Positions 1 to 64,000 of a stretch of 64,000 nt of DNA are shown piece after piece; within the stretch, counting starts at the first letter, position 1; every line of letters begins with the position of its first letter. The notes under the pieces were generated by a model, which was not told the DNA's origin, did not search any database, and saw nothing but the letters and a program-made list of their open reading frames with translations. A program made the position numbers and the translations under genes. Source of the DNA: Tateyamaria omphalii (lineage in GTDB: Bacteria > Pseudomonadota > Alphaproteobacteria > Rhodobacterales > Rhodobacteraceae); NCBI RefSeq assembly GCF_014651375.1, contig NZ_BMWT01000003.1, forward strand, positions 1 to 64,000. Direction: 5' to 3'.

Positions 1-760
1 AATTGACCGTGCGATGCGTCCGGATTGATCGGGACGGACAAAAAACACAAAATCCGACACTTTTGACTGGTCCAAACGGACGATTTCTGGAGCGAACAGA
101 TACCAGGATTGGACCGGTGATCGCGAAACACGGCGTTATCAGACCGTGCAAGCTGAACGGCAGTTCATTTACGTCGGTGTTCAAAGGCCAAGGACAGGTC
201 ATTGTGCCAAAACGGCGGTCATCGCGCCTGTGACGACAACGAGATCCACGGATTGAAGTGGACCTGTTTGGGAAGAAAAGCCGCCCGCTTCACTAGACGT
301 ACGGGAGGAGGTGTACGCTGGCAGAACGGGCGACCTTGCTTCTCTACCAATGACCGTATTGGCTGGCGCAGCCATCTCACAACAAGAAAATGGTGATCTG
401 GCCGTGAAATCTTCTGCATTGCAGCATTTGCTGAAGAAATGGTCACACCGACAAAGAAAACGCAAAAGTTTGGCGATCACGTTGTGCGTTTGGCTCAAGG
501 TCCTGCGTGCTGCAGTGCGAATCCGGTGGTCTGTTGCGTCACGGGACGGCAGTCCGACTGCGTCGTGCAATACTCGGAATGTCCAGTCACCCTTTGTGCA
601 AGATCAGTATGAACGGGCCAAGATATGTCATTATCCGATGCAGCCCGGACCGTCGGGCCGAACACTCAAATGCCAGCGGTGTCCAACAAAGCTCTGGTGT
701 GCTGAAAAAATTCACCGCACAGTTACGATCGGAAGTCCGAAAAACACGGGAAAGCGCCAA
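1..760. other. 760-base stretch without a convincing gene
   Basis: Short open frames occur on both strands, but none resembles a protein family I recognise and they overlap each other. The open frame that runs into the downstream oxidoreductase is in phase from about 311. Its first 150 codons look non-protein-like and precede the family's normal N-terminus, so I treat them as upstream sequence. It may hold the promoter of the oxidoreductase/dipeptidase pair or the remains of decayed genes. No tRNA, repeat or transposase is visible. Confidence 0.5.
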
Positions 761-1969
761 ATGCCCAATGCACCGAAACACAGCACGTACGATGTAGTGA
801 TCGTTGGCGGCGCCATTATGGGGGCTTCGACGGCTTGGTTTTTGACAGACAACTCTGACTTTGACGGTCGTGTTCTGGTCGTTGAACGGGACCCGACCTA
901 TTCGTCATGCTCGACTGCTCACACAAACAGCTGCATGCGACAGCAGTTTTCCAGCGAGTTGAACGTCCGCATCAGTCAGTTCGCTGCGGAATTTGTAAAG
1001 AATATGCGTCAATACATGGGGGGCGACGATCGGATACCAGAATTGGGAATTCGTAGCTTTGGCTACATGTACTTGGCCGATACAGCAGAATTTGCCGACA
1101 CGTTGCGCTCAAACCTCGACGTACAGCATGCAGCGGGTGCTGCAACGCAACTGATGACACCCGACCAGATCAAAGCGGCGTACCCTTTCTACAATGTGGA
1201 CGACATTCTGCTGGGATCCATCAATACTGTGGACGAAGGGTATTGGGATGGCGCAGCGGTCTTTGATTGGTGGCGCAGACAAAGCCGCGAGCGTGGTGTC
1301 GAGTATGTTCAAAATGAAGTGGTCGCGATGGCGCGTAACGCAACGGGGACCTCAATTGAAAGCGTCACGCTGGCCAGTGGAGAGGTTGTGTCGTGCGGAC
1401 ACGTCGTGAATGCGTCAGGCCCCCGTGCTGCACGTACGGCGCGCATGGCGGGCATTGATGTTCCGGTGGAACCGCGCAAGCGTTATTCATGGGTGTTCAA
1501 GGCTGAGCGGCCTCTTGATCGCGATCTTCCGCTGACCATCGATCCGTCAGGTGTCCATGTACGTGAAAATGGCGGTGGCACATACCAGGCGGGCGGGCAC
1601 TCGGACGTTGATCCAGCCGTCGACTATGACGATTTCACAATGGACCACAGCCTCTGGGAAAACCATGTCTGGCCCATACTGGCCACGCGCATTCCGCAGT
1701 TTGAGGCGATAAAGGTGACCAGTGAATGGGGTGGCCACTATGCCATGAACACCTTTGATCACAATGCGATTGTGGGGCCGCATAATGAGGTTGAGAATTT
1801 CATCTTCCTCAACGGGTTTTCCGGCCACGGTCTGCAACAATCACCTGCGATGGGCCGCGGCGTGGCCGAATGGCTGACATATGGGGCGTTTCGCAGTCTC
1901 GACCTGTCTCTGTTCAGCTACGATCGACTTGTCTCAGATGAGCCTATCTTCGAAAAAGCAGTGATCTGA
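761..1969 (+). CDS. FAD-dependent oxidoreductase (DAO / glycine oxidase family)
   Basis: A predicted 402-residue flavoprotein of the D-amino-acid-oxidase-like family, which oxidises secondary or tertiary amines and amino acids with FAD. The ADP-binding fold is at the very N-terminus (VIVGGAIMG, residues 13-21), followed by an acidic ribose-binding end (VVERD). The usual C-terminal FAD/substrate segment is present around residues 335-360 (NAIVGP, then GFSGHGLQQSP). The frame is open further upstream, but ATG 761 places the Rossmann motif at the normal position. A predicted M19 dipeptidase follows after 23 bases, so the two probably form an operon acting on one small amide or amine. The substrate cannot be read from the sequence. 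Confidence 0.85.
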   Translation: MPNAPKHSTYDVVIVGGAIMGASTAWFLTDNSDFDGRVLVVERDPTYSSCSTAHTNSCMRQQFSSELNVRISQFAAEFVKNMRQYMGGDDRIPELGIRSFGYMYLADTAEFADTLRSNLDVQHAAGAATQLMTPDQIKAAYPFYNVDDILLGSINTVDEGYWDGAAVFDWWRRQSRERGVEYVQNEVVAMARNATGTSIESVTLASGEVVSCGHVVNASGPRAARTARMAGIDVPVEPRKRYSWVFKAERPLDRDLPLTIDPSGVHVRENGGGTYQAGGHSDVDPAVDYDDFTMDHSLWENHVWPILATRIPQFEAIKVTSEWGGHYAMNTFDHNAIVGPHNEVENFIFLNGFSGHGLQQSPAMGRGVAEWLTYGAFRSLDLSLFSYDRLVSDEPIFEKAVI

Positions 1970-1992
1970 ACAACTAAGAAACGAGCCGCCCA

Positions 1993-2967
1993 ATGCGCAT
2001 CGACAACCTTCAGTACTGCAGATGGTCTGAGAAAATATTTCGCCAGATGCGTCAGGGCGACATGGATGCCGTGCATGTCACCATTTCTTACCACGAGAAT
2101 TTCAGGGAAACCGTGTTGAATTTCGAGGCGTGGAACCGTTGGTTCGAGCTTTATCCTGACCTCATCGTCAAAGGGGTGTCAGCCTGTGATATTGATCGAG
2201 CTAAGGCCGATGGCAAAACGGCGATCTTCTTTGGATTTCAAAACCCCAGCCCCATCGAAGACGATATTGGTCTGGTCGAAATCGTTCACACGCTTGGCGC
2301 ACGCTTTATGCAGCTGACTTACAACAACCAGTCCCTGCTTGCGACGGGTTGTTACGAGAACGAAGATACCGGCATCACCCGAATGGGGCGGCAGGTGATC
2401 AAGGAGATGAACCGCGTAGGGCTTGTCGTGGACATGAGCCATTCGGCAGACCGGTCGACGATCGAGGCGGCGGATGTTTCGGAGCGGCCTATCGCAATTA
2501 CCCATGCGAACCCGCACACTTGGCACCCGGCCTTGCGGAACAAGCGCGACGACGTCATCCAGGCGGTGACGTCGAATGGCGGAATGCTCGGGTTTTCGCT
2601 TTACCCGCACCACCTCAAGGACGGGTCGAACTGCACCCTGCAATCCTTTTGCGAGGCAATTGCACGTGCTGCGGACAAGTTTGGTACCGACAAGATCGGC
2701 ATTGGGTCGGACCTGTGTCAGGATCAACCGGATTCTGTCGTTGAATGGATGCGCGTAGGCCGGTGGTCGAAAGAAATCGACTATGGCGAAGGGTCTGCCG
2801 CCAATCCGGGATTTCCTCCGCAACCGGATTGGTTCCGCGACAACCGTGATTTCGGAAACATCAAGAATGGTCTACGAGCGATCGGCATGTCCGACGACGA
2901 AGTTGACGGCATCATGGGGGGCAACTGGTATCGGTTTTATTCCGAGAATTTTGGTCCGGCGGTTTAA
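1993..2967 (+). CDS. Membrane dipeptidase-like hydrolase (peptidase M19)
   Basis: A 324-residue member of the renal dipeptidase (M19) amidohydrolase superfamily, which hydrolyses dipeptides or small amides with a binuclear zinc centre. The two histidine segments of the family are visible: DMSHS near residue 147 and ITHANP near 169. GIGSDL marks a late barrel strand. The canonical N-terminal H-x-D metal motif is not seen; the protein starts MRIDNLQYCRWS where it would be expected. It could be a subfamily with altered metal binding rather than a true dipeptidase. It lies 23 bases after the FAD oxidoreductase, suggesting co-transcription and a shared substrate pathway. Confidence 0.8.
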   Translation: MRIDNLQYCRWSEKIFRQMRQGDMDAVHVTISYHENFRETVLNFEAWNRWFELYPDLIVKGVSACDIDRAKADGKTAIFFGFQNPSPIEDDIGLVEIVHTLGARFMQLTYNNQSLLATGCYENEDTGITRMGRQVIKEMNRVGLVVDMSHSADRSTIEAADVSERPIAITHANPHTWHPALRNKRDDVIQAVTSNGGMLGFSLYPHHLKDGSNCTLQSFCEAIARAADKFGTDKIGIGSDLCQDQPDSVVEWMRVGRWSKEIDYGEGSAANPGFPPQPDWFRDNRDFGNIKNGLRAIGMSDDEVDGIMGGNWYRFYSENFGPAV

Positions 2968-3022
2968 ACGGAACGGATGGTGACGGCCATCACAATCAGC
3001 TTGATCGGCCTGAACAGTGTGA

Positions 3023-3145
3023 GTTGGCAGCGGGTCCGGCCATCCGATCCGTGACGGGCATGATGTAAAAGCGTTCGATTTCTTTGCAGAAATGACCGAG
3101 GACCTGTCGAAAGAGCAGGGGACGGAGGTGATCGTGCGCCGCTAA
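3023..3145 (+). pseudogene. Possible C-terminal relic of a broken gene
   Basis: After a stop at 3020-3022, this frame reads about 40 protein-like residues ending EQGTEVIVRR and a TAA at 3143. It has no credible start, and upstream the same frame is broken by several stops. A second frame from ATG 2977 to 3054 gives a short hydrophobic start and overlaps it. This is consistent with a decayed reading frame with a frameshift, but I cannot name the parent family. Confidence 0.25.
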
Positions 3146-3185
3146 GCCTCTTGTTCGTTTGTACTAGCCGAGCTAAGGGCGAACC

Positions 3186-3680
3186 ATGCAAGGTTTGGAT
3201 TTCAAAGAAGGCGAAGTTATCGCAACGATAGCGGCATCGCCTGGACGTCGCATCCTGGGGATAGGTTCGCTTTGGGTGCTTTCACTGTTGGTGATCTATG
3301 TAGGCGTCGTGAGACCACCCGAGATTGGTTGGCAACTGTTTCTCTTTGCCCTCGGTGGTGGCTCAATTTGGATTGCGGAAAAGATGCGACGGGCAACTGC
3401 CCTAACGCTGGAGCTGACACCGGAAGTGCTGCGAGACAGTTCGGGTGCGATGGTTGCACTTACCGCCGACATCCAATCCTTGGATCGCGGCATGTTCGCC
3501 TTCAAGCCATCAAACGGGTTCTTGCTGCGTTTGAATACCGCGGGGGGACGAGCGTGGCGTCCTGGACTGTGGTGGCGTCTTGGCAATCGGGTTGGGGTAG
3601 GTGGTATGACCCCGGGTCACCAAGCAAAATTCATGGCCGAGATACTCTCGGCCATGATTGCAGAGCGTTCGTCGGACTAG
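3186..3680 (+). CDS. Hypothetical small membrane protein
   Basis: A 164-residue protein I do not recognise by function. Two hydrophobic segments (about residues 24-41 and 46-65) suggest a hairpin in the inner membrane. They are followed by a soluble, beta-rich C-terminal part of about 95 residues that resembles the PH-like (bPH) arrangement of many small bacterial membrane proteins; this resemblance is a weak inference. Its stop at 3678-3680 directly abuts the stop of the convergent TadE-like gene, so there is no room for a separate terminator. Codon use is like that of its neighbours, so it is probably a real gene. Confidence 0.6.
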   Translation: MQGLDFKEGEVIATIAASPGRRILGIGSLWVLSLLVIYVGVVRPPEIGWQLFLFALGGGSIWIAEKMRRATALTLELTPEVLRDSSGAMVALTADIQSLDRGMFAFKPSNGFLLRLNTAGGRAWRPGLWWRLGNRVGVGGMTPGHQAKFMAEILSAMIAERSSD

Positions 3681-4232
3681 TCATCCGTCCGACCAAAGTA
3701 CGCGGGGCGCATAGCGAGGACGTGTGAACACAAAGTTCTGGATCTCGCGGTTCTGTAGGCCCGTCGCAAACGGTGGGTCATACTTGACGAATGTTTCGAC
3801 CACCATCACGTGCTCGTTGTGCGGCATGACGGGCAAAAGCGTTTTCAGCTCGCTTACGTCAGCGTCTCCGCGCGCCGGTCTCCACCCCTTGGCTTGAGAC
3901 CAATCGCGCTTGTACACACCATTCTCGGCGTCGTATTTCACGCTTGTCACCCGGACTGCCACGTTGCCTTCGGTATTGGCTGTCAGGTAGGCAAGGACGT
4001 CTCGTGTACCATTCATATAGGCCGTGTCCAGCGGTGTTGTTTCGCGCGAGATGATGTCGCCGATTGTGTACGCCGCCTTCTGATTGATCGAATGCTGCCG
4101 ATACGAGTCAAAGATGGCAAACATCGACAGATAGGCCCAGAACAGAACCGGAATAATGATAACCGTTTCAACCGCAAGGCTGCCACGCTCGTCGTCGTGG
4201 AAGGTTCTTAGTTTTGCGATAAAGCGTTTCAT
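3681..4232 (-). CDS. TadE/TadG-family pseudopilin-like protein
   Basis: A 183-residue protein with a short basic N-terminus, an E-rich turn (DDERGSLAVE) and one transmembrane segment at about residues 19-42, then a periplasmic domain of about 140 residues. This is the TadE-like layout of minor pseudopilins of the Tad (tight adherence) secretion system. It is the last gene of a three-gene minus-strand operon and overlaps the preceding gene by one base (TGATG), indicating translational coupling. No tadA/B/C, rcpA or flp gene is in the window, so this is a satellite of a Tad locus located elsewhere. Confidence 0.75.
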   Translation of the reverse strand: MKRFIAKLRTFHDDERGSLAVETVIIIPVLFWAYLSMFAIFDSYRQHSINQKAAYTIGDIISRETTPLDTAYMNGTRDVLAYLTANTEGNVAVRVTSVKYDAENGVYKRDWSQAKGWRPARGDADVSELKTLLPVMPHNEHVMVVETFVKYDPPFATGLQNREIQNFVFTRPRYAPRVLWSDG

Positions 4233-4768
4233 CAGCTTGGCTCCTGCACAAATCCGGACATCGAGACCATTTTAACGCGGCCTGCACCATCCTTGGTGAA
4301 CGATGCCCCCAACCCGGTCATCGGGAACACCGGTTTGAAGCTGTAGCAAGCGCGCAGCATCATCAGCTGGTGTTCGGCCCCGTGCACGAAGGTTGTCGAC
4401 GGTGTTATGGGCATTGACACATCCGCACAGTCGGGCTCATTCGGGAACACTGCAAAGTTGCGCGCAGATACTGGCATCATTTCCAGTTTCAGCGTGGTGT
4501 CACAGTCTTCCAGGAAGCCGGCATATTCGCACACCATCGTTTTGATGTCGCTGTGTGAATAATTGGCTCCTGTATTCAGCCGGACGTTGCGGACCGCAAT
4601 GTCCAGGCCCCGATCCAGAAATCCTTGGCGGACTGAATAGATGCCGAGTTCGACCGATGTCATGAAGAGGGTGAACATAAGTGGGATTGCAAGTGCGAAT
4701 TCCACCACCATCTGGCCATCCTCTTCACGCCGGAAACGGCGGAGGAACGATTTGGGATTGAAGGTCAT
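4232..4768 (-). CDS. TadE-family pseudopilin-like protein
   Basis: A 178-residue protein. I chose ATG 4768 because it overlaps the preceding stop as ATGA and gives a normal TadE N-terminus: a basic stretch, then EEDGQMVVEFALAIPLMF leading into one transmembrane helix at about residues 18-42. The glutamate in VVEFALAIP corresponds to the conserved pseudopilin glutamate. Several cysteines in the periplasmic part (for example VCEYAGFLEDCD) may form disulfides. The gene is translationally coupled to the TadG-like gene before it and to the TadE-like gene after it. Confidence 0.75.
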   Translation of the reverse strand: MTFNPKSFLRRFRREEDGQMVVEFALAIPLMFTLFMTSVELGIYSVRQGFLDRGLDIAVRNVRLNTGANYSHSDIKTMVCEYAGFLEDCDTTLKLEMMPVSARNFAVFPNEPDCADVSMPITPSTTFVHGAEHQLMMLRACYSFKPVFPMTGLGASFTKDGAGRVKMVSMSGFVQEPS

Positions 4769-6180
4769 TGGGTCAGCCTCAGTTGGTTGATTTGCTTGGC
4801 AATTGCCGCGAAGGCTTCGGTGATTTCGACGCCTTCCACCCGGAAGAAGTGACTGGGCGAAGACGCGCAGTCTTCCATGACACCTGCAGAGTAGTCGGTG
4901 ACTTCGAAGCCGACGGACCACACGACGATACCTTGTTCTTTGGCGGCGTCGCAGATGTTGCTAAGCATGGAGTCAGCCTGTGCCGACGTATACTTGGTGT
5001 AGCGCCAATTGCTCCAACTGCCGCGCACATAGTTGTTTAGGTACCAGTGCAGCGGATAGCGGCTCCAGTGTGCGTAGTGTGAAGTGTTGGCATAATACCA
5101 TGGCTGGATACGTGTCGTGTCCACGTTTTGACCATCGGTCATCAGAACGACCGTCTTGAGCGTTTCACCATCGGAGTAGGCAGCAGGACGATTTGCGAAT
5201 ACATCAGCCACGATGTTTTCATCCGGCCCGGCCAGCTCCTGGGTGATCGGGCGGAAGGTTGGGTCCAGCAGCGCCACGCCCCATTTCATACCAAGGTGGA
5301 TCGATGTGTTGGCGCGTGCGCGGTAATCTTCGATCGTGTTCTTGAGAGACGTGGCGTTCTGGCTGAACGGAACGATCTCTTCGAAGCTTTGCTTGGGGCA
5401 ACCAGGGTTGCTGACTGGATTGGAGTAGTTCCAACCTTCGTCAAAGTGCTGCATCTGCTCATATGTTGAATCCAGATCCAGACCAGTTGTCGAAAAGTCT
5501 GGAATTTCGAAGTCAACGCAATACGAGTAGTTGTGCAGGTGGTTTGTGTCCATCCGCGAGAAGATTTCATACCCGGCATTCACCTGCGCGGTGTATGGGA
5601 TCAGAGAAATCGAGATCAGGTTCTCGTTTTCCTCTCGAATGACGGTGTCCACAAAAGTCGTGGCCGCATCCTGCAGGTTCTCCATCTTATTGTTCCAGCC
5701 CATCGAGCCGGAAATATCGAGAACCATTGAAATCTCAACATTGGACACACGCTCTTCAGCCTGAGCTAATGCTGGTACAGGCAGTTCACTTACGCCCATC
5801 AGGCGCATAAACTGCGTGTTGGTCGACATATTCGCCGATGCGGTAACCGTCCGAAAATTCAAACCTTGGTCAACGGTCACCGAAGAGAGGTACGCACTCA
5901 TCCCGGACTTGTCGAAGTAGTCGCGTACCACGGCTTCAGGATCCAGAGGCTGATCCAGGTCGGCAGCCGCCAGAACGGCGCGGTCAACAGTTGCCTGCAT
6001 CCGCGTGCGTTCCATCTCGTTCCGCATCAGGTCGACGCCGATGCCGCCAACCAATATCATCATAAAGAACATCGCGACGGCGAAAATGGTCATGGACCCC
6101 GAGTCGTCGCGCGCAAATCCGGCAACGCTGTTTTTCAGCCCCGCCTTTGTCGTCAGTTTCCGTGTCCACATCATTAACAT
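4765..6180 (-). CDS. TadG-like protein with von Willebrand factor A domain
   Basis: A 471-residue protein: a cytoplasmic start, a TadG-like N-terminal membrane segment (about residues 28-50, DDSGSMTIFAVAMFF...), a linker, then a vWA domain from about residue 148 to the end. The MIDAS metal site is intact (DISGSMG, residues 155-161; MTDGQ near 347). The family contributes to Tad pilus assembly and surface adhesion. It is the first gene of the minus-strand tadG-tadE-tadE operon and is divergent from glutamate dehydrogenase across about 300 bases. Several cysteines flank loops in the vWA domain, as expected for a periplasmic protein. Confidence 0.8.
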   Translation of the reverse strand: MLMMWTRKLTTKAGLKNSVAGFARDDSGSMTIFAVAMFFMMILVGGIGVDLMRNEMERTRMQATVDRAVLAAADLDQPLDPEAVVRDYFDKSGMSAYLSSVTVDQGLNFRTVTASANMSTNTQFMRLMGVSELPVPALAQAEERVSNVEISMVLDISGSMGWNNKMENLQDAATTFVDTVIREENENLISISLIPYTAQVNAGYEIFSRMDTNHLHNYSYCVDFEIPDFSTTGLDLDSTYEQMQHFDEGWNYSNPVSNPGCPKQSFEEIVPFSQNATSLKNTIEDYRARANTSIHLGMKWGVALLDPTFRPITQELAGPDENIVADVFANRPAAYSDGETLKTVVLMTDGQNVDTTRIQPWYYANTSHYAHWSRYPLHWYLNNYVRGSWSNWRYTKYTSAQADSMLSNICDAAKEQGIVVWSVGFEVTDYSAGVMEDCASSPSHFFRVEGVEITEAFAAIAKQINQLRLTQ

Positions 6181-6336
6181 AATGCACCTTATATTTTTTG
6201 GTCATCACAGGCCTTAACAGCCTTTTGTCCAACAGTCGGTGTGGCGTCCGAATGTGGCCGAAATCAGGCAAAAGGGGGAAACCTATGGGGAGATTTGGAA
6301 TGGATTGTCATCAATCCGTCTGCGTATGTCATACTG

Positions 6337-6351
6337 TTTACAATTCATTAA
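6337..6351 (+). promoter_or_regulatory. CtrA-like half-site pair (weak)
   Basis: TTTA, seven bases, then TTAA, in the region between the divergent tadG-like and gdhA genes. This is one mismatch from the alphaproteobacterial CtrA consensus TTAA-N7-TTAA. CtrA controls pili and motility in this group, so control of the tad genes is plausible. A single degenerate AT-rich match can occur by chance. Confidence 0.2.
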
Positions 6352-6478
6352 GAAGTGACGCTAAAGCGTGTGATGTTCTCAATACGCACAAAAAATTCGC
6401 ACTGGTTAACGGAACCGTCATAGGCTGGCTTCAATGACTCGAACTCAAGTGAGTCGTGCCGGAAAAAGGAGATCCCGG

Positions 6479-7909
6479 ATGAGCACCCCCAATGAGCCCA
6501 GTTTCCGTGAAAGTGTGGACATCATGTTCAACCGCGCTGTTGCACTGATGGATCTTCCACCGGGCTTGGAAGAAAAGATCAGGGTGTGCAACGCCACCTA
6601 TACCGTCCGGTTCGGCGTGAGACTGCGCGGACAGATACAGACGTTCACTGGATATCGATCCGTTCATTCAGAGCATATGGAGCCGGTAAAAGGCGGTATC
6701 CGCTTTGCCTTGGGCGTTAATCAGGACGAAGTCGAAGCGCTGGCCGCGCTGATGACATACAAGTGCGCACTGGTCGAAGCTCCATTCGGGGGCTCAAAGG
6801 GCGGATTGCATGTTGATCCGCGCGAATATGATGAGCACGAGATGGAGTTGATCACCCGTCGTTTCGCATACGAGCTGATCAAGCGCGACATGATCAACCC
6901 GGCTCAGAACGTACCTGCCCCTGACATGGGGACCGGTGAGCGCGAGATGGCTTGGATTGCTGACCAGTATAAGCGGATGAACACGACCGACATCAATGGC
7001 GTGGCTTGTGTCACCGGCAAACCGACCAATGCTGGCGGCATTCAAGGCAGGACCGAGGCCACTGGTCGAGGTGTCCAATATGCGCTGCGCGAGTTTTTCC
7101 GCGATGCCACGGGCGTCGAGAAGGCTGGTATGTCCGGTACGCTGGATGGCAAGCGGGTCGTCGTCCAGGGGCTGGGCAATGTGGGATACCACGCAGCGAA
7201 GTTCCTTGCCGATGAGGATGGTTGCAAAATCGTCGGCATCATTGAACGCGATGGTGCGCTTGTAGATGATCGCGGTTTGGACGTGGATGCAGTACGCAAC
7301 TGGATTGCAGGTCACGGCGGCGTCTCGGGCTATCCCGATGGCACATATGTGGAAAACGGCAGTTCAGTTTTGGAGAAGGATTGCGACATCCTCGTGCCTG
7401 CCGCCCTTGAAGGCGTGATTAACCTTTCGAATGCGGCTCGGGTCACGGCACCGCTGATCATTGAGGCTGCAAATGGTCCGGTGACTGCGGGTGCCGATGC
7501 CATTCTGCGCGAAAAGGGAACGGTCATCATTCCGGACATGTATGCCAATGCCGGTGGTGTTACCGTGTCTTACTTCGAATGGGTCAAGAACCTCAGCCAC
7601 ATCCGCTTTGGTCGGATGCAGCGCCGACAGGAAGAGGCGCGGCACCAGCTCGTTGTGGATGAGCTGGAACGGCTTAGCCGCCATCTGGGCGATGCGTGGT
7701 CGATGACCCCGGATTTCAAAGATAAGTACCTGCGGGGCGCGGATGAACTGGAACTGGTGCGTTCGGGTCTCGATGACACGATGCGGGCAGCATATCAGTC
7801 CATGGCGTCAGTCTGGCACGATAGGGGCGATGTCGATGATTTGCGTACGGCCGCGTATCTCGTGTCGATTGGTAAGGTGGCCGACAGCTATAGGGCCAAA
7901 GGACTGTAG
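6479..7909 (+). CDS. gdhA: Glu/Leu/Phe/Val family glutamate dehydrogenase
   Basis: A 476-residue amino-acid dehydrogenase interconverting glutamate and 2-oxoglutarate plus ammonia with NAD(P). Family signatures are clear: PVKGGIRF, the catalytic-lysine region KCALVEAPFGGSKGG (about residues 93-108), PAPDMGTGEREM, TGRGV, and the Rossmann segment VVVQGLGNVG. ATG 6479 is chosen over the in-frame ATG 6434 because AGGAG lies 7 bases upstream and the length then fits the family. It is divergent from the tad genes, and a 12-bp hairpin follows the stop. It links nitrogen released by the neighbouring amine and amino-acid catabolic genes to central metabolism. Confidence 0.93.
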   Translation: MSTPNEPSFRESVDIMFNRAVALMDLPPGLEEKIRVCNATYTVRFGVRLRGQIQTFTGYRSVHSEHMEPVKGGIRFALGVNQDEVEALAALMTYKCALVEAPFGGSKGGLHVDPREYDEHEMELITRRFAYELIKRDMINPAQNVPAPDMGTGEREMAWIADQYKRMNTTDINGVACVTGKPTNAGGIQGRTEATGRGVQYALREFFRDATGVEKAGMSGTLDGKRVVVQGLGNVGYHAAKFLADEDGCKIVGIIERDGALVDDRGLDVDAVRNWIAGHGGVSGYPDGTYVENGSSVLEKDCDILVPAALEGVINLSNAARVTAPLIIEAANGPVTAGADAILREKGTVIIPDMYANAGGVTVSYFEWVKNLSHIRFGRMQRRQEEARHQLVVDELERLSRHLGDAWSMTPDFKDKYLRGADELELVRSGLDDTMRAAYQSMASVWHDRGDVDDLRTAAYLVSIGKVADSYRAKGL

Positions 7910-7920
7910 TTGCGCGATGA

Positions 7921-7952
7921 CGAGCCAGCGCCGGAATGGCGGTGCTGGTTCG
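7921..7952 (+). terminator. Hairpin after gdhA
   Basis: Twelve bases downstream of the gdhA stop, 7921-7932 pairs with 7941-7952 as a 12-bp stem (two G-T pairs) around an 8-base loop. There is no T-run after it, so it is at best an imperfect intrinsic terminator or an mRNA 3-prime stabiliser. Confidence 0.5.
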
Positions 7953-8487
7953 CCACCCGGTGCTTGACCGAATTGGCGTGGAGGCCCGTGTTTCAGGGTT
8001 GATGTCCTTTTCTGGTGTTTTGCGTGCAATGGTTCGCCACCAACGCTGCACATGGTATTCTGACCGTCCAATCAGATGGTACAGGTGCATCTGCAATCAA
8101 TCGACACCAACGAACAATGGTGACCGCAAGTGTCTTGCTTGCGTGCTTGACCGAGCTGCATGCATCGGCTTTTGCCACTTTTTTTACCTTACACGAGAGG
8201 CAAATCCGATTGGGATAAGACCGTCGGCAAAGTCAAACATGGCCGGGCGTTAAACTCCTGATGGTTATCACCTGACAGCGTCGTAAAAAACGGGTCTGCA
8301 GCGCCGAGCCCCGGTTCGCCGACATTCGAGGCTGAAATACCTCACCTGTGACGTGAAAAACGGTGCGTGCATCGCAATTCGTCGCTGGCAGGCCAGCCCG
8401 TGTCGAAAAGCACCGAAAGTTGTGCCGCAGCTCTTGCTACACCCCACGGGATGGTGATGGTGGTGCCATGAAGGAGCGGAGGTGCGC
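7953..8487. other. 535-base gap upstream of the sarcosine oxidase operon
   Basis: No coding frame here resembles a protein; the 105-codon frame at 7936-8253 lacks a ribosome site and any family resemblance. The region should hold the sox promoter and leader. I looked for a glycine or tetrahydrofolate riboswitch because of the operon's substrates, but could not match a consensus by eye. Two purine-rich stretches, AAGGAG at 8471-8476 and GGAGGT at 8478-8483, precede the soxB start. Confidence 0.4.
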
Positions 8488-9741
8488 ATGCGCTTTTCAG
8501 GGCTGAAAGTGTTGACCGAAGGGCTGACCGGGAACAAGGGCTGGGGTCCGCATTGGCGCAGCCCGGAGCCGAAGTCAGAATATGATATTGTGCTCATCGG
8601 CGGCGGCGGCCACGGATTGGCCACTGCTCACTATTTGGCCAAAGTCCATGGATTGACCAACGTTGCGGTGCTGGAAAAAGGGTATCTTGGCGGCGGGAAT
8701 GTTGGTCGGAACACAACCATCGTTCGTGCCAACTATATGCTGCCCGGAAACTCGGAGTTCTACTCCCATTCCCTGAAGCTGTGGGAAGGGTTGGAAGAAG
8801 ACCTGAACTACAATGTCATGCATTCACAGCGGGGTATCATCAATCTCGTACACTCTGACGGTCAGCGGGATGCCTTTGTTCGTCGCGCAAACTCGATGTG
8901 CGGGCAGGGAGATGACGGAGCGATTCTGGACCGAGCGGGCGTAGAAAAGCTGCTGCCTTTCCTCGATTTCGACCAAACCCGTTTTCCGATCTATGGTGGC
9001 CTTTATCACAGGCGTGGGGGCACGGCGCGACATGATGCCGTGGCATGGGGTTTCGCACGTTCGGCCAGTGATCGCGGTGTTGACCTCATCCAACAATGCG
9101 AAGTGACAGGCATCGATGTGGTCAACGGTGTCGTGAAAGGCGTGCAAACAACCAAGGGCCCGATCCGTGCCAAGAAGGTCGGCATGATTGCAGCGGGGCG
9201 CTCCAGCCAGGTCGCTGCCATGGCCGGTCTGCGTCTTCCCATCGAGAGCCACGTCCTACAGGCCTTTGTGACAGAAGGACTGAAACCCTGTCTTGATCAT
9301 GTTGTGACCTTTGGCATGGGCCATTTCTACATCAGCCAGTCGGATAAGGGTGGCCTTGTTTTTGGCGGCGATCTCGACATGTACGCAAGCTATGCCGCCC
9401 GGGGGAATCTGCCGCTTGTCGAGCACGTTGCCGAGGCCGCGATGACCCTGATGCCGGTGATCGGGAAGGCCAAGATGCTCCGCAGTTGGGGCGGCGTTAT
9501 GGACATGTCCCCTGATGGATCCTTCATTATCGACAAGACCGAAATTGAAGGCCTCTTTGTGAACACTGGTTGGTGCTATGGCGGTTTCAAAGCAACGCCT
9601 GCTTCTGGCCATACGTTTGCGCATTTGCTTGCCACAGGAAATCCGCATCCTACCACCGTGCGTCACCGTTTGGATCGTTTTCGCACGGGTCGTGGGCTCA
9701 TGGACGAAGAGGCCACCGGGTCTCAGCACAATCTGCACTAG
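8488..9741 (+). CDS. soxB: Sarcosine oxidase subunit beta
   Basis: The 417-residue flavin subunit of heterotetrameric sarcosine oxidase, which oxidises sarcosine to glycine, with the methyl group going to tetrahydrofolate and H2O2 produced. The FAD dinucleotide motif is GGGGHG (residues 38-43). His182 in RRGGTARHDAVAWG is at the position of the covalent FMN attachment. I chose ATG 8488 because GGAGGT lies 4 bases upstream; a GTG at 8482 overlaps that site. It is the first gene of soxB-soxD-soxA-soxG and probably works with betaine and dimethylglycine demethylation encoded elsewhere. Confidence 0.95.
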   Translation: MRFSGLKVLTEGLTGNKGWGPHWRSPEPKSEYDIVLIGGGGHGLATAHYLAKVHGLTNVAVLEKGYLGGGNVGRNTTIVRANYMLPGNSEFYSHSLKLWEGLEEDLNYNVMHSQRGIINLVHSDGQRDAFVRRANSMCGQGDDGAILDRAGVEKLLPFLDFDQTRFPIYGGLYHRRGGTARHDAVAWGFARSASDRGVDLIQQCEVTGIDVVNGVVKGVQTTKGPIRAKKVGMIAAGRSSQVAAMAGLRLPIESHVLQAFVTEGLKPCLDHVVTFGMGHFYISQSDKGGLVFGGDLDMYASYAARGNLPLVEHVAEAAMTLMPVIGKAKMLRSWGGVMDMSPDGSFIIDKTEIEGLFVNTGWCYGGFKATPASGHTFAHLLATGNPHPTTVRHRLDRFRTGRGLMDEEATGSQHNLH

Positions 9742-9826
9742 GAACGGTTGAGATGATCAGAGCGACTTGCGGCGATTGTTGTGAAAAACGGAAGGTGTGG
9801 ATGTTGCGCCCCTATGGAGAAGCCTG

Positions 9827-10090
9827 ATGCGACTGCACTGTCCGATTTGCGGTGAGCGTGATCGACGCGAGTTTTACTATCAGGGTGCGGCTGTGATGCT
9901 TGAACGTCCTGGTCCCGATGCAGGCGCGGCGGCATGGGATGATTATCTGCATTTGCGTGACAATACCGCCGGGGATCTGGATGAACTGTGGAGCCATGAC
10001 GCAGGTTGCGGCGCGTGGCTGCGCGTGACGCGAAACGTGTCGACACACGAGATCAAGACCGTGGTACTGGCACGGGAGATCAAGCGATGA
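9827..10090 (+). CDS. soxD: Sarcosine oxidase subunit delta
   Basis: An 87-residue zinc-binding small subunit. The zinc ligands expected from the family are visible as Cys5 and Cys8 (CPIC), His57 and Cys61 (SHDAGC). The frame is open from 9797, but ATG 9827 gives the normal N-terminus MRLHCPICGERDRREF. Its stop overlaps the soxA start (ATGA at 10087-10090), so the two are translationally coupled. Confidence 0.95.
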   Translation: MRLHCPICGERDRREFYYQGAAVMLERPGPDAGAAAWDDYLHLRDNTAGDLDELWSHDAGCGAWLRVTRNVSTHEIKTVVLAREIKR

Positions 10091-13020
10091 GGGTTGATGG
10101 CAAAGGACTGATCGACCGGTCGCAACCGGTGACTTTTCGTTTTGACGGTACTGCGTACCGGGGATTTGCGGGCGATACGCTGGCATCCGCCTTGCTGGCG
10201 AATGATGTGCGGCATGTGGCACGGTCGTTCAAGTATCACCGACCGCGCGGCATTCTCACCGCCGGGTCGGAAGAACCTAACGCACTGATGACCATCGGAC
10301 GCGGCGCTTCCGCCGATCCCAATGTGCGGGCAACGGTGCAGGAACTCTTTGAGGGACTTGAGGCGCGTAGCCAGAATTCATGGCCATCGCTGGGGTTTGA
10401 TCTGCTGAGTGTGAATGACCTTGCCGCGCCATTTCTTGGAGCGGGGTTCTACTACAAGACGTTCATGTGGCCGCGGGTGTTCTGGGAAAAAGTCTATGAA
10501 CCTTTTATCCGGCGCGCGGCGGGTTTGGGCGCATTGAGCGGCGAGCAAGACGCCGATCATTATGAAAAGGCCTATGCGTTTTGTGACGTTTTGGTGATCG
10601 GTGCAGGGCCGGCTGGCCTGATGGCGGCATGGACAGCGGCGCAATCAGGCGTTCGTGTTATTCTGGCCGACGAAGACAGCCGAATGGGCGGGCGCCTGAA
10701 CGCGGAAACCTTGGCCATTGATGGAGCATCGGGCGCGGATTGGGCTGCGCGCATGGTGTCGGAACTGGCGGCCATGGACAATGTGCGCCTGATGCCGAGA
10801 ACCACGGTAACGGGTGCGCATGATGGTGGTACATTTGGCGCTCTTGAGCGTGTGTCTCACCATTCGAATGGTGTGCCCAAGGGCGGGGTTAAGGAAACCT
10901 TCTGGCGCATCGTGGCCAAACGGTCCGTGTTGGCGGCAGGGGCGATCGAACGCCATGTTGCATTTCGGAACAACGACCGCCCCGGTGTTATGGCGGCAAG
11001 CGCAGTGCGTGCATATCTAAATCGATTTGGTGTCAGCCCGGGCAAAGCAGTGACAGTTTTTGCCAACAATGACGATGCGCACCGCACTGCCATGGACCTG
11101 CAGGACGCAGGCGTGCACGTCGCGGCGGTCATTGACAGTCGCCGGGATGCTCAGGCCATGGGAGACTATCGGTTGATGTCAAGCGCAATGGTGTCCGATG
11201 GCCATGGGCGACGCGGTCTGGAAGCGATTTCAGTTCGGACCGCTTCGGGTGTTGAGAAAATTGCCACGGATTGTCTGGCAGTTTCGGGGGGATGGAACCC
11301 GACAGTGCACATGACATGTCACATGAACGGACGGCCCACATGGCAGGACGACATAGCCAGTTTCGTCCCGACACCGGGCGCAATTCCGGGCATGGATACA
11401 GCAGGGGCTTGCAACGGAAGTTTTGCGACAGCTGCATGTTTGGCCGAAGGCGCCGCGGCAGCTATGCGCAGCCTCGAAGCGCTTGGCGCGACATCGACCG
11501 AGGTCGCAGTACCTGAAGCTGATGACAGCGCGTACAAGATAGAACCGCTGTGGGCCGTGCCCGGAAACGGCCGTGCGTGGCTGGATTTTCAGAACGATGT
11601 GAGTGTGAAAGACGTCAAACAGGCCGCGCAGGAGAACTTTGCGTCTGTCGAGCACATGAAGCGCTATACAACGCAAGGCATGGCGACGGATCAAGGCAAG
11701 AATTCGAACGTGGCCGCGTTGGCAGTCTTGGCCGATGCAACGGGTCGCGGCATCCCTGAAACGGGCACCACGACATTCAGGCCTCCGTACAGCCCAGTGG
11801 CGCTTGCAGCGCTGGGAGCAGGCGCACAAGGCAAAGGGTTTGCGCCTGAACGTAAAACCACAAGTCACGCCGCCACCGTTGCTGCTGGTGCACCGATGAT
11901 TGAAGCCGGGCTTTGGTATCGTCCGTCGTATTACCCACTGCCTGATGAAACGACATGGAGGCAATCCTGCGATCGCGAGGTTGGGTGGGTACGAAATACT
12001 GTTGGCATCTGCGACGTCAGCACTCTTGGCAAGATTGATATCCAAGGGCCGGACGCAGCGCAACTTCTTGATTTCGTTTACACAAACATGTTCTCGACCT
12101 TGAAGGAAAACCGCGTGCGGTACGGTCTCATGTTGCGCGAAGACGGGTTTGTCATGGATGACGGAACCACTGCGCGGTTGGGGCCCAATCACTATGTCAT
12201 GACCACCACAACCGCGGCGGCCGGCCAAGTGATGCGGCACTTGGAGTTTGTCACGCAGGCGCTGCGCCCCGATTGGGATGTGCGCATCATGTCCGTGACC
12301 GAACAGTGGGCGCAGTTCGCTGTGGCTGGACCGAAAGCGCGCACGCTTTTGAACGGTTTGTTGGATCATTCCATCGATGATGATCAATGGCCCTTTATGT
12401 CTTGTGGAACGGTGGGCGTGCAGGGTGTCGAAGGGCGCCTTTTCCGTATCTCGTTCTCTGGCGAACACGCCTATGAGATCGCGGTGCCATCCCGCTTTGG
12501 TGACAGTCTTTTCCGGTTGCTTGTCGCGCGGGCTGAAGCACTCGGTGGCGGTGCCTACGGTATGGAGGCTTTGAATGTTCTCCGCATTGAAAAAGGATTC
12601 ATTACCCATGCTGAGATTGATGGCCGCGTGACGGCACAAGATATCGGGATGGAGCGTATGCTGTCCAAGAAGAAGGACTTCATAGGTGCCACCATGGCGC
12701 GACGTCCCGGTCTGACTGAAGACGGTCGCGCGCAGCTGGTGGGCCTGAAACCTGCAGGTGCGGTGAAACAGCTGACGGCGGGTGCCCATATCTATTCCGA
12801 TGGCGAAGAACCGATGCACGAACATGATCAAGGCTACGTCACGTCGGTGGGTTTTTCACCAACGCTGGGCCACTACGTCGGATTGGGTTTTGTAAGAGAC
12901 GGGCTGATCCGACATGGTGACGTATTGAACATGGTTGATCATGTGCGCGGTATCCAGACGCGGGTAGAGCTGTGTGATCCGGTGTTCTTTGATCCAGAGG
13001 GAGGGCGGACACGTGGCTGA
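10087..13020 (+). CDS. soxA: Sarcosine oxidase subunit alpha
   Basis: The 977-residue large subunit. Order: an N-terminal ferredoxin-like fold without iron-sulfur cysteines (about residues 1-100), a pyridine-nucleotide/NAD-binding domain (VLVIGAGPAGLMAA near 168), then a C-terminal aminomethyltransferase (GcvT-like) half from about 600 that binds tetrahydrofolate and captures the methylene group. ATG 10087 overlaps the soxD stop as ATGA; the longer open frame from 10006 runs inside soxD and is not used. The length fits the family. A 533-codon frame on the opposite strand is a coding shadow. Confidence 0.95.
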   Translation: MRVDGKGLIDRSQPVTFRFDGTAYRGFAGDTLASALLANDVRHVARSFKYHRPRGILTAGSEEPNALMTIGRGASADPNVRATVQELFEGLEARSQNSWPSLGFDLLSVNDLAAPFLGAGFYYKTFMWPRVFWEKVYEPFIRRAAGLGALSGEQDADHYEKAYAFCDVLVIGAGPAGLMAAWTAAQSGVRVILADEDSRMGGRLNAETLAIDGASGADWAARMVSELAAMDNVRLMPRTTVTGAHDGGTFGALERVSHHSNGVPKGGVKETFWRIVAKRSVLAAGAIERHVAFRNNDRPGVMAASAVRAYLNRFGVSPGKAVTVFANNDDAHRTAMDLQDAGVHVAAVIDSRRDAQAMGDYRLMSSAMVSDGHGRRGLEAISVRTASGVEKIATDCLAVSGGWNPTVHMTCHMNGRPTWQDDIASFVPTPGAIPGMDTAGACNGSFATAACLAEGAAAAMRSLEALGATSTEVAVPEADDSAYKIEPLWAVPGNGRAWLDFQNDVSVKDVKQAAQENFASVEHMKRYTTQGMATDQGKNSNVAALAVLADATGRGIPETGTTTFRPPYSPVALAALGAGAQGKGFAPERKTTSHAATVAAGAPMIEAGLWYRPSYYPLPDETTWRQSCDREVGWVRNTVGICDVSTLGKIDIQGPDAAQLLDFVYTNMFSTLKENRVRYGLMLREDGFVMDDGTTARLGPNHYVMTTTTAAAGQVMRHLEFVTQALRPDWDVRIMSVTEQWAQFAVAGPKARTLLNGLLDHSIDDDQWPFMSCGTVGVQGVEGRLFRISFSGEHAYEIAVPSRFGDSLFRLLVARAEALGGGAYGMEALNVLRIEKGFITHAEIDGRVTAQDIGMERMLSKKKDFIGATMARRPGLTEDGRAQLVGLKPAGAVKQLTAGAHIYSDGEEPMHEHDQGYVTSVGFSPTLGHYVGLGFVRDGLIRHGDVLNMVDHVRGIQTRVELCDPVFFDPEGGRTRG

Positions 13021-13552
13021 ATTGATGGCAAAGACCCCCCTTGACGATATGCCGCCGCGCGGCATTGGGTCCTGCACGCTGGAAGAAATTGACTTGGGTG
13101 CCCTGACATCGATCTCTCCCTATGCGGGGGCTCAGATAGACGCACCGTTCAAGGCGGCGCATGGCATGGCATGGCCTGCACCAAACCGTGCAACTGGTAA
13201 GGCCGGCGCGCGTGCTATCTGGTTTGGGCGAGACGTTAGCCTTTTGGCTGGGCCAAAGCCTGACCCGAAACTTGCAGAATACGCCGCACTGACAGATCAA
13301 TCGGACGCATGGACCGCAGTGGCGCTGTCCGGTGACCGGGTTGAAGATGTCCTGGCCCGCCTTGTACCTCTGGATCTGTCAGTTGCGCAGTTCAAACGCG
13401 GTCACACAGCGCGCAGTCAGATCCAACACATGAATGCCTCGGTTACGCGCATCGGGACGGACAGATTTCTGTTGATGGTTTTCCGCTCTATGGCGGGCAC
13501 GCTCTTGCACGATTTGGAGAGGGCCATGGCAAGCGTCGCGTCACGCGGCTAA
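13013..13552 (+). CDS. soxG: Sarcosine oxidase subunit gamma
   Basis: The 179-residue gamma subunit, related to GcvT-like folate-binding chains, completing the SoxBDAG heterotetramer. I chose GTG 13013 because it overlaps the soxA stop by 8 bases and follows a GGGAGGG ribosome site; ATG 13025 is the alternative but has no such site. Sequence conservation in this subunit is low, so the assignment leans on operon position and on the SRxGxDxFLL-like stretch (TRIGTDRFLLM). Confidence 0.9.
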   Translation: MAELMAKTPLDDMPPRGIGSCTLEEIDLGALTSISPYAGAQIDAPFKAAHGMAWPAPNRATGKAGARAIWFGRDVSLLAGPKPDPKLAEYAALTDQSDAWTAVALSGDRVEDVLARLVPLDLSVAQFKRGHTARSQIQHMNASVTRIGTDRFLLMVFRSMAGTLLHDLERAMASVASRG

Positions 13553-13590
13553 AAACGACCAAATCGATTCCCAAGTGTCTGGAGCTGTCC

Positions 13591-13893
13591 ATGATCCGTT
13601 TTGCCATAGTTGCCGCCATTGCGTTTTCCGCAGTCCCTGCTTTTGCCCAAGACAGCAAAGAGGAAAGCTGTGGATATCAAGCCCAGGTGGTCGGTGCCAT
13701 CCAGCAAGCCCGACTGGACAGGGTCAAGGAGCGAGATGTGCAAAGCCACATTCTGGCGCAGAACCCTGACTGGCCCGCGCAGTACAATAACGCAATCCCT
13801 TTGATCACACCTTGGGTGTACGAACAAAAGCGCCGCGTATTGCGTAACGAAAGCCTGTCGGATGCGTGGAGTGAGTTGTGTCTTCAGCAGTGA
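13591..13893 (+). CDS. Small exported protein of unknown function
   Basis: A 100-residue protein with a typical Sec signal peptide (hydrophobic core, then AFAQD, cleavage after about residue 19). The mature part of about 80 residues carries two cysteines near its ends (SCGYQ and ELCLQQ), likely a disulfide in the periplasm. I recognise no family. It lies in a short gap between soxG and dnaG, with its own start 38 bases after soxG. Confidence 0.6.
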   Translation: MIRFAIVAAIAFSAVPAFAQDSKEESCGYQAQVVGAIQQARLDRVKERDVQSHILAQNPDWPAQYNNAIPLITPWVYEQKRRVLRNESLSDAWSELCLQQ

Positions 13894-13929
13894 CTCGACT
13901 CCTGCGGCCACACCACCAATATTAAGGGC

Positions 13930-15885
13930 ATGAGCCTGCCCCCCGGATTTCTCGATGAATTGCGCACGCGCCTGTCCCTAGGGCAGGTGGTGGGACGTAA
14001 GGTCATGTGGGATGCCCGCAAGTCCAATCAGGGCAAGGGCGACCTGTGGGCGCCGTGCCCGTTTCACCATGAGAAGACGGCCAGTTTTCACGTCGATGAT
14101 CGCAAGGGCTACTACTATTGCTTTGGTTGCCATGCGAAGGGCGACGCAATCAGCTTTGTGCGCGAGACCGAGAATGTTGGCTTTATGGAGGCTGTTGAAA
14201 TTCTTGCGGGTGAGGCAGGTATGCCGATGCCTGAACGCGACCCCCGCGCGCAGGAAAAGGCCGACAAACGCACCCAGCTTGCCGATGTCATGGAAATGGC
14301 CGTCCAGCACTTCCGCCTGCAACTCAAAACCGGCGTGGCTGGTCCGGCGCGTGACTATCTAGAGCGGCGTGGCCTTGATCCGGCAGCGCAAGACAGGTGG
14401 GAGATCGGCTTCGCGCCCGACGCGTGGCAAGGCTTGTGGGACACACTAAAGGGCAAGGAGGTCGAGGATGATCTGATCCTTGATGCTGGCCTTGCCAAAC
14501 CCAGCCAGAAGGGTGGTAAGCCATACGACACCTTCCGGGGGCGCATCATGTTCCCGATCCGCGATGCACGTGGGCGCTGCATCGCCTTTGGTGGGCGGGC
14601 GATGGACCCGAACGACAACGCCAAGTATCTGAACTCTCCCGAGACGGAGCTTTTTGACAAGGGGCGCAGCCTCTACAATCATGGACCGGCACGGACGGCG
14701 GCGGGCAAGGGGCAGCCGCTGATTGTCGCTGAAGGCTACATGGATGTTATCGCGCTTGCGGAGCATGGGTTTGGCGCTTCCGTAGCACCTTTGGGCACAG
14801 CCGTGACCGAGAACCAGCTCGCGATGCTCTGGCGCATTGCAGATGAGCCGATCATTGCGCTGGACGGGGACAAGGCTGGGCTGCGGGCGGCCATGCGCTT
14901 GATCGATCTTGCATTGCCTATGCTGGAGGCAGGTAAATCATTGCGCTTTGCGTTGATGCCGGAAGGGCAGGACCCGGACGACTTACTTAAAGCCCAAGGG
15001 GCCGGTGCTCTGCAGAAACTGCTGGATGGCGCTATACCTATGGTTCAATTGCTCTGGCAACGCGAAACCGAGGGCAAAACCTTTGACAGCCCTGAACGCA
15101 AGGCTGCGCTCGACAAGGTATTACGTGACAAGATCAAGCTGATTCAGGACCCATCGATCCGCCAGCACTATGGGCAGGCGGTCAAGGACATGCGCTGGCA
15201 ACTCTTCCGCCCACAACGCAGTGGCGGCGGACAAAAGCGCAACTGGCAGAAGGGTCGCGGTTGGCAGGCACCGCCTGTTCCAATGCCCAGCACTAAAACT
15301 TCCGCACTAGCGGCAGGTGATGCGCAAGTGACAGACCATCTACGGGAATCGGTGATCCTTGCGGCGCTGATATGTACGCCTGAGGTGGCTGAAGAATTTG
15401 AAACTGGGCTTGAAAGCTTGGCCTGTGATGATCGCGACCATGCCGTATTGCGCGACCTGATCTTACGCCATGGGCATGCTGGTTCTGATGTGTTGCAGGA
15501 AAAGATTTTCAGCGCGCTGGGCCCGGAAGCCCTTGATAACCTGCTCTCTTCACGCCATGTGGCAATTGTCCCATGTATCCGCACACCCGGCGATGCCGAC
15601 ATGGCCCGTATGACCGTGGCCGAAGAACTCGCAAAACTCAGCGCGGTGAAGGGACTGAATGCCGAGATCGCAGATGCGGTGCAGGACCTCGAAGGTGTGG
15701 CTGATGAAGGCGTGACATGGCGCCTCAGCCAAGCGGCTCAAGCCGCAGCTCAGGCCAGCCGTAGCGGGAAAGAAGATGATTCAGAATATGAGACGGGCGA
15801 CAACGGCGCCCGAATCAGCCGCAGTGAGAGGGATGCTTTTGCAGCGCTCATGGATCAGATCAGCTTCTCAAAACGCGGTAACTGA
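13930..15885 (+). CDS. dnaG: DNA primase
   Basis: A 651-residue bacterial primase that makes RNA primers for DNA replication. The N-terminal CHC2 zinc finger has ligands Cys43, His46, Cys64 and Cys67. The catalytic TOPRIM domain is clear (VAEGYMDVIAL near residue 267, ALDGDKAG near 310). The C-terminal part from about 430 is the DnaB-helicase-interacting region, with a low-complexity linker around 440-470. It is followed by rpoD, the common dnaG-rpoD order of the macromolecular synthesis operon, although 128 bases with their own signals separate the two. Confidence 0.95.
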   Translation: MSLPPGFLDELRTRLSLGQVVGRKVMWDARKSNQGKGDLWAPCPFHHEKTASFHVDDRKGYYYCFGCHAKGDAISFVRETENVGFMEAVEILAGEAGMPMPERDPRAQEKADKRTQLADVMEMAVQHFRLQLKTGVAGPARDYLERRGLDPAAQDRWEIGFAPDAWQGLWDTLKGKEVEDDLILDAGLAKPSQKGGKPYDTFRGRIMFPIRDARGRCIAFGGRAMDPNDNAKYLNSPETELFDKGRSLYNHGPARTAAGKGQPLIVAEGYMDVIALAEHGFGASVAPLGTAVTENQLAMLWRIADEPIIALDGDKAGLRAAMRLIDLALPMLEAGKSLRFALMPEGQDPDDLLKAQGAGALQKLLDGAIPMVQLLWQRETEGKTFDSPERKAALDKVLRDKIKLIQDPSIRQHYGQAVKDMRWQLFRPQRSGGGQKRNWQKGRGWQAPPVPMPSTKTSALAAGDAQVTDHLRESVILAALICTPEVAEEFETGLESLACDDRDHAVLRDLILRHGHAGSDVLQEKIFSALGPEALDNLLSSRHVAIVPCIRTPGDADMARMTVAEELAKLSAVKGLNAEIADAVQDLEGVADEGVTWRLSQAAQAAAQASRSGKEDDSEYETGDNGARISRSERDAFAALMDQISFSKRGN

Positions 15886-15933
15886 TGCGATTTGGTCTCA
15901 AAACATAAAGAAAATGCACGTACATGGGTGGCC

Positions 15934-15986
15934 GAATCACCCAAAGCACTAAATGTTTCTGGGAGTGATTCGTGGGGACGAATCAC
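15934..15986 (+). promoter_or_regulatory. Inverted repeat and three GANTC sites upstream of rpoD
   Basis: GAATC at 15934-15938, GATTC at 15967-15971 and GAATC at 15980-15984 are CcrM-type methylation sites within 51 bases. The last two lie in a perfect 8-bp inverted repeat, GTGATTCG (15965-15972) and CGAATCAC (15979-15986), with a 6-base loop, ending 28 bases before the rpoD start. It could be an mRNA hairpin or a methylation-sensitive operator. Confidence 0.5.
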
Positions 15987-16013
15987 CAAGGAGCCCCGGT
16001 AAAGGAGCCCAGT

Positions 16014-17999
16014 ATGGCCGCAAAAGACACGAACGAAGACGCGAAGACCGAAGATCAGGACGGCGCCCACTCGCTGGACATGAGCCAGGCAGCCGTCAAA
16101 AAGATGATCTCCGAAGCCCGCGAGAAGGGCTACATCACCTATGATCAGCTCAATACTGTACTGCCGCCTGATCAGGTCAGCTCTGAGCAGATCGAAGATG
16201 TGATGTCGATGTTGTCCGAGATGGGCATCAACATCATCGAGGACGAAGAGGCCGAAGAGGAAGAGCAGAAAGGCTCGACCGAGGTCACGACCACCGAAGG
16301 CACCCGCGACTTGACGCTGGGCGCGACCGGTCAGGAAAAACTCGATCGCACCGATGACCCCGTGCGCATGTACCTGCGCGAGATGGGTAGCGTTGAACTG
16401 CTGTCCCGCGAAGGCGAGATCGCCATTGCCAAGCGGATCGAAGCCGGTCGCAATACGATGATCGCAGGGCTTTGCGAGAGCCCGCTGACCTTTCAGGCAA
16501 TCACCATCTGGCGCGACGAACTTCTCAGCGAAGAGATTTTGCTGCGCGATGTGATCGACCTCGAAGCCACCTTTGGTAACCAAATGGGCGAAGACGGCGA
16601 AGAGGTTTCCGAACCTGTTGTCGACACCAGTGCCAAGCCCGAGGAAAAGGCGGATGCAGGACCAGAGCTTGATGCCGACGGCAACCCCATCGCCAAAGAC
16701 GACGACGAAGACGAAGACGAACAGGCCAACATGTCGCTTGCCGCGATGGAGGCTGCGCTCAAGCCGCAAGTGCTTGAAGCGTTGGAAGTCATTGCACATG
16801 ATTATTCCTTGTTGTCCGAAATGCAGGACAGCCGGATCTCTGCAACGCTGAACGAAGACGGTTCGTTCAGTAAAGGCGACGAAGAAACCTATCAGAAGCT
16901 GCGGGCCGAGATTGTTCTGCTGGTGAATGAACTGCACCTGCACAACAACCGGATCGAGGCGCTGATTGACCAGCTCTACGGCATTAACCGCCGGATCATG
17001 CAGATCGACAGTTCCATCGTGAAACTGGCTGACCAGGCACGGATCAACCGCAAGGAATTTGTGGACGCTTATCGTGGTCGCGAACTCGATCCGAACTGGC
17101 TGGACGAGATGGGCGAAAAGTCCGGTCGCGGTTGGCAGATGTTCATTGAACGCTCTGCCGAAAAGGTCGAGGAATTGCGTGCTGACATGGCGCAAGTGGG
17201 CCAATATGTTGGCCTCGACATTTCCGAATTCCGCCGCATTGTGCAGCAGGTTCAGAAGGGCGAAAAAGAAGCCCGTCAGGCCAAGAAAGAGATGGTCGAG
17301 GCAAACCTACGCCTCGTGATCTCGATCGCCAAGAAATACACCAATCGCGGCCTGCAGTTCCTTGACCTGATCCAGGAAGGGAACATTGGCCTTATGAAGG
17401 CAGTCGACAAGTTCGAATACCGTCGTGGCTACAAGTTCTCGACCTACGCCACGTGGTGGATTCGGCAGGCGATCACCCGCTCCATCGCGGATCAGGCACG
17501 CACCATTCGTATCCCTGTGCACATGATCGAAACGATCAACAAACTGGTCCGCACTGGCCGCCAGATGCTTCACGAGATCGGGCGCGAACCCACCCCCGAA
17601 GAACTGGCCGAAAAGCTGCAAATGCCGCTTGAGAAGGTTCGCAAAGTGATGAAAATCGCCAAAGAGCCGATTTCGCTTGAGACCCCCATCGGGGACGAGG
17701 AAGACAGTCAGCTTGGCGATTTCATCGAGGACAAGAATGCCGTGCTGCCGCTCGACAGTGCCATTCAGGAAAACCTCAAGGAAACCACCACACGGGTCCT
17801 TGCCTCGCTCACACCGCGCGAAGAACGCGTGCTGCGCATGCGTTTCGGTATTGGCATGAACACCGACCACACCCTCGAAGAGGTGGGGCAACAGTTCAGC
17901 GTGACCCGCGAACGGATCCGTCAGATCGAAGCCAAGGCCCTGCGCAAGCTGAAGCACCCCAGCCGCAGCCGCAAACTGCGCAGCTTCCTCGACCAGTAG
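16014..17999 (+). CDS. rpoD: RNA polymerase primary sigma factor RpoD (sigma-70)
   Basis: A 661-residue housekeeping sigma factor. Order: region 1.1 at the N-terminus, an acidic non-conserved stretch (about residues 205-240), region 2 with the core-binding and -10 recognition helices (about 430-490, [30 protein letters not shown]), region 3, and region 4 with the -35 helix-turn-helix near the C-terminus ([17 protein letters not shown]). ATG 16014 has AAAGGAG at 16001-16007 in front of it; the frame is open slightly further upstream (from 15972) through the inverted repeat. Confidence 0.95.
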
Positions 18000-18081
18000 C
18001 GCGTTTTCAAATATCGCGGGCGGTGGCCGCCACGTCACCGCCTGCATCAACTGCCGCGCATTACAAACACGGAGTTGGCCC

Positions 18082-18351
18082 ATGTCCCTTCTCAAAAAAC
18101 TGTTTGGCGGCGGCGCACCAGCGGAGCCGGAAGGCGAAACCTATAACGGCTTTAGCATCATCCCAACGTTGCAAAAAGAATCCGATGGATACCGTATCTC
18201 TGCCCGGATCGAGAAGGAACTGGGCGGAGAAACCAAGATCCACAGCCTGATCCGTGCAGACACCATAGCGTCGCACGAAGACGCGACCAAGGCGACAATC
18301 GCCAAGGCCAAGCAGGTCATCGACGAACAGGGCGAAGCGCTATTTCGCTGA
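18082..18351 (+). CDS. HlyU family protein
   Basis: An 89-residue protein matching the HlyU family, named for a Vibrio regulator of haemolysin but widespread in alphaproteobacteria, where its role is unclear. The characteristic start (MSLLKKLFGGG), the YNGFSIIPTLQKE segment and the C-terminal DEATKAT..KAKQVIDEQG-like stretch are recognisable. It lies 82 bases after rpoD as a separate small unit. The family name does not imply toxin regulation here. Confidence 0.75.
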   Translation: MSLLKKLFGGGAPAEPEGETYNGFSIIPTLQKESDGYRISARIEKELGGETKIHSLIRADTIASHEDATKATIAKAKQVIDEQGEALFR

Positions 18352-18426
18352 ATGCGTATTGCGTCACTTGATCACGGTGCCAACACTTGCCTTTTCCCGT
18401 AGCGTTGGGACGTCAAGGACAGTCCA

Positions 18427-18882
18427 ATGCCGCGCCCAAACCCTCTCTCACCCGACCTGATGTGCCATCTGAACCAACGCGACGTGATCGTGTTTGATGG
18501 CGAATGCGCACTGTGTTCAGGGTTTTTTAAGTTCATGCTGCATCACGACCGAAACCGACGGTTTGATTTCGTGCTGGCGCAATCACCTCTCGGCGCGCGC
18601 CTCTATACTGCGCTGAACCTGCCCACGGACGACTTCGAAACCAACCTCGTGATTGTTGACGGACTGGTGTATCAACGGCTCGACGCCTTCGCCGTCGCGA
18701 TGAGCTGCCTAGACTGGCCTTGGAAGGCGTTGTCGACCTGCCGATTCCTACCGAGGGCAGTTAAGGACCCTCTCTACCATCTGATCGCGCGCAACAGGTA
18801 TGCCATCTTCGGTCGCTACGATACGTGCATGATGCCTGACGCGGGGGTGCGGTCGCGGTTCGTTGCAGAGGGCTGGACCTGA
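18427..18882 (+). CDS. DCC-family thiol-disulfide oxidoreductase-like protein (DUF393)
   Basis: A 151-residue protein of the DCC/DUF393 family. The signature VFDGECALC (Asp24 with a CxxC at Cys27/Cys30) gives a thioredoxin-like redox site; the C-terminal half has the usual YHLIARNRY...FG pattern. Biochemical role is not established for most members. The next gene (DUF4166) starts 17 bases later, so the pair is probably co-transcribed. Confidence 0.8.
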   Translation: MPRPNPLSPDLMCHLNQRDVIVFDGECALCSGFFKFMLHHDRNRRFDFVLAQSPLGARLYTALNLPTDDFETNLVIVDGLVYQRLDAFAVAMSCLDWPWKALSTCRFLPRAVKDPLYHLIARNRYAIFGRYDTCMMPDAGVRSRFVAEGWT

Positions 18883-18899
18883 CCGGGGTTGTACTCAAG

Positions 18900-19433
18900 G
18901 TGTTGGGGAATCGGGCGCGGGAATTGCCCGGCCCCTTAGTGGCGTTTCACTCCGGTGACCGCAACGCCGTCTACGTTGGCGCCGTGACCGTAAAACAGGG
19001 CAATGCGTTGTTCAGGATTTTATGCCGCATGGGAGGGTTCCCTGCGCCGATGGCCAACCGCCCCATGCGCATGTCCATTACCTCGGATGCCAAGGGGGAA
19101 CAGTGGCACCGCGATTTCGACGGGCACACCCTGTCCTCAACTGTCCGGCAAGTCTCGCCCACCGATGTTGCAGAGCGGTTCGGCCCCTTCGATGTGCACA
19201 TGCGCCCCTCAGTGACCGAGGACGGGCTTGAAATGCCCGTCTCTGGGATACACCTGCTTGGCATTCCTATGCCAGCTTTCCTGTTTCGTGGAAGCGGCGG
19301 GCGCGAAACGGTGGACAAGACCGGGCAGATTACCTTCTACGTATCTTCACGTGTATGGTGGCTTGGATGCGTGATTGACTACAGCGGCACGCTTGTGCCG
19401 TCCTCTACGTCAACTCTGAGTCAACAAGGCTAA
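18900..19433 (+). CDS. DUF4166 domain protein
   Basis: A 177-residue protein resembling DUF4166 proteins, which are often encoded next to DCC/DUF393 or saccharopine-dehydrogenase-like genes. No ATG is available near the start, so GTG 18900 is used, 17 bases after the DCC gene. Conserved-looking elements are GNALFRILCRMGGFP near residue 37 and WHRDFDGH near 65. No signal peptide or membrane segment is evident. The function is unknown. Confidence 0.65.
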   Translation: MLGNRARELPGPLVAFHSGDRNAVYVGAVTVKQGNALFRILCRMGGFPAPMANRPMRMSITSDAKGEQWHRDFDGHTLSSTVRQVSPTDVAERFGPFDVHMRPSVTEDGLEMPVSGIHLLGIPMPAFLFRGSGGRETVDKTGQITFYVSSRVWWLGCVIDYSGTLVPSSTSTLSQQG

Positions 19434-19491
19434 ACTCCTAAGTCACATATGTGCGTTTGCAACCAATCCCAGCCCAGCGCAGGATGGCGTT

Positions 19492-19896
19492 ATGCAAACC
19501 ACATTTCAAATCCAGACAGGCGGACAAGGTCTCTACGAGTTTACTCGTGACGTCGTGAACTGGTGCCGCGGAGACGGCTTGCTTACGCTCTTCGTTCAAC
19601 ACACATCCTGCTCTTTGCTCATCCAGGAAAATGCAGACCCAGAGGTGCAAACCGACTTGCAAAACTTCTTTGCCCGTCTCGTGCCGCCCAGTACGCACCC
19701 TTCGATGTCTTACTTGACGCACACCTACGAAGGGCCAGATGACATGCCAGCACATATCAAGGCAGCGCTGCTGCCCGTCAGCCTGCAAGTGCCGGTTCAG
19801 AACGGACAGCCACAATTGGGGACCTGGCAGGGGATTTATCTGTTCGAACATCGCGACACCCCTCACCATCGACGGGTCGCTGCCTATCTTGGGTAA
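19492..19896 (+). CDS. YjbQ family protein (UPF0047)
   Basis: A 134-residue member of the YjbQ/UPF0047 family, small trimeric proteins some of which show weak thiamine-phosphate synthase activity. Family landmarks are present: HTSCSLLIQENADPEV (about residues 37-52), the HMPAHI-like segment DDMPAHIKAALL, GTWQGIYLFEHRD near the C-terminus. The length fits. It sits alone between unrelated genes, preceded by a 10-bp palindrome (CACATATGTG, 19444-19453). Confidence 0.85.
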   Translation: MQTTFQIQTGGQGLYEFTRDVVNWCRGDGLLTLFVQHTSCSLLIQENADPEVQTDLQNFFARLVPPSTHPSMSYLTHTYEGPDDMPAHIKAALLPVSLQVPVQNGQPQLGTWQGIYLFEHRDTPHHRRVAAYLG

Positions 19897-20005
19897 AGGA
19901 CAAAGCATTTTTTTACTTGATCCCGTTCATGACGACTATGTCGCCGCAAGTTGATTTTCATTTCAGCCTGCACTGCCTACATCCATTGAACAAAGGAGAC
20001 ACCCG

Positions 20006-20434
20006 ATGTTCAAACCTATCGCCCTTGCCTTCGCCATAACGCTGCCAACGTTGGGACATGCACAGGATTTCGTGCGCCGCGAGCGATTTACTATTCCGGT
20101 CAATCAGATCGACGGCACAACGTTCGAGGTGATTGAGGCGGATGCCGCAGGTGGGACGCAAATTTGGTGCGCGGCAGGAATCTACGCGCGCAACGTTTTG
20201 GGGTTGCGTGGCGGCGACTTGTACATTGCAGAAGGACGCGGGGACGCGCAGACTGCATCTGGTCGCAAGGGGGTAACTTTCAGCACGCAAGCTGTTTCCG
20301 ACGCGTTTTCATCTGTCGGCCAGGGCGTGCGCCGTTCGGGCAAGGTATTTTCCATGGCCCATGCCTATGCCCTTTGTCGCAATTTGCCATTCCTGCGGGT
20401 GCGCACGTCAAACGATCAACTCGTACGGCGCTAG
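20006..20434 (+). CDS. Exported protein of unknown function
   Basis: A 142-residue protein with a Sec signal peptide (hydrophobic core, then LGHAQD; cleavage near residue 19). The mature region has two cysteines (IWCAAGIYAR and YALCRNLP) that may form a disulfide. AAGGAGACA precedes ATG 20006 at a suitable distance. I recognise no functional family. The structured sequence before nrdR starts right after its stop. Confidence 0.6.
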   Translation: MFKPIALAFAITLPTLGHAQDFVRRERFTIPVNQIDGTTFEVIEADAAGGTQIWCAAGIYARNVLGLRGGDLYIAEGRGDAQTASGRKGVTFSTQAVSDAFSSVGQGVRRSGKVFSMAHAYALCRNLPFLRVRTSNDQLVRR

Positions 20435-20441
20435 GGAAGGG

Positions 20442-20540
20442 ACCGCTTATGTAGCGGTGTCATTTCCCCCCTACCCAAAACCTAGACAACCGCCTATAGT
20501 TTCGCGGAACGGGGGAAAACCCCCACTACAGGCGGGACTA
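20442..20540 (+). ncRNA. Structured leader upstream of nrdR
   Basis: Three complementary elements are packed before nrdR. ACCGCT (20442-20447) pairs with AGCGGT (20453-20458) around TATGT. Then CCGCCTATAGT (20490-20500) pairs with ACTACAGGCGG (20525-20535) except for one A-C mismatch, and encloses a GGGGG-AAAA-CCCCC hairpin (20511-20524). CTAG at 20482-20485 and 20538-20541 could extend the outer stem. The first hairpin could terminate the upstream gene; the second structure ends about 20 bases before the nrdR start and would reach close to the ribosome site. Confidence 0.5.
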
Positions 20541-20557
20541 GAACAAGGGGATGGGCG

Positions 20558-21025
20558 ATGCGCTGTCCGTTTTGCGGGAATATTGACACACAGGTGAAAG
20601 ACAGCCGACCGGCAGAGGATCACGTATCGATCCGGCGCAGGCGTTTCTGTCCGGCTTGTGGTGGACGGTTTACCACTTATGAGCGTGTTCAACTGCGCGA
20701 TCTGGTGGTCATCAAGTCCAACGGCAAGCGCGAAGACTTTGACCGTGACAAGCTTGAACGATCTATCCGTATCTCGATGCAGAAACGGCCCATTGATCCT
20801 GAACGCATTGATCAGATGATTTCCGGTATCGTACGTCGTCTGGAAAGCATGGGTGAAACCGATATTCAGTCAAAGCAGATTGGTGAAATCGTGATGGAAG
20901 CACTGAACCGTATCGATACGGTGGCATATGTCCGATTTGCCAGTGTTTACAAGAATTTCCAGGCCGCGGACGATTTCGACAAGTTCGTGGCTGAGCTGCG
21001 ACCAGACGCCCCTTCAGACGAGTGA
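20558..21025 (+). CDS. nrdR: Transcriptional repressor NrdR
   Basis: A 155-residue repressor of ribonucleotide reductase genes that senses ATP/dATP. The N-terminal zinc ribbon has Cys3, Cys6, Cys31 and Cys34; the ATP-cone follows from about residue 49 ([16 protein letters not shown]). ATG 20558 gives the invariant start MRCPFCG; an ATG 7 bases upstream is out of frame. Its stop overlaps the ribD start (GTGA), so nrdR and ribD are coupled. Confidence 0.95.
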
Positions 21026-22119
21026 GCGAAGCGGAGGACATCCGTTTCATGTCACTTGCGTTGTCTCTGGGACGGCGTGGAATGGGGCGAACGGCTCCAA
21101 ATCCGGCGGTGGGATGCGTTGTTGTAAAAGATGGGCGCATTGTCGGTCGGGGGTGGACCCAACCGGGCGGTCGGCCGCATGCCGAACCGGTGGCTCTGGG
21201 GCAAGCGGGTGATGCCGCACGCGGGGCAACGGCATATGTGACTTTGGAGCCTTGCGCACACCACGGCCAGACGCCACCTTGCGCAAACGCCTTGGTCGAC
21301 GCGGGCATCTCGCGCGTGGTGATCGCCACACAGGACAGCGATGCGCGTGTCGATGGCGCGGGTATTGCAATCCTGCGCAAAGCGGGTGTCGATGTGACCA
21401 TGGGCATATGCGAAGCTAAGGCACAGGCGGATCACGTGGGCTTCTTTCTTCGTACTGAACAGGGGCGCCCGTTTGTCACCCTCAAGCTGGCCAGCAGTTT
21501 CGATGGTCGCATTGCGACAGGCACTGGCGAAAGCCAGTGGATTACTGGTCCTTTGGCGCGCAGACAAGTTCATGCTCTGCGGGCTCGGCATGATGCCGTT
21601 ATGGTCGGGGGCGGCACGGCACGGCACGACGACCCGTCGCTGACCGTGCGAGGGTTTGGCGATGTACAGCAGCCCGCCCGCGTCGTGGTGTCACGCCGGT
21701 TGGACTTACCCCTTCTGTCGACGCTTGCACGCACGGCCAAAGACATCCCCGTTATTGTTTGCCACGGACGCGACGCTGATCCGGTTCTTCAAGACACGTG
21801 GCGCGATCTGGGGGCCACTCTCCTGCCTTGTGGCACATCGGGTAGCCAGCTGGATCCACATGACATCTTGCAGCAACTCGGCGGTCACGGTTTCACTCGT
21901 GTATTCTGTGAAGGCGGCGGGGCGCTTTCGGCATCACTGATCGAAGCAGACCTGGTCGACGAACTTGTCGGTTTCACTGCCGGCATCGTCATCGGCGCGG
22001 AAGGCTTACCAAACATTGGGGCGCTGGGAGTCGAGACGCTTGCTGCCGCGCAACGTTATGCTCTGAAATCAGTATCGCCGGTCGGGGAGGACATTTGTCA
22101 CACATGGACGCGCGTTTAG
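21022..22119 (+). CDS. ribD: Bifunctional riboflavin deaminase/reductase RibD
   Basis: A 365-residue two-domain enzyme for the second and third steps of riboflavin synthesis: pyrimidine deaminase then NADPH-dependent ribosyl reductase. The deaminase zinc site is intact (HAEP with His53 and Glu55; Cys78 and Cys87 in [11 protein letters not shown]). The reductase domain runs from about 148 ([15 protein letters not shown]). It starts with GTG at 21022, overlapping the nrdR stop. Its 3-prime end overlaps the convergent kpsC stop by 4 bases. The rest of the riboflavin genes resume at ribE, beyond three capsule genes. Confidence 0.93.
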
Positions 22120-24128
22120 CGCCATAAGTGAGCGCGACTGGCCAACAAGCCTTGTAGCTTCGACAGCATTCTGTTGGCCGGTCCCGGGCGTGGCAAAGGT
22201 CCGTCACGCAAACGCTCGACAACAACCTCGACGGGGCATGCCGTTCCCGTTACGGGGTCGAAATAGCGCGGGTAGTCTATGAGTGTTGCGTGCACCAATC
22301 CGTTCAACGGGATATTTTCGCGTCGGCGCGGCGGCACGTCTCCTAGGTCTTCGGTCAGTCCCCAACCGGCGTAAAAGGGCGCTCCGGTTGTGACGACGTG
22401 TACGCCACGCAACAGCGCTTCGAAGCCTGTCAGCGACGTCATTGTCCACACCTCGTCCACCTGCGCCAGAAGGGCGGCAATGTTTACATGCCTTGCAACG
22501 GCATTGGCCAAGTCATTGACCTCGAGATCACCCGGGCGAAGACCTGCTTCCACATCCGGGTGTGGTTTATAGATCAGGATGTCATTTGGCCGCGCTTTCC
22601 GCACCGCTTCAAGCAGCGCTCGATTTGTGGAAATCGAACCGGCGCCCAACCGGATGGATGCGTCATCCTGGACCTGGCCGACAACCAACACATGCCGCCC
22701 TGCGGGCAAGTCGGGTGGATCGCCAACCATGTTATACTTGCTCAGACCGCCCCCGGTCAGCGCGCCTATCAACCGTTCGACCCGTTGGGTTTGGTCGGAG
22801 CGTAAAGTGCGACGTGCACGGATCAAGTGCTCCAAGCAGCTGGGCGAGGATGGATCATAGTAAATCCCCAAGTCGTCGGTGACCAAAGACAATGGCGGCA
22901 CCAGTTCCGCACCCAATCCGCGCGACCGCAAAAATCCGTCTTCGACCCGAATGGCACCTTCGTGTCTCGTATCTGCTTGACCGGCCCACACCATCCAAGG
23001 GCGGTTCATCGCGCGTGCCCGGTCAGCGTTGTCTTGAAATTGGACAGGCGTGTGGCGACCGAAGAACTTTTGCAGAGGTTTCCGCTTCCACAAACGCATA
23101 CCGCTTGCGACCCATCCCTTGTGATCAGCCCGCCACGCACGCGTCTCTGCTCCCAACGCTTCCATTGCAGTTGTAAGGGCGCACAGGCAATCGCGGTGCG
23201 GGTCGTACCATTTGGGGTACAGGATCATGGCACCTGCAAACAATTGTGCACGGGTCAGCACCCGCTGTCGGCGCTGTACTGGAAACTCGTCAACTGTCAG
23301 TCCCCAACCTGCATAGAAGGGTTGCCCAAATACCCGCGGTTTGTGCCCTGCAATGATTGCTTCGAACCCCAGTCCGGATGATACAGTGTAAACGGCCACC
23401 GCCCCTTCCATTAGTGCCCACGGGCTGACCGGATCAGACATTAACGAAATACGGTCATTGCAGTCTTCGGGGTCAAAGTATCCTTCGCGAAAGCCCTGAA
23501 TGGTTTCCGGATGGGTCTTGATCAAGATGCGAGCGCCTGGATGCTCATCTTGTGCGACGAACAGCATTTCCAGAAACCGATTCCGGTCGGCACCGCATGC
23601 CGTAACGGATGCATCCCCGCGCGTTTGATCAATCACCAGGACGTATCCCGGATCGGGCACTGGCAGTTCGGGATCGAAGCCGGTGTATTTGGTGAGATGT
23701 GCTTCTTGCATCCGCGCCATCGCTCCGCGCGCGGTATTCAGAATTGCGGTGTCGTCCAGCGGATTGGTTGCTAGTATCTCTTCCAGATCAGAAGGGGTTG
23801 TCGGATCAAAATGCACCCCTTTGTGATCGATCAAAAGCCCGATCGGAGGGCTGCCAGCACGTCCGGGTAAAACGGAGCGCAAGAACGCGTCTTCGACCCT
23901 TACCAGATTTGCGTCACGTCGCACTGCCACGGTTTCACCCCGGTGCGCCGTCGGAGAGTTCCCCCAGACACCGACCATCCCATCTGGGGCGGGCAAACCC
24001 AGGGTGATGTCATAGCCAGCCAGCTCGACAATGCGCCGTACGCGCCCACGACCAAGGAAGCCACCATTATACACGTAAAGCCGCCGGGCCTTTTTGGGTC
24101 CGGCGGCAGAAGCGTTTTCTCGAGGCAT
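22116..24128 (-). CDS. kpsC: Capsule glycosyltransferase KpsC-like (Kdo-linker polymerase)
   Basis: A 670-residue protein made of two related halves, as in KpsC, which builds the poly-beta-Kdo linker that joins group 2-type capsules to a lysophospholipid anchor. The duplicated signature is direct: VRVEDAFLRS and IRVEDGFLRS, and QPFYAGWGLT and APFYAGWGLT, occur once in each half. It is cytoplasmic or membrane-associated. It follows the polysaccharide export lipoprotein gene by 5 bases in the same minus-strand operon, with kpsS upstream. The linker role follows from the family; the polymer itself is not defined by this window. Confidence 0.9.
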   Translation of the reverse strand: MPRENASAAGPKKARRLYVYNGGFLGRGRVRRIVELAGYDITLGLPAPDGMVGVWGNSPTAHRGETVAVRRDANLVRVEDAFLRSVLPGRAGSPPIGLLIDHKGVHFDPTTPSDLEEILATNPLDDTAILNTARGAMARMQEAHLTKYTGFDPELPVPDPGYVLVIDQTRGDASVTACGADRNRFLEMLFVAQDEHPGARILIKTHPETIQGFREGYFDPEDCNDRISLMSDPVSPWALMEGAVAVYTVSSGLGFEAIIAGHKPRVFGQPFYAGWGLTVDEFPVQRRQRVLTRAQLFAGAMILYPKWYDPHRDCLCALTTAMEALGAETRAWRADHKGWVASGMRLWKRKPLQKFFGRHTPVQFQDNADRARAMNRPWMVWAGQADTRHEGAIRVEDGFLRSRGLGAELVPPLSLVTDDLGIYYDPSSPSCLEHLIRARRTLRSDQTQRVERLIGALTGGGLSKYNMVGDPPDLPAGRHVLVVGQVQDDASIRLGAGSISTNRALLEAVRKARPNDILIYKPHPDVEAGLRPGDLEVNDLANAVARHVNIAALLAQVDEVWTMTSLTGFEALLRGVHVVTTGAPFYAGWGLTEDLGDVPPRRRENIPLNGLVHATLIDYPRYFDPVTGTACPVEVVVERLRDGPLPRPGPANRMLSKLQGLLASRAHLWR

Positions 24129-24133
24129 CCGGG

Positions 24134-25270
24134 TCAGTTGCCAGATACACCATCGGCAAGCGTGTTGACGCTCGAGACCGGCGTGGTGATCGAAGTGATG
24201 ATCTTGGCGAACTGGGTATAGGGCGCTTCGGTCACATAGAGCGTGTCGCCGTCGCGGATCACGAAGTCCCGCGCTTGGAACATGCCGTTGGGCTGGGTGA
24301 GATCCAGTACGTAGACCAACCGCTGTGCGCCCACGAGATCATCACGACCCAGAACAACGTTGGCAACCGCGGCAGGCTCGTTACGGAAAACGAAGATGCC
24401 CGTCGGGTCCGATGTGTTGGTTTGCAAACCACCGACTTGCGCAATTGCCTCAAGTGCGCTCAGGTTTTGGCTTTCAAATGGCACGCGCGCCTGTCCACCG
24501 GTTGCACCCAGTGCGGTAAAGGCGCGGGTGTCTTCTTCGACCAGAACACGGTCTCCTCCACGCAGGGCAATGTCCAGTTCTGGATGGTCATAGATATCTT
24601 GAAACCACACTTGGCTGCGCATGCCGCCCCGGATGACCGTGACGCGCGCAATCTCTGGCACAATAGTGACGCCACCGGCGCGGGCAAGCATCGTTGAAAG
24701 GGTGCGTGTCGGACGTTCAATGGCATAGACGCCCTGCGCACCAACGGAACCGATCAGCGACACGGTTGATCCGTCACCGGCCACGCGCCGCACCTGCACC
24801 TGCGGGTCAGGTGTTTGGTCTTCGAGCTTTGTGGTGATAATTCTGCGAATGGCGTCGGGTGTGTTTCCCGCGGCCCGAATGCGGCCCGCATATGGGACAA
24901 AAATGAAACCGGCACCGTCAACCTGCACTTCTTCCAGGATAGTGGAATTCACTGACTCTCCGGCCAACAGGCCATCGTCAACGTTCTCCCAGATGGTCAG
25001 CCCCAGAACGTCCCCAGGTCGGATCGTGTCTGAGCCCAAAAGGCCTGCGTTCCGAAACTCATCAGAAAACCCCAGTGCTGGTGTGACGGCTGTGGCCTCG
25101 GTGACCCGGTCATTGACGGACACGATAAAGGCGTCGCCTTCACGCTGAACTGAGCCTGCGAAAATCTGACGTTTGTTCGGACCGATCTGCGGCAGACCGC
25201 AAGATGCCAGAATCCCCAAAAGGGCCAATGACGCAGCCACGCGCGCCCAGCGGAACGGTAGGAAAATCAC
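24134..25270 (-). CDS. Polysaccharide export lipoprotein (Wza/KpsD-like)
   Basis: A 378-residue outer-membrane polysaccharide export protein. I chose GTG 25270 because GAGGAG precedes it and it gives a clean lipoprotein signal, with the lipobox LASC and lipidated Cys24. A longer frame from 25372 has no such fit. The Poly_export domain is at about residues 85-175 (IRPGDVLGLTIWE, VDGAGFIFVPYAGRI), followed by SLBB-type repeats (SLIGSVGAQGVYAIE). It would form the outer-membrane channel for the capsule made with KpsC and KpsS. No ABC transporter genes (kpsM/T/E) lie nearby. Confidence 0.85.
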   Translation of the reverse strand: MIFLPFRWARVAASLALLGILASCGLPQIGPNKRQIFAGSVQREGDAFIVSVNDRVTEATAVTPALGFSDEFRNAGLLGSDTIRPGDVLGLTIWENVDDGLLAGESVNSTILEEVQVDGAGFIFVPYAGRIRAAGNTPDAIRRIITTKLEDQTPDPQVQVRRVAGDGSTVSLIGSVGAQGVYAIERPTRTLSTMLARAGGVTIVPEIARVTVIRGGMRSQVWFQDIYDHPELDIALRGGDRVLVEEDTRAFTALGATGGQARVPFESQNLSALEAIAQVGGLQTNTSDPTGIFVFRNEPAAVANVVLGRDDLVGAQRLVYVLDLTQPNGMFQARDFVIRDGDTLYVTEAPYTQFAKIITSITTPVSSVNTLADGVSGN

Positions 25271-25418
25271 TGCTCGGTCTCCTCGACCTATTTTTGTTCT
25301 GCCTCGGATGCGGTTTGGTCCGCACCAAATTTTGTGTATCGCGACGGTTCTCCGACGCTGACTTGTCGTCAAGCTACCGGAGTCTGGGGATAAAATCCAG
25401 CCATAGGGATAGTGGTGG

Positions 25419-26711
25419 TCAGGTCACCAACCGCAACTGTTGCCTTGGCGCCGCGGTGCCGGATGCCAGCGCGTCATAGGGATCGTCCGGTGAAAGCATC
25501 ATGTCGACGACCTGACGCAGCAACTGGCGTCGCCCCCGCGCTGAGTAGTAGCCGCCTGGAATCTGGCTGGTTTCCAGCAGGTAGCGGCGATAATCGCGGT
25601 ATGCACGGTTGTCGGGTCTGCTTGCCCCGGCAAAGAAAGCGGGCAGGGGTTGATCGCTTACAAATTCAGGTTTTGCAAAAACGGCTTTGCCAAAGACCTT
25701 GAGTGGAATACCGCGCCACAGCACCTGTTGTGCAGATGTTGAATTCACGGTGACCGCGCTTCGAGCGTCGTTCAGCAGTTGCGCAAGCTTCCCACCCCGC
25801 ACAAAGTGAACCCGCCCTTGGAGACCAAGTTCCCGCGCCAGTGTTCGAATAGTCTTGCGTAGAGGCGTGCGACCGTCTTCCAAAGGATGCGCCTTGATAA
25901 CAAGGTGATGGTGCGACAGGGCGCCTTCGGCAAAACCACGGATCACGAGATCCAGAAATTCTGGCATTGTGTTGAAGGGAGAGTGTTCTTGAAAGCTGCT
26001 GTCATGCTCAAGCTGGAGCAGTGCGATGTGATAGGGAAAGCCGCCATATCGGATGCGCAGAGTTGCTTGCATTCGGTCCAACGTCTGAACCGGCATCAAA
26101 AGCAATCGTTTGAGGTAGAGCTGAAATTCGCGTGTTACGCTTAGCGCGCGGTGGGGTTGGAAATTGCGATAACGTCCGTTTCGAAACATCACAAACCAAT
26201 GATAGAGCGCGCCATAGAATATATGCTGGCGCATGTCGCCCCAAGTGCCGGGGGGCAAAGGGGCCTCCATATCTGACAAAGCCAATGCTTCCTGCATCTT
26301 GGTTACGGACATGTCCATCAGCCGCGAATGACCATTGGAACCACCGCGTTCGTAGGTGATCCAGTAGGGGCGCATGTAGCCTTCCTCGAAGACGTGTACG
26401 GTGACGCCGCACCGCTTGGCTTCGGCCACCGCCTGCGCGTGGATCGGGCGCACGTCGCCATAAAGGACGATATCGGTCACGCCTTTGTCAGCCAGCAATT
26501 CGGCAAACATGCTTGGCCAATCCGACGTTCTGCGGGTGAAGGGAATGTAGCTGTTTTTGTGAAACCAGAACGCCTGATCACCGGCATTGAACCCGACGCG
26601 CCAAACAGTCGCTCCTGCACGCCGCAGCATTGCGCCAAGACGATTGAAAAATGGCCCGTGCGGTCCCTGTAGAAACAGGAACACCCTGTCTTCGGGAGCG
26701 TGCAGTGTCAT
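25419..26711 (-). CDS. kpsS: Capsule biosynthesis protein KpsS-like
   Basis: A 430-residue homologue of KpsS, the Kdo-transferase that starts the capsule's lipid linker on lysophosphatidylglycerol; KpsC then extends it. Recognisable elements are VFLFLQGPHGPFFNRL at the start, VHVFEEGYMRPYWIT near residue 125, and the late KAHPLEDGR and TVNSTSAQQVL segments. ATG 26711 is preceded by AGGGA; a TTG at 26732 is a poorer alternative. It is the first gene of the minus-strand capsule set, divergent from ribE. Confidence 0.88.
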   Translation of the reverse strand: MTLHAPEDRVFLFLQGPHGPFFNRLGAMLRRAGATVWRVGFNAGDQAFWFHKNSYIPFTRRTSDWPSMFAELLADKGVTDIVLYGDVRPIHAQAVAEAKRCGVTVHVFEEGYMRPYWITYERGGSNGHSRLMDMSVTKMQEALALSDMEAPLPPGTWGDMRQHIFYGALYHWFVMFRNGRYRNFQPHRALSVTREFQLYLKRLLLMPVQTLDRMQATLRIRYGGFPYHIALLQLEHDSSFQEHSPFNTMPEFLDLVIRGFAEGALSHHHLVIKAHPLEDGRTPLRKTIRTLARELGLQGRVHFVRGGKLAQLLNDARSAVTVNSTSAQQVLWRGIPLKVFGKAVFAKPEFVSDQPLPAFFAGASRPDNRAYRDYRRYLLETSQIPGGYYSARGRRQLLRQVVDMMLSPDDPYDALASGTAAPRQQLRLVT

Positions 26712-26864
26712 TTGGTCCCTGATACTCGGCAATGTCTTGATCTATGATGAACACCTGACTGGGGCAGATTTATGGCCCAATCGGCGAAATTCCGCAACGT
26801 GCCTGACACTTGCCCTTGCTGATGGGCAGAGTTACCTCGGGTCAGAACGGCAAGGAGAGCGATC

Positions 26865-27452
26865 ATGTTCACGGGCATCGTCACCGATATTGGAACCATC
26901 ACTGACCTGTGGCAGGAAGGTGACCTTCGTGTGCGCATCCAGACAGCATATGACACGTCCGGTATTGATATGGGGGCATCCATTGCTTCGGATGGTGTCT
27001 GTCTAACTGTCGTTGACCTTGGTCCTGACTGGTACGATGTGCAGGTCAGCGCCGAAACCGTCTCTAAAACCAATCTGTCGGGCTGGGCCGTTGGTCGCCG
27101 CGTGAATTTGGAAAGAGCGCTGCGCGTTGGCGATGAGCTGGGAGGGCACATTGTATCAGGGCATGTCGACGGCGTTGCCGAAGTGGTGTCCGTCGTTGAC
27201 GACGGGGACAGCACGCGGGTGCAGCTGCGCGCTCCCGATGAACTGGCGCGTTTTATTGCGCCGAAAGGGTCCGTCGCGCTGAATGGCACGTCTCTGACGG
27301 TGAACGAGGTGCAAGGCGTCGTCTTTGGTATCAACTTCATTCCTCATACCAAGGACGTGACAACCTGGGGCGATGTGGCCGTCGGTGATGCAGTCAACCT
27401 GGAGATCGATACGTTGGCCCGTTACGTCGCGCGACTGGCCGAGGCCGGTTGA
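26865..27452 (+). CDS. ribE: Riboflavin synthase alpha subunit
   Basis: A 195-residue riboflavin synthase, dismutating two 6,7-dimethyl-8-ribityllumazine molecules. Two tandem lumazine-binding repeats are visible: the first begins MFTGIVTDIG, the second around residue 95 (GHIVSGHVDGVAEV). Length and start are standard, with AAGGAGAG before ATG 26865. It restarts the riboflavin cluster after the capsule genes and is followed by ribB, ribH and nusB. I found no FMN riboswitch pattern upstream. Confidence 0.95.
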   Translation: MFTGIVTDIGTITDLWQEGDLRVRIQTAYDTSGIDMGASIASDGVCLTVVDLGPDWYDVQVSAETVSKTNLSGWAVGRRVNLERALRVGDELGGHIVSGHVDGVAEVVSVVDDGDSTRVQLRAPDELARFIAPKGSVALNGTSLTVNEVQGVVFGINFIPHTKDVTTWGDVAVGDAVNLEIDTLARYVARLAEAG

Positions 27453-27657
27453 TCCGGCGGACAGGCTACGCCTGACACCATCATTCCGCAGTCGACATGC
27501 GTGCTCGCATCACGACAGGTTGGGGTTCCTAAGTGAGCCAGGGCTTGAGGGACGGTTTTGCGCGAACGAACAGGCGCGCAGGAATTGTGCGCCGGGCAAC
27601 ACTGGCATTGCCGCGTCCGATCCTCTATGTCGCCCACAACGCTGCCACAGGTGACCC

Positions 27658-28779
27658 ATGAGCTTTGAGACCCCAGGCCCGGTTGAGACTGATCTTGCCG
27701 CCGCCATTTCGCCCATCGAAGAGATTATTGAAGATGCGAAGTTGGGCCGGATGTTTATCCTGGTCGATCACGAGGACCGGGAAAACGAAGGTGATCTGGT
27801 GATCCCCGCCAATTTTGCTGATGCGGCGGCCGTGAACTTCATGGCGACCCACGGGCGTGGTTTGATTTGCGTGACTTTGCCTGCTGAACGTATCGACGAC
27901 TTGGGCTTGCCGATGATGGCCATGCACAACTCCTCTCGCCATGAAACGGCCTTTACCGTGTCGGTCGAGGCGCGCGAAGGTGTCAGCACGGGCATTTCCG
28001 CAGGTGATCGTGCTTTAACAATTTCGACGCTTGTGAACCCGCAAGCCACCTCTGCCGACTTGGCGACCCCTGGCCACGTGTTTCCCTTGCGTGCGCGCAA
28101 GGGCGGTGTTTTGGTCCGCGCGGGCCATACGGAGGCGGGCTGTGATGTGTCGCGCCTGGCAGGGCACTATCCGTCGAGTGTCATTTGCGAGATCATGAAC
28201 GAGGATGGCTCAATGGCGCGGTTGCCTGACCTCGTCGACTATGCGGCCAAGCACAAGCTCAAGATAGGTACGATTTCCGACCTCATCGCTTACCGTCGTC
28301 GCCACGACAACCTGGTGGTGGAAACGGACCGCCGCATGGTCACGTCCCAACACGGCGGTGATTGGGACATGCGCATCTTCACCGACCAGACCTATGGCAT
28401 TGAACATGTCACGCTGTCCAAGGGGGATCTGACGACGGACGAACCCGTGTTGGTGCGCACCCACGCGTTGGCCGAAGTGACCGATATCCTGGGCCTTAGC
28501 GACAAACCGGTTGGTGAGTTGCCGCGTGCGATGGAGCTGATCGCGGCAGAGGGGCGGGGCGTTGTCTGCCTGTTCCGCGAGCCGCGCAAATCGCTCTTTA
28601 CTGACGAAGAGGCAGGGCCGCGCATTGTGAAAAACACCGGACTCGGCGCGCAGATGCTGTCCAACATGGGTCTGTCACGTCTGGTCCTGCTGACAGACAG
28701 CCCGCGTACGACCTATATGGGCATCGACGCTTACGGACTTGAGATTGTCGGCACCCGCCCCATCCTCGGAGAGAAATGA
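27658..28779 (+). CDS. ribB: 3,4-dihydroxy-2-butanone-4-phosphate synthase with degenerate GTP cyclohydrolase II domain
   Basis: A 373-residue RibBA-type fusion. The N-terminal DHBP synthase domain (about 1-210) is intact: DHEDRENEGDL near residue 38, THGRGL, and the late GHTEAGCDVSRLAG. The C-terminal GTP cyclohydrolase II-like domain (about 215-373) is recognisable, but the three zinc cysteines (normally in C..CDCG) are missing and the usual RQEGRGIGL reads FREPRKSLF. Only the RibB activity is therefore likely, and a separate RibA must exist elsewhere. The stop overlaps the ribH start (ATGA). Confidence 0.9.
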   Translation: MSFETPGPVETDLAAAISPIEEIIEDAKLGRMFILVDHEDRENEGDLVIPANFADAAAVNFMATHGRGLICVTLPAERIDDLGLPMMAMHNSSRHETAFTVSVEAREGVSTGISAGDRALTISTLVNPQATSADLATPGHVFPLRARKGGVLVRAGHTEAGCDVSRLAGHYPSSVICEIMNEDGSMARLPDLVDYAAKHKLKIGTISDLIAYRRRHDNLVVETDRRMVTSQHGGDWDMRIFTDQTYGIEHVTLSKGDLTTDEPVLVRTHALAEVTDILGLSDKPVGELPRAMELIAAEGRGVVCLFREPRKSLFTDEEAGPRIVKNTGLGAQMLSNMGLSRLVLLTDSPRTTYMGIDAYGLEIVGTRPILGEK

Positions 28780-29321
28780 TGGCATCCATCGACCACCACG
28801 TGCTGGACCGCCCCAGCTTTGACGATCCAACCAAGTTGTTGATCGTCGTGTCCCCTTACTACAAGCAAATCGCGGAAAACCTCGTGGCTGGGGCAAAGAC
28901 CGAGATCGAAGCCGCCGGCGCCACCTGGGATCTGGTCGAGATGCCCGGAGCGCTTGAAATTCCAACAGCTATTGGCATCGCCGAACGCCTTTCCAACTTC
29001 GATGGCTACGTGGCGTTGGGCTGCGTGATCCGTGGTGAAACCACGCACTACGAAACGGTCTGCAATGACAGTTCTCGCGCTATTCAACTTCTGGGCTTGC
29101 AGGGCCTTTGTATCGGCAACGGCATCCTGACGGTCGAGAACACCGAGCAGGCCGAGGTGCGCGCCGATCCTGCGGCTCAAAATAAAGGTGGTGGAGCTGC
29201 AGCAGCGGCCTTGCACCTGATCGCGCTCAGCCGTAAGTGGGGCCGCTCCAGCAAGGGGGTCGGGTTCAAACCGGCCACCGAGTATCAGCTGGCAGGCAAG
29301 ACAGGATCCACCACCGCATGA
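28776..29321 (+). CDS. ribH: 6,7-dimethyl-8-ribityllumazine synthase
   Basis: A 181-residue lumazine synthase, condensing the ribityl-pyrimidine with dihydroxybutanone phosphate in the penultimate step to riboflavin. Landmarks: SPYYKQIAENL near residue 26, MPGALEIPTAI near 58, GCVIRGETTHYETV with the catalytic histidine near 89, and NGILTVENTEQA. The start overlaps ribB (ATGATGG offers 28776 or 28779), and the stop overlaps nusB, so ribB-ribH-nusB are translationally linked. Confidence 0.95.
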   Translation: MMASIDHHVLDRPSFDDPTKLLIVVSPYYKQIAENLVAGAKTEIEAAGATWDLVEMPGALEIPTAIGIAERLSNFDGYVALGCVIRGETTHYETVCNDSSRAIQLLGLQGLCIGNGILTVENTEQAEVRADPAAQNKGGGAAAAALHLIALSRKWGRSSKGVGFKPATEYQLAGKTGSTTA

Positions 29322-29785
29322 CCCTTTCGGGCAATCAGAAACGCAAGATGCGCTCGGCCGCGCGGCTATATGCTGTGCAAGCGCTGTTCCAGATGGAGCA
29401 GACGGCGCAGACCGTAGATCAGATCAAGGTCGAGTTTATGGACCATCGCTTTGGCGCGTCCTACGAAGGGGACGAGATGGCCGAGGGTGATCCTGACCAC
29501 TTTGCCCGCGTCATGGATGATGCGGTAAACTATCAGGCCCCGATTGACCAAATGACCGACCGGGCTTTGGTTGCGAAATGGCCGATTGCGCGGATCGATC
29601 CAACGCTGCGGGCCCTGTTTCGCGCAGCGGGTGCCGAGCTGCGAGACTCAGGCACACCGCCAAAAGTGGTCATTGTTGAATATGTGGACGTCGCACGGGC
29701 CTTTTTTCCAAATGGGAAAGAGCCGAAATTTGTCAACGCAGTGCTTGACCATATGGCGCGAGAGGCTCGGCCAGAAGCATTCTGA
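29318..29785 (+). CDS. nusB: Transcription antitermination factor NusB
   Basis: A 155-residue NusB, which binds boxA RNA with S10 in rRNA antitermination. The all-helical family pattern is clear: RKMRSAARLYAVQALFQME at the N-terminus, LDRVMDD-like central helix, and VIVEYVDVARAFF...FVNAVLDHMAR near the C-terminus. ATG 29318 overlaps the ribH stop (ATGA); the longer frame from 29237 lies inside ribH. The ribH-nusB order is widespread in bacteria. Confidence 0.95.
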   Translation: MTLSGNQKRKMRSAARLYAVQALFQMEQTAQTVDQIKVEFMDHRFGASYEGDEMAEGDPDHFARVMDDAVNYQAPIDQMTDRALVAKWPIARIDPTLRALFRAAGAELRDSGTPPKVVIVEYVDVARAFFPNGKEPKFVNAVLDHMAREARPEAF

Positions 29786-30132
29786 CGGTGGTTTTCGAAT
29801 TCGAGTACTTTGACTGACAGGATGGTTTCCGTCTTTCGGTGACGTTCTGCTGTGTCCCGAACGGATTGTGGCTGGTTCAGTTTCGGGACGCGGGCGTTCG
29901 CAGTCTGACGTCTGCTCCATCGAGGCAAGTCCCTTTATTCGAATAAACACTCATTAGCATGTTGGCGTTGGCTGAAGTGGGCGCGGCATGTGTCGCACCG
30001 CGCGTCGCTTGAACTGTCACTTTGCAATCCCCAAGTCGACTTCGAGTGGAACACGCCTTCGAGTTGTATTGCTCGCGGGTGGTGCGCCCATCGCCTCTCA
30101 ACCGCCCAAAGACGCAAAGGATGAATTTCATA
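29786..30132. other. Gap after nusB with a 14-bp palindrome
   Basis: No gene is recognised in these 347 bases. The perfect palindrome TTTATTCGAATAAA lies at 29934-29947, roughly midway, and is strikingly AT-rich for this genome. It could be an operator for the downstream amphi-Trp gene. No clear T-rich terminator follows nusB. Confidence 0.4.
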
Positions 30133-30408
30133 ATGGGTCGTGAATTTACCCTTTTCAGCAGCAAGGAAACAAAGAGCCGCAGCGACATAGCGACTTTCCT
30201 ACACAGCCTCGCCGATCGCCTTGATACGGCAGAGGTGACCTTGCGGAAAGGTCAGGACGAGATCGTGCTAAACCTGCCCGACCAGATGACACTCGAGTTG
30301 AAGGTTGAGGACGAGGAGAAGCGAAACAAGGGCCTTCAACACAGCCTTGAGATCGAGCTGAAGTGGTTTGACAATGATGGGCCAACCGGGCCTGTCGAGT
30401 TGGGTTAG
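30133..30408 (+). CDS. Amphi-Trp domain protein
   Basis: A 91-residue small protein with the amphi-Trp pattern: GREFTLFSSKETKSRSDIATFLHSLADRL at the N-terminus (split here by ordinary residues) and a C-terminal beta-stretch ending with LEIELKWFD, whose tryptophan gives the domain its name. The function of the domain is not known. The start could also be ATG 30121; 30133 matches the usual length. It stands alone between nusB and the dihydroorotase homologue. Confidence 0.7.
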   Translation: MGREFTLFSSKETKSRSDIATFLHSLADRLDTAEVTLRKGQDEIVLNLPDQMTLELKVEDEEKRNKGLQHSLEIELKWFDNDGPTGPVELG

Positions 30409-30743
30409 GGTGCCACATCAATCAGCGTTCTTTCGGGCGCATTTTACCAACTTGTTCTGATCTTGATATGGTGCTCACCCTTTTGATGGGCACCAGCCAG
30501 ATTATGCTGTCTTGTCTTGCTGCCTGGATGCCGCATGATGTTACTCATTCGATGCGGTACCTGTGCTGTTTGCTGGACAATTTGCTTGCTTTGGCCGACA
30601 ACGCGACCCGGACCTCAGTTTCGGAGCACCATGTCAGTTTTCCACATTTTGAAGATAGGTTGCAGTTCCCAGTTCAAGTGGGATGGGGCAAGCGGTCTGA
30701 ACGGCATGAATCGAAACAATGCCAAACTGATGCGAGGGGCGGG
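30409..30743. other. Gap upstream of the dihydroorotase homologue
   Basis: The reading frame of the next gene stays open through this stretch, but the translation is not family-like and no start has a ribosome site. I see no RNA gene or repeat. It probably holds the promoter of the pyrC-like/plsY pair. Confidence 0.4.
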
Positions 30744-32048
30744 ATGACGGACATTCTGTTCAAAAACGCGAAGTTGGTGGACCCGGAGACTGACAAGGTG
30801 ACGACCGGCGCCCTTATCGTGCGCGGCGGCAGCATCGCCGAAATACTGGCACAGGACGTTGATTTGACTGCAGATGCGTTCGCTGCGGCGAACTTCTCGC
30901 GAGTGGTCGACTGCGAGCGCAAACACCTTGCTCCTGGTATTGTGGATATCGGCGTTAAAGTGTGTGAGCCGGGAGAACGACATAAAGAGAGCTTTGGCTC
31001 TGCGGGGCTTGCGGCGGCGGCGGGCGGAGTCACCACGATGGTCACTCGTCCAGACACCGATCCGGTCATTGACAACCCGGAAACCCTGGAGTTTGTGATC
31101 CGCCGTGCCCGAGAAGCGGCACCCGTTCATGTGTTGCCCATGGCTGCCCTGACCAAAGGGCGGCAGGGACGTGAAATGACCGAGATCGGGTTCCTTTTGG
31201 ATGCGGGCGCCGTTGCCTTTACCGACTGTGATCAGGTGGTCACCGACAGCAAGGTTTTTGCCCGCGCTTTGACCTATGCAAGATCACTGGGCGCGCTGGT
31301 GCTTGGGCATCCACAGGACCCGGGCCTAAGTTCTGGTGCGGCCGCCACGTCGGGGAAATTTGCATCGCTTCGGGGGCTACCTGCAGTATCACCAATGGCA
31401 GAGCGTATGGGGTTGGACCGTGACATAGCGATGGTGGAAATGACCGGCGCGCGCTATCACGCGGACCAAATCACTGTTGCCCGCGCGCTTCCGCCGCTTG
31501 AAAGGGCGAAAGGTAATGGTTTTGACATCACTGCGGGAACATCTATTCACCACCTCGCGCTGAATGCGCTCGACGTGTCTGACTACCGCACGTTCTTCAA
31601 GATCAAGCCCCCCTTGCGGGATGAGGAAGACCGGGTAGCGATCGCCGAAGCCGTTCGCACCGGCCTGATAGACATCATCAGCTCAATGCACACGCCGCAA
31701 GATGAAGAGAGCAAACGCCTGCCTTTCGAAGCGGCGGCATCTGGTGCGGTCGCTCTTGAGACATTGCTGCCTGCGGCGATGCGCCTGTTCCATGCTGATC
31801 AAATCGACCTGCCGACACTGTGGCGGGCAATGTCGCTGAACCCGGCCAAGCGCCTTGGCTTGGACTCTGGGCGGCTGGCCGTGGGCGCGCCGGCCGACCT
31901 CGTCCTGTTCGACCCACATGCGCCTTTTGTGATGGATCGTGCCACACTCCATTCGAAATCGCGCAATACCCCATTTGACGGGGCTAGGATGCAAGGTAAG
32001 GTTTTGGAAACCTTTGTCGCTGGACGATCCGTATACAAAAGAGACTGA
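30744..32048 (+). CDS. Dihydroorotase-like protein, apparently catalytically inactive
   Basis: A 434-residue class I dihydroorotase homologue. The expected metal motif DxHxHxREPG reads D68-I-G-V-K-V-C-E-P-G, so both histidines (positions 70 and 72) and the arginine are lost. The late TDHAPH motif reads SMHTPQ near residue 313, losing the catalytic aspartate. It therefore resembles the non-catalytic PyrC-like (PyrX) chains that associate with aspartate carbamoyltransferase. ATG 30744 is chosen at the point where family resemblance begins. pyrB is present but far away (59070-60014). The next gene, plsY, starts immediately after the stop. Confidence 0.85.
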   Translation: MTDILFKNAKLVDPETDKVTTGALIVRGGSIAEILAQDVDLTADAFAAANFSRVVDCERKHLAPGIVDIGVKVCEPGERHKESFGSAGLAAAAGGVTTMVTRPDTDPVIDNPETLEFVIRRAREAAPVHVLPMAALTKGRQGREMTEIGFLLDAGAVAFTDCDQVVTDSKVFARALTYARSLGALVLGHPQDPGLSSGAAATSGKFASLRGLPAVSPMAERMGLDRDIAMVEMTGARYHADQITVARALPPLERAKGNGFDITAGTSIHHLALNALDVSDYRTFFKIKPPLRDEEDRVAIAEAVRTGLIDIISSMHTPQDEESKRLPFEAAASGAVALETLLPAAMRLFHADQIDLPTLWRAMSLNPAKRLGLDSGRLAVGAPADLVLFDPHAPFVMDRATLHSKSRNTPFDGARMQGKVLETFVAGRSVYKRD

Positions 32049-32669
32049 ATGCCCCTTCTTGAAAGTACGCAAGCCACGTTGGTCCTGTGGGCCGTGATTG
32101 GCTATCTTCTTGGATCGATCCCGTTTGGTATGGTCTTGGCGCGGGTGATGAACCTTGGAAATCTGCGCGAGATTGGATCAGGCAACATCGGCGCCACCAA
32201 TGTTCTTCGGACCGGTAACAAGACCGCGGCTGCGCTGACCCTTTTGCTGGATGCGGGAAAGGGCGCACTGGCGCTGGTCCTGGCGCGCTTGATCACGGGG
32301 AGTGAAGATGCAGCCCAGATTGCCGGCCTCGCCGCGATGCTGGGGCACTGCTATCCGATCTGGTTGCGGTTCAAAGGCGGTAAGGGTGTCGCCACCTTTC
32401 TTGGCTTGTTGATTGCGCTGCATTGGCCGGTGGGTCTTGGAGCTTGCATCGCGTGGCTGGTCGGGGCTGGCCTATGGCGCATTTCCTCTATGGGCGCGTT
32501 GGTTGCCGCTGCGGCGTCGACATTCCTTATGATGTTTCTCGGCGGGCAGGACGGGCTGTTCCTTGGAGTTATCCTCACGCTTTTGGTGTTTTGGCGGCAT
32601 CGGGAAAACATCCGCCGTATCAAAGCAGGTACAGAGCCGAAGATCGGTCAAAAAACACCGGGTCAGTAG
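32049..32669 (+). CDS. plsY: Glycerol-3-phosphate acyltransferase PlsY
   Basis: A 206-residue integral membrane enzyme transferring acyl groups from acyl-phosphate to glycerol-3-phosphate at the first step of phospholipid synthesis. The conserved motifs are visible: GSIPFG near residue 22, GSGNIGATNVLRTGNK near 41, FKGGKGVAT near 107. Several hydrophobic segments fit the five-helix topology. Its ATG directly abuts the stop of the dihydroorotase-like gene. It is convergent with putA, with a small hairpin between. Confidence 0.93.
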   Translation: MPLLESTQATLVLWAVIGYLLGSIPFGMVLARVMNLGNLREIGSGNIGATNVLRTGNKTAAALTLLLDAGKGALALVLARLITGSEDAAQIAGLAAMLGHCYPIWLRFKGGKGVATFLGLLIALHWPVGLGACIAWLVGAGLWRISSMGALVAAAASTFLMMFLGGQDGLFLGVILTLLVFWRHRENIRRIKAGTEPKIGQKTPGQ

Positions 32670-32683
32670 TGCAAACAACAGCT

Positions 32684-32697
32684 CTCAGGTAACTGAG
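32684..32697. terminator. Small hairpin between convergent plsY and putA
   Basis: CTCAG-GTAA-CTGAG forms a 5-bp stem with a stable GTAA-type loop in the 36-base gap between two converging genes. There is no clear T-run on either side, so terminator function is tentative. Confidence 0.3.
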
Positions 32698-32705
32698 TTC
32701 CTCCG

Positions 32706-35700
32706 TCAGCTGGCAGCGCCAAGCAGTGCCGCATTCCCGCCGGAGGCGGTGGTATCTACACAAATGTGGCGTTCAACATGGACATGCGCTTTGTCAGGCT
32801 GTCCCGTGATCAACGGGATGATCGGTCCACTGCGTTTCGCGAGCGCTTTTTCCAGCGCGGTTCCTTGCTGCATATCAGTGCCCCACCAGAGTACCCCGCC
32901 ATAGGCTGGACCATCGGTTAGCGCCTTGGGGTCAACTTGTCCTGTCGCTGGCACGGCAATGCCGCCCAAGGCTGTTACAGCTGCCATTTGCGCAGCCGTC
33001 GCCTCTGCGCCGGGGCCTGCGCAAAGCAACGCGGGTCGTGGCGAGCGGCTGTGCATATTGGATTCACCCGTTGGCCCAGGCAAAGCGGTGCTGTCCTGTA
33101 CAGTATCTGAACCTGGCGGCAACGATGGGGGGGCGACCGTGCTAGGCCATGTGGTGCACGCCTGAACAGCTCTTTGCCCACGGAAACGCAGCAGATAATC
33201 CGGACCACCTGCCTTTGGTCCCGTGCCCGACAGACCATGCCCACCAAAAGGCTGACTGCCGACGATGGCACCGATCTGATTGCGATTTACGTAGATATTG
33301 CCTGCCGCGATACGGTCCGTAACATGTTGCACCCGATCATCAATGCGGGTGTGAAGGCCGAATGTCAGCCCATAGCCCGTGTCGTTGATCGCATCGATGA
33401 TCGCGTCCAGATCAGTGGCGCTGTACGTCGCAATGTGCAGAACAGGGCCAAATACTTCGCGCTCAATATCCTTAATTCCGTTCACGCGGATCAGGGCGGG
33501 GGCCACGAAATGCCCGTGGTCCGGTGTTTCCAACTGATGCAACAGCCGCCCTTCCGCGCGCGCAGTGGCGATATGCGCATCTATGCTTGCTTGAGCCTCG
33601 GCATCGATGACAGGACCCACATCAGTTGCAAGGTGCCAAGGTGTACCAAGCTGCAGGGCGTCCATCGCCCCAATCAACATCTCAGTCAGGTGGGGCGCGA
33701 TATCTTCTTGAACATAAAGGCATCGTAAGGCCGAACAGCGTTGCCCTGCTGATTGGAACGCGCTTTCAACGATGCTTCTCACGACCTGTTCCGGCAATGC
33801 GGTGCTGTCGACGATCATCGCGTTCAATCCGCCGGTTTCTGCAATCAACGGTGTGCCGGGTGCAGTATGATCGGCTAGGTTTGCCCGGATGCGCAATGCG
33901 GTTTCGGTCGAGCCCGTAAAGGCGACTCCATTGACGCTTGGATGGCTGGTCAGTGCTGCCCCAATGTCACCTGCGCCCAAAATCAGCTGTAACGCGGCGC
34001 GGGGAGCGCCAGCCTCGTGCAACAGTTCGACGGCCCGGTGTGCGACCAGCGATGTCTGTTCGGCCGGTTTGGCCAGGACCGCGTTTCCAGCTGCAAGCGC
34101 CGCCGCCACCTGGCCTGTGAAGATAGCCAAAGGAAAGTTCCAGGGGGAGATGCATACAAATTTACCCGCTGGGGCACCACCGTCCGCCTGTGTCGCATAG
34201 TAACGAAGAAAATCGACGGCCTCGCGCAATTCAGCCACGGCATCCGGCAGGGTTTTCCCCGCCTCTCGGGCGAGAAGCGCAAAGAGCTCACCGAACTGCG
34301 CCTCGTAAAGATCGGCGGCCACGTTCAGCACGCGGGCGCGTTCCGCAGCAGACGCAGGCCATGTCACCGCGTCCGCGATCGCTTGTGGCACCTGATCGGG
34401 CGTCGCCCAAGAGGCGCTTCCGACCACGTCCTGAGGGTCGGCAGGGTTCTTGATTGTCTGTCCAACACCGGTTCCCGCACTGACAGTCAATGTCTGTGCC
34501 GTCCACTGGTGCGCGGCAAAGCCCTTTCGTGCGGTTTCAATCCGCGACAGCGTAGGTGCATGTGTCAGGTCGAAGCCCTGTGAGTTTTGGCGCTCGGGTG
34601 CAAACAGCGAACGACCATCAGGGATTTTGATCACGCTATCTTCCAAGGCTTCGAACGGGTCCGCTGCCACCACTTCTGGCGGCACATCCTCGTCCACGAT
34701 CTGGTTCACGAAGCTGGAATTGGCGCCATTCTCCAGCAGGCGTCGCACCAGATAAGCCAAGAGATCGCGATGCGCGCCCACCGGCGCATAAATCCGGCAT
34801 CGTGTACCGTTTTCGCGCAGCACCATGTCGTGCAACGCTTCACCCATCCCGTGAAGACGTTGAAATTCGAAAGGTTGGTCATCGGCCATGTGGAGGATCG
34901 CCGCGACGGTATGGGCGTTGTGGGTTGCGAATTGCGGATAGATGCGGTCGGTTAGACCCAGCAGTTTGCGAGCATTGGCAATGTATGAAACGTCGGTTGC
35001 TGCCTTGCGCGTAAAAACGGGGAAACCTGCAACTCCCTCGACTTGCGCCCGTTTGATTTCAGTATCCCAGTAGGCGCCCTTGACCAGTCGGACCATCACT
35101 TTGCGGTCATACCGGACGGCCATCTTGTGGATTGCATCGATGGCGGAACCCGCACGCGGCCCATAGGCCTGTACCACCACACCGAACCCGTCCCAACCCG
35201 CAAGGGCCTCTTCGCGCAGGACCGCATCAATGACCTGCAGCGACAGCGACAATCGATCGGCTTCCTCGGCATCCACGTTCAGGCCCATTCCTGCGGAAGC
35301 CGCCAGAAGAGCAACTGATCGCAGACGCGGTACAAGCTCTCGCATAACGGCGCCCTCTTGAGCGCGTTCGTACCGGGGATGCAGGGCCGATAACTTGACC
35401 GAAATGCCGGCATTCTCGCGGATGTCGGCACTGTTACACGCACGAGCGATGGCAGAGATCGCCCGTGAATAGCTCAGGTGGTAACGCCGCGCATCGGCAT
35501 CCGTCATAGCAGCCTCGCCAAGCATGTCATAGGAATAGGTGAAACCTTTGGCTTCCATTCCAGCAGCGCGATCCATTGCGCTGTTTATGTCTTCACCCAA
35601 CACGAATTGCCGCCCCATCTCTTTCATCGCACGAGAGACGGCGACGCGGATCACTGGTTCGCCTAACCGTTTGATTGCGCCACGCAAATGGCCAATTGGC

Positions 35701-36119
35701 CCCGGTTGATCATCATCCAGTACACGGCCCGTCAACATGAGCGCCCAGGTTGATGCATTTACGAGTGACGACGTTGAATGACCCAAATGCTTGCCCCAGT
35801 TTGAAGGGGCAATCTTGTCTTCGATCAATGCGTCGATGGTATCGGCATCGGGCACACGCAACAGGGCTTCGGCCAAGCACATAAGTGCGATACCCTCATC
35901 TGTCGACAAGCCGTATTCGGCCAGGAATGTCTCCATCAACCCAGGTGTATCTTCACTGCGGATGGCATTGACCAAACCGGCGGCGTTTTCGCAAATTGAT
36001 TTTCGATCCTCGGCAGACAGGTTGACCGTTTGGATCAGGTCCGCAAGGACGGCGTCTGGATCTGCATACATATCCGCGTCAAGCTGAGTGGCCAGTTCAC
36101 GGTTCACTTCTTGTACCAT
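32706..36119 (-). CDS. putA: Bifunctional proline dehydrogenase / P5C dehydrogenase PutA
   Basis: A 1137-residue enzyme oxidising proline to glutamate through pyrroline-5-carboxylate. Order: N-terminal helical arm, FAD-dependent proline dehydrogenase barrel (to about residue 470), NAD-dependent aldehyde dehydrogenase (about 500-1000, catalytic cysteine in SAGQRCSALR near 793), and a C-terminal ALDH-like extension ending DTTASGGNAALL, typical of type-B PutA. No N-terminal ribbon-helix-helix DNA-binding domain is seen, which fits a separate regulator. ATG 36119 has AAAAGGAA at a good distance; the upstream ATG 36137 does not. Confidence 0.95.
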   Translation of the reverse strand: MVQEVNRELATQLDADMYADPDAVLADLIQTVNLSAEDRKSICENAAGLVNAIRSEDTPGLMETFLAEYGLSTDEGIALMCLAEALLRVPDADTIDALIEDKIAPSNWGKHLGHSTSSLVNASTWALMLTGRVLDDDQPGPIGHLRGAIKRLGEPVIRVAVSRAMKEMGRQFVLGEDINSAMDRAAGMEAKGFTYSYDMLGEAAMTDADARRYHLSYSRAISAIARACNSADIRENAGISVKLSALHPRYERAQEGAVMRELVPRLRSVALLAASAGMGLNVDAEEADRLSLSLQVIDAVLREEALAGWDGFGVVVQAYGPRAGSAIDAIHKMAVRYDRKVMVRLVKGAYWDTEIKRAQVEGVAGFPVFTRKAATDVSYIANARKLLGLTDRIYPQFATHNAHTVAAILHMADDQPFEFQRLHGMGEALHDMVLRENGTRCRIYAPVGAHRDLLAYLVRRLLENGANSSFVNQIVDEDVPPEVVAADPFEALEDSVIKIPDGRSLFAPERQNSQGFDLTHAPTLSRIETARKGFAAHQWTAQTLTVSAGTGVGQTIKNPADPQDVVGSASWATPDQVPQAIADAVTWPASAAERARVLNVAADLYEAQFGELFALLAREAGKTLPDAVAELREAVDFLRYYATQADGGAPAGKFVCISPWNFPLAIFTGQVAAALAAGNAVLAKPAEQTSLVAHRAVELLHEAGAPRAALQLILGAGDIGAALTSHPSVNGVAFTGSTETALRIRANLADHTAPGTPLIAETGGLNAMIVDSTALPEQVVRSIVESAFQSAGQRCSALRCLYVQEDIAPHLTEMLIGAMDALQLGTPWHLATDVGPVIDAEAQASIDAHIATARAEGRLLHQLETPDHGHFVAPALIRVNGIKDIEREVFGPVLHIATYSATDLDAIIDAINDTGYGLTFGLHTRIDDRVQHVTDRIAAGNIYVNRNQIGAIVGSQPFGGHGLSGTGPKAGGPDYLLRFRGQRAVQACTTWPSTVAPPSLPPGSDTVQDSTALPGPTGESNMHSRSPRPALLCAGPGAEATAAQMAAVTALGGIAVPATGQVDPKALTDGPAYGGVLWWGTDMQQGTALEKALAKRSGPIIPLITGQPDKAHVHVERHICVDTTASGGNAALLGAAS

Positions 36120-36201
36120 GGCGCTTTCCTTTTCCATTTAGGTAAGTGTAACATCCTGTGAGCGGTTAAAATGATTGAAATTGATAGCAATGGCAGGACA
36201 A

Positions 36202-36702
36202 ATGACGGGTTTGAGCTCAGCTTTAAGAGCGAAGGAACCAAAGGCACTGGACAAGCTGGATCAATCGATTCTGACAGCCCTTGCCGAGGATGGGAGGATC
36301 AGTATCACCGATCTTGCGATACGGATCGGTCTGTCCAAATCTCCGACACAGGCGCGGCTGCGGCGGTTGGAAAAAGACGGGATCATAATGGGGTATCGCG
36401 CGCTGCTTGACCCGATCTCCTTGGGACTTGATCATGTCGCGTTTGTTGAAGTGCGCCTGAGCGACACCCGAGAGGCAGCACTGCGTGCGTTCAATTCAGC
36501 CGTTCAGCAAATTCCGGAAATTGAGCAAGCCCACATGATTGCCAGTCATTTCGACTATCTCTTGAAGGTCCGCACCCGCAGCATGGCCCAGTACCGCCAG
36601 TTCCTTGGGGATGTGATTTCAAGCCTTCCGCATGTGGCATCGACCTCAACCTATGTGGCGATGGAGGCCGTCAAGGAGGTCATGCTGCCCGGGCTTGACT
36701 AA
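36202..36702 (+). CDS. Lrp/AsnC-family regulator (PutR-like)
   Basis: A protein of about 166 residues with an N-terminal winged helix-turn-helix (LDKLDQSILTALAEDGRIS, LAIRIGLSKSPTQARLRRLE) and a C-terminal RAM effector-binding domain. Lrp-type PutR activates putA in response to proline in Rhodobacter and Agrobacterium, and the divergent position beside putA (about 80 bases) supports the same role. The exact start is uncertain: ATG 36202 has a weak AGGA, while 36190 and TTG 36175 are in frame. Confidence 0.85.
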   Translation: MTGLSSALRAKEPKALDKLDQSILTALAEDGRISITDLAIRIGLSKSPTQARLRRLEKDGIIMGYRALLDPISLGLDHVAFVEVRLSDTREAALRAFNSAVQQIPEIEQAHMIASHFDYLLKVRTRSMAQYRQFLGDVISSLPHVASTSTYVAMEAVKEVMLPGLD

Positions 36703-36745
36703 CGTGTGGCTTGACCAGTGAGATCGCAGCATCATTCTTGACGTC

Positions 36746-37300
36746 ATGAGATACGTGATTTTGTCCCTTCTTTTGTCCACGCCCGCATGGGCGGACAATT
36801 GTCCGCCAGCGCCGGATATTTCAGTCGAACTGCAAGCGCTGATCGGCGATGCGAACGCTGCGCCGGATGAACGCAACGGACGGGTTGCGTCCGACCAGAT
36901 GTGGCAATTGTGGCTGCGTGCGCCCGATGAAGCTGCACAAGAAATTCTGGATCGTGGGATGCGCCAACGCAGCAGTTTCGACTTTGCTGGTGCCTATGAC
37001 AGTTTTGATGCGCTTGTGACGTACTGTCCGGACTACGCCGAAGGATACAATCAACGCGCATTCATCAGTTTCCTGCGGGAGGACTTTACCGCTGCGCTAG
37101 TTGATCTGGATCGGGCGCTGGACCTGTCTCCTGATCATGTAGGTGCACAGTCTGGACGTGCGTTGGCGCTGATGAACCTTGGACGACGGGACGAAGCGCG
37201 GACGCAGCTTGAGAAGGCACTCGCTAACAATCCGTGGCTGTCCGAACGTCACTTGCTGGCCGATGGCGCTCCACTCGGCCCGGGAGGGCAGAAACTGTAG
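36746..37300 (+). CDS. Exported TPR-repeat protein
   Basis: A 184-residue protein with a signal peptide (STPAWADN; cleavage near residue 16) and at least two tetratricopeptide units from about residue 75 to 160 (AGAYDSFDALVTYCPDYAEGYN... and ALVDLDRALDLSPDHVGA..., each about 34 residues). TPR proteins act as periplasmic scaffolds; the partner is unknown. A single pair of cysteines (DNCPP and TYCPD) may bond. It stands alone between the Lrp regulator and the tRNA-Leu gene. Confidence 0.7.
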   Translation: MRYVILSLLLSTPAWADNCPPAPDISVELQALIGDANAAPDERNGRVASDQMWQLWLRAPDEAAQEILDRGMRQRSSFDFAGAYDSFDALVTYCPDYAEGYNQRAFISFLREDFTAALVDLDRALDLSPDHVGAQSGRALALMNLGRRDEARTQLEKALANNPWLSERHLLADGAPLGPGGQKL

Positions 37301-37454
37301 CTCTCATAGCCCGGCTGGTATGTGAAGAATGCCGAATTGTTTCAGTGAGATGTAAGCATTTCGCAGCGGTTGAGCATCGTACAAGCTGTGCCGGAATTTT
37401 GCGCCAAACCACCGTGGTCAAAGCTAAGAATCTATGGCAACGTCCTGACCAGAT

Positions 37455-37782
37455 GCGGACGTGGTGGAATCGGTAGACACAAGAGACTTAAACCATGTTT
37501 TGAGTGCCCCGAGGGAAACCTCGGGAGTAGAACTGCTCAAATTCGGGGAAAGCTAACGACCACACTGGTCCATGCCAATCCCGAGCCAAGCCGACGAGGT
37601 GGGTGATTTCGTCGGAAGGTGTAGAGACTAGACGGGCAGCACCTAAGACCGGGCAACCGGAGAGGGTGAAGGGATAGTCCAGACCACAAACGGCGCGATA
37701 GCGTCGGCGGCGAAAGCCGTAGCAGGTAAGAAAATCTCTCGATCGTATGATCGTGCGGGTTCGAGTCCCGCCGTCCGCACCA
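37455..37782 (+). tRNA. tRNA-Leu(UAA) interrupted by a group I intron
   Basis: Exon 1 is 37455-37489 and exon 2 is 37731-37782, including an encoded CCA. Joined, they give an 87-base class II tRNA with acceptor stem GCGGACG/CGTCCGC, the D-arm characteristic of bacterial tRNA-Leu, anticodon stem AGAGA/TCTCT with loop CUUAAAA (anticodon UAA), a long variable arm with a GATC/GATC stem, and a standard T-arm (GGTTCGAGTCC). The 241-base insertion falls between U34 and A35 of the anticodon, the position used by tRNA-Leu(UAA) introns of cyanobacteria and plastids. Without splicing the tRNA could not function. Confidence 0.93.
37490..37730 (+). ncRNA. Self-splicing group I intron in the anticodon loop
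   Basis: The 241-base insertion follows a U and ends in G, as group I introns do. It has a P2-type hairpin CCCGAGG-GAAA-CCTCGGG (37508-37525), the core Q/R-like segments around 37545-37600, and a P7 pairing of GACTA (37626-37630) with TAGTC (37675-37679) inside the characteristic AGAGACTAGACGGGC and ATAGTCC contexts. It also has a P8-like CCGG-GCAA-CCGG and a P9-like GGC-GAAA-GCC. No homing-endonuclease frame fits inside. The layout resembles the small IC3 subgroup. Confidence 0.9.
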
Positions 37783-38027
37783 GCACTCAGTCCTTGGCCT
37801 TTACATCAGGTAGACGGTGTCACGACGCTGGGTTGCCTTCATGCATGTGAAAGTGCCGTTCCACCCCTGTTCCCATGTGCTTCTTCAAATTTTCATAAGT
37901 TGGATGCGGCGTCGATACGACGATTTTTGGCTGTGTTAAGTCAGCAGTAATTGCATTGGCCTAAGGACATGGCTCAGCTCATGTCGCTGCAACACGTGTT
38001 GCTGCGCACAACGTCGAGGGTCATGCC

Positions 38028-40604
38028 ATGCAAGTTACCGGTCGCAATTTGCCTGTTCTGCCTCGCCTGAACACTTTGATGGCGAAAGCAGTTTTGATGA
38101 CGGCGTTGGTCACGCTATCGGTTCTTGCCGCAATGGTGTCCTTTGACTACTCAGCGCAGCGCAGCCTCCTCCATTCCGAATTGGAGGCCCGTGCGCAAAA
38201 CGTCACTGAACTTCTTGCCATGCAAATGGGCGGGTCCATCAAGTTTGCAAATGATGTCGCCGTTTCCGAGATAACCGAAAGTGTTATTGCTGCCGCCGAG
38301 CCCGAAGTGCAGGGCGCAATGGTTGTCGCCTCGGATGGAAGACAAATGTTTGCGAGTTCTGGAATGGATGACCAGGCACTGGAGGCGCAGTCTCTTGCGG
38401 TGAACGCGATTGAGACGGGACAGGTGTCGGCAGCAGAGAGCGGATTGATGGTCGCATATCCGGTGATGTTCGGCCCGGAAGCAACTGTTGCCGGGGCGGT
38501 TGTCACAACCTGGGACGATGCGCAGATGATCGCCTTACTCGCGCGCAATCAGATCATGGCCATGGCTGTAGCAGCGGCGGTTTTCATTTTCGCGATGGCG
38601 CTGATCATTACATACACATGGTACGACGTGTCACGCCCATTGAACGGGCTTGCCGACGCCATGTCCGCAATTGCACGAAAAGAATACCAAACCGATGTGA
38701 GCGGAACCAAGCGTGGTGATGAAATCGGAAACATGGCGCGACGTTTGGACGGGTTCAGGCTGGCATTGGCCAAAGCGACGAAAGGCCAACGCGAAAGTGC
38801 ATTCAAGGGCGCAGCTTTTGAAGGGTCCACAGCCGCGATGATGATGGTGGACGAAACCCACCAGATCATCTTCGTCAACCCGTCCTGCGCTGCGCTGTTG
38901 AACAGCCTGTTGCCGGATCTTGAAACGTTGTGGCCTGGGGTTCGGTGCGACGCCTGGATTGGGTCCAATTTGAGCGACATGAAAGACGTCGTGGGACTGC
39001 TCGACGTTTTGAGTCACCCGGACGGTCCTCAAGACAACAGTATGGTTCTACGGATCGGTGAACAGCATGTGCGTATCAATCTGAGCCAAACGAAGGATCA
39101 TATGGGGCGAACCATCGGTGCCGTTGTTGAATGGTCGGATCAGACCACTGCGCATCGCGATGCAGCCCTGCTGGCGGGAATTGACAGCACGCAGATGCGC
39201 ATTGAATTCGACAATGTTGGCCAATGCTCTGATGTGAACCAGGTCGCCGCACGGCGTTTGGGTTTCGAACCGTCTGCTTTGACAAATGTAACGCTGGGCA
39301 ACTTGTTCGCTGCCGACCAGCCTGATCCGAAAATCCCTGGCGATGTTCTCTCTGCGTTGCGGAAAGGACAAAACTTACACGGTAAAATACATCTCCTGTC
39401 TCACAGTGGCCAACGCCTGGTCATTGATGGCGGTTTCGTCTGTGTCCGTACGGAAGGTGCTGAGATTGAACGCTGCATCTTGATTGGTACGGATGTGACC
39501 GACGCCGAGATGGAAGTGCAGGATGCGCGAGATCACCAAGCAAAAATTGCGCGTGAGCAGGCCGTGGTTGTCATGGCCTTGGGGCAAGGGTTGCAGGGGT
39601 TGTCTGAAGGCAACTTAACCACCGAACTGACAGACCCGTTTCCGGAGGACTATGAGAAACTGCGGCTGGATTTCAACGGCGCACTGATCAGTTTGCGCAA
39701 TGCGATGGCGACAGTGATGCACAACGTGAACTCCATTCGCAGTGAAACAACCGAGATCACAAGTGCGGCCGATGACCTGTCTCGTCGCACAGAACGACAA
39801 GCGGCCACCCTGGAAGAGACAGCAGCAGCGTTGGATGAACTCACCTCTTCCGTGCGATCCGCTGCCGAAGGTGCAGATGCGGCAAGCAAAACGTCAGAGC
39901 ATGCAAAGCGCAACGCGCAGCAGGGCGGCGACATCGCACGCCAGGCGGTGAGTGCCATGGACGGTATCAAAACATCGTCTCAAGAAATTTCCAAGATCAC
40001 TTCAGTGATCGACGACATAGCGTTCCAAACAAACCTGCTGGCGCTCAATGCAGGCGTCGAAGCCGCCCGCGCCGGAGAGGCAGGTCGCGGATTTGCAGTT
40101 GTTGCGACCGAGGTGCGCGCTCTGGCTCAACGATCCTCAGATGCGGCACGGGAAATCAATACGCTCATCTCTACCAGCGCTGAACAGGTTCAACACGGCG
40201 TCGAACTGGTTGATCGCACGGGGACTGCCCTCTCGTCCATCGTATCTTCCGTGGCTGACATCTCCGAACGGATGATTGAGATCGCGACATCTGCCCGCCA
40301 ACAATCCGCGGGTTTGAATGAGATCAACGCGGCCGTGAACGAACTTGACCAAGTCACGCAGCAGAATGCCGCAATGTTTGAGGAAACGACTGCAGCCAGC
40401 CATGCTTTGACGGGCGAAGCTGACACACTTGCGGACGCCGTCGCGCAATTCAGAATTGGATCGGAGCGGCACCGGGACAAGCAGTCTTCGGTCACCTGCA
40501 ACGTCCCGTCAGAGGCAAATCCGGCGCTGGCCGTGAATGGTGCCCTTGCGATTGAGTTTCCGAAGCATGACGTGTCTGATCCAACAGGATGGGAAGAGTT
40601 TTAG
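38028..40604 (+). CDS. Methyl-accepting chemotaxis protein with PAS domains
   Basis: An 858-residue chemoreceptor: transmembrane helix at about 17-39, periplasmic sensor domain of about 130 residues, second helix about 171-196, HAMP about 197-250, two PAS-like domains (about 262-360 and 385-500), then the MCP signalling coiled coil (about 560-830). The hairpin tip [19 protein letters not shown] (about 663) is intact and binds CheA/CheW. The protein ends in GWEEF, matching the C-terminal pentapeptide that tethers CheR/CheB. No other che genes are in the window. PAS domains suggest redox or energy sensing besides a periplasmic ligand. Confidence 0.92.
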
Positions 40605-40827
40605 TCCGTTGCGTTTGCTGTGGATTGTTTCAAACCTTCGCGGCACTTGTCGCGACAGTGCATCGCCGACAAGAGCGTGACACGACAAGGCGCTCATCGC
40701 CGGAAGCTCGCTGGTTCAGTGAACACGCCAGTGGTGCCAAACCAGCCCTACAATAAGGCGTTGGTGATCAGGCAAACGACGCGAGTTTGATCACTTTGTC
40801 TGGTCGGACCTGTAGGACCAGCTGCTT

Positions 40828-42540
40828 TCAAGCACGGCCGCCGGCGAACCGGTCCTGCCATACCTGCCGTTCTTCATCGCTGATCTTGGCAAAAAGGTTT
40901 TCCGGTACGGCAAAGCTTTGCCCAGCGGGCAGGGTGTCGAGCGCATCGAACGCACTGTCGGGCCATTGAGAACTTTCAATCTGCAGCGCAGCGTTCATCT
41001 TTTGGGCCGCATCTGGTATAAAGGGTGCTGAAAGGGTGGCATAGAGGACGATCAGGTTCAGACCAAGGCGAACCTGCATAGCAGCCGTTTCCGGGTCTTC
41101 CTTGATAGTGGCCCAAGGCGCTGCCGCTTGGAGATATTCGTTCCCTGCAACCCAGATTGCGCGAAGTTCTTGCGCGGATTTACGCACTTCCATTGCATCC
41201 ATCATATTCGCATAGCGTGTGAGGCGGGTGTCCAGTTCGGCAATCAGCGCTTGTTCCCGATCGCCATATGTCCCACCGTCCGGAACGGTCTCACCGAACT
41301 TGGAGCGGCAGAACTTTGTGACGCGGCTTACAAAATTGCCAAGGACGTCTGCGAGGTCCTTGTTCACGCCTTGCTGAAAAAGTTCCCAAGTGAATTCTGA
41401 GTCCGATGTCTCGGGACAATTGGACAACAACCACCAGCGCCAATAGTCGGCGGGTAAGATCTCCAGCGCCTGGTCCATGAACACACCCCGCCCCTGGCTG
41501 GTCGAGAACTGGCCGCCATCGTAGTTCAGGTAGTTGAAAGACTTGAGGTGGTCGACCATCTTCCATGGCTCACCGGAACCAAGGATGGTGGCTGGAAAAC
41601 TGAGCGTGTGGAACGGCACGTTATCTTTGCCCATGAACTGGGTATAGCGCACGTCCTCTGCGCCCTTGTCCGTCCGCCACCAGCGTTCCCAATCCACGCC
41701 TCCCTGCGCCCCGGACCATTCTCCGGCACAGGCTATGTATTCGATGGGTGCGTCGAACCAGACGTAGAAAACCTTGCCCTCCATCCCCGGCCAATCGGCG
41801 TCGCCGCGGCGTACGGGAATGCCCCAGTCCAGGTCCCGTGTGATCCCGCGATCCTGTAAACCGTCCCCATCGTGCAGCCATTTCTTGGCGATGGATGTGG
41901 TCAGCACCGGCCAGTCCGTTTTGCTGTCGATCCAGGCATCCAGATCGTCCTTGAGCGCGGATTGGCGCAGGTAGAGGTGCTTGGTCTCGCGCACTTCGAG
42001 GTCGGTAGAGCCGGAGATGGCGCTGCGTGGGTCGATCAGGTCAGTGGGTTCGAGTTGCTTTGTGCAATTCTCGCACTGGTCTCCGCGCGCCTTGTCGTAT
42101 CCGCAATTGGGGCACGTTCCCTCAATATAGCGGTCGGGCAAAAAGCGTCTGTCGGCATGCGAATAGACTTGTTTTTCCTTCACTTCGCGGATCAGGCCCG
42201 CATCGGCCAGACGCCCGGCGAAATGCTGTGTCAATGCGTGGTTTTGCGGCGAAGATGAGCGCCCGAAATGGTCAAAGGACAGGCGAAAGCCCTTCGCAAT
42301 TTCGGCCTGAACGGCATGCATCTCGGCGCAGTACTCGGCCACCGGCTTGCCCGCTTTGGCGGCCGCAAGTTCCGCTGGTGTTCCATGCTCGTCAGTTGCG
42401 CACAGAAACAGGACCTCGTTTCCCCGTGCGCGCTGGTAGCGGGCATATAGGTCGGCAGGCAACTGGCTGCCCACAAGGTTACCGAGGTGTTTGATCCCAT
42501 TAATGTAGGGAATGGCGGACGTGATCAGATGACGCTGCAT
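40828..42540 (-). CDS. metG: Methionyl-tRNA synthetase
   Basis: A 570-residue class I synthetase charging initiator and elongator tRNA-Met. The HIGH-type motif reads KHLGN near residue 17. A four-cysteine zinc knuckle is present (CPNCGYDK...CENC, about residues 140-160). The KMSKS-type loop reads QFSTSQGRG near 340, lacking the first lysine. The C-terminal helical anticodon domain follows. ATG 42540 has AAAGG at a good distance; ATG 42555 does not. The length is like MetRS without the C-terminal dimerisation domain. Confidence 0.93.
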
Positions 42541-42600
42541 GGTGGGCCTTTGCATGATTGCGGCCCGTGTAGCAGTGCGATGCCCGGTGGAAAAGACCCG

Positions 42601-43824
42601 TTACTTGTTGTCGCGGCTCCTGCCCGTCAAACGTCCGATCAAGAAGGATGTGCGCGGGGCGTAGATATAGCGCGTACGCTCGATAGGGGTTGCGCGGGAA
42701 CGCATCCGAGCCAGACCAAATATGATCAGAACACCGTGCCCCACAGCGATCATCGCAAAAAGCGCGGGCGGGCCGAATACGTCGATCAGCGCCGAAGCTG
42801 TCAACGGAGCTGCGATTGCGCCCAGGGCATAATAAAACATCAGCGCGGCAGACAGTTCCACTCGTTCTGAGGCGTCAGCAAAGTCATGGGCATGTGCGGC
42901 TGCAACCGAGTAGATGGGAAACGTAGTCAGTCCGAACAATCCAGCAGTCAGCATCACACCCGTTGTATCGAGGTCGGTTGCAAGGGCTGTGATGGCACAG
43001 CTTCCCATTGCAGCGGCTGAAAGCCAGATCAGCACCCACCGGCGGTCGTATTTGTCCGCCAGCCAACCGACGGGATACTGGGCGAGTGCACCGCCCAATA
43101 CAAATGCAGCCATGAACCATGCAATTTGCTGAGCTGTCAGCCCCACCTCTTGCCCATAGATTGGGCCAACCATGCGGAAGGAGGCGCTGGACAATGCAGC
43201 CACAACGACACCCGCGGCGGCCAATGGAGAGCGTTCGATTGCCAATCTGGGTCGTAGACGCGGTGCGCTTGGGGTGTCGGGTTGTTTGACTTTGGTCAGT
43301 GTCAGCGGCAGCAAAGCCGCACAGCATATGATCGCCAACAGGTTGTAGCTGATATAGCTTGCCGGTTCGAGCACTCCGATCACGAGCTGCGCGGCCAGTG
43401 ATGCGCCCATATCCATCAACCGATACACGCCCATGGTCCTGCCGCGTGTGGCATTCGTGACCTTGGATTGCAGCCATGCCTCAATAACGGTGTAACAACC
43501 CGCAACACACATACCTGATGCCACCCGCATGACCGCCCATGCCAACGGGTCTACAATCATCATGTGGGCGATCAATCCGATGGCTCCAGCCGCGGTAAAG
43601 GCTGCAAAGGCGCGGCTATGTCCGACACTGCCCATCAGTCGAGGCGCCCACCAACATCCGATGAAAAACCCGAGAAAGTGGGCTGACCCCAGCAGGCCGA
43701 TCTCTTGCCGTGTGAAGGCAAGCGCAATGCCCGACAGTGCATCAAGCGGGCCCAAAGCGCCCGAGCTGAGTTGCAGGAGAATGACCGACAGAAACAGGGC
43801 CGCGAAGGAGATGAGCATGCGCAT
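42601..43824 (-). CDS. Major facilitator superfamily transporter
   Basis: A 407-residue membrane protein with about 12 hydrophobic segments and an MFS loop between helices 2 and 3 (WWAPRLMGSVGHSRAF). A second copy, QYPVGWLADKYDRR, sits in the C-terminal half. It resembles the YcaD-like/MFS_1 drug and metabolite exporters; the substrate is not deducible. ATG 43824 has AAGGAG 6 bases upstream, and the longer frame from 43971 is non-hydrophobic shadow. It lies downstream of the YceI gene on the same strand with a 67-base gap. Confidence 0.85.
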   Translation of the reverse strand: MRMLISFAALFLSVILLQLSSGALGPLDALSGIALAFTRQEIGLLGSAHFLGFFIGCWWAPRLMGSVGHSRAFAAFTAAGAIGLIAHMMIVDPLAWAVMRVASGMCVAGCYTVIEAWLQSKVTNATRGRTMGVYRLMDMGASLAAQLVIGVLEPASYISYNLLAIICCAALLPLTLTKVKQPDTPSAPRLRPRLAIERSPLAAAGVVVAALSSASFRMVGPIYGQEVGLTAQQIAWFMAAFVLGGALAQYPVGWLADKYDRRWVLIWLSAAAMGSCAITALATDLDTTGVMLTAGLFGLTTFPIYSVAAAHAHDFADASERVELSAALMFYYALGAIAAPLTASALIDVFGPPALFAMIAVGHGVLIIFGLARMRSRATPIERTRYIYAPRTSFLIGRLTGRSRDNK

Positions 43825-43891
43825 AGCCTGCTCCTTGTGGCGTGAGTCGTGATGCGTGCCTATCGGGTATTCGACGGAGCAGCGTCGTTTT

Positions 43892-44479
43892 TCAGCCAGC
43901 CACTGTGATTTCGGCAACGATGTCGATGCCGACGTTGTTGTCGACCAGATCGGCATAGCCCGTCGCGCCAAAATTGCGCCTGTCGATGCGGCCTTTCAAC
44001 ATGACGGTGAGTGTGCTGAAGTCCTCTGTGGTGCTGCCACGGGGGCGAAACAGCCCCGCATCGAAGCGAATGCTGCGGGTAACGCCGCGCAATGTCAGAT
44101 CCCCTTCGAGCATGGCGCCGTTGGAGAGGCGCCCACCAGGACCCAGCTTTACACCTGTTGATCGGAAGCGGGCGTTAGGATGGTTTTGTGCGTCAAGAAC
44201 CGAAGGTGATTTCAGCGCTTCCGTCGCAAAGATCAGCCCGGTGCGGGCGCGGCGCACATCTGCGCTGACGAGGGCGGTGGACTTGTCCAGATTGTCGGGG
44301 TCTACGGTCAGGTCGGCTTGGCTGACGGGCACCGTTCCTTTGACCGGCGCGCCGTTCAGCATGAATGTGTAGGTGATTGTAGCGCCGCTCGAACCCAGAC
44401 GATATGGGATTGGGGCGGCCCATGCAGTGCGTGGTGCGAGCGTGGCCAGTGCACAAAGCAACAAGTGGCGGCGGTTCAT
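43892..44479 (-). CDS. YceI family periplasmic protein
   Basis: A 195-residue exported lipocalin-like protein with a signal peptide (MNRRHLLLCALATLAPRTAWAA). The YceI fold is recognisable by VTFTIM-like strand substitutes (ATITYTFMLNGAPVKG), the VSADVRRARTG segment and the DLTLRGVTRSIRFD motif. YceI proteins bind isoprenoid lipids such as polyprenyl chains. ATG 44479 has AAAGGA 7 bases upstream. It follows imuA on the same strand after 63 bases, in the position where imuB is normally found. Confidence 0.85.
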   Translation of the reverse strand: MNRRHLLLCALATLAPRTAWAAPIPYRLGSSGATITYTFMLNGAPVKGTVPVSQADLTVDPDNLDKSTALVSADVRRARTGLIFATEALKSPSVLDAQNHPNARFRSTGVKLGPGGRLSNGAMLEGDLTLRGVTRSIRFDAGLFRPRGSTTEDFSTLTVMLKGRIDRRNFGATGYADLVDNNVGIDIVAEITVAG

Positions 44480-44542
44480 GGCGATGTCCTTTGCAGGTCT
44501 GTTCTGCAGAGGTAACACGCCAGCGCCGGATTTAGTCGCAGG

Positions 44543-45184
44543 TCACGCAGCCTTGATCAAACCGGAGATGCGGGGAAGGGCGTGATCTGGATTGCGCGTG
44601 ATTTCCCACGTCTGTTCAGGGGCCGCACGTGCACGCAGCCGTGTCAGGTGCCAGCGGCCTTGGCTGCCTCGGTGATCGGGGGCCAGATGCCAGCGGCTTT
44701 CGACCCCCTGTGCACCGCCCATTCCAGGGGTCAGCAACAGGCCCAGCGGGGCATCGCCCTTGCCTGCTCCTCCGTTTTCCGCTGCCAGATGCATGCGGCG
44801 AACGGGTGTCAGCCCCGGCAATCCGGGCATATCGGCGATGACAAGCGGGACGGTGCCACTGCGCAACGCTTCCTCCATATTCCACAACACATCATCAGCC
44901 CGCTTTGCATGAACCATGATCAGCCGTGCCGGGGCGATGGATGGCATCATGCCGCAAGGGTTCAGATGTTCGGTGTTCCAATCCAGGGTGATCCAGATCA
45001 CCAGCCCTTTGGTATGTGCTGCCAGCCACATAGCAAGCCGGTGGCGGGCGGGGCCGCACGCCTCGTGGATCCGGCCCATGGCCAGCCCATGCCCAAGCCC
45101 ATGTTGTGCCCCTTCGGACAGCAGGGGCAGGCAAGCGCGTGCGCGTGATTGTGTGTGGTGGACAAGTGACGTGGGCAATGGCAT
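44543..45184 (-). CDS. imuA: ImuA-family SOS mutagenesis protein, orphan
   Basis: A 213-residue RecA-like protein resembling ImuA, which with ImuB and DnaE2 performs mutagenic translesion synthesis in alphaproteobacteria. The GRIHEACGPARHRLAMWLA stretch and VIWITLDWNTEHLNPCG near residue 60-80 match the family pattern; a Walker A motif is degenerate. A perfect LexA box lies 16 bases upstream of the chosen ATG 45184. The start lacks a strong ribosome site. No imuB or dnaE2 follows; the next gene is a YceI protein, so the cassette is split or reduced. Confidence 0.75.
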   Translation of the reverse strand: MPLPTSLVHHTQSRARACLPLLSEGAQHGLGHGLAMGRIHEACGPARHRLAMWLAAHTKGLVIWITLDWNTEHLNPCGMMPSIAPARLIMVHAKRADDVLWNMEEALRSGTVPLVIADMPGLPGLTPVRRMHLAAENGGAGKGDAPLGLLLTPGMGGAQGVESRWHLAPDHRGSQGRWHLTRLRARAAPEQTWEITRNPDHALPRISGLIKAA

Positions 45185-45200
45185 ATCTATACGGTAGCGT

Positions 45201-45215
45201 GTTCTTGATATGTTC
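45201..45215 (-). promoter_or_regulatory. LexA (SOS) box upstream of imuA
   Basis: GTTC-TTGATAT-GTTC on the plus strand (GAAC-N7-GAAC on the minus strand) exactly matches the alphaproteobacterial LexA site GTTC-N7-GTTC. Its position 17-31 bases upstream of the imuA start fits repression of imuA. The divergent aldo/keto reductase starts about 90 bases away and could also be affected. Confidence 0.85.
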
Positions 45216-45307
45216 TCAATTCTGATTTGCACAAAACTGGTAGATTTTTGGCTTGTTCCCAAGGGACTGGTCGCTAGGGTCACCCGGACGCAATAGGAGG
45301 GCCTGAC

Positions 45308-46351
45308 ATGGAACGACGCAAGCTGGGACGCACGGGAATCGAGGTGTCGGCCTTATGTCTTGGGTCCATGACCTGGGGCACGCAGAACACGACCGAGGAA
45401 GGCCATGCGCAGATTAACCGCGCTCTTTCTACGGGGATCGACTTTGTTGACACCGCCGAGATGTACCCGGTGAACCCCATCGCCAAGGAAACCATTGGCC
45501 GCACGGAAGAGATCATCGGCAAGTGGTTCGAACGGGGCGGCGCGCGTGATCGGATGATCCTCGCCTCCAAACATTCGGGCGCAGGGATGCGCCATGTTCG
45601 GGACGGTGCCGACATTTCCGGCGCAACCATTCCGGATGCAGTTGAAGGGTCGCTGAAGCGGCTGCAGACAGACTACATCGATCTGTATCAGTTCCACTGG
45701 CCCAACCGCGGCAGCTACATGTTCCGACAAAACTGGGCCTATGACCCGTCGGGCCATGATGTTGCTGCCGTTCGTCAGAATATGGAGGACTGTCTGGGTG
45801 CACTGCAGCGCGAGGTGGATCGCGGCACGATCCGCGCCTTTGGTCTTTCAAATGAAAGTGCGTGGGGCACAGCGCAGTGGCTGGCTGCGTCCGAGCGTGC
45901 GGGTGGGCCGCGCGTCGCCTCGGTTCAGAATGAATATTCGTTGATGTGCCGGTTCTACGATACGGACATGTCCGAGTTGAGCCTGAACGAAGATGTGGGG
46001 CTTTTGTCTTTTTCACCTCTGGCAACCGGGCTTTTGACTGGAAAATACCAGGGTGGTGCCGTGCCGGATGGCTCACGACTGACGCTGAACCCCGATCTGG
46101 GCGGGCGCAAGACCGAGCGGGCTTTCGATGCGGTCGATGCTTATCTAGCCGTCGCGCGCAAACATGGTCTTGATCCAAGCCAGATGGCCTTGGCGTGGTG
46201 CATGACGCGCCCATTCATGTGCTCGGTCATCTTCGGAGCCACAACGATGGACCAGCTGGAGGTTGCCATCGGTGCGGCTGATGTGCGGCTGATCGATGAG
46301 GTGCTGGCCGATCTTGACGCCGCGCACCGTGCACATCCGATGCCGTATTGA
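45308..46351 (+). CDS. Aldo/keto reductase
   Basis: A 347-residue NADPH-dependent aldo/keto reductase of the Tas/YajO-like type. Family landmarks: LGRTGIEVSALCLGSMTWG at the start, FVDTAEMYP near residue 43 with the catalytic Asp/Tyr, K82-region ASKHSG, YIDLYQFHWPNRGSY, and the C-terminal cofactor site SVIFGATTMDQLE. GGAGGGCCTGAC precedes ATG 45308. It stands alone, divergent from imuA; the physiological carbonyl substrate is unknown. Confidence 0.92.
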   Translation: MERRKLGRTGIEVSALCLGSMTWGTQNTTEEGHAQINRALSTGIDFVDTAEMYPVNPIAKETIGRTEEIIGKWFERGGARDRMILASKHSGAGMRHVRDGADISGATIPDAVEGSLKRLQTDYIDLYQFHWPNRGSYMFRQNWAYDPSGHDVAAVRQNMEDCLGALQREVDRGTIRAFGLSNESAWGTAQWLAASERAGGPRVASVQNEYSLMCRFYDTDMSELSLNEDVGLLSFSPLATGLLTGKYQGGAVPDGSRLTLNPDLGGRKTERAFDAVDAYLAVARKHGLDPSQMALAWCMTRPFMCSVIFGATTMDQLEVAIGAADVRLIDEVLADLDAAHRAHPMPY

Positions 46352-46390
46352 TCCGAATGTGCTGACGCATTCTATTTCCGGTGACCCCCA

Positions 46391-46420
46391 CCCTGGCCCT
46401 CCCCTCGGGGGAGGGGAGCA
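46391..46420. repeat. GC-rich hairpin element between convergent genes
   Basis: CTCCCCTC (46399-46406) pairs perfectly with GAGGGGAG (46411-46418) around GGGG, preceded by CCCCCACCCTGGCC. This is the type of short CCCTCCCC/GGGGAGGG intergenic element seen dispersed in many proteobacterial genomes. It lies between the converging aldo/keto reductase and GlxA-type regulator genes, and may act as a bidirectional terminator. Confidence 0.6.
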
Positions 46421-46462
46421 TGGTTGCAGGCCGACCCAGATGACGGTGGCGACCAGGCCAAT

Positions 46463-47410
46463 TTAAAACTGTGGGTCAAATTGACAGGTTGTGCGCGTCG
46501 TACGGGGACTTGCCCCATACTTTTCCGAATGCGCCCGGGCGAGGCTGGATTGAGATCCGAACCCTGTTGCCAAGGCAATGCTGTGCAGCGGCGTTTTCGT
46601 ATGCTTGATCAACCTGTGCGCTTCGGCCAGCCGCAGGGTCAGGTAGTGCGTTTTTGGCGTGATCCCAAGCACTTGCTGGAAGTGAAGTTGCAGGCAGCGG
46701 GTGCTTAGCCCAAGTTTCTTTGCGATGGTTGGGATTGGAATAGGGGTGTCCAGCGCATCCTCCATGATGGCATGCGCCTTGTTGGTCAGTGCACTGTGTC
46801 GGCGCGCGTCCGGGTGCCGAATCTGGGGATCCGTGGACGACGGGGCGCGTGTGTGGATGAAGCCGGCGGCGACGCGCGTGGACAATGATGTTCCGTGCTG
46901 AAGCTCGATCAGTTGCAGCATCATGTCGAGGGTCGGCGCAGCACCACTGCTGGTCCATCGGTTGCCGGATGTCACGAACCTTGCGTTTTGCAGAGTGATG
47001 TCCGGGAAGCTCGCGGAGAACTCCGCCAAATCCTCCCAATGGGTGGTGGCGGCGTGCCCATCCAGCAGGCCAGCCTTCGCGGCGAGCCACGCGCCGCCAT
47101 CAATGGTCATAAGCACAGTGCCAGGTGCAGTGAGGCGCCGGATGCTCGACAACAGGGCCGGGGTGGCCTGTGGGATCACGTTGAACCCGGCCACGAGGAT
47201 CAGAAGATCGCAAGAGACAACGCGTTGCAGCGGGGCAGCGGGTACGGTCAGGCCGCTGGTCAGCTGAACGTCTTCATTGGTTGGTGTTGCGAAGCTCCAA
47301 TCATAGAGCTTTCGTTCGGATTGTCGGTTGGCGGCGCGCAGAGGGTCCACGGCTGCGGCAAGCGAAAGGGTATTCGTATCTTGTAGAACGAGGATTGCGG
47401 TTTTTGTCAT
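46463..47410 (-). CDS. cdhR: GlxA/AraC-family regulator, probably of carnitine catabolism
   Basis: A 315-residue regulator with an N-terminal DJ-1/PfpI-like ligand domain (about 1-190, ILVLQDTNTLSLAAAVDPLRAANR, CDLLILVAG) and a C-terminal AraC helix-turn-helix (about 215-310, IPTIAKKLGLSTRCLQLHFQ). Homologous GlxA-type proteins (CdhR, GbdR) activate carnitine and betaine genes in Pseudomonas. The divergent position next to the dehydrocarnitine cleavage gene supports a CdhR-like role. ATG 47410 starts the recognisable domain; the frame upstream is shadow. Confidence 0.8.
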   Translation of the reverse strand: MTKTAILVLQDTNTLSLAAAVDPLRAANRQSERKLYDWSFATPTNEDVQLTSGLTVPAAPLQRVVSCDLLILVAGFNVIPQATPALLSSIRRLTAPGTVLMTIDGGAWLAAKAGLLDGHAATTHWEDLAEFSASFPDITLQNARFVTSGNRWTSSGAAPTLDMMLQLIELQHGTSLSTRVAAGFIHTRAPSSTDPQIRHPDARRHSALTNKAHAIMEDALDTPIPIPTIAKKLGLSTRCLQLHFQQVLGITPKTHYLTLRLAEAHRLIKHTKTPLHSIALATGFGSQSSLARAHSEKYGASPRTTRTTCQFDPQF

Positions 47411-47480
47411 TTCGTTTCGTTTTTTGACAAGTCTTGATCGCAATGGATGGCAGAGTGCCTTGGAATGCAAGGAGGAACAC

Positions 47481-48395
47481 ATGCCGCTGACCATGAATCG
47501 TGAGGTTTTCATCACCTGTGCCGTGACCGGATCGGGCGGTACGCAGGATCGCAGCCCCCATGTACCGCGCAGTCCTGAAGAGATTGCGAACAGTGCGATC
47601 GCGGCAGCCAAGGCCGGTGCGGCTGTTGTGCATTGCCATGTGCGCGATCCCGAGACAGGTGTTCCGAGCCGGAAACTTGAGTATTATCGAGAGGTTACGG
47701 ATCGTATCCGGGATGCGGATGTTGATGTTGTCCTCAACCTGACAGCCGGAATGGGCGGAGACATGGTGTTTGGGGATACCGAGGCCCCGTTGCCGCTGAA
47801 AGATGACGGAACCGACATGATAGGCGCGTCAGAACGGGTGGCGCATGTGGCGGAATGCCTGCCGGAGATTTGCACTCTGGATTGCGGCACCATGAACTTT
47901 GCCGAGGCCGATTACGTGATGACCAACACGCCCGGCATGTTGACCGCCATGGGGCGGATGATGACAGACCTGGGGGTGAAGCCAGAGATCGAAGCCTTTG
48001 ACACCGGGCATTTATGGTATGCAAAACAACTTGTTAAGGATGGTGTTCTGGACGCGCCCGCGCTGGTTCAACTGTGCATGGGCGTGCCCTGGGGTGCGCC
48101 GGACGATTTGAATACATTCATGGCGATGGTCAACAATGTGCCGGAGGATTGGACGTTTTCGGCCTTTTCATTGGGGCGCAACCAGATGGCCTATGTTGCG
48201 GCAGCGGTGCTGGCGGGCGGCAATGTACGGGTCGGTCTTGAGGACAATCTGTGGCTTGGGAAGGGCGAACTGGCTCAAAACTGGCAATTGGTCGAACGGG
48301 CGGGCACCATCATCGAAAACATGGGCGCGCGGGTCATTGGACCGGCGGAGGTGCGCGAGAAATTGGGGCTGACCAAGCGGTCGCCAAAAGGGTGA
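47481..48395 (+). CDS. Beta-keto acid cleavage enzyme, probably 3-dehydrocarnitine cleavage
   Basis: A 304-residue BKACE (DUF849) enzyme that, from its context, would cleave 3-dehydrocarnitine with acetyl-CoA into betainyl-CoA and acetoacetate. The zinc-binding HCHVRD motif is near residue 53, and FDTGHL and NVRVGLEDN mark later barrel strands. AAGGAGG precedes ATG 47481 perfectly; the longer frame from 47328 is shadow. The carnitine dehydrogenase-thioesterase downstream supplies the flanking reactions. Its last base overlaps the next ATG. Confidence 0.9.
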   Translation: MPLTMNREVFITCAVTGSGGTQDRSPHVPRSPEEIANSAIAAAKAGAAVVHCHVRDPETGVPSRKLEYYREVTDRIRDADVDVVLNLTAGMGGDMVFGDTEAPLPLKDDGTDMIGASERVAHVAECLPEICTLDCGTMNFAEADYVMTNTPGMLTAMGRMMTDLGVKPEIEAFDTGHLWYAKQLVKDGVLDAPALVQLCMGVPWGAPDDLNTFMAMVNNVPEDWTFSAFSLGRNQMAYVAAAVLAGGNVRVGLEDNLWLGKGELAQNWQLVERAGTIIENMGARVIGPAEVREKLGLTKRSPKG

Positions 48396-48955
48396 TGACA
48401 GGGTGTCACCCCCCGTGCACCAGGCGTGCACCCCCTGTACACCCCCATCGGGCGCTTTGGCTCCTGATCGTTAACCTTTGCGCAATAGGATGGCTGGCTG
48501 CCTGCGCGCCCGCACCTACGAATGACCCTCAATTGCTGCGCAACCCGACTGTGCCAATCGGCGCCATCAGCAGGTTCGAACAGGCGAGGTTCGACGGACA
48601 TTGGCAGGTCGAACGGGCGGGTGCGGGTGAGTGGGCGTTGGCAGGGTTCGACATTGCCAATGGTCGATGGCAGGAGCGGAGCGAGACCGGGGCACCACGC
48701 GACGGACGCGTGATGCCACTTGGGCGCGGTGTTTTGGAGATCACCTACGACGATAGGTCCAAGCGCGATCTGTGGGTCGTATGGATCGACCCTGATCACA
48801 ACACGGCGGCTTTGGGGGACCCGGATGGACGGTTCGGCTTTGTGGTGACGCGCGTTGGAAAACGGTGGGCGGATCAGATTCGCGCTGCGGAGCAGGTTTT
48901 GGACTTTAACGGGTATCGCGTGGCCGATTGGCGTGATGGCAAGCCTGGTATTTGA
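48395..48955 (+). CDS. Lipocalin-like lipoprotein
   Basis: A 186-residue probable lipoprotein: signal segment ALWLLIVNLCAIGWLAAC, with lipidation at the cysteine of LAAC (about residue 34), then a lipocalin-type barrel (FEQARFDGHWQVERAG, WVVWIDPDHNTAALGDPDG). Its ATG at 48395 overlaps the stop of the BKACE gene by one base, so it is coupled into the carnitine operon. It may be an outer-membrane or periplasmic binding or storage protein; a role in carnitine use is inferred only from position. Confidence 0.75.
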   Translation: MTGCHPPCTRRAPPVHPHRALWLLIVNLCAIGWLAACAPAPTNDPQLLRNPTVPIGAISRFEQARFDGHWQVERAGAGEWALAGFDIANGRWQERSETGAPRDGRVMPLGRGVLEITYDDRSKRDLWVVWIDPDHNTAALGDPDGRFGFVVTRVGKRWADQIRAAEQVLDFNGYRVADWRDGKPGI

Positions 48956-48963
48956 AATGGATA

Positions 48964-49054
48964 TGGTGGGTTCCCGAGGAATCGAACCTCTCGCGGAGAC
49001 CACTCCAACGTTTTACCGCCACGGATTTACAGTCCGCCATGGAGAAGGGAACCC
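48964..49054 (-). tRNA. tRNA-Tyr(GUA)-like sequence lacking a normal D-arm
   Basis: Read on the minus strand: a 7-bp acceptor stem (GGGTTCC/GGAACCC) with encoded discriminator and CCA, an anticodon arm CGGA-CTGTAAA-TCCG with anticodon GUA, and a T-arm GAGGTTCGATTCCTC. Only about 10 bases separate acceptor and anticodon arms, so no ordinary D-arm can form. The variable region is unusually long (about 28 bases) with a GGAG-TGGT-CTCC hairpin. Total length (91 bases) is normal. It lies antisense inside the carnitine gene cluster. It may be a decayed gene, or a functional but divergent tRNA. Confidence 0.5.
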
Positions 49055-49202
49055 AAGTGGTCGCGATGGTTCTGAGGAATTCAGACGTCACGACATGGCA
49101 AAGAGGCCCATTGGAGCCTCAGAAAAGTTCAATAATAGAACCAGATATGCCGTGTCAGTTTGGTCATGTTTGGCGAGTTAGTCCGCCAAGGAAAAAGAAG
49201 CA

Positions 49203-50687
49203 ATGAAAAGAATGAGAAAAGTTGCAGCGATCATCGGCGGCGGTGTGATTGGCGGCGGTTGGGCAGCGCGGTTCCTGCTGAATGGTTGGGATGTGCGGGT
49301 GTTTGATTCCGACCCTGAGGCGGATGCAAAGCTGGCCCCTGTTCTGGCGCAGGCGCGGCGGGCGTTGCCGAGCCTGACGGATGTGGCCTTGCCCGACGAG
49401 GGGCGGCTGACCTTTCACGACGATCTGGCGGAAGCCGTGGCGGGCGCGGTCTGGATACAGGAAAGTGTGCCGGAGCGGTTGGACATCAAGCACAAGGTGT
49501 TGGCGGGCCTGCAAGTGGCGTGCTCTGCGGATGCGATCATCGGCTCGTCTACCAGCGGGTTCAAACCCAGCGAGTTGCAGGAGGGCGCGGCGCGACCGGA
49601 ACAAATCATGGTCTGTCACCCGTTCAATCCCGTTTACCTGATGCCGCTGATCGAGGTTGTGCCGTCATCTGCAACAGACCCTGCTCTGGTGGAGAAGGCC
49701 GAGGGCATTCTGCGGTCCCTTGGGCATTATCCTTTGCGTGTCCGCAAGGAGATCGACGCTCATATTGCGGATCGGTTCCTTGAGGCCGTCTGGCGCGAGG
49801 CGCTGTGGCTGGTCAAGGACGGTGTTGCCACAACCGAGGAGATCGACGAGGCGATCCGCATGGGCTTTGGCATCCGCTGGGCGCAGATGGGGCTGTTTGA
49901 CACCTATCGCACCGCTGGTGGCGATGCTGGGATGCGCCATTTCATGGCGCAATTTGGCCCGGCCCTGCAGTGGCCTTGGACCAAGCTGATGGATGTGCCT
50001 GAGTTTACAGACGAGTTGGTGGATTTGATTGCCGGGCAATCGGATGCGCAATCCGGGCACATGACGATTTCCGAGATGTTGAAGGCGCGGGATGACAATC
50101 TGGTGGGCATGATGCGCAGCCTGAAGGCCAATGATTGGGGCGCGGGTGCGGTGATAAATGCCCACGAGGCGCAGTTGCGGGCAGGGACCGTTCTGGCGGC
50201 CCATGTGGATGATCTGGAGGATGTCTCTGCGCCCATCCTGACCGTGCGCCGGGCCGTGCCGCTGGATTGGACGGATTACAACGGCCACATGAACGAGGCG
50301 CGGTATTTGCAGGCCTTTGGCGATGCGACGGACCGTTTCATGGAGATGATTGGCTGTGACGCGGAGTACATCGCGACCGGCGGCAGCTATTTCACGGCCG
50401 AGACCCATATTCGCCACGTGGACGAAGTGCATGCGGGCGCCGTGATCGCAGTGCGCACGCAGGTTTTGGCCGGGGCGGGCAAGAAGCTGCACCTGTTCCA
50501 TGAGATGTATGAGGGTGAGCGGCTTTTGGCGACGGGAGAGCATTTCCTGTTGCATGTGAGCCTTGAGACTCGGCGCCCGTCCGAACCTGCTGCCGCGATT
50601 GTTGCGGCTTTGGAACGGGTGTCGGTGGCGCATGCGGATTTGCCTGCGCCCGAGGGTGTTGGCCGGGCTGTCGGGCAGCGCCCATGA
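49203..50687 (+). CDS. L-carnitine dehydrogenase fused to betainyl-CoA thioesterase
   Basis: A 494-residue fusion. The N-terminal 3-hydroxyacyl-CoA dehydrogenase-like part (about 1-320) begins with an NAD site (AIIGGGVIGGGWAARF) and contains CHPFNPVYLMPLIEVV; it would oxidise L-carnitine to 3-dehydrocarnitine. The C-terminal hot-dog thioesterase (about 345-480) starts with LDWTDYNGHMNEARY and would release glycine betaine from betainyl-CoA. With the BKACE gene this gives the full carnitine-to-betaine route. The stop overlaps the next start (ATGA). An ATG at 49212 is a possible alternative start. Confidence 0.93.
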   Translation: MKRMRKVAAIIGGGVIGGGWAARFLLNGWDVRVFDSDPEADAKLAPVLAQARRALPSLTDVALPDEGRLTFHDDLAEAVAGAVWIQESVPERLDIKHKVLAGLQVACSADAIIGSSTSGFKPSELQEGAARPEQIMVCHPFNPVYLMPLIEVVPSSATDPALVEKAEGILRSLGHYPLRVRKEIDAHIADRFLEAVWREALWLVKDGVATTEEIDEAIRMGFGIRWAQMGLFDTYRTAGGDAGMRHFMAQFGPALQWPWTKLMDVPEFTDELVDLIAGQSDAQSGHMTISEMLKARDDNLVGMMRSLKANDWGAGAVINAHEAQLRAGTVLAAHVDDLEDVSAPILTVRRAVPLDWTDYNGHMNEARYLQAFGDATDRFMEMIGCDAEYIATGGSYFTAETHIRHVDEVHAGAVIAVRTQVLAGAGKKLHLFHEMYEGERLLATGEHFLLHVSLETRRPSEPAAAIVAALERVSVAHADLPAPEGVGRAVGQRP

Positions 50688-51430
50688 GCCGGGTTCTGAT
50701 CACCGCCGGTGCGTCGGGGATCGGTCGTGCAATGGGCGAGGCTTTTGACGCTGCCGGGTACGAGGTTTGGGTGACAGATGTGGATGCGGCTGCGTTGAAG
50801 GCTTTGCCTGCCCAGTGGTCTTCGCACTTTTGCGATGCCTCGGACGAGGACGCGGTCGCGGGTGTGATGTCCCGGGCCGGGGCGTTGGATGTGCTCTGTG
50901 CAAATGCCGGGATTGCGGGACCAACGGCGCGGGTCGAGGATGTGGCCTTGGGCGATTGGCGGTCTTGTGTGTCGGTCAATCTGGAAGGTGCCTTTCTGGC
51001 CGTGAAACATGGTCTGCCTGCGATGAAGGCGGCGGGTCGAGGTTCTGTCGTGTTCACATCCTCGACCGCCGGGATACATGGCTACCCCAATCGTGCGCCC
51101 TATGCGGCGGCGAAGTGGGCCGTCATCGGATTGATGAAGACCGTCGCGATGGAGGCGGGGCCTTTTGGCGTTCGTGCAAATGCGATTTGTCCAGGCGCGG
51201 TTGAAGGACCTAGAATGGAAGGGGTCTTGGCACGTGAGGCGGCAGCCAAAGAGACGACCCGTGATCAGGTTTATGAGGGTTATGCTTCCGGGACATCCAT
51301 GCGCAGCTTTGTGGAGGCATCGGATATTGCTGACATGGCCGTGTTTCTGGGGTCAGATGCTGCACGGCGCGTGTCGGGGCAAGTGATTGCGGTTGACGGC
51401 CATACCGAAAATCCGGACCCGAAGCTGTAG
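50684..51430 (+). CDS. Short-chain dehydrogenase/reductase
   Basis: A 248-residue SDR oxidoreductase with the cofactor motif TAGASGIGRAMGE (residues 7-19), the NAG strand (ANAGIAG near 84), and the catalytic Ser and YxxxK (SSTAG; YAAAKWA near residue 145). It ends with the usual SGQVIAVDGH. It overlaps the carnitine dehydrogenase stop by 4 bases, so it belongs to the same transcript and may act on a related quaternary ammonium alcohol. The substrate is not known from sequence. Confidence 0.9.
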   Translation: MSRVLITAGASGIGRAMGEAFDAAGYEVWVTDVDAAALKALPAQWSSHFCDASDEDAVAGVMSRAGALDVLCANAGIAGPTARVEDVALGDWRSCVSVNLEGAFLAVKHGLPAMKAAGRGSVVFTSSTAGIHGYPNRAPYAAAKWAVIGLMKTVAMEAGPFGVRANAICPGAVEGPRMEGVLAREAAAKETTRDQVYEGYASGTSMRSFVEASDIADMAVFLGSDAARRVSGQVIAVDGHTENPDPKL

Positions 51431-51491
51431 GCCGTCGGGCGGCTCTGTTTGCCTTTGGCAAAGGCGCCCGCCCGCCGACCCTTGCGGCGCT

Positions 51492-52352
51492 CTAGGTGAT
51501 CAGATGGCGCAAGCCATCCAAATGGCTCGGAATATCTCGTGCAGTGAACGAGGCTTGCCGTATCAAGGTGTCGAAATGCAGGGAGAGTGTTTCTATTCTT
51601 TCCCGATCGCGGAAGGCCATGTAGTGACCGCCGGTATAGATCACCGCGAGTAAGGGGCCGAATATAGTGATCGGGGCTGAGTAGAGTTTGCGCTGATCAA
51701 AGAGGTAGATACGGAGCCTTGGATAGAGCTGGGTGCTTAGGTCAAGCAGTTGGTCGAGCTGGTCCTGTCGCGTGTCGGCCGGTAGGTCCGCGTAGTAGCC
51801 GGTTCCGGCGGCGAAGCTGTGCAATTCGTAGAGCGGCAGCGCGATTTCATAGTCAGACTGTGCTGCACGCATCCAGTTCAGCCGGTCGCGGGACGCGTTG
51901 ATGGCTTGCGTGGTGGTGCGCCCCAGGTGGGGGCCGTATTCCCACTCCAGCATCTCTTGAGTCTTGAGCATGTCGGGCAGGCCTGCGGGGACGTGTCGGA
52001 TCTTGTAGCCTGCCGCCTCCTGGTGCCACGAGAAGATGCGCTCGTCGATAAGCGCGCGTGGGGCTTCGGTGAGCGTCAGCGCGGCGGCGGTCAGTGCTGC
52101 AGCGCTTTCCGGGCGGTCTGAGAGGCCAAGCAGCCAATCAGCAGACACCCCGAGGGCCTGCGCACAGGCCCCGACCACCTGTGCGCCGGGCAAGCGTGCA
52201 CCATCATCAGCAAGTGCTTGGCTGATCGTGGATCGGTCGGTGCCGATGTGACGTGCAAGAGCACTTTGCGACATGGATTTCTCAGCCATCGCGCGGGACA
52301 GGCGGGCGCGGAATTGGGAGGCGCGAAGGCGTTTGTCGATAATTTCATGCAT
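51492..52352 (-). CDS. XRE-family transcriptional regulator
   Basis: A 286-residue regulator with an N-terminal helix-turn-helix (about residues 15-75, MSQSALARHIGTDRSTISQAL) and a long C-terminal domain of about 200 residues of unknown fold, likely an effector-sensing part. ATG 52352 is used; the open frame upstream reads non-family residues. It is divergent from the fatty acid desaturase across 107 bases that contain an inverted repeat, suggesting local control of the desaturase. Confidence 0.8.
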   Translation of the reverse strand: MHEIIDKRLRASQFRARLSRAMAEKSMSQSALARHIGTDRSTISQALADDGARLPGAQVVGACAQALGVSADWLLGLSDRPESAAALTAAALTLTEAPRALIDERIFSWHQEAAGYKIRHVPAGLPDMLKTQEMLEWEYGPHLGRTTTQAINASRDRLNWMRAAQSDYEIALPLYELHSFAAGTGYYADLPADTRQDQLDQLLDLSTQLYPRLRIYLFDQRKLYSAPITIFGPLLAVIYTGGHYMAFRDRERIETLSLHFDTLIRQASFTARDIPSHLDGLRHLIT

Positions 52353-52378
52353 GTGGTGATAAATATCTGCATCTGCTG

Positions 52379-52396
52379 GAATTGTTAACTCAATTC
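52379..52396. promoter_or_regulatory. Inverted repeat between regulator and desaturase
   Basis: GAATTG-TTAACT-CAATTC, two 6-base arms complementary to each other with a 6-base spacer, lies 27 bases upstream of the XRE regulator start and 64 upstream of the desaturase. Its size and position suit an XRE-type operator for both divergent genes. Confidence 0.45.
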
Positions 52397-52459
52397 GGAA
52401 TTCGCGGCATGCTCCGTTCACGGTAGCGTGAGCGCATCTTATCCCGGAGCCTTTAGCCA

Positions 52460-53380
52460 ATGCCGTCACGCCGGTCGTCCCGACGTTTACCCTTTGATCG
52501 TCCCATGCAGGTCGAGTGGATCACCTTGGGGCTGTGGCTGGTGTGCATGGTGCTGTGGGTGTTTGCCCTAATGGTCTTGCCAGCGGGGTGGGCGTGGGGC
52601 GTGCTGGTGCTTACCCTTGTCCTGCATGCCTCGCTGACCCACGAGGTGCTGCACGGTCATCCGTTTCCATCCCGGTGGGCCAGCGAGGCCCTCGTGGTCG
52701 TCAATCCGGGGCTTTTCATCCCTTACCTGCGGTTTCGCGATACGCATCTGGCGCATCATCAGGATGCGAACCTGACCGATCCCTATGATGATCCCGAGAC
52801 GAACTATGTTGATCCGGTGGTGTGGCAGCAGATGCCACGCCTCTTGCGGAGCGTGCTGGCGCTGAACAACACGCTTGCTGGGCGGATGCTGTTGGGGCCG
52901 GTCGTGGCGCAGGTCAGTTTCATGCGAGAGGATTGGCGGGCGATCCGGGCGGGTGATGCGCAAGTGCTGCGTGGGTGGTTGGTGCATCTGCCGGGTGTTT
53001 TTGCGACCCTGTGTGTCATTTGGGCAAGTCCTACGCCTATCTGGCTGTACCTGACGGCCTGTTACGCGGCGGTGTCCGTGCTGAAAATTCGGACCTTTCT
53101 CGAACATCAGGCGCATGAGCGTGCCCGGGGCCGTACGGTGATCGTGGAAGATCGCGGACTGCTGGCTTTTCTTTTTCTGAACAACAACTTCCACGTCGTC
53201 CACCACATGCATCCGCGCGTGCCATGGTACCGGTTGCCCGCGCTCTACCGGGCCAATCGCGACCGATACCTGACCTGCAACGAGGGGTACCGCTTTGCTT
53301 CGTACCGGGATGTGTTTGCCCGGTACTTCCTGCGGGCCAAGGATCCGGTGCCGCATCCGCTCTGGTCCTCGGACCGCTGA
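52460..53380 (+). CDS. Fatty acid desaturase family membrane protein
   Basis: A 306-residue integral membrane di-iron protein. Histidine boxes typical of the family are present: HEVLHGH near residue 62, HLAHH near 96 and HVVHHMH near 248, with an extra HQAHER near 216. Several hydrophobic segments flank them. It would introduce a double bond or hydroxyl into a lipid chain; the exact substrate is unknown. It is divergent from the XRE regulator; EamA starts 16 bases downstream. Confidence 0.85.
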   Translation: MPSRRSSRRLPFDRPMQVEWITLGLWLVCMVLWVFALMVLPAGWAWGVLVLTLVLHASLTHEVLHGHPFPSRWASEALVVVNPGLFIPYLRFRDTHLAHHQDANLTDPYDDPETNYVDPVVWQQMPRLLRSVLALNNTLAGRMLLGPVVAQVSFMREDWRAIRAGDAQVLRGWLVHLPGVFATLCVIWASPTPIWLYLTACYAAVSVLKIRTFLEHQAHERARGRTVIVEDRGLLAFLFLNNNFHVVHHMHPRVPWYRLPALYRANRDRYLTCNEGYRFASYRDVFARYFLRAKDPVPHPLWSSDR

Positions 53381-53396
53381 GCCGCCATAGAGGGTC

Positions 53397-54299
53397 ATGG
53401 CCCTTTGGATTCCCATTTCAGTCGCTGCGGCGATGTTTCAGACGCTGCGGTTTATGCTGCAGCGGCAACTCTCCCTTGGCACTCTGAGCGCGTCGGGTGC
53501 GACGCTTGCACGTTTTCTGTATTCCGCGCCGCTGATTGCTGTTCTGATCGTGCTCTATATGCGCAGCACTGGCACCGTCTGGCCCGCGTTTGGACCGCAG
53601 TTCTGGATGTTCGCAGCCGTCGGAGGGCTGGCGCAAATCCTTGCGACGGTGGCCACGGTCAGCCTGTTCAAAGCGCGCAATTTCGCGGTCGGTATCACCT
53701 TCAAGAAGACCGAGGTTATCCAGGCCGTCCTTGTGGGGTGGATCGTATTGGGCGATGCGGTCAGCTGGCTGGGCTTTGCCGCCATCGGTCTGGGTCTTGT
53801 GGGCGTGCTGCTGCTGTCCGCCCCACCCGAACCCGTACGGTGGGACTGGCGCGACATGGCAAACCGGGCCACCGGGCTAGGATTGGCGGCCGGATTGCTG
53901 TTTGCCGTGTCCGGCGTCTCCTACCGGGGCGCTTCGCTCAGCCTTGGGCTGGATGATCCAATTGCGCGGGCCGGGCTGACGCTGGCCGCGGTGACCGCGA
54001 TGCAGACCGTTGCCATGGTCCTTTGGCTGCGGTGGCGTGATCCGGGCCAGGTCAGGGCGGTGTGGTCCGCGCGCAAGGTCGCGGTCTGGGTCGGTTTGAT
54101 GTCGATGGCCGGATCGTTCTGCTGGTTCTTTGCCTTCACGCTGCAAAGCGCGGCCTACGTCAAGGCGGTTGGGCAGATCGAACTGGTGATGAGCGCACTG
54201 GTCAGCGTTCTGCTGTTCCGCGAGGCCATCACCTCGCGGGAATGGATTGGCATGGCCGTCCTACTGGGCTCCATCCTATTGCTGGTGCTTGCGATCTAG
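53397..54299 (+). CDS. EamA/DMT-family transporter
   Basis: A 300-residue membrane protein with about ten hydrophobic segments arranged in two EamA repeats (about 1-140 and 150-300). Drug/metabolite transporters of this family export amino acids or other small metabolites. Start ATG 53397 lies 16 bases after the desaturase stop, so co-transcription is possible. The stop overlaps the convergent NUDIX gene by 4 bases. Confidence 0.85.
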   Translation: MALWIPISVAAAMFQTLRFMLQRQLSLGTLSASGATLARFLYSAPLIAVLIVLYMRSTGTVWPAFGPQFWMFAAVGGLAQILATVATVSLFKARNFAVGITFKKTEVIQAVLVGWIVLGDAVSWLGFAAIGLGLVGVLLLSAPPEPVRWDWRDMANRATGLGLAAGLLFAVSGVSYRGASLSLGLDDPIARAGLTLAAVTAMQTVAMVLWLRWRDPGQVRAVWSARKVAVWVGLMSMAGSFCWFFAFTLQSAAYVKAVGQIELVMSALVSVLLFREAITSREWIGMAVLLGSILLLVLAI

Positions 54300-54991
54300 T
54301 CCGTCATTGGATGGCCGCGCAGGCGGACGAACAGGCTCTCTTCATCATTGTTCTTGAAGTATGGCACGCTTGGCGGCGGGGCGGGGTCGGTCACGCGCGC
54401 CGCGATTTCGGCCAAGACCACTTCGGTGATGAAGGGCATGTCAAAGCCACGCACATCGTCGAGCGCGATCCATTGCAGATGTGACAGTTCATCCGAGGCA
54501 CGGCTGAAATCGTCGAGGTCGGAGGCAATGTCCTGCGCGTCGATTAGGAAGAACCGGGCATCAAAGCGACGAGGGCGGCCGGGTGGTGTCAGTGCGCGAA
54601 AGACGAATTGCAGTGGGGCGGCGTGCGGGCGGTAGCCTGCAGATGCAAATTGTGTCCAATCGGGCGGGGCATCCGGCCAGTTGCCGGGTTGCCCGAGGAT
54701 TTGCCCGGTTTCTTCAAACAGTTCGCGTATCGCCGCAGCGGCGAGGGCTGGCCCGAGATGGGGTTCCCCATCTTCTGCGAGCCGTGTGTCGTTGGGTGAC
54801 AAGAGCGTCGATGCGAGCGGGATGGCGTGATCACCCGCATCGACCGCGCCGCCCGGAAAGACGAATTTGTTTGGCATGAAGGCGGCATTGGCGCCACGCT
54901 GCCCCATGAGGATACGTGGCTTGGTCATCCGGTCTCGAAGCACGATGACTGTGGATGCGTTGCGAATTTGGGTCTTGTCGATCGTGGTCAT
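54296..54991 (-). CDS. NUDIX hydrolase (NUDT19-like)
   Basis: A 231-residue Nudix protein. The Nudix box is split by an insertion: GGAVDAGD near residue 47, then RELFEETG near 89, an arrangement seen in NUDT19-type hydrolases that act on CoA or nucleotide derivatives. The catalytic glutamates of RELFEETG are intact. It lies 39 bases downstream of the DUF983 gene on the same strand. The substrate is unknown. Confidence 0.85.
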   Translation of the reverse strand: MTTIDKTQIRNASTVIVLRDRMTKPRILMGQRGANAAFMPNKFVFPGGAVDAGDHAIPLASTLLSPNDTRLAEDGEPHLGPALAAAAIRELFEETGQILGQPGNWPDAPPDWTQFASAGYRPHAAPLQFVFRALTPPGRPRRFDARFFLIDAQDIASDLDDFSRASDELSHLQWIALDDVRGFDMPFITEVVLAEIAARVTDPAPPPSVPYFKNNDEESLFVRLRGHPMTD

Positions 54992-55030
54992 GTCACCCCT
55001 TTGGCCGATATCGGCGCCGGGGTGCAGGCG

Positions 55031-55429
55031 CTACCCGGCGCGGCCGAAGCCGCCCATCGACCGCGCCCACTGGAACCCGACGATGGCCCCCTTGAGCCTT
55101 GGAAGAAGGTAGAGGGACAAGCCCACGCAGCCAACTGCAAAAATCGTGAACAGCACCAGCGGCTCGGGTCGCCAATGGACAAACACCACGTGCAGGAGCG
55201 GCGCCATCAGGTGCCCGACCAGCAGGATCGTCAGATATGCAGGGCCATCGTCAGCCCGTGCATGGGTGTAGTCGAGCTTGCATACAGGGCACGTGTCAGC
55301 CAGCTTCAAATAGCCCTTGAGCAGCCGTCCATTGCCACAGCGCGGGCATTTGCGTTGCCACCCACGCATTAGCGCCGGACGCATTGGCCGCTCGAGTTCA
55401 GTTGGGATCGTTGTTTGCTCGGTTTGCAT
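55031..55429 (-). CDS. DUF983 membrane protein
   Basis: A 132-residue protein of the DUF983 family: an N-terminal zinc-ribbon-like part with two CxxC pairs (CPRCG near residue 29 and CPVC near 47) and two transmembrane helices at about 69-87 and 93-112. The function is unknown. It heads a likely two-gene minus-strand unit with the NUDIX gene. Confidence 0.85.
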   Translation of the reverse strand: MQTEQTTIPTELERPMRPALMRGWQRKCPRCGNGRLLKGYLKLADTCPVCKLDYTHARADDGPAYLTILLVGHLMAPLLHVVFVHWRPEPLVLFTIFAVGCVGLSLYLLPRLKGAIVGFQWARSMGGFGRAG

Positions 55430-55642
55430 ACATCTGCCTTTCTAGGACTGCGCCCAACATGTGAGCGACTGCCATAAAACGGAATGCCGCAATCTGTCCT
55501 TGCGTCCCGATGTCGCGTTCCATGCCATGCGCGACTCGACCAGGAAATTTTTTTCGACGGAATGTACGCACCCAGCCGTTTGAGGTTGCATAGGGCGGCG
55601 GGATCAACCGGCCGGACCTGAGGCAAAAACGGAGTATACACT

Positions 55643-56089
55643 ATGCAACGCAGCACATTTATTGCGGCTATCGCCGCGGCAGCGGTTGGCCTTACCACCT
55701 TGTCAGCGATGGCACGTGATCGTGGGCCTGACTTTTCAGCGCTGGATGCGGACGGGAGCGGCGAAGTGACTTTGGAAGAGATGCAGGCAATTGGCCAGGC
55801 GCGCTTTGCCGAGGCTGATACGGACGGCGACGGCTTCTTGTCCGTCTCCGAGTTGGAAGCAAGCGCCAGTGAGCGCGCAAAATCTCGGGCAGAGCGTATC
55901 ATGTCCCGCATGGACGCCAACGAGGACGGCAAGCTGTCACCCGAGGAAATGCAGAACAAGCGCCGCGATCCGGCCCGGATGTTTGATCGCCTTGATGCCG
56001 ACAACAGCGGTGGGATTTCGCAGGAAGAGTTCGAGCAGGCCCGCGCTGAGATGCGCAAGCGTGGCCACAAGCCGCGCAACAATAACTAA
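55643..56089 (+). CDS. Exported EF-hand calcium-binding protein
   Basis: A 148-residue periplasmic protein with a signal peptide (cleavage near residue 24, SAMARD) and four EF-hand loops starting at D35 (DADGSGEVTLEE), D59 (DTDGDGFLSVSE), D91 (DANEDGKLSPEE) and D118 (DADNSGGISQEE), each with acidic residues at positions 1, 3, 5 and 12. It lies just upstream of an ECF sigma factor cluster and could report calcium or act as a metal buffer. A strong hairpin follows the stop. Confidence 0.9.
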   Translation: MQRSTFIAAIAAAAVGLTTLSAMARDRGPDFSALDADGSGEVTLEEMQAIGQARFAEADTDGDGFLSVSELEASASERAKSRAERIMSRMDANEDGKLSPEEMQNKRRDPARMFDRLDADNSGGISQEEFEQARAEMRKRGHKPRNNN

Positions 56090-56096
56090 GGGCGCA

Positions 56097-56127
56097 GGCC
56101 CCGCCCCTTGTTCGAGGGGGCGGGGCC
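56097..56127 (+). terminator. Strong GC hairpin after the EF-hand gene
   Basis: GGCCCCGCCCC (56097-56107) pairs perfectly with GGGGCGGGGCC (56117-56127), an 11-bp stem with a 9-base loop, starting 7 bases after the stop codon. No T-run follows, so termination may be partial. The sigma factor gene begins 19 bases later. Confidence 0.6.
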
Positions 56128-56145
56128 GGGCAGGTTGCCGGAGTT

Positions 56146-56733
56146 ATGACGATGCCGCTTGACGCACGCCCGGACGAGGATGACGCTGCACTGCTTGCCC
56201 GCTATGCGCGCGGTGATGCAGGCGCGGCCCGTGCCTTGACTGTTCGGTTGGCGCCGCGTGCGCATGCGCAGGCATTTCGCATGCTGGGCGACAGGTCAGA
56301 GGCAGAGGACGTGGTGCAGGACGCCATGTTGCGGTTGTGGCGCATTGCGCCGGAGTGGCGCTTTGGCGAAGCGCAGGTGTCGACGTGGCTGTACCGGGTC
56401 GTGTCGAACCTGTGTACGGATCGCTTGCGGAAACGTCGCCGGAGTGGCGTTGCACTGGACGATGTGGCCGAGCCGGAAGATCCGGCACCGGGAGCGGAAG
56501 CCAGATTGCAGGACCATGCGCGTCACGCCGCGCTGCGCGCTGCAATTGCCGCGCTGCCAGAACGCCAGCGCCTGGCCCTGACACTGCGCCATTTCGATGG
56601 GGCGTCAAACCCCGAGATTGCGGAGCAGTTGGGCATCAGCGTAGAGGCAGTGGAAAGCCTGACCGCACGGGCAAAACGCGCCCTTGCAGCGGCCTTGAAG
56701 GGGCGGGTGGCCGCCCTTGGATATGAAGGATGA
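56146..56733 (+). CDS. ECF-type RNA polymerase sigma factor
   Basis: A 195-residue sigma factor with only regions 2 and 4, as in extracytoplasmic-function sigmas. Region 2: AHAQAFRMLGDRSEAEDVVQDAMLRLWR and STWLYRVVSNLCTDRLRK at about 38-92; region 4: LPERQRLALTLRHFDGASNPEIAEQLGISVEAVESLTARAKRAL near 130-180, given here in segments by ordinary residues. The next gene starts within its stop (ATGATGG), and the two following genes encode small membrane proteins, suggesting a sigma/anti-sigma module. Confidence 0.9.
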   Translation: MTMPLDARPDEDDAALLARYARGDAGAARALTVRLAPRAHAQAFRMLGDRSEAEDVVQDAMLRLWRIAPEWRFGEAQVSTWLYRVVSNLCTDRLRKRRRSGVALDDVAEPEDPAPGAEARLQDHARHAALRAAIAALPERQRLALTLRHFDGASNPEIAEQLGISVEAVESLTARAKRALAAALKGRVAALGYEG

Positions 56734-57107
56734 TGGATATGACAGTCGCGCCAGAAAAGCCTGATCCCGACGGGATTGACCAGATGCTGGACGAGCTGGC
56801 GGCCTTGCCGGTGCCGGATCCCTCGGGTGATCTGGTGGCCCGGGTGCTGGTTGACGCCGAGGCGCATTTGCCCGCACCCGGTGGTCGCGTGGTGGCTGCT
56901 CCCTGGTGGCAGCAGATTGTGCGCGGCATTGGGGGATGGGGGGCAGTCAGCGGATTGGTGGCTGCAACCGCAACCGGCTTTGTCATTGGCGTTGGCGCGG
57001 TTGGCGACACAGGTGTCGATTCATTTTGGACCCTTGGCTATGATGCGGCCTATGACGACACCAACCTCGGCCTTGATGCATTTGGTTGGGCATTGGAGGA
57101 GGGCTGA
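56730..57107 (+). CDS. Small membrane protein, candidate anti-sigma factor
   Basis: A 125-residue protein with an acidic N-terminal cytoplasmic part (about 65 residues, DQMLDELAALPVPDPSGDL) and one transmembrane segment at about 67-93, then a short periplasmic tail. It resembles no well-characterised family, but size, topology and translational overlap with the ECF sigma gene suggest an anti-sigma role. The next gene, a periplasmic-sensor-like protein, starts 2 bases after its stop. Confidence 0.65.
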   Translation: MMDMTVAPEKPDPDGIDQMLDELAALPVPDPSGDLVARVLVDAEAHLPAPGGRVVAAPWWQQIVRGIGGWGAVSGLVAATATGFVIGVGAVGDTGVDSFWTLGYDAAYDDTNLGLDAFGWALEEG

Positions 57108-57109
57108 GC

Positions 57110-57595
57110 ATGGCAGAGACACAAATCGAACGTCGCTGCCCAGTCTGGGTGAAAATCCTGTTGGGCCTGTCCCTTGCGATCAACCTGGGTATCGCCGGCC
57201 TTGTCGGAGGGGTGGTCCTAAGCGGCGGGCCGTTGGGCGGCAAAGGGCCGGGCATGGGGTATGCGATGCCGTATGTGCTTGCACTTCCAAAAGAAGATCG
57301 GCGTGCCGTGTTTGGCGCCGTACGTGACAACAAGGACCTGCCCGGTCGCGGAGCGCGACGTGCAGCTTTCAGTGAGATGGTGGCATTGCTAAGGGCAGAC
57401 ACGTTTGACCGGGCCGCCGTTGCAGCTGTTCTGGAACAACAGGCGCGTGGTGTTGAGCAGGTTCAGAAAGTTGCCCAAGGCGAATGGCTGAACCGGGTCG
57501 CTGTCATGTCCGCAGAAGAACGTCTCGCTTATGCGGATCGCGTCGAGGAACGGGCAAAAAAAGGTGGGCACCGCAAGCCGCGCAAGGGCGATTGA
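57110..57595 (+). CDS. Periplasmic heavy-metal sensor-like protein
   Basis: A 161-residue protein with one N-terminal transmembrane helix (about 14-40, VKILLGLSLAINLGIAGLVGG) and a periplasmic, helical, charged part. This is the layout of CnrX/CpxP-like (LTXXQ) periplasmic sensors, including RRAVFGAVRD and a C-terminal MSAEERLAYADRVEERAKK stretch. With the sigma factor and candidate anti-sigma it completes a three-gene envelope-stress or metal-response module. ATG 57110 is used; the frame from 57086 overlaps the previous gene. Confidence 0.7.
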   Translation: MAETQIERRCPVWVKILLGLSLAINLGIAGLVGGVVLSGGPLGGKGPGMGYAMPYVLALPKEDRRAVFGAVRDNKDLPGRGARRAAFSEMVALLRADTFDRAAVAAVLEQQARGVEQVQKVAQGEWLNRVAVMSAEERLAYADRVEERAKKGGHRKPRKGD

Positions 57596-57760
57596 AGACG
57601 GTCTGATCAGTCTTGCATCGAAGCGAAAGCAAGGGGCGTAGTTCAGTTCACCAATGGCACGATAGGCACCATCGCTTCGCCATATTGAAAGAGGCCCTGC
57701 AGCGCGTCCATCCAACTGCTAACATGCAGGGATGTGTAGGTCGGACGGAGATAGACCGGA

Positions 57761-58495
57761 ATGGACGAGGATGGCTACTTCGGCGACGCCGTTGCCAAAA
57801 GCTATGATGACGATCACGGCGGTGGCGATCCCGCGCTGATTGAACGGACGGTTAAGTGTCTCAAAGGGCTAACGGGCACGGGCAGCGTGCTTGAATTTGC
57901 CGTTGGAACAGGGCGTATCGCTTTGCCCTTGCGCGCGTCAGGCGTGGACGTGAAGGGCATCGAATTGTCCAAGGCGATGGTGGCCGAGCTCCGCAAAAAG
58001 GAAACCGGCCCGCCGATGGATGTCACGATTGGGGATATGACGTCTGCCCAAGTGCCAGGGCAATTTTCGCTCGTGTTCCTCGTGTTCAACACAATCGACA
58101 ACCTTGTCACGCAAGAGGCGCAGATCGCCTGTTTCAAAAATGCGGCACGACATTTGGACAAAGGCGGGCGGTTCCTGATTGAAACCCGTGTGCCACCTCT
58201 GCAGCGCATTCCGTTTGGTGAGACCAAGATGGCCTTTGCCTGCAGCAGTGATCATTTCGGAGTGGACGACTACGATCTGGTCACGCAGCGTTACTCATCC
58301 AATCATGTCTGGATGAAAGGCGATCAGCATCAGCACTTGTCGATACCGTTTCGCTATGTTTGGCCGTCCGAGTTGGACCTGATGGCGCAACTGGCTGGGT
58401 TGGAGCTGGAGTATCGCTGGGCCGATTGGGAGCGGTCGCCCTTCACGCATCTCAGCGAAAGCCACATTTCGGTTTGGAGAAAATCCGAGGGGTGA
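57761..58495 (+). CDS. Class I SAM-dependent methyltransferase
   Basis: A 244-residue methyltransferase with the Rossmann-type SAM site: VLEFAVGTGRIALPL (motif I, about residue 46), GIELSKAMV (motif II acidic residue) and VFLVFNTIDNL (motif IV). The C-terminal part has WPSELDLMAQLAGLELEYRW. The substrate is unknown. It stands alone in front of the convergent pyrB-distal hypothetical gene, separated by a hairpin. Confidence 0.85.
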   Translation: MDEDGYFGDAVAKSYDDDHGGGDPALIERTVKCLKGLTGTGSVLEFAVGTGRIALPLRASGVDVKGIELSKAMVAELRKKETGPPMDVTIGDMTSAQVPGQFSLVFLVFNTIDNLVTQEAQIACFKNAARHLDKGGRFLIETRVPPLQRIPFGETKMAFACSSDHFGVDDYDLVTQRYSSNHVWMKGDQHQHLSIPFRYVWPSELDLMAQLAGLELEYRWADWERSPFTHLSESHISVWRKSEG

Positions 58496-58505
58496 TTGCC
58501 AAATC

Positions 58506-58537
58506 CGGATAGGCCGCGTGAGTGCGTAACCTATCCG
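58506..58537. terminator. Bidirectional hairpin
   Basis: CGGATAGG (58506-58513) pairs perfectly with CCTATCCG (58530-58537) between the convergent methyltransferase and pyrB-linked genes. The right arm overlaps the stop codon (TAG, complement of 58531-58533) of the minus-strand gene. No T-run is present. Confidence 0.5.
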
Positions 58538-59073
58538 CCGATCCGGATCATCACCCAGGTCAGAAGCCCAAGCACAAGCAAGGCAATCATGGCGATCCTG
58601 CCCGACATGGCGGCATCGGATGGCTTTTTCTTCACCGTTTCGGGCGGGGCCGAGTAGGGTTTCGCACTGTCCGCCTCGACCGTTTCGGCCGCGCGCCAAT
58701 CGGTCCGTATCTCGCCATAAGTGCCAATCAGCGTCAGCGTGGTTGCAGGATTCAACGCCGTTTCTCGATCCCCGAAGGCAAGTGAAAAGACAATCATCAC
58801 CCAGCCGCCCAGCTTTGCCAGCTTGGCTTTGTCCGGCGACAGCTGCTCTGGTGGCACCGCGTTGCCCTCGACCAGATAACCAACAAGACCAATCCCTTCG
58901 AGGTCGGAGACACGGAACACCTCGACCTGCTCGGCGTCAACCGATGCCCCAAGTGCGGCATCAATCGCCTCTGGGTCGTCCTTGAGTGCCTGCGCCTCTT
59001 TGTCCGTCATGGACAGCGCAAAGACGCGGATCACGCCGCGTTCATTGGGTGGGACCCGCATGTCTGCGCTCAT
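58531..59073 (-). CDS. Hypothetical protein downstream of pyrB
   Basis: A 180-residue protein I do not recognise. It has a soluble N-terminal part with the pattern [12 protein letters not shown] near residue 11, a mildly hydrophobic stretch around 88-101, a charged linker, and a C-terminal transmembrane helix at about 157-176, suggesting a tail-anchored inner-membrane protein. Its start overlaps the pyrB stop by 4 bases, so the two are co-transcribed and probably translationally coupled. No function can be stated. Confidence 0.65.
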
Positions 59074-60014
59074 GCGGCACCCTGAATGGTGCGCAGGTTG
59101 CGGGCCAGAAGGTCCATGGCGGCCATGCGTACGGCAACGCCCATTTCCACCTGATCCTGAATGACTGACCGGTTGATGTCGTCGGCCAATGTCCCGTCAA
59201 TCTCGACCCCGCGGTTCATCGGGCCGGGGTGCATGACGATGGCATCGGGCTTGGCATGTTTCAGCTTTTCTGCATCAAGGCCGAAGCGGTGATAGTATTC
59301 CCGCTCGGACGGGATGAACCCGCCGTCCATGCGCTCGCGCTGCAGGCGCAGCATCATGACCACGTCCACATCTTCCAGACCTTTGGCCATGTCGTCGTAG
59401 ACCTCGACCCCAAACTCGGCGATGCCTGCTGGCATCAGCGTGGGCGGACCGATCAGGCGAATGCGGTTTTCCATCTTGCCCAGCAGGATGATGTTCGACC
59501 GCGCGACGCGGCTGTGGGCAATGTCGCCGCAGATCGCGATGTTCAGCCGGTGCAGCCGTCCCTTGGCCCGGCGGATTGTCAGCGCGTCGAGCAGCGCTTG
59601 GGTCGGGTGTTCGTGCCGCCCGTCGCCTGCGTTCAGAACGGCGCAATTCACTTTTTGCGCCAGCAGGTCCACCGCGCCCGAATGCGGGTGCCGCACCACC
59701 AGCAGGTCGGGGTGCATGGCGTTCAGCGTCATCGCGGTGTCGATCAATGTCTCGCCCTTCGAGATGGACGAGGCTTGCATCGCCATGTTCATCACATCCG
59801 CGCCCAGCCGTTTGCCCGCCAGCTCGAAACTGGCCTGCGTGCGGGTGGAGTTTTCAAAGAACATGTTGATTTGCGTCAGGCCGGCCAGCGCATCGCTGTG
59901 CTTTTGGGTCGCGCGGTTGAGGTCTACATATTCTTCGGCAAGATCGAGAAGGGTGACGATTTCCTCGGGGCGCAGGTGTTCGATCCCCAGAAGGTGGCGG
60001 TGGGTGAAGGTCAT
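59070..60014 (-). CDS. pyrB: Aspartate carbamoyltransferase catalytic subunit
   Basis: A 314-residue ATCase catalytic chain, joining carbamoyl phosphate and aspartate in pyrimidine synthesis. The carbamoyl phosphate motif STRTQASFE is near residue 55; HPTQALLD near 137 and [11 protein letters not shown] near 263 are also intact. No pyrI regulatory gene is adjacent. In related bacteria a PyrC or PyrC-like chain often accompanies pyrB; here the dihydroorotase-like gene lies about 27 kb away at 30744. The downstream partner is a hypothetical tail-anchored protein. Confidence 0.95.
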
Positions 60015-60143
60015 GGCGATCCCTTGGCGTGTCTCCGCGCTTATATGCGCCCGCTATGCGGCGCGGCAAGCGCTTGGGTGGGCATATTTGTTGAACACGG
60101 AATAGGCATTCCGGTTCGTGTGCGGCGCGCGTAGGATCGCGCC

Positions 60144-60914
60144 ATGGAATCGGCGGAATACCATAGCGCCCTTGCGGCCCTCGCCTGGCAGATTGAGCTG
60201 GGCGCAGACGAGTGCATCGCGGATGCGCCGGTCAACCGCTATGAGGTGCCTGCAACCGTGCCGAAGGTTGCGAAGGCGGCAAAGGCGGCGCAAACCCCCG
60301 CTGCACCTATCCAGCAAAATACGGTTGATCCGGTTGTGGTCGCGCAGCAGGTGTCATCGGCGGCCCAGGACTTGGATGCCCTGCGCTCGGGCCTTGCTGC
60401 GTATGATCATTGCGAGTTGAAACGCGGTGCGCGGAACCTCGTCTTCTCCGATGGTGTGCCCGGTGCCCGCGTGATGATCGTGGGTGAGGCGCCGGGGCGG
60501 GACGAGGACATGCAGGGCAAACCCTTTGTGGGTCGGGCCGGTCAGTTGCTCGACAAAATGCTCGCCGCAATCAATCTGAGCCGGGACGAGAGTGTCTACA
60601 TCACCAACGTTCTGCCGTGGCGTCCACCGCAAAACCGTGACCCGAAGCCCGAAGAAGTGGCGATGATGCAACCCTTTTTGCATCGGCATATTGAGTTGGC
60701 GAATCCCGATGTGCTGGTGGTTGTGGGCAACCATTCCTGTCAGGCGCTTCTGGGCAAGCGCGGCATCACCCGCCTGCGCGGCAATTGGACCGAGGCGCGT
60801 GGTAAGCCCGCGCTGCCCATGTTCCATCCGGCCTACCTGTTGCGCAACCCGGCGGCCAAGCGCGAGGCTTGGGCTGATCTGCTCAGCCTGCAGGCTCATT
60901 TGCGCGATGGTTGA
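60144..60914 (+). CDS. Family 4-like uracil-DNA glycosylase
   Basis: A 256-residue uracil-DNA glycosylase-superfamily protein with a variable N-terminal extension of about 85 residues. Motif 1 is GEAPGRDED near residue 114, followed by [16 protein letters not shown]; motif 2 is HPAYLLR near 232. Family 4 enzymes normally bind a 4Fe-4S cluster with four cysteines. Here only one of these is evident (YDHCEL), and the usual KCRPP and ACRPFL cysteines read PWRPP and MMQPFL. A cluster-free variant is likely. The LysE gene overlaps its stop by 8 bases. Confidence 0.85.
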
Positions 60915-61515
60915 TCCGGTTCTCCTACTGGCCTTTGTCCCGGCAGGTCTGGCGCTGAACCTGACGCCCGGGGCCGACATGATGTTCTGCCTGGGGCAGG
61001 GCGTGCGCGCGGGTCCCCGCGCCGCGTTGGCCGCAAGTGCAGGGATTTCGGCAGGCTCATTCGTGCACACCACGCTTGCCGGTCTGGGGCTCGGGGCACT
61101 TGTGGCCGCCATGCCGCTGGCGTTCGAGGTGATCCGCTGGGTCGGTGTGGGGTATCTTCTGTGGCTGGCTTTGCAAACCCTGCGCCGCAGCGCCTCGCCC
61201 AGTGCCACACCCGTGGTGCCGCGCCGCGCCTTCCGTGCGGGACTTTTGGTCAACCTCACCAACCCCAAGGTGATCCTGTTCGTGCTGGCTTTCGTGCCGC
61301 AATTTGTCAGCCCCGACGCCGGACCCGTCCTGCCGCAATTCCTGATCTTTGGCGCTTTGCTGGCCCTGGGCGGTTTTGTCATCAACGGTGCCGTGGGCGT
61401 CTTTGCGGGTGGCGCGGGCCAACGTCTGGCGCGCGGCAGCCGCGTGCTCGACTACATCTCGGCCAGCGTCTTTGCCGCGCTCGCCGCCCGCCTTGCAATT
61501 TTGGAGCGTGCATGA
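60907..61515 (+). CDS. LysE/RhtB-family amino acid exporter
   Basis: A 202-residue membrane protein with about six hydrophobic segments. Family marks: AFVPAGLALNLTPGADMMFC at the N-terminus (the conserved PGP-like turn reads TPGAD), AASAGISAGSFVHTTLAGLGL, and LLVNLTNPKVILFVLAFVPQF in the centre. It exports amino acids or homoserine-type compounds. ATG 60907 overlaps the UDG gene by 8 bases; the stop overlaps moaB (ATGA). Three unrelated functions are thus tightly packed. Confidence 0.9.
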   Translation: MVDPVLLLAFVPAGLALNLTPGADMMFCLGQGVRAGPRAALAASAGISAGSFVHTTLAGLGLGALVAAMPLAFEVIRWVGVGYLLWLALQTLRRSASPSATPVVPRRAFRAGLLVNLTNPKVILFVLAFVPQFVSPDAGPVLPQFLIFGALLALGGFVINGAVGVFAGGAGQRLARGSRVLDYISASVFAALAARLAILERA

Positions 61516-62054
61516 GCCGTATCGACGAAAACCTTGATTTCATTGAGATCCGCATTGCGGTGCTTACGGTCAGCGACACCCGAGGCCTGGATCAGGACCG
61601 TTCGGGCGACGTACTGGTGAGCCGCATCGCGGATGCAGGCCACACGCTGGCCGACCGGAAAATCCTGCCAGATGAGCGCACCCAGATTGCGGACCAGCTG
61701 CGCGCGTGGTGCGATGATCCTAACATCGACGTCGTGATTTCGACCGGCGGTACGGGACTGACGGGCCGCGACGTGACGGTCGAGGCGCATCGCGATGTGT
61801 ATGAAAAGGAAATTGATGCCTTCGGCACCGTCTTTACCATCGTGTCGATGCAAAAGATTGGGACATCCGCTGTCCAAAGCCGCGCTACGGGTGGCGTTTG
61901 CAACGGAACCTACCTGTTCGCGCTGCCCGGAAGCCCCGGCGCGTGCAAGGATGCTTGGGACGAAATCCTGGGCCGCCAGCTTGATTATCGGCACCGCCCT
62001 TGCAACTTCGTGGAAATTTTACCGCGCCTCGACGAACATCAGCGACGGAAATAA
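61512..62054 (+). CDS. moaB: Molybdenum cofactor biosynthesis protein MoaB
   Basis: A 180-residue MoaB/MogA-type protein that adenylylates molybdopterin. Signatures: VLTVSDTRGLDQDRSGD near residue 17, STGGTGLTGRDVTVEA near 77, and the late LPGSPGACKDAWDEIL near 140. ATG 61512 overlaps the LysE stop; the open frame from 61161 is inside that gene. The length fits the family. Confidence 0.92.
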   Translation: MSRIDENLDFIEIRIAVLTVSDTRGLDQDRSGDVLVSRIADAGHTLADRKILPDERTQIADQLRAWCDDPNIDVVISTGGTGLTGRDVTVEAHRDVYEKEIDAFGTVFTIVSMQKIGTSAVQSRATGGVCNGTYLFALPGSPGACKDAWDEILGRQLDYRHRPCNFVEILPRLDEHQRRK

Positions 62055-62149
62055 CTATCTCACACGTAACAGCTTTGTTGCTTGGACATTTTCCGGGGCC
62101 AACTAAATTGTGCTAAGGTCCCAGAGGGGGCGGTTAACGGCGTGAAAGA

Positions 62150-63607
62150 ATGAGATTTTTAAGGCAAAGCCTGATTGGATTGGTGCTTGCTGCACTCACT
62201 CTGGGGTTGCTCGCCTATGCGGGCTCCATTGTGAGTGGCGCTGTGCAGGAACGTCTGGCGCGCGATGCCAGAACGCCACCGGCGCGTGAACGGGTTTTTG
62301 CAGTGGGCGTAATCCGCGCCGAGGCGACCACGGAAACGCCGGTGCTTGAGGCGTTCGGAGAGGTGCAAAGCCGCCGCACACTTGAGCTGCGGGCAGCGGC
62401 TTCGGGTCGTGTGATCGAATTGGCAGACGGCTTCGAAGACGGTGGAGAGGTCGAACAAGACCAGATCCTCGTGCTTATCGACCCTGCAAATGCCGAAGCC
62501 GAATTGGCCCGTGCCGATGCGGACCTGATGGATGCCGAGGCTGCACTGCGCGACGCCGACCGTGCCCTTGTGCTGGCCCGGGATGAAGAACGGGCTGCTC
62601 AAGATCAGGCCGATCTTCGGGAACGGGCCTTCCAGCGACAGGTTGACCTGGCCGAGCGGGGTGTTGGAACGGCCGCCGCCGTTGAAGAGGCTGAATTGGC
62701 CGCATCATCCGCCCGGCAGGCGGTGCTGGCCCGCAGGCAGGTTGTCACCTCAACCGAAGCACGGATTGACCAAGGCCGCACACGGCTGGCCCGTGCACGT
62801 ATCGCCCTGGACGAAGCACAACGCACAGTGGACGATACGACCGTCACAGCCCCATTTGATGGAACGCTGAACGAAACCGATCTTGTTGCGGGTCGTCTTG
62901 TCTCAAGCAACGAAAAACTGGCGGTGCTCATTGATCCAAATGCACTTGAGGTGGCGTTTCGTGTCTCAACCGCGCAATACATCCGTCTTCTCGGGGATAC
63001 TGGCAGCGTGATGCCAGCACCCGTGACGGCGACATTGAATGTTGTCGGTATTGACCTGACGGCTACCGGGACCATCAGCCGCGCCAGTGCAGGCGGCGGC
63101 GACATGCAAACCGGTCGGTTGGTCTTTGCCCGCCTTGACAGCGCGGTTGGCTTCAAAACCGGTGACTTTGTGACCGTGGTGGTGTCTGAACCGCCGCTGG
63201 ATGAGGTGGTGCGCCTGCCGGCCTCCGCGATTGATGCGGCAAAAACCGTTTTGGTACTGGGCGAGGACAGCCGACTGGAATCTGTTGAGGTGCAGTTGTT
63301 GCGCCGTCAGGGCGATGATGTGCTGGTACGCAGCGCGGATATTGTGGGCCGTGATGTGGTCGAAGCCCGCTCGCCACTGCTTGGTGCCGGCATTTCCGTG
63401 CGGCCCCTGCGTGGTGATCAGGCCGAGGCGCAGTTAGAGCCCGAGATGCTGGAGCTGACCGACGAACGCCGCGCCCGCCTTGTTGCTTTTGTAGAGGCGA
63501 ACGACCGTATGCCCGCAGCGGCCAAGGAACGCGCATTGGCCAGCCTGAACGAAGCGCTTGTGCCTGCCCAGATGGTAGCACGGCTTGAAAGCCGGATGGG
63601 CGGGTAG
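62150..63607 (+). CDS. RND efflux periplasmic adaptor subunit (HlyD/AcrA family)
   Basis: A 485-residue membrane fusion protein. Order: N-terminal transmembrane anchor (about 7-28), lipoyl-like segments, a long coiled-coil hairpin (about 110-225, rich in Ala, Glu and Arg), beta-barrel (about 240-340) and membrane-proximal domain. A C-terminal extension (about 430-485) is charged and helical. It would link an inner-membrane RND pump to an outer-membrane channel. The pump gene begins immediately after its stop (TAG then ATG). Confidence 0.9.
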   Translation: MRFLRQSLIGLVLAALTLGLLAYAGSIVSGAVQERLARDARTPPARERVFAVGVIRAEATTETPVLEAFGEVQSRRTLELRAAASGRVIELADGFEDGGEVEQDQILVLIDPANAEAELARADADLMDAEAALRDADRALVLARDEERAAQDQADLRERAFQRQVDLAERGVGTAAAVEEAELAASSARQAVLARRQVVTSTEARIDQGRTRLARARIALDEAQRTVDDTTVTAPFDGTLNETDLVAGRLVSSNEKLAVLIDPNALEVAFRVSTAQYIRLLGDTGSVMPAPVTATLNVVGIDLTATGTISRASAGGGDMQTGRLVFARLDSAVGFKTGDFVTVVVSEPPLDEVVRLPASAIDAAKTVLVLGEDSRLESVEVQLLRRQGDDVLVRSADIVGRDVVEARSPLLGAGISVRPLRGDQAEAQLEPEMLELTDERRARLVAFVEANDRMPAAAKERALASLNEALVPAQMVARLESRMGG

Positions 63608-64000
63608 ATGGTGCGCGACATCCCAAAAGCAGCAGGAGGGATCCTCAGCTACTTTGTTCGCCACCGCACCGTTGCCAATCTGCTGCTGCTTGTGATGCTG
63701 GTGGCGGGCATCGCCTCTATGCCCAACATGCGGGCGCAGTTCTTTCCTGATGTGATCATCGACAACGTCACGGTCAGCGTGACTTGGGAAGGCGCAGGGG
63801 CCGAAGATGTCGATGCAGGTATCGTTCAGGTTCTCGAACCCGTCCTGCTGGCGGTCGAAGGTGTTGAAAGCACCGAATCCCAATCGCGGGAAGGTTCAGC
63901 CACGGTCACGCTTGAGTTTGAACCGAACTGGGATATGGGCCGCGCAGCAGACGATGTACAAACGGCAGTCGATGGCGTGACTACTCTGCCAGAAGACGCA
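63608..64000 (+). CDS. RND efflux transporter permease, cut by the window end
   Basis: The first 131 codons of an AcrB/MexF-like RND pump; the gene continues beyond 64000. It shows the cytoplasmic start, the first transmembrane helix (about residues 22-40, TVANLLLLVMLVAGIASM), the RAQFFPDV turn and the start of the periplasmic porter domain (VTVSVTWEGAGAEDV, EPVLLAVEGVE). It follows the adaptor gene directly, so the two form an efflux operon. Substrates are unknown. Confidence 0.93.
   Translation, partial: MVRDIPKAAGGILSYFVRHRTVANLLLLVMLVAGIASMPNMRAQFFPDVIIDNVTVSVTWEGAGAEDVDAGIVQVLEPVLLAVEGVESTESQSREGSATVTLEFEPNWDMGRAADDVQTAVDGVTTLPEDA

Follow-up and report, generated by a model that had tools for sequence, protein, structure and literature searches.

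An intron-split tRNA-Leu(UAA) gene of Tateyamaria omphalii and its apparent displacement of the native gene

How does a tRNA gene split within its anticodon by a group I intron come to stand at a locus where most members of the genus carry an intact gene? The question is raised by Tateyamaria omphalii, whose tRNA-Leu(UAA) gene, at 37455-37782 on the forward strand of the stretch of DNA analysed (64,000 nucleotides; hereafter the window), is interrupted between U34 and A35 by a 241-nt intron. The kind of intron is already known, and what the case offers is an unusually clear apparent displacement of a tRNA gene. It matters because a probably essential, ribozyme-dependent decoding gene is apparently exchanged as a whole among distant bacteria; a genus with and without the intron makes such displacement directly testable.

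The split gene and its intron

When introns were allowed, ARAGORN called a tRNA-Leu(UAA) with the intron i(36,241), and the joined exons gave a complete 87-nt tRNA-Leu(UAA) fold. An earlier interpretation from the letters alone (the sequence-only reading) had joined 37455-37489 to 37731-37782 around a 241-base group I insertion at U34/A35. Its coordinates were exact, and the identification was borne out by ARAGORN, by the Rfam model RF00028 and by covariation. The gene and its neighbours are arranged as follows:

36746..37300, + strand: TPR-protein gene, 5' side (Pfam); neighbour in 18 of 18 congeners fetched
37455..37489, + strand: 5' exon of tRNA-Leu(UAA), 35 nt, ending at U34 (ARAGORN -i, spliced-exon call, sequence)
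37490..37730, + strand: group I intron, 241 nt, last base G (RF00028, 48.0 bits, E 4e-11; model R1)
37731..37782, + strand: 3' exon of tRNA-Leu(UAA), CCA encoded (ARAGORN)
38028..40604, + strand: chemoreceptor (MCP) gene, 3' side (Pfam); seen in 14 of 18 congeners fetched

The insertion in this gene is a group I intron. It falls exactly between anticodon bases 1 and 2, and RF00028 matched 37480-37697 from end to end (model positions 1-253), with E-values of 4e-11 in 651 bases and 6.8e-11 across the whole 4.75-Mb genome, where it was the sole match with E <= 0.001. The covariance check proposed beforehand thus returned the expected match but not formal membership, since 48.0 bits lies under the Rfam gathering score of 50, and an Rfam scan of the window at that threshold gave no match. 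Related introns also score close to this cut-off, and two of the eight related loci scanned exceed 50 bits (Carnimonas L155, 50.9; G693, 50.2). The strongest match in the relatives' scan, 76.2 bits at L032 (G043), runs into a contig end. Our own model R1 gave the intron 173.4 bits, a score to be read with the intron's place in R1's training set in mind. That the resemblance is beyond chance follows from similar introns at the same site in 3 of 19 congeners searched and in the more distant G033 and G045. With introns disallowed, ARAGORN made no call in the window; as default ARAGORN and the Rfam cut-off both miss it, such genes point to a gap in tRNA inventories. According to passages of PMC8450103, tRNAscan-SE 2.0 is not designed for detecting these introns.

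The fold comprises the following elements:

37502..37504, + strand: GAG, the internal guide that forms P1 with exon CUU, with U.G at the 5' splice site (sequence, and P1 in the RF00028 alignment)
37508..37525, + strand: P2 hairpin with GAAA loop (sequence; alignment A2, outside the pairing score)
37533..37538, + strand: P3 5' strand (pairing in 99.8% of cells; two-sided changes in 4 of 6 pairs)
37626..37630, + strand: P7 5' strand GACTA (covariation; P7 left out of model fitting)
37634..37639, + strand: P3 3' strand (pairing/covariation alignment)
37640..37668, + strand: P8 hairpin (basal helix with pairing in 99.5% of cells and two-sided changes in 3 of 4 pairs)
37675..37679, + strand: P7 3' strand TAGTC (covariation alignment)
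37706..37719, + strand: P9 hairpin with GAAA loop, borders approximate (sequence; alignment A2, outside the pairing score)

For the covariation analysis, a covariance model was built from eight relatives with P7 omitted, and a search of 100 chosen loci, a set that excluded viral loci and some named ones, yielded 101 aligned matches, of which the eight training rows fit the model by construction. In the named helices (P3-P8), 98.0% of 3404 cells were paired, compared with 82.5% after shuffling and 30-47% when slid by 1-3 columns. Cells changed on both sides numbered 476, against 131 in the shuffles, and 24 of 36 pairs had such changes. Because the aligned introns are kin, the counts from shuffling cannot be read as probabilities; relatedness is kept in the slid control. 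The P7 proposed from the letters, which had no part in the fitting, was paired in 99.6% of cells over the 101 matches, its fifth pair being AU in 75, GC in 12, CG in 9 and UA in 5 and unpaired in 0 of 101. The proposed P8 also held up in its basal helix. The splice sites have the usual form, with a U before the 5' splice site, pairing with the guide G, and a terminal G. Wider counts add little to this: the guide motif, present in 168 of 177 cases, is a loose four-letter match, and the parser itself demands the terminal G.

The intron is of the bacterial tRNA-intron family and resembles its IC3 subgroup. This subgroup is defined by a specific core and by the tetraloop contacts L2-P8 and L9-P5, and GAAA loops L2 and L9 are both seen here, as read from the sequence rather than from a subgroup model. 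The tRNA-Ile intron of Azoarcus is an IC3 intron with the same motifs and a likewise small size, but it sits in another tRNA and in another bacterial class; crystal structures of it are mentioned in passages of PMC3984707.

Two kinds of tRNA-Leu(UAA) gene at a shared locus

Within the genus, the intron is present in 4 of 20 genomes (the window's, G002, G003 and G004), and the gene is intronless in the other 16. Over 61 genomes, the intronless pattern matched in 37, the four carriers together with G033 and G045 have the intron, and 18 are explained by neither search. The locus is nevertheless the same: besides the neighbours listed above, a proline-dehydrogenase gene lies near tRNA-Leu in 17 of 18 congeners fetched, a set that includes the three other carriers and leaves G011 outside, and in which contig ends clip some stretches. 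In G010, G012 and G009 (L088, L084 and L091), the chemoreceptor neighbour is displaced or unseen in the stretch, and in Roseobacter cerasinus an integrase-family gene (L244:2145-3185) starts about 70 nt past the split tRNA-Leu, as if the locus were an integration hot spot.

The exons do not follow this conservation of place. Those of the carriers are 99-100% identical to one another, whereas the window exons agree with 15 of the 16 intronless congeners (G011 unread) at only 63-69 of 85-86 positions, the differences being spread over the tRNA. Comparison thus establishes the gene, its insertion site, its core structure, and an exon difference at a shared locus, and from these we infer displacement as an event, together with its mechanism. 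We consider it probable, at roughly 0.85, that a foreign tRNA-Leu(UAA) gene, already split by a family-type group I intron and presumably spliced, took over the locus of the intronless native gene. The intron would have arrived inside this whole foreign gene rather than hopping alone. In a tree of 18 genomes based on neighbouring proteins, which left out G019 (one gene on its contig), G011, and G045 and G033 (other genera), at least two changes of intron state are needed, with the window's genome, G002 and G004 in a single clade and G003 among the intronless G005, G001 and G008 (100/100). Replacement would most simply have happened twice in the genus. The upstream flank of G003 is native-like right to the first tRNA base, as in its intronless relatives, and the upstream DNA of the window, G002 and G004 differs from this native-like flank, so the borders of the replaced segment vary.

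Matching exons were found well outside the genus. Hoeflea, of another order, has exons identical to the window's over all 85 bases compared, Roseobacter cerasinus and two further alphaproteobacterial records match at 84 of 85, and the gammaproteobacterium Carnimonas at 81 of 85. The Hoeflea intron is 91% identical to that of G693, of the window's family (support 99/99), and 81% to the window intron. None of the eight genomes reached via L142, L153, L154, L155, L158, L188, L235 and L244 matched the intronless gene pattern. At least one of the window's neighbour genes also adjoins the split gene in G693, in R. cerasinus and in both further records. As a candidate marker of the foreign gene we tried an 18-mer of the anticodon stem, which occurred in 16 of 394 family genomes, at 17 places: 2 with the intron (window and G693), 13 in intronless genes of another type (L388 being cut by the contig after AAAATC), 1 cut too early and 1 partial copy. 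As the 18-mer lies mostly in intronless genes of the other type, it was rejected, and the foreign gene is instead recognised by its exons as a complete set.

In Carnimonas, the split gene stands in a Gly-Cys-Leu tRNA row, as in each of the 15 loci fetched from its family (15 genes read, from 21 matches in 41 genomes). Its exons agree with those 15 genes at 58-68 of 85-88 positions. With the window they agree at 81 of 85, and none of the family genes read comes closer than 68 of 85. Carnimonas is therefore more likely to have been the recipient, although the comparison stops short of proof. Twelve of the 15 family genes start with GCCCGGA and three (L400-L402) with GCGG, and the acceptor stem of L402 is near that of Carnimonas.

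The Hoeflea gene lies between native flanks, inverted. Upstream of it, about 0.9 kb of DNA is unmatched in the loci of the relatives; this segment contains an ORF that looks lipoprotein-like by eye and had no Pfam match. Among its relatives, the intronless pattern was found in 9 of 16 genomes, from which 8 loci were fetched and 7 compared: the flanking genes are opposite relative to the tRNA in 7 of 7, and both flanks align in 4 of 7. One relative, L412, carries an intronless, roseobacter-type tRNA-Leu(UAA) at the Hoeflea locus, an apparent swap without an intron. It follows that tRNA genes are exchanged without introns too, and the intron may perhaps be a passenger on tRNA-gene exchange. Taken together, foreign exons at shared loci in the genus, Hoeflea and Carnimonas make whole-gene replacement in place probable, more than once and possibly by different routes. 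The mechanism would be recombination with incoming DNA, for which conjugative plasmids are plausible carriers, and similar swaps would have taken place outside the genus, one of them in a gammaproteobacterium. The Hoeflea inversion with its unmatched DNA is not accounted for by simple gene conversion, and this counts against the proposal.

An unlikely but still serious alternative is intron homing with co-conversion, in which the native gene was cleaved by a trans-acting endonuclease and the intron, together with flanking exon, was copied in during repair. The flank of G003, native-like as far as the tRNA, fits this. The intron, however, has 241 nt overall and thus at most 80 codons, to our knowledge too few for any known endonuclease gene. 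This agrees with the sequence-only reading, which saw no endonuclease gene in it, and by its size the intron does not qualify as a mobile homing intron that encodes its own endonuclease. The inversion in Hoeflea and the exchange of an intronless gene in L412 also speak against homing.

Vertical inheritance with loss, one of two origins that the sequence-only reading had offered, fits the genus poorly in its simple form and strikes us as improbable. Under it, the intron and the unusual exons would be ancestral and lost in most members. The clade of the window, G002 and G004 and the syntenic locus agree with this, and the 18-genome tree accommodates one gain and two losses, but only if each loss restored native-type exons, and for this demand we rejected a single origin in the genus. 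The position of G003 among intronless genomes and the match of the carriers' exons to Hoeflea, R. cerasinus and others, at a locus where the intronless genes differ, are likewise hard to reconcile with descent.

Whole-gene replacement also seems to have a precedent in cyanobacteria, for which Rudi and others reportedly described, in 2002, recombination of the entire tRNA-Leu(UAA) locus. They are said to have proposed recombination of a whole intron-bearing tRNA gene, as we do; here it would extend across alphaproteobacterial orders and into a gammaproteobacterium. In Gammaproteobacteria, Vepritskiy and others are said to have reported, in 2002, a tRNA-Leu(UAA) intron in a deep-subsurface isolate. 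Putative group I introns are also described in tRNA-Leu(UAA) of Beggiatoa and Thiomargarita (PMC4853749). By description, these gammaproteobacterial introns interrupt the same gene as in the window, and unlike here, the passages of that account do not mention whole-gene displacement.

Intron family, cyanobacterial relatives and splicing

Passages of PMC3984707 name tRNA and rRNA genes as the main hosts of bacterial group I introns, and those in tRNA genes are ascribed to cyanobacteria and to few or some alpha- and betaproteobacteria (passages of PMC4033280 and PMC11408192). A 21-base core pattern with one mismatch occurred in 40 of 385 alphaproteobacterial genomes (43 places), and its reversed control in 0 of 385. 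The alphaproteobacterial hosts were tRNA-Leu(UAA), Arg(CCU), Lys(CUU), Lys(UUU), Thr(GGU) and Leu(CAA), called with ARAGORN; as it splits most of the Lys, Thr and Leu(CAA) cases wrongly, borders and anticodons were fixed by eye. The loci read by eye are:

tRNA-Lys(CUU): L109-L112
tRNA-Lys(UUU): L119, L129, L038
tRNA-Thr(GGU): L121, L122, L133
tRNA-Leu(CAA): L113-L115, L120

A longer pattern, over named genomes, matched at least 118 stretches in alpha-, beta- and gammaproteobacteria, cyanobacteria, acidobacteria, Bacteroidota and one Binatota, and among the matches listed, tRNA-Leu(UAA) was parsed in at least 107 loci, one of them with two.

The tRNA-Arg(CCU) intron known from alphaproteobacteria is that of the Agrobacterium type. 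The sequence-only reading was right that alphaproteobacterial introns occur in tRNA-Arg(CCU), but they are not confined to it, and tRNA-Leu(UAA) hosts are common. The tRNA-Arg(CCU) introns have a closely similar core, and 6 of the 7 in the 191-row tree described below fall, with the window intron, in a group of 110 rows; they differ from the window intron in tRNA and in loop position. In titles and the first lines of abstracts, a partial coverage of the literature, we found no account of alphaproteobacterial tRNA-Leu introns or of the plasmid copy described below.

The other origin considered beforehand, a cyanobacterium-like donor, is disfavoured by the trees, and we regard transfer from a cyanobacterium to this lineage as very improbable. 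The tRNA-Leu(UAA) group I introns that passages of PMC4033280 describe as belonging to cyanobacteria and plastids share with the window's the gene and the core motifs and, in the cyanobacterial ones fetched, the U34/A35 site. They nevertheless form a separate branch. In a quick tree of 191 rows, from which viral introns identical to earlier rows and the duplicates L123 and L126 had been dropped, 17 cyanobacterial introns and one gammaproteobacterial row (by elimination a Tatlockia bin) grouped with support 100, and the window intron was nested among mostly alphaproteobacterial introns. A smaller tree again separated the cyanobacterial group (100/99), without the window intron, and the exons are alphaproteobacterial in type. 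In favour of such a donor, the AU test did not reject the window's group beside the cyanobacterial one (p-AU 0.42); nor did it reject the window's eight-row group as a clade (p 0.47), which the free tree breaks. The phylogeny asked for in the sequence-only reading thus set the cyanobacterial introns apart and supported the nearer branching, including the exact position of the window intron, weakly.

The split gene is probably the only tRNA-Leu(UAA) gene, the condition under which the sequence-only reading held splicing to be essential. RF00005 found 39 other tRNAs in the genome, none with a UAA anticodon, in an inventory that is incomplete (tRNA-Tyr is absent as well), and a genome search for the intronless tRNA-Leu(UAA) pattern gave 0 matches. 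UUA makes up 11 of 3952 codons in eight window genes. Since UUA requires a UAA anticodon and no other UAA gene was found, splicing is probably essential. It would take place at U34/A35: in the folded precursor the guide GAG would be paired with exon CUU, a guanosine lodged in P7 would attack after U34, and U34 would then attack after the terminal G, joining U34 to A35 in a mature tRNA that reads UUA. That the intron is a decayed or non-splicing relic, as its sub-threshold RF00028 score might hint, is most improbable given complete exons, an intact core, the use of UUA with no second UAA gene found, and related introns that score near the cut-off too.

Copies on plasmids and in viral sequences

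With the window gene as query, 1272 plasmid records matched at 60-80% identity, and 3 of 50,697 phage records did so, none of them for more than 80% of its length, so no near-identical copy was found in either set. The plasmid pCTX-M3 (L418:6001-6299) carries a related split tRNA-Leu gene, and this copy is matched by 1280 plasmid records, of which 1273 are at >=99% identity, 1257 have >=80% covered and 935 are predicted conjugative. Among 5426 complete E. coli genomes, 635 also have it (>=80% covered in 624), at 589 places on plasmids and 81 on chromosomes. Its intron groups with that of Gemmobacter (support 94; 193 of 220 aligned positions). The pCTX-M3 copy is not the donor of the window gene; that it is widespread on conjugative plasmids and falls with alphaproteobacterial introns suggests movement of such genes from one class to another. 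As far as these comparisons of sequence go, whole intron-bearing genes seem to move between bacteria as ready-made units. Whether split tRNA-Leu(UAA) genes are mobile units that repeatedly displace the native gene in place across orders and classes, by way of conjugative plasmids and phages, is a more tentative proposition, to which we would give slightly less than even odds.

In 6 of 6 records inspected (L418, L419, L421, L423, L424 and L425), an aac(3)-II gene lies 0.65-2.1 kb downstream of the copy, and the alphaproteobacterial-type split tRNA-Leu may thus mark the source of that DNA segment. No listed feature covers the plasmid tRNA; as the PLSDB tables omit RNA genes, only one RefSeq record shows it to be unannotated. 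Another copy was found on a seventh plasmid, from Bradyrhizobium, where trb transfer genes lie close by and no resistance gene is listed.

Phage introns known by 2014 were in protein genes, according to passages of PMC3984707. Among 120 stretches fetched from IMG/VR, 49 contain tRNA-Leu(UAA)-type genes split by introns of this kind (L265, L281, L289, L297, L313 and others). Baseplate hub, rIIA or tail fibre proteins lie nearby in several of these loci, and 9 of 10 proteins scanned had a PHROG match. Finally, in the Gordonia phage Daredevil, an isolate (L422), a core match with no annotated feature beneath it reads as an intron-split tRNA-Lys-like gene near the phage's integrase gene.
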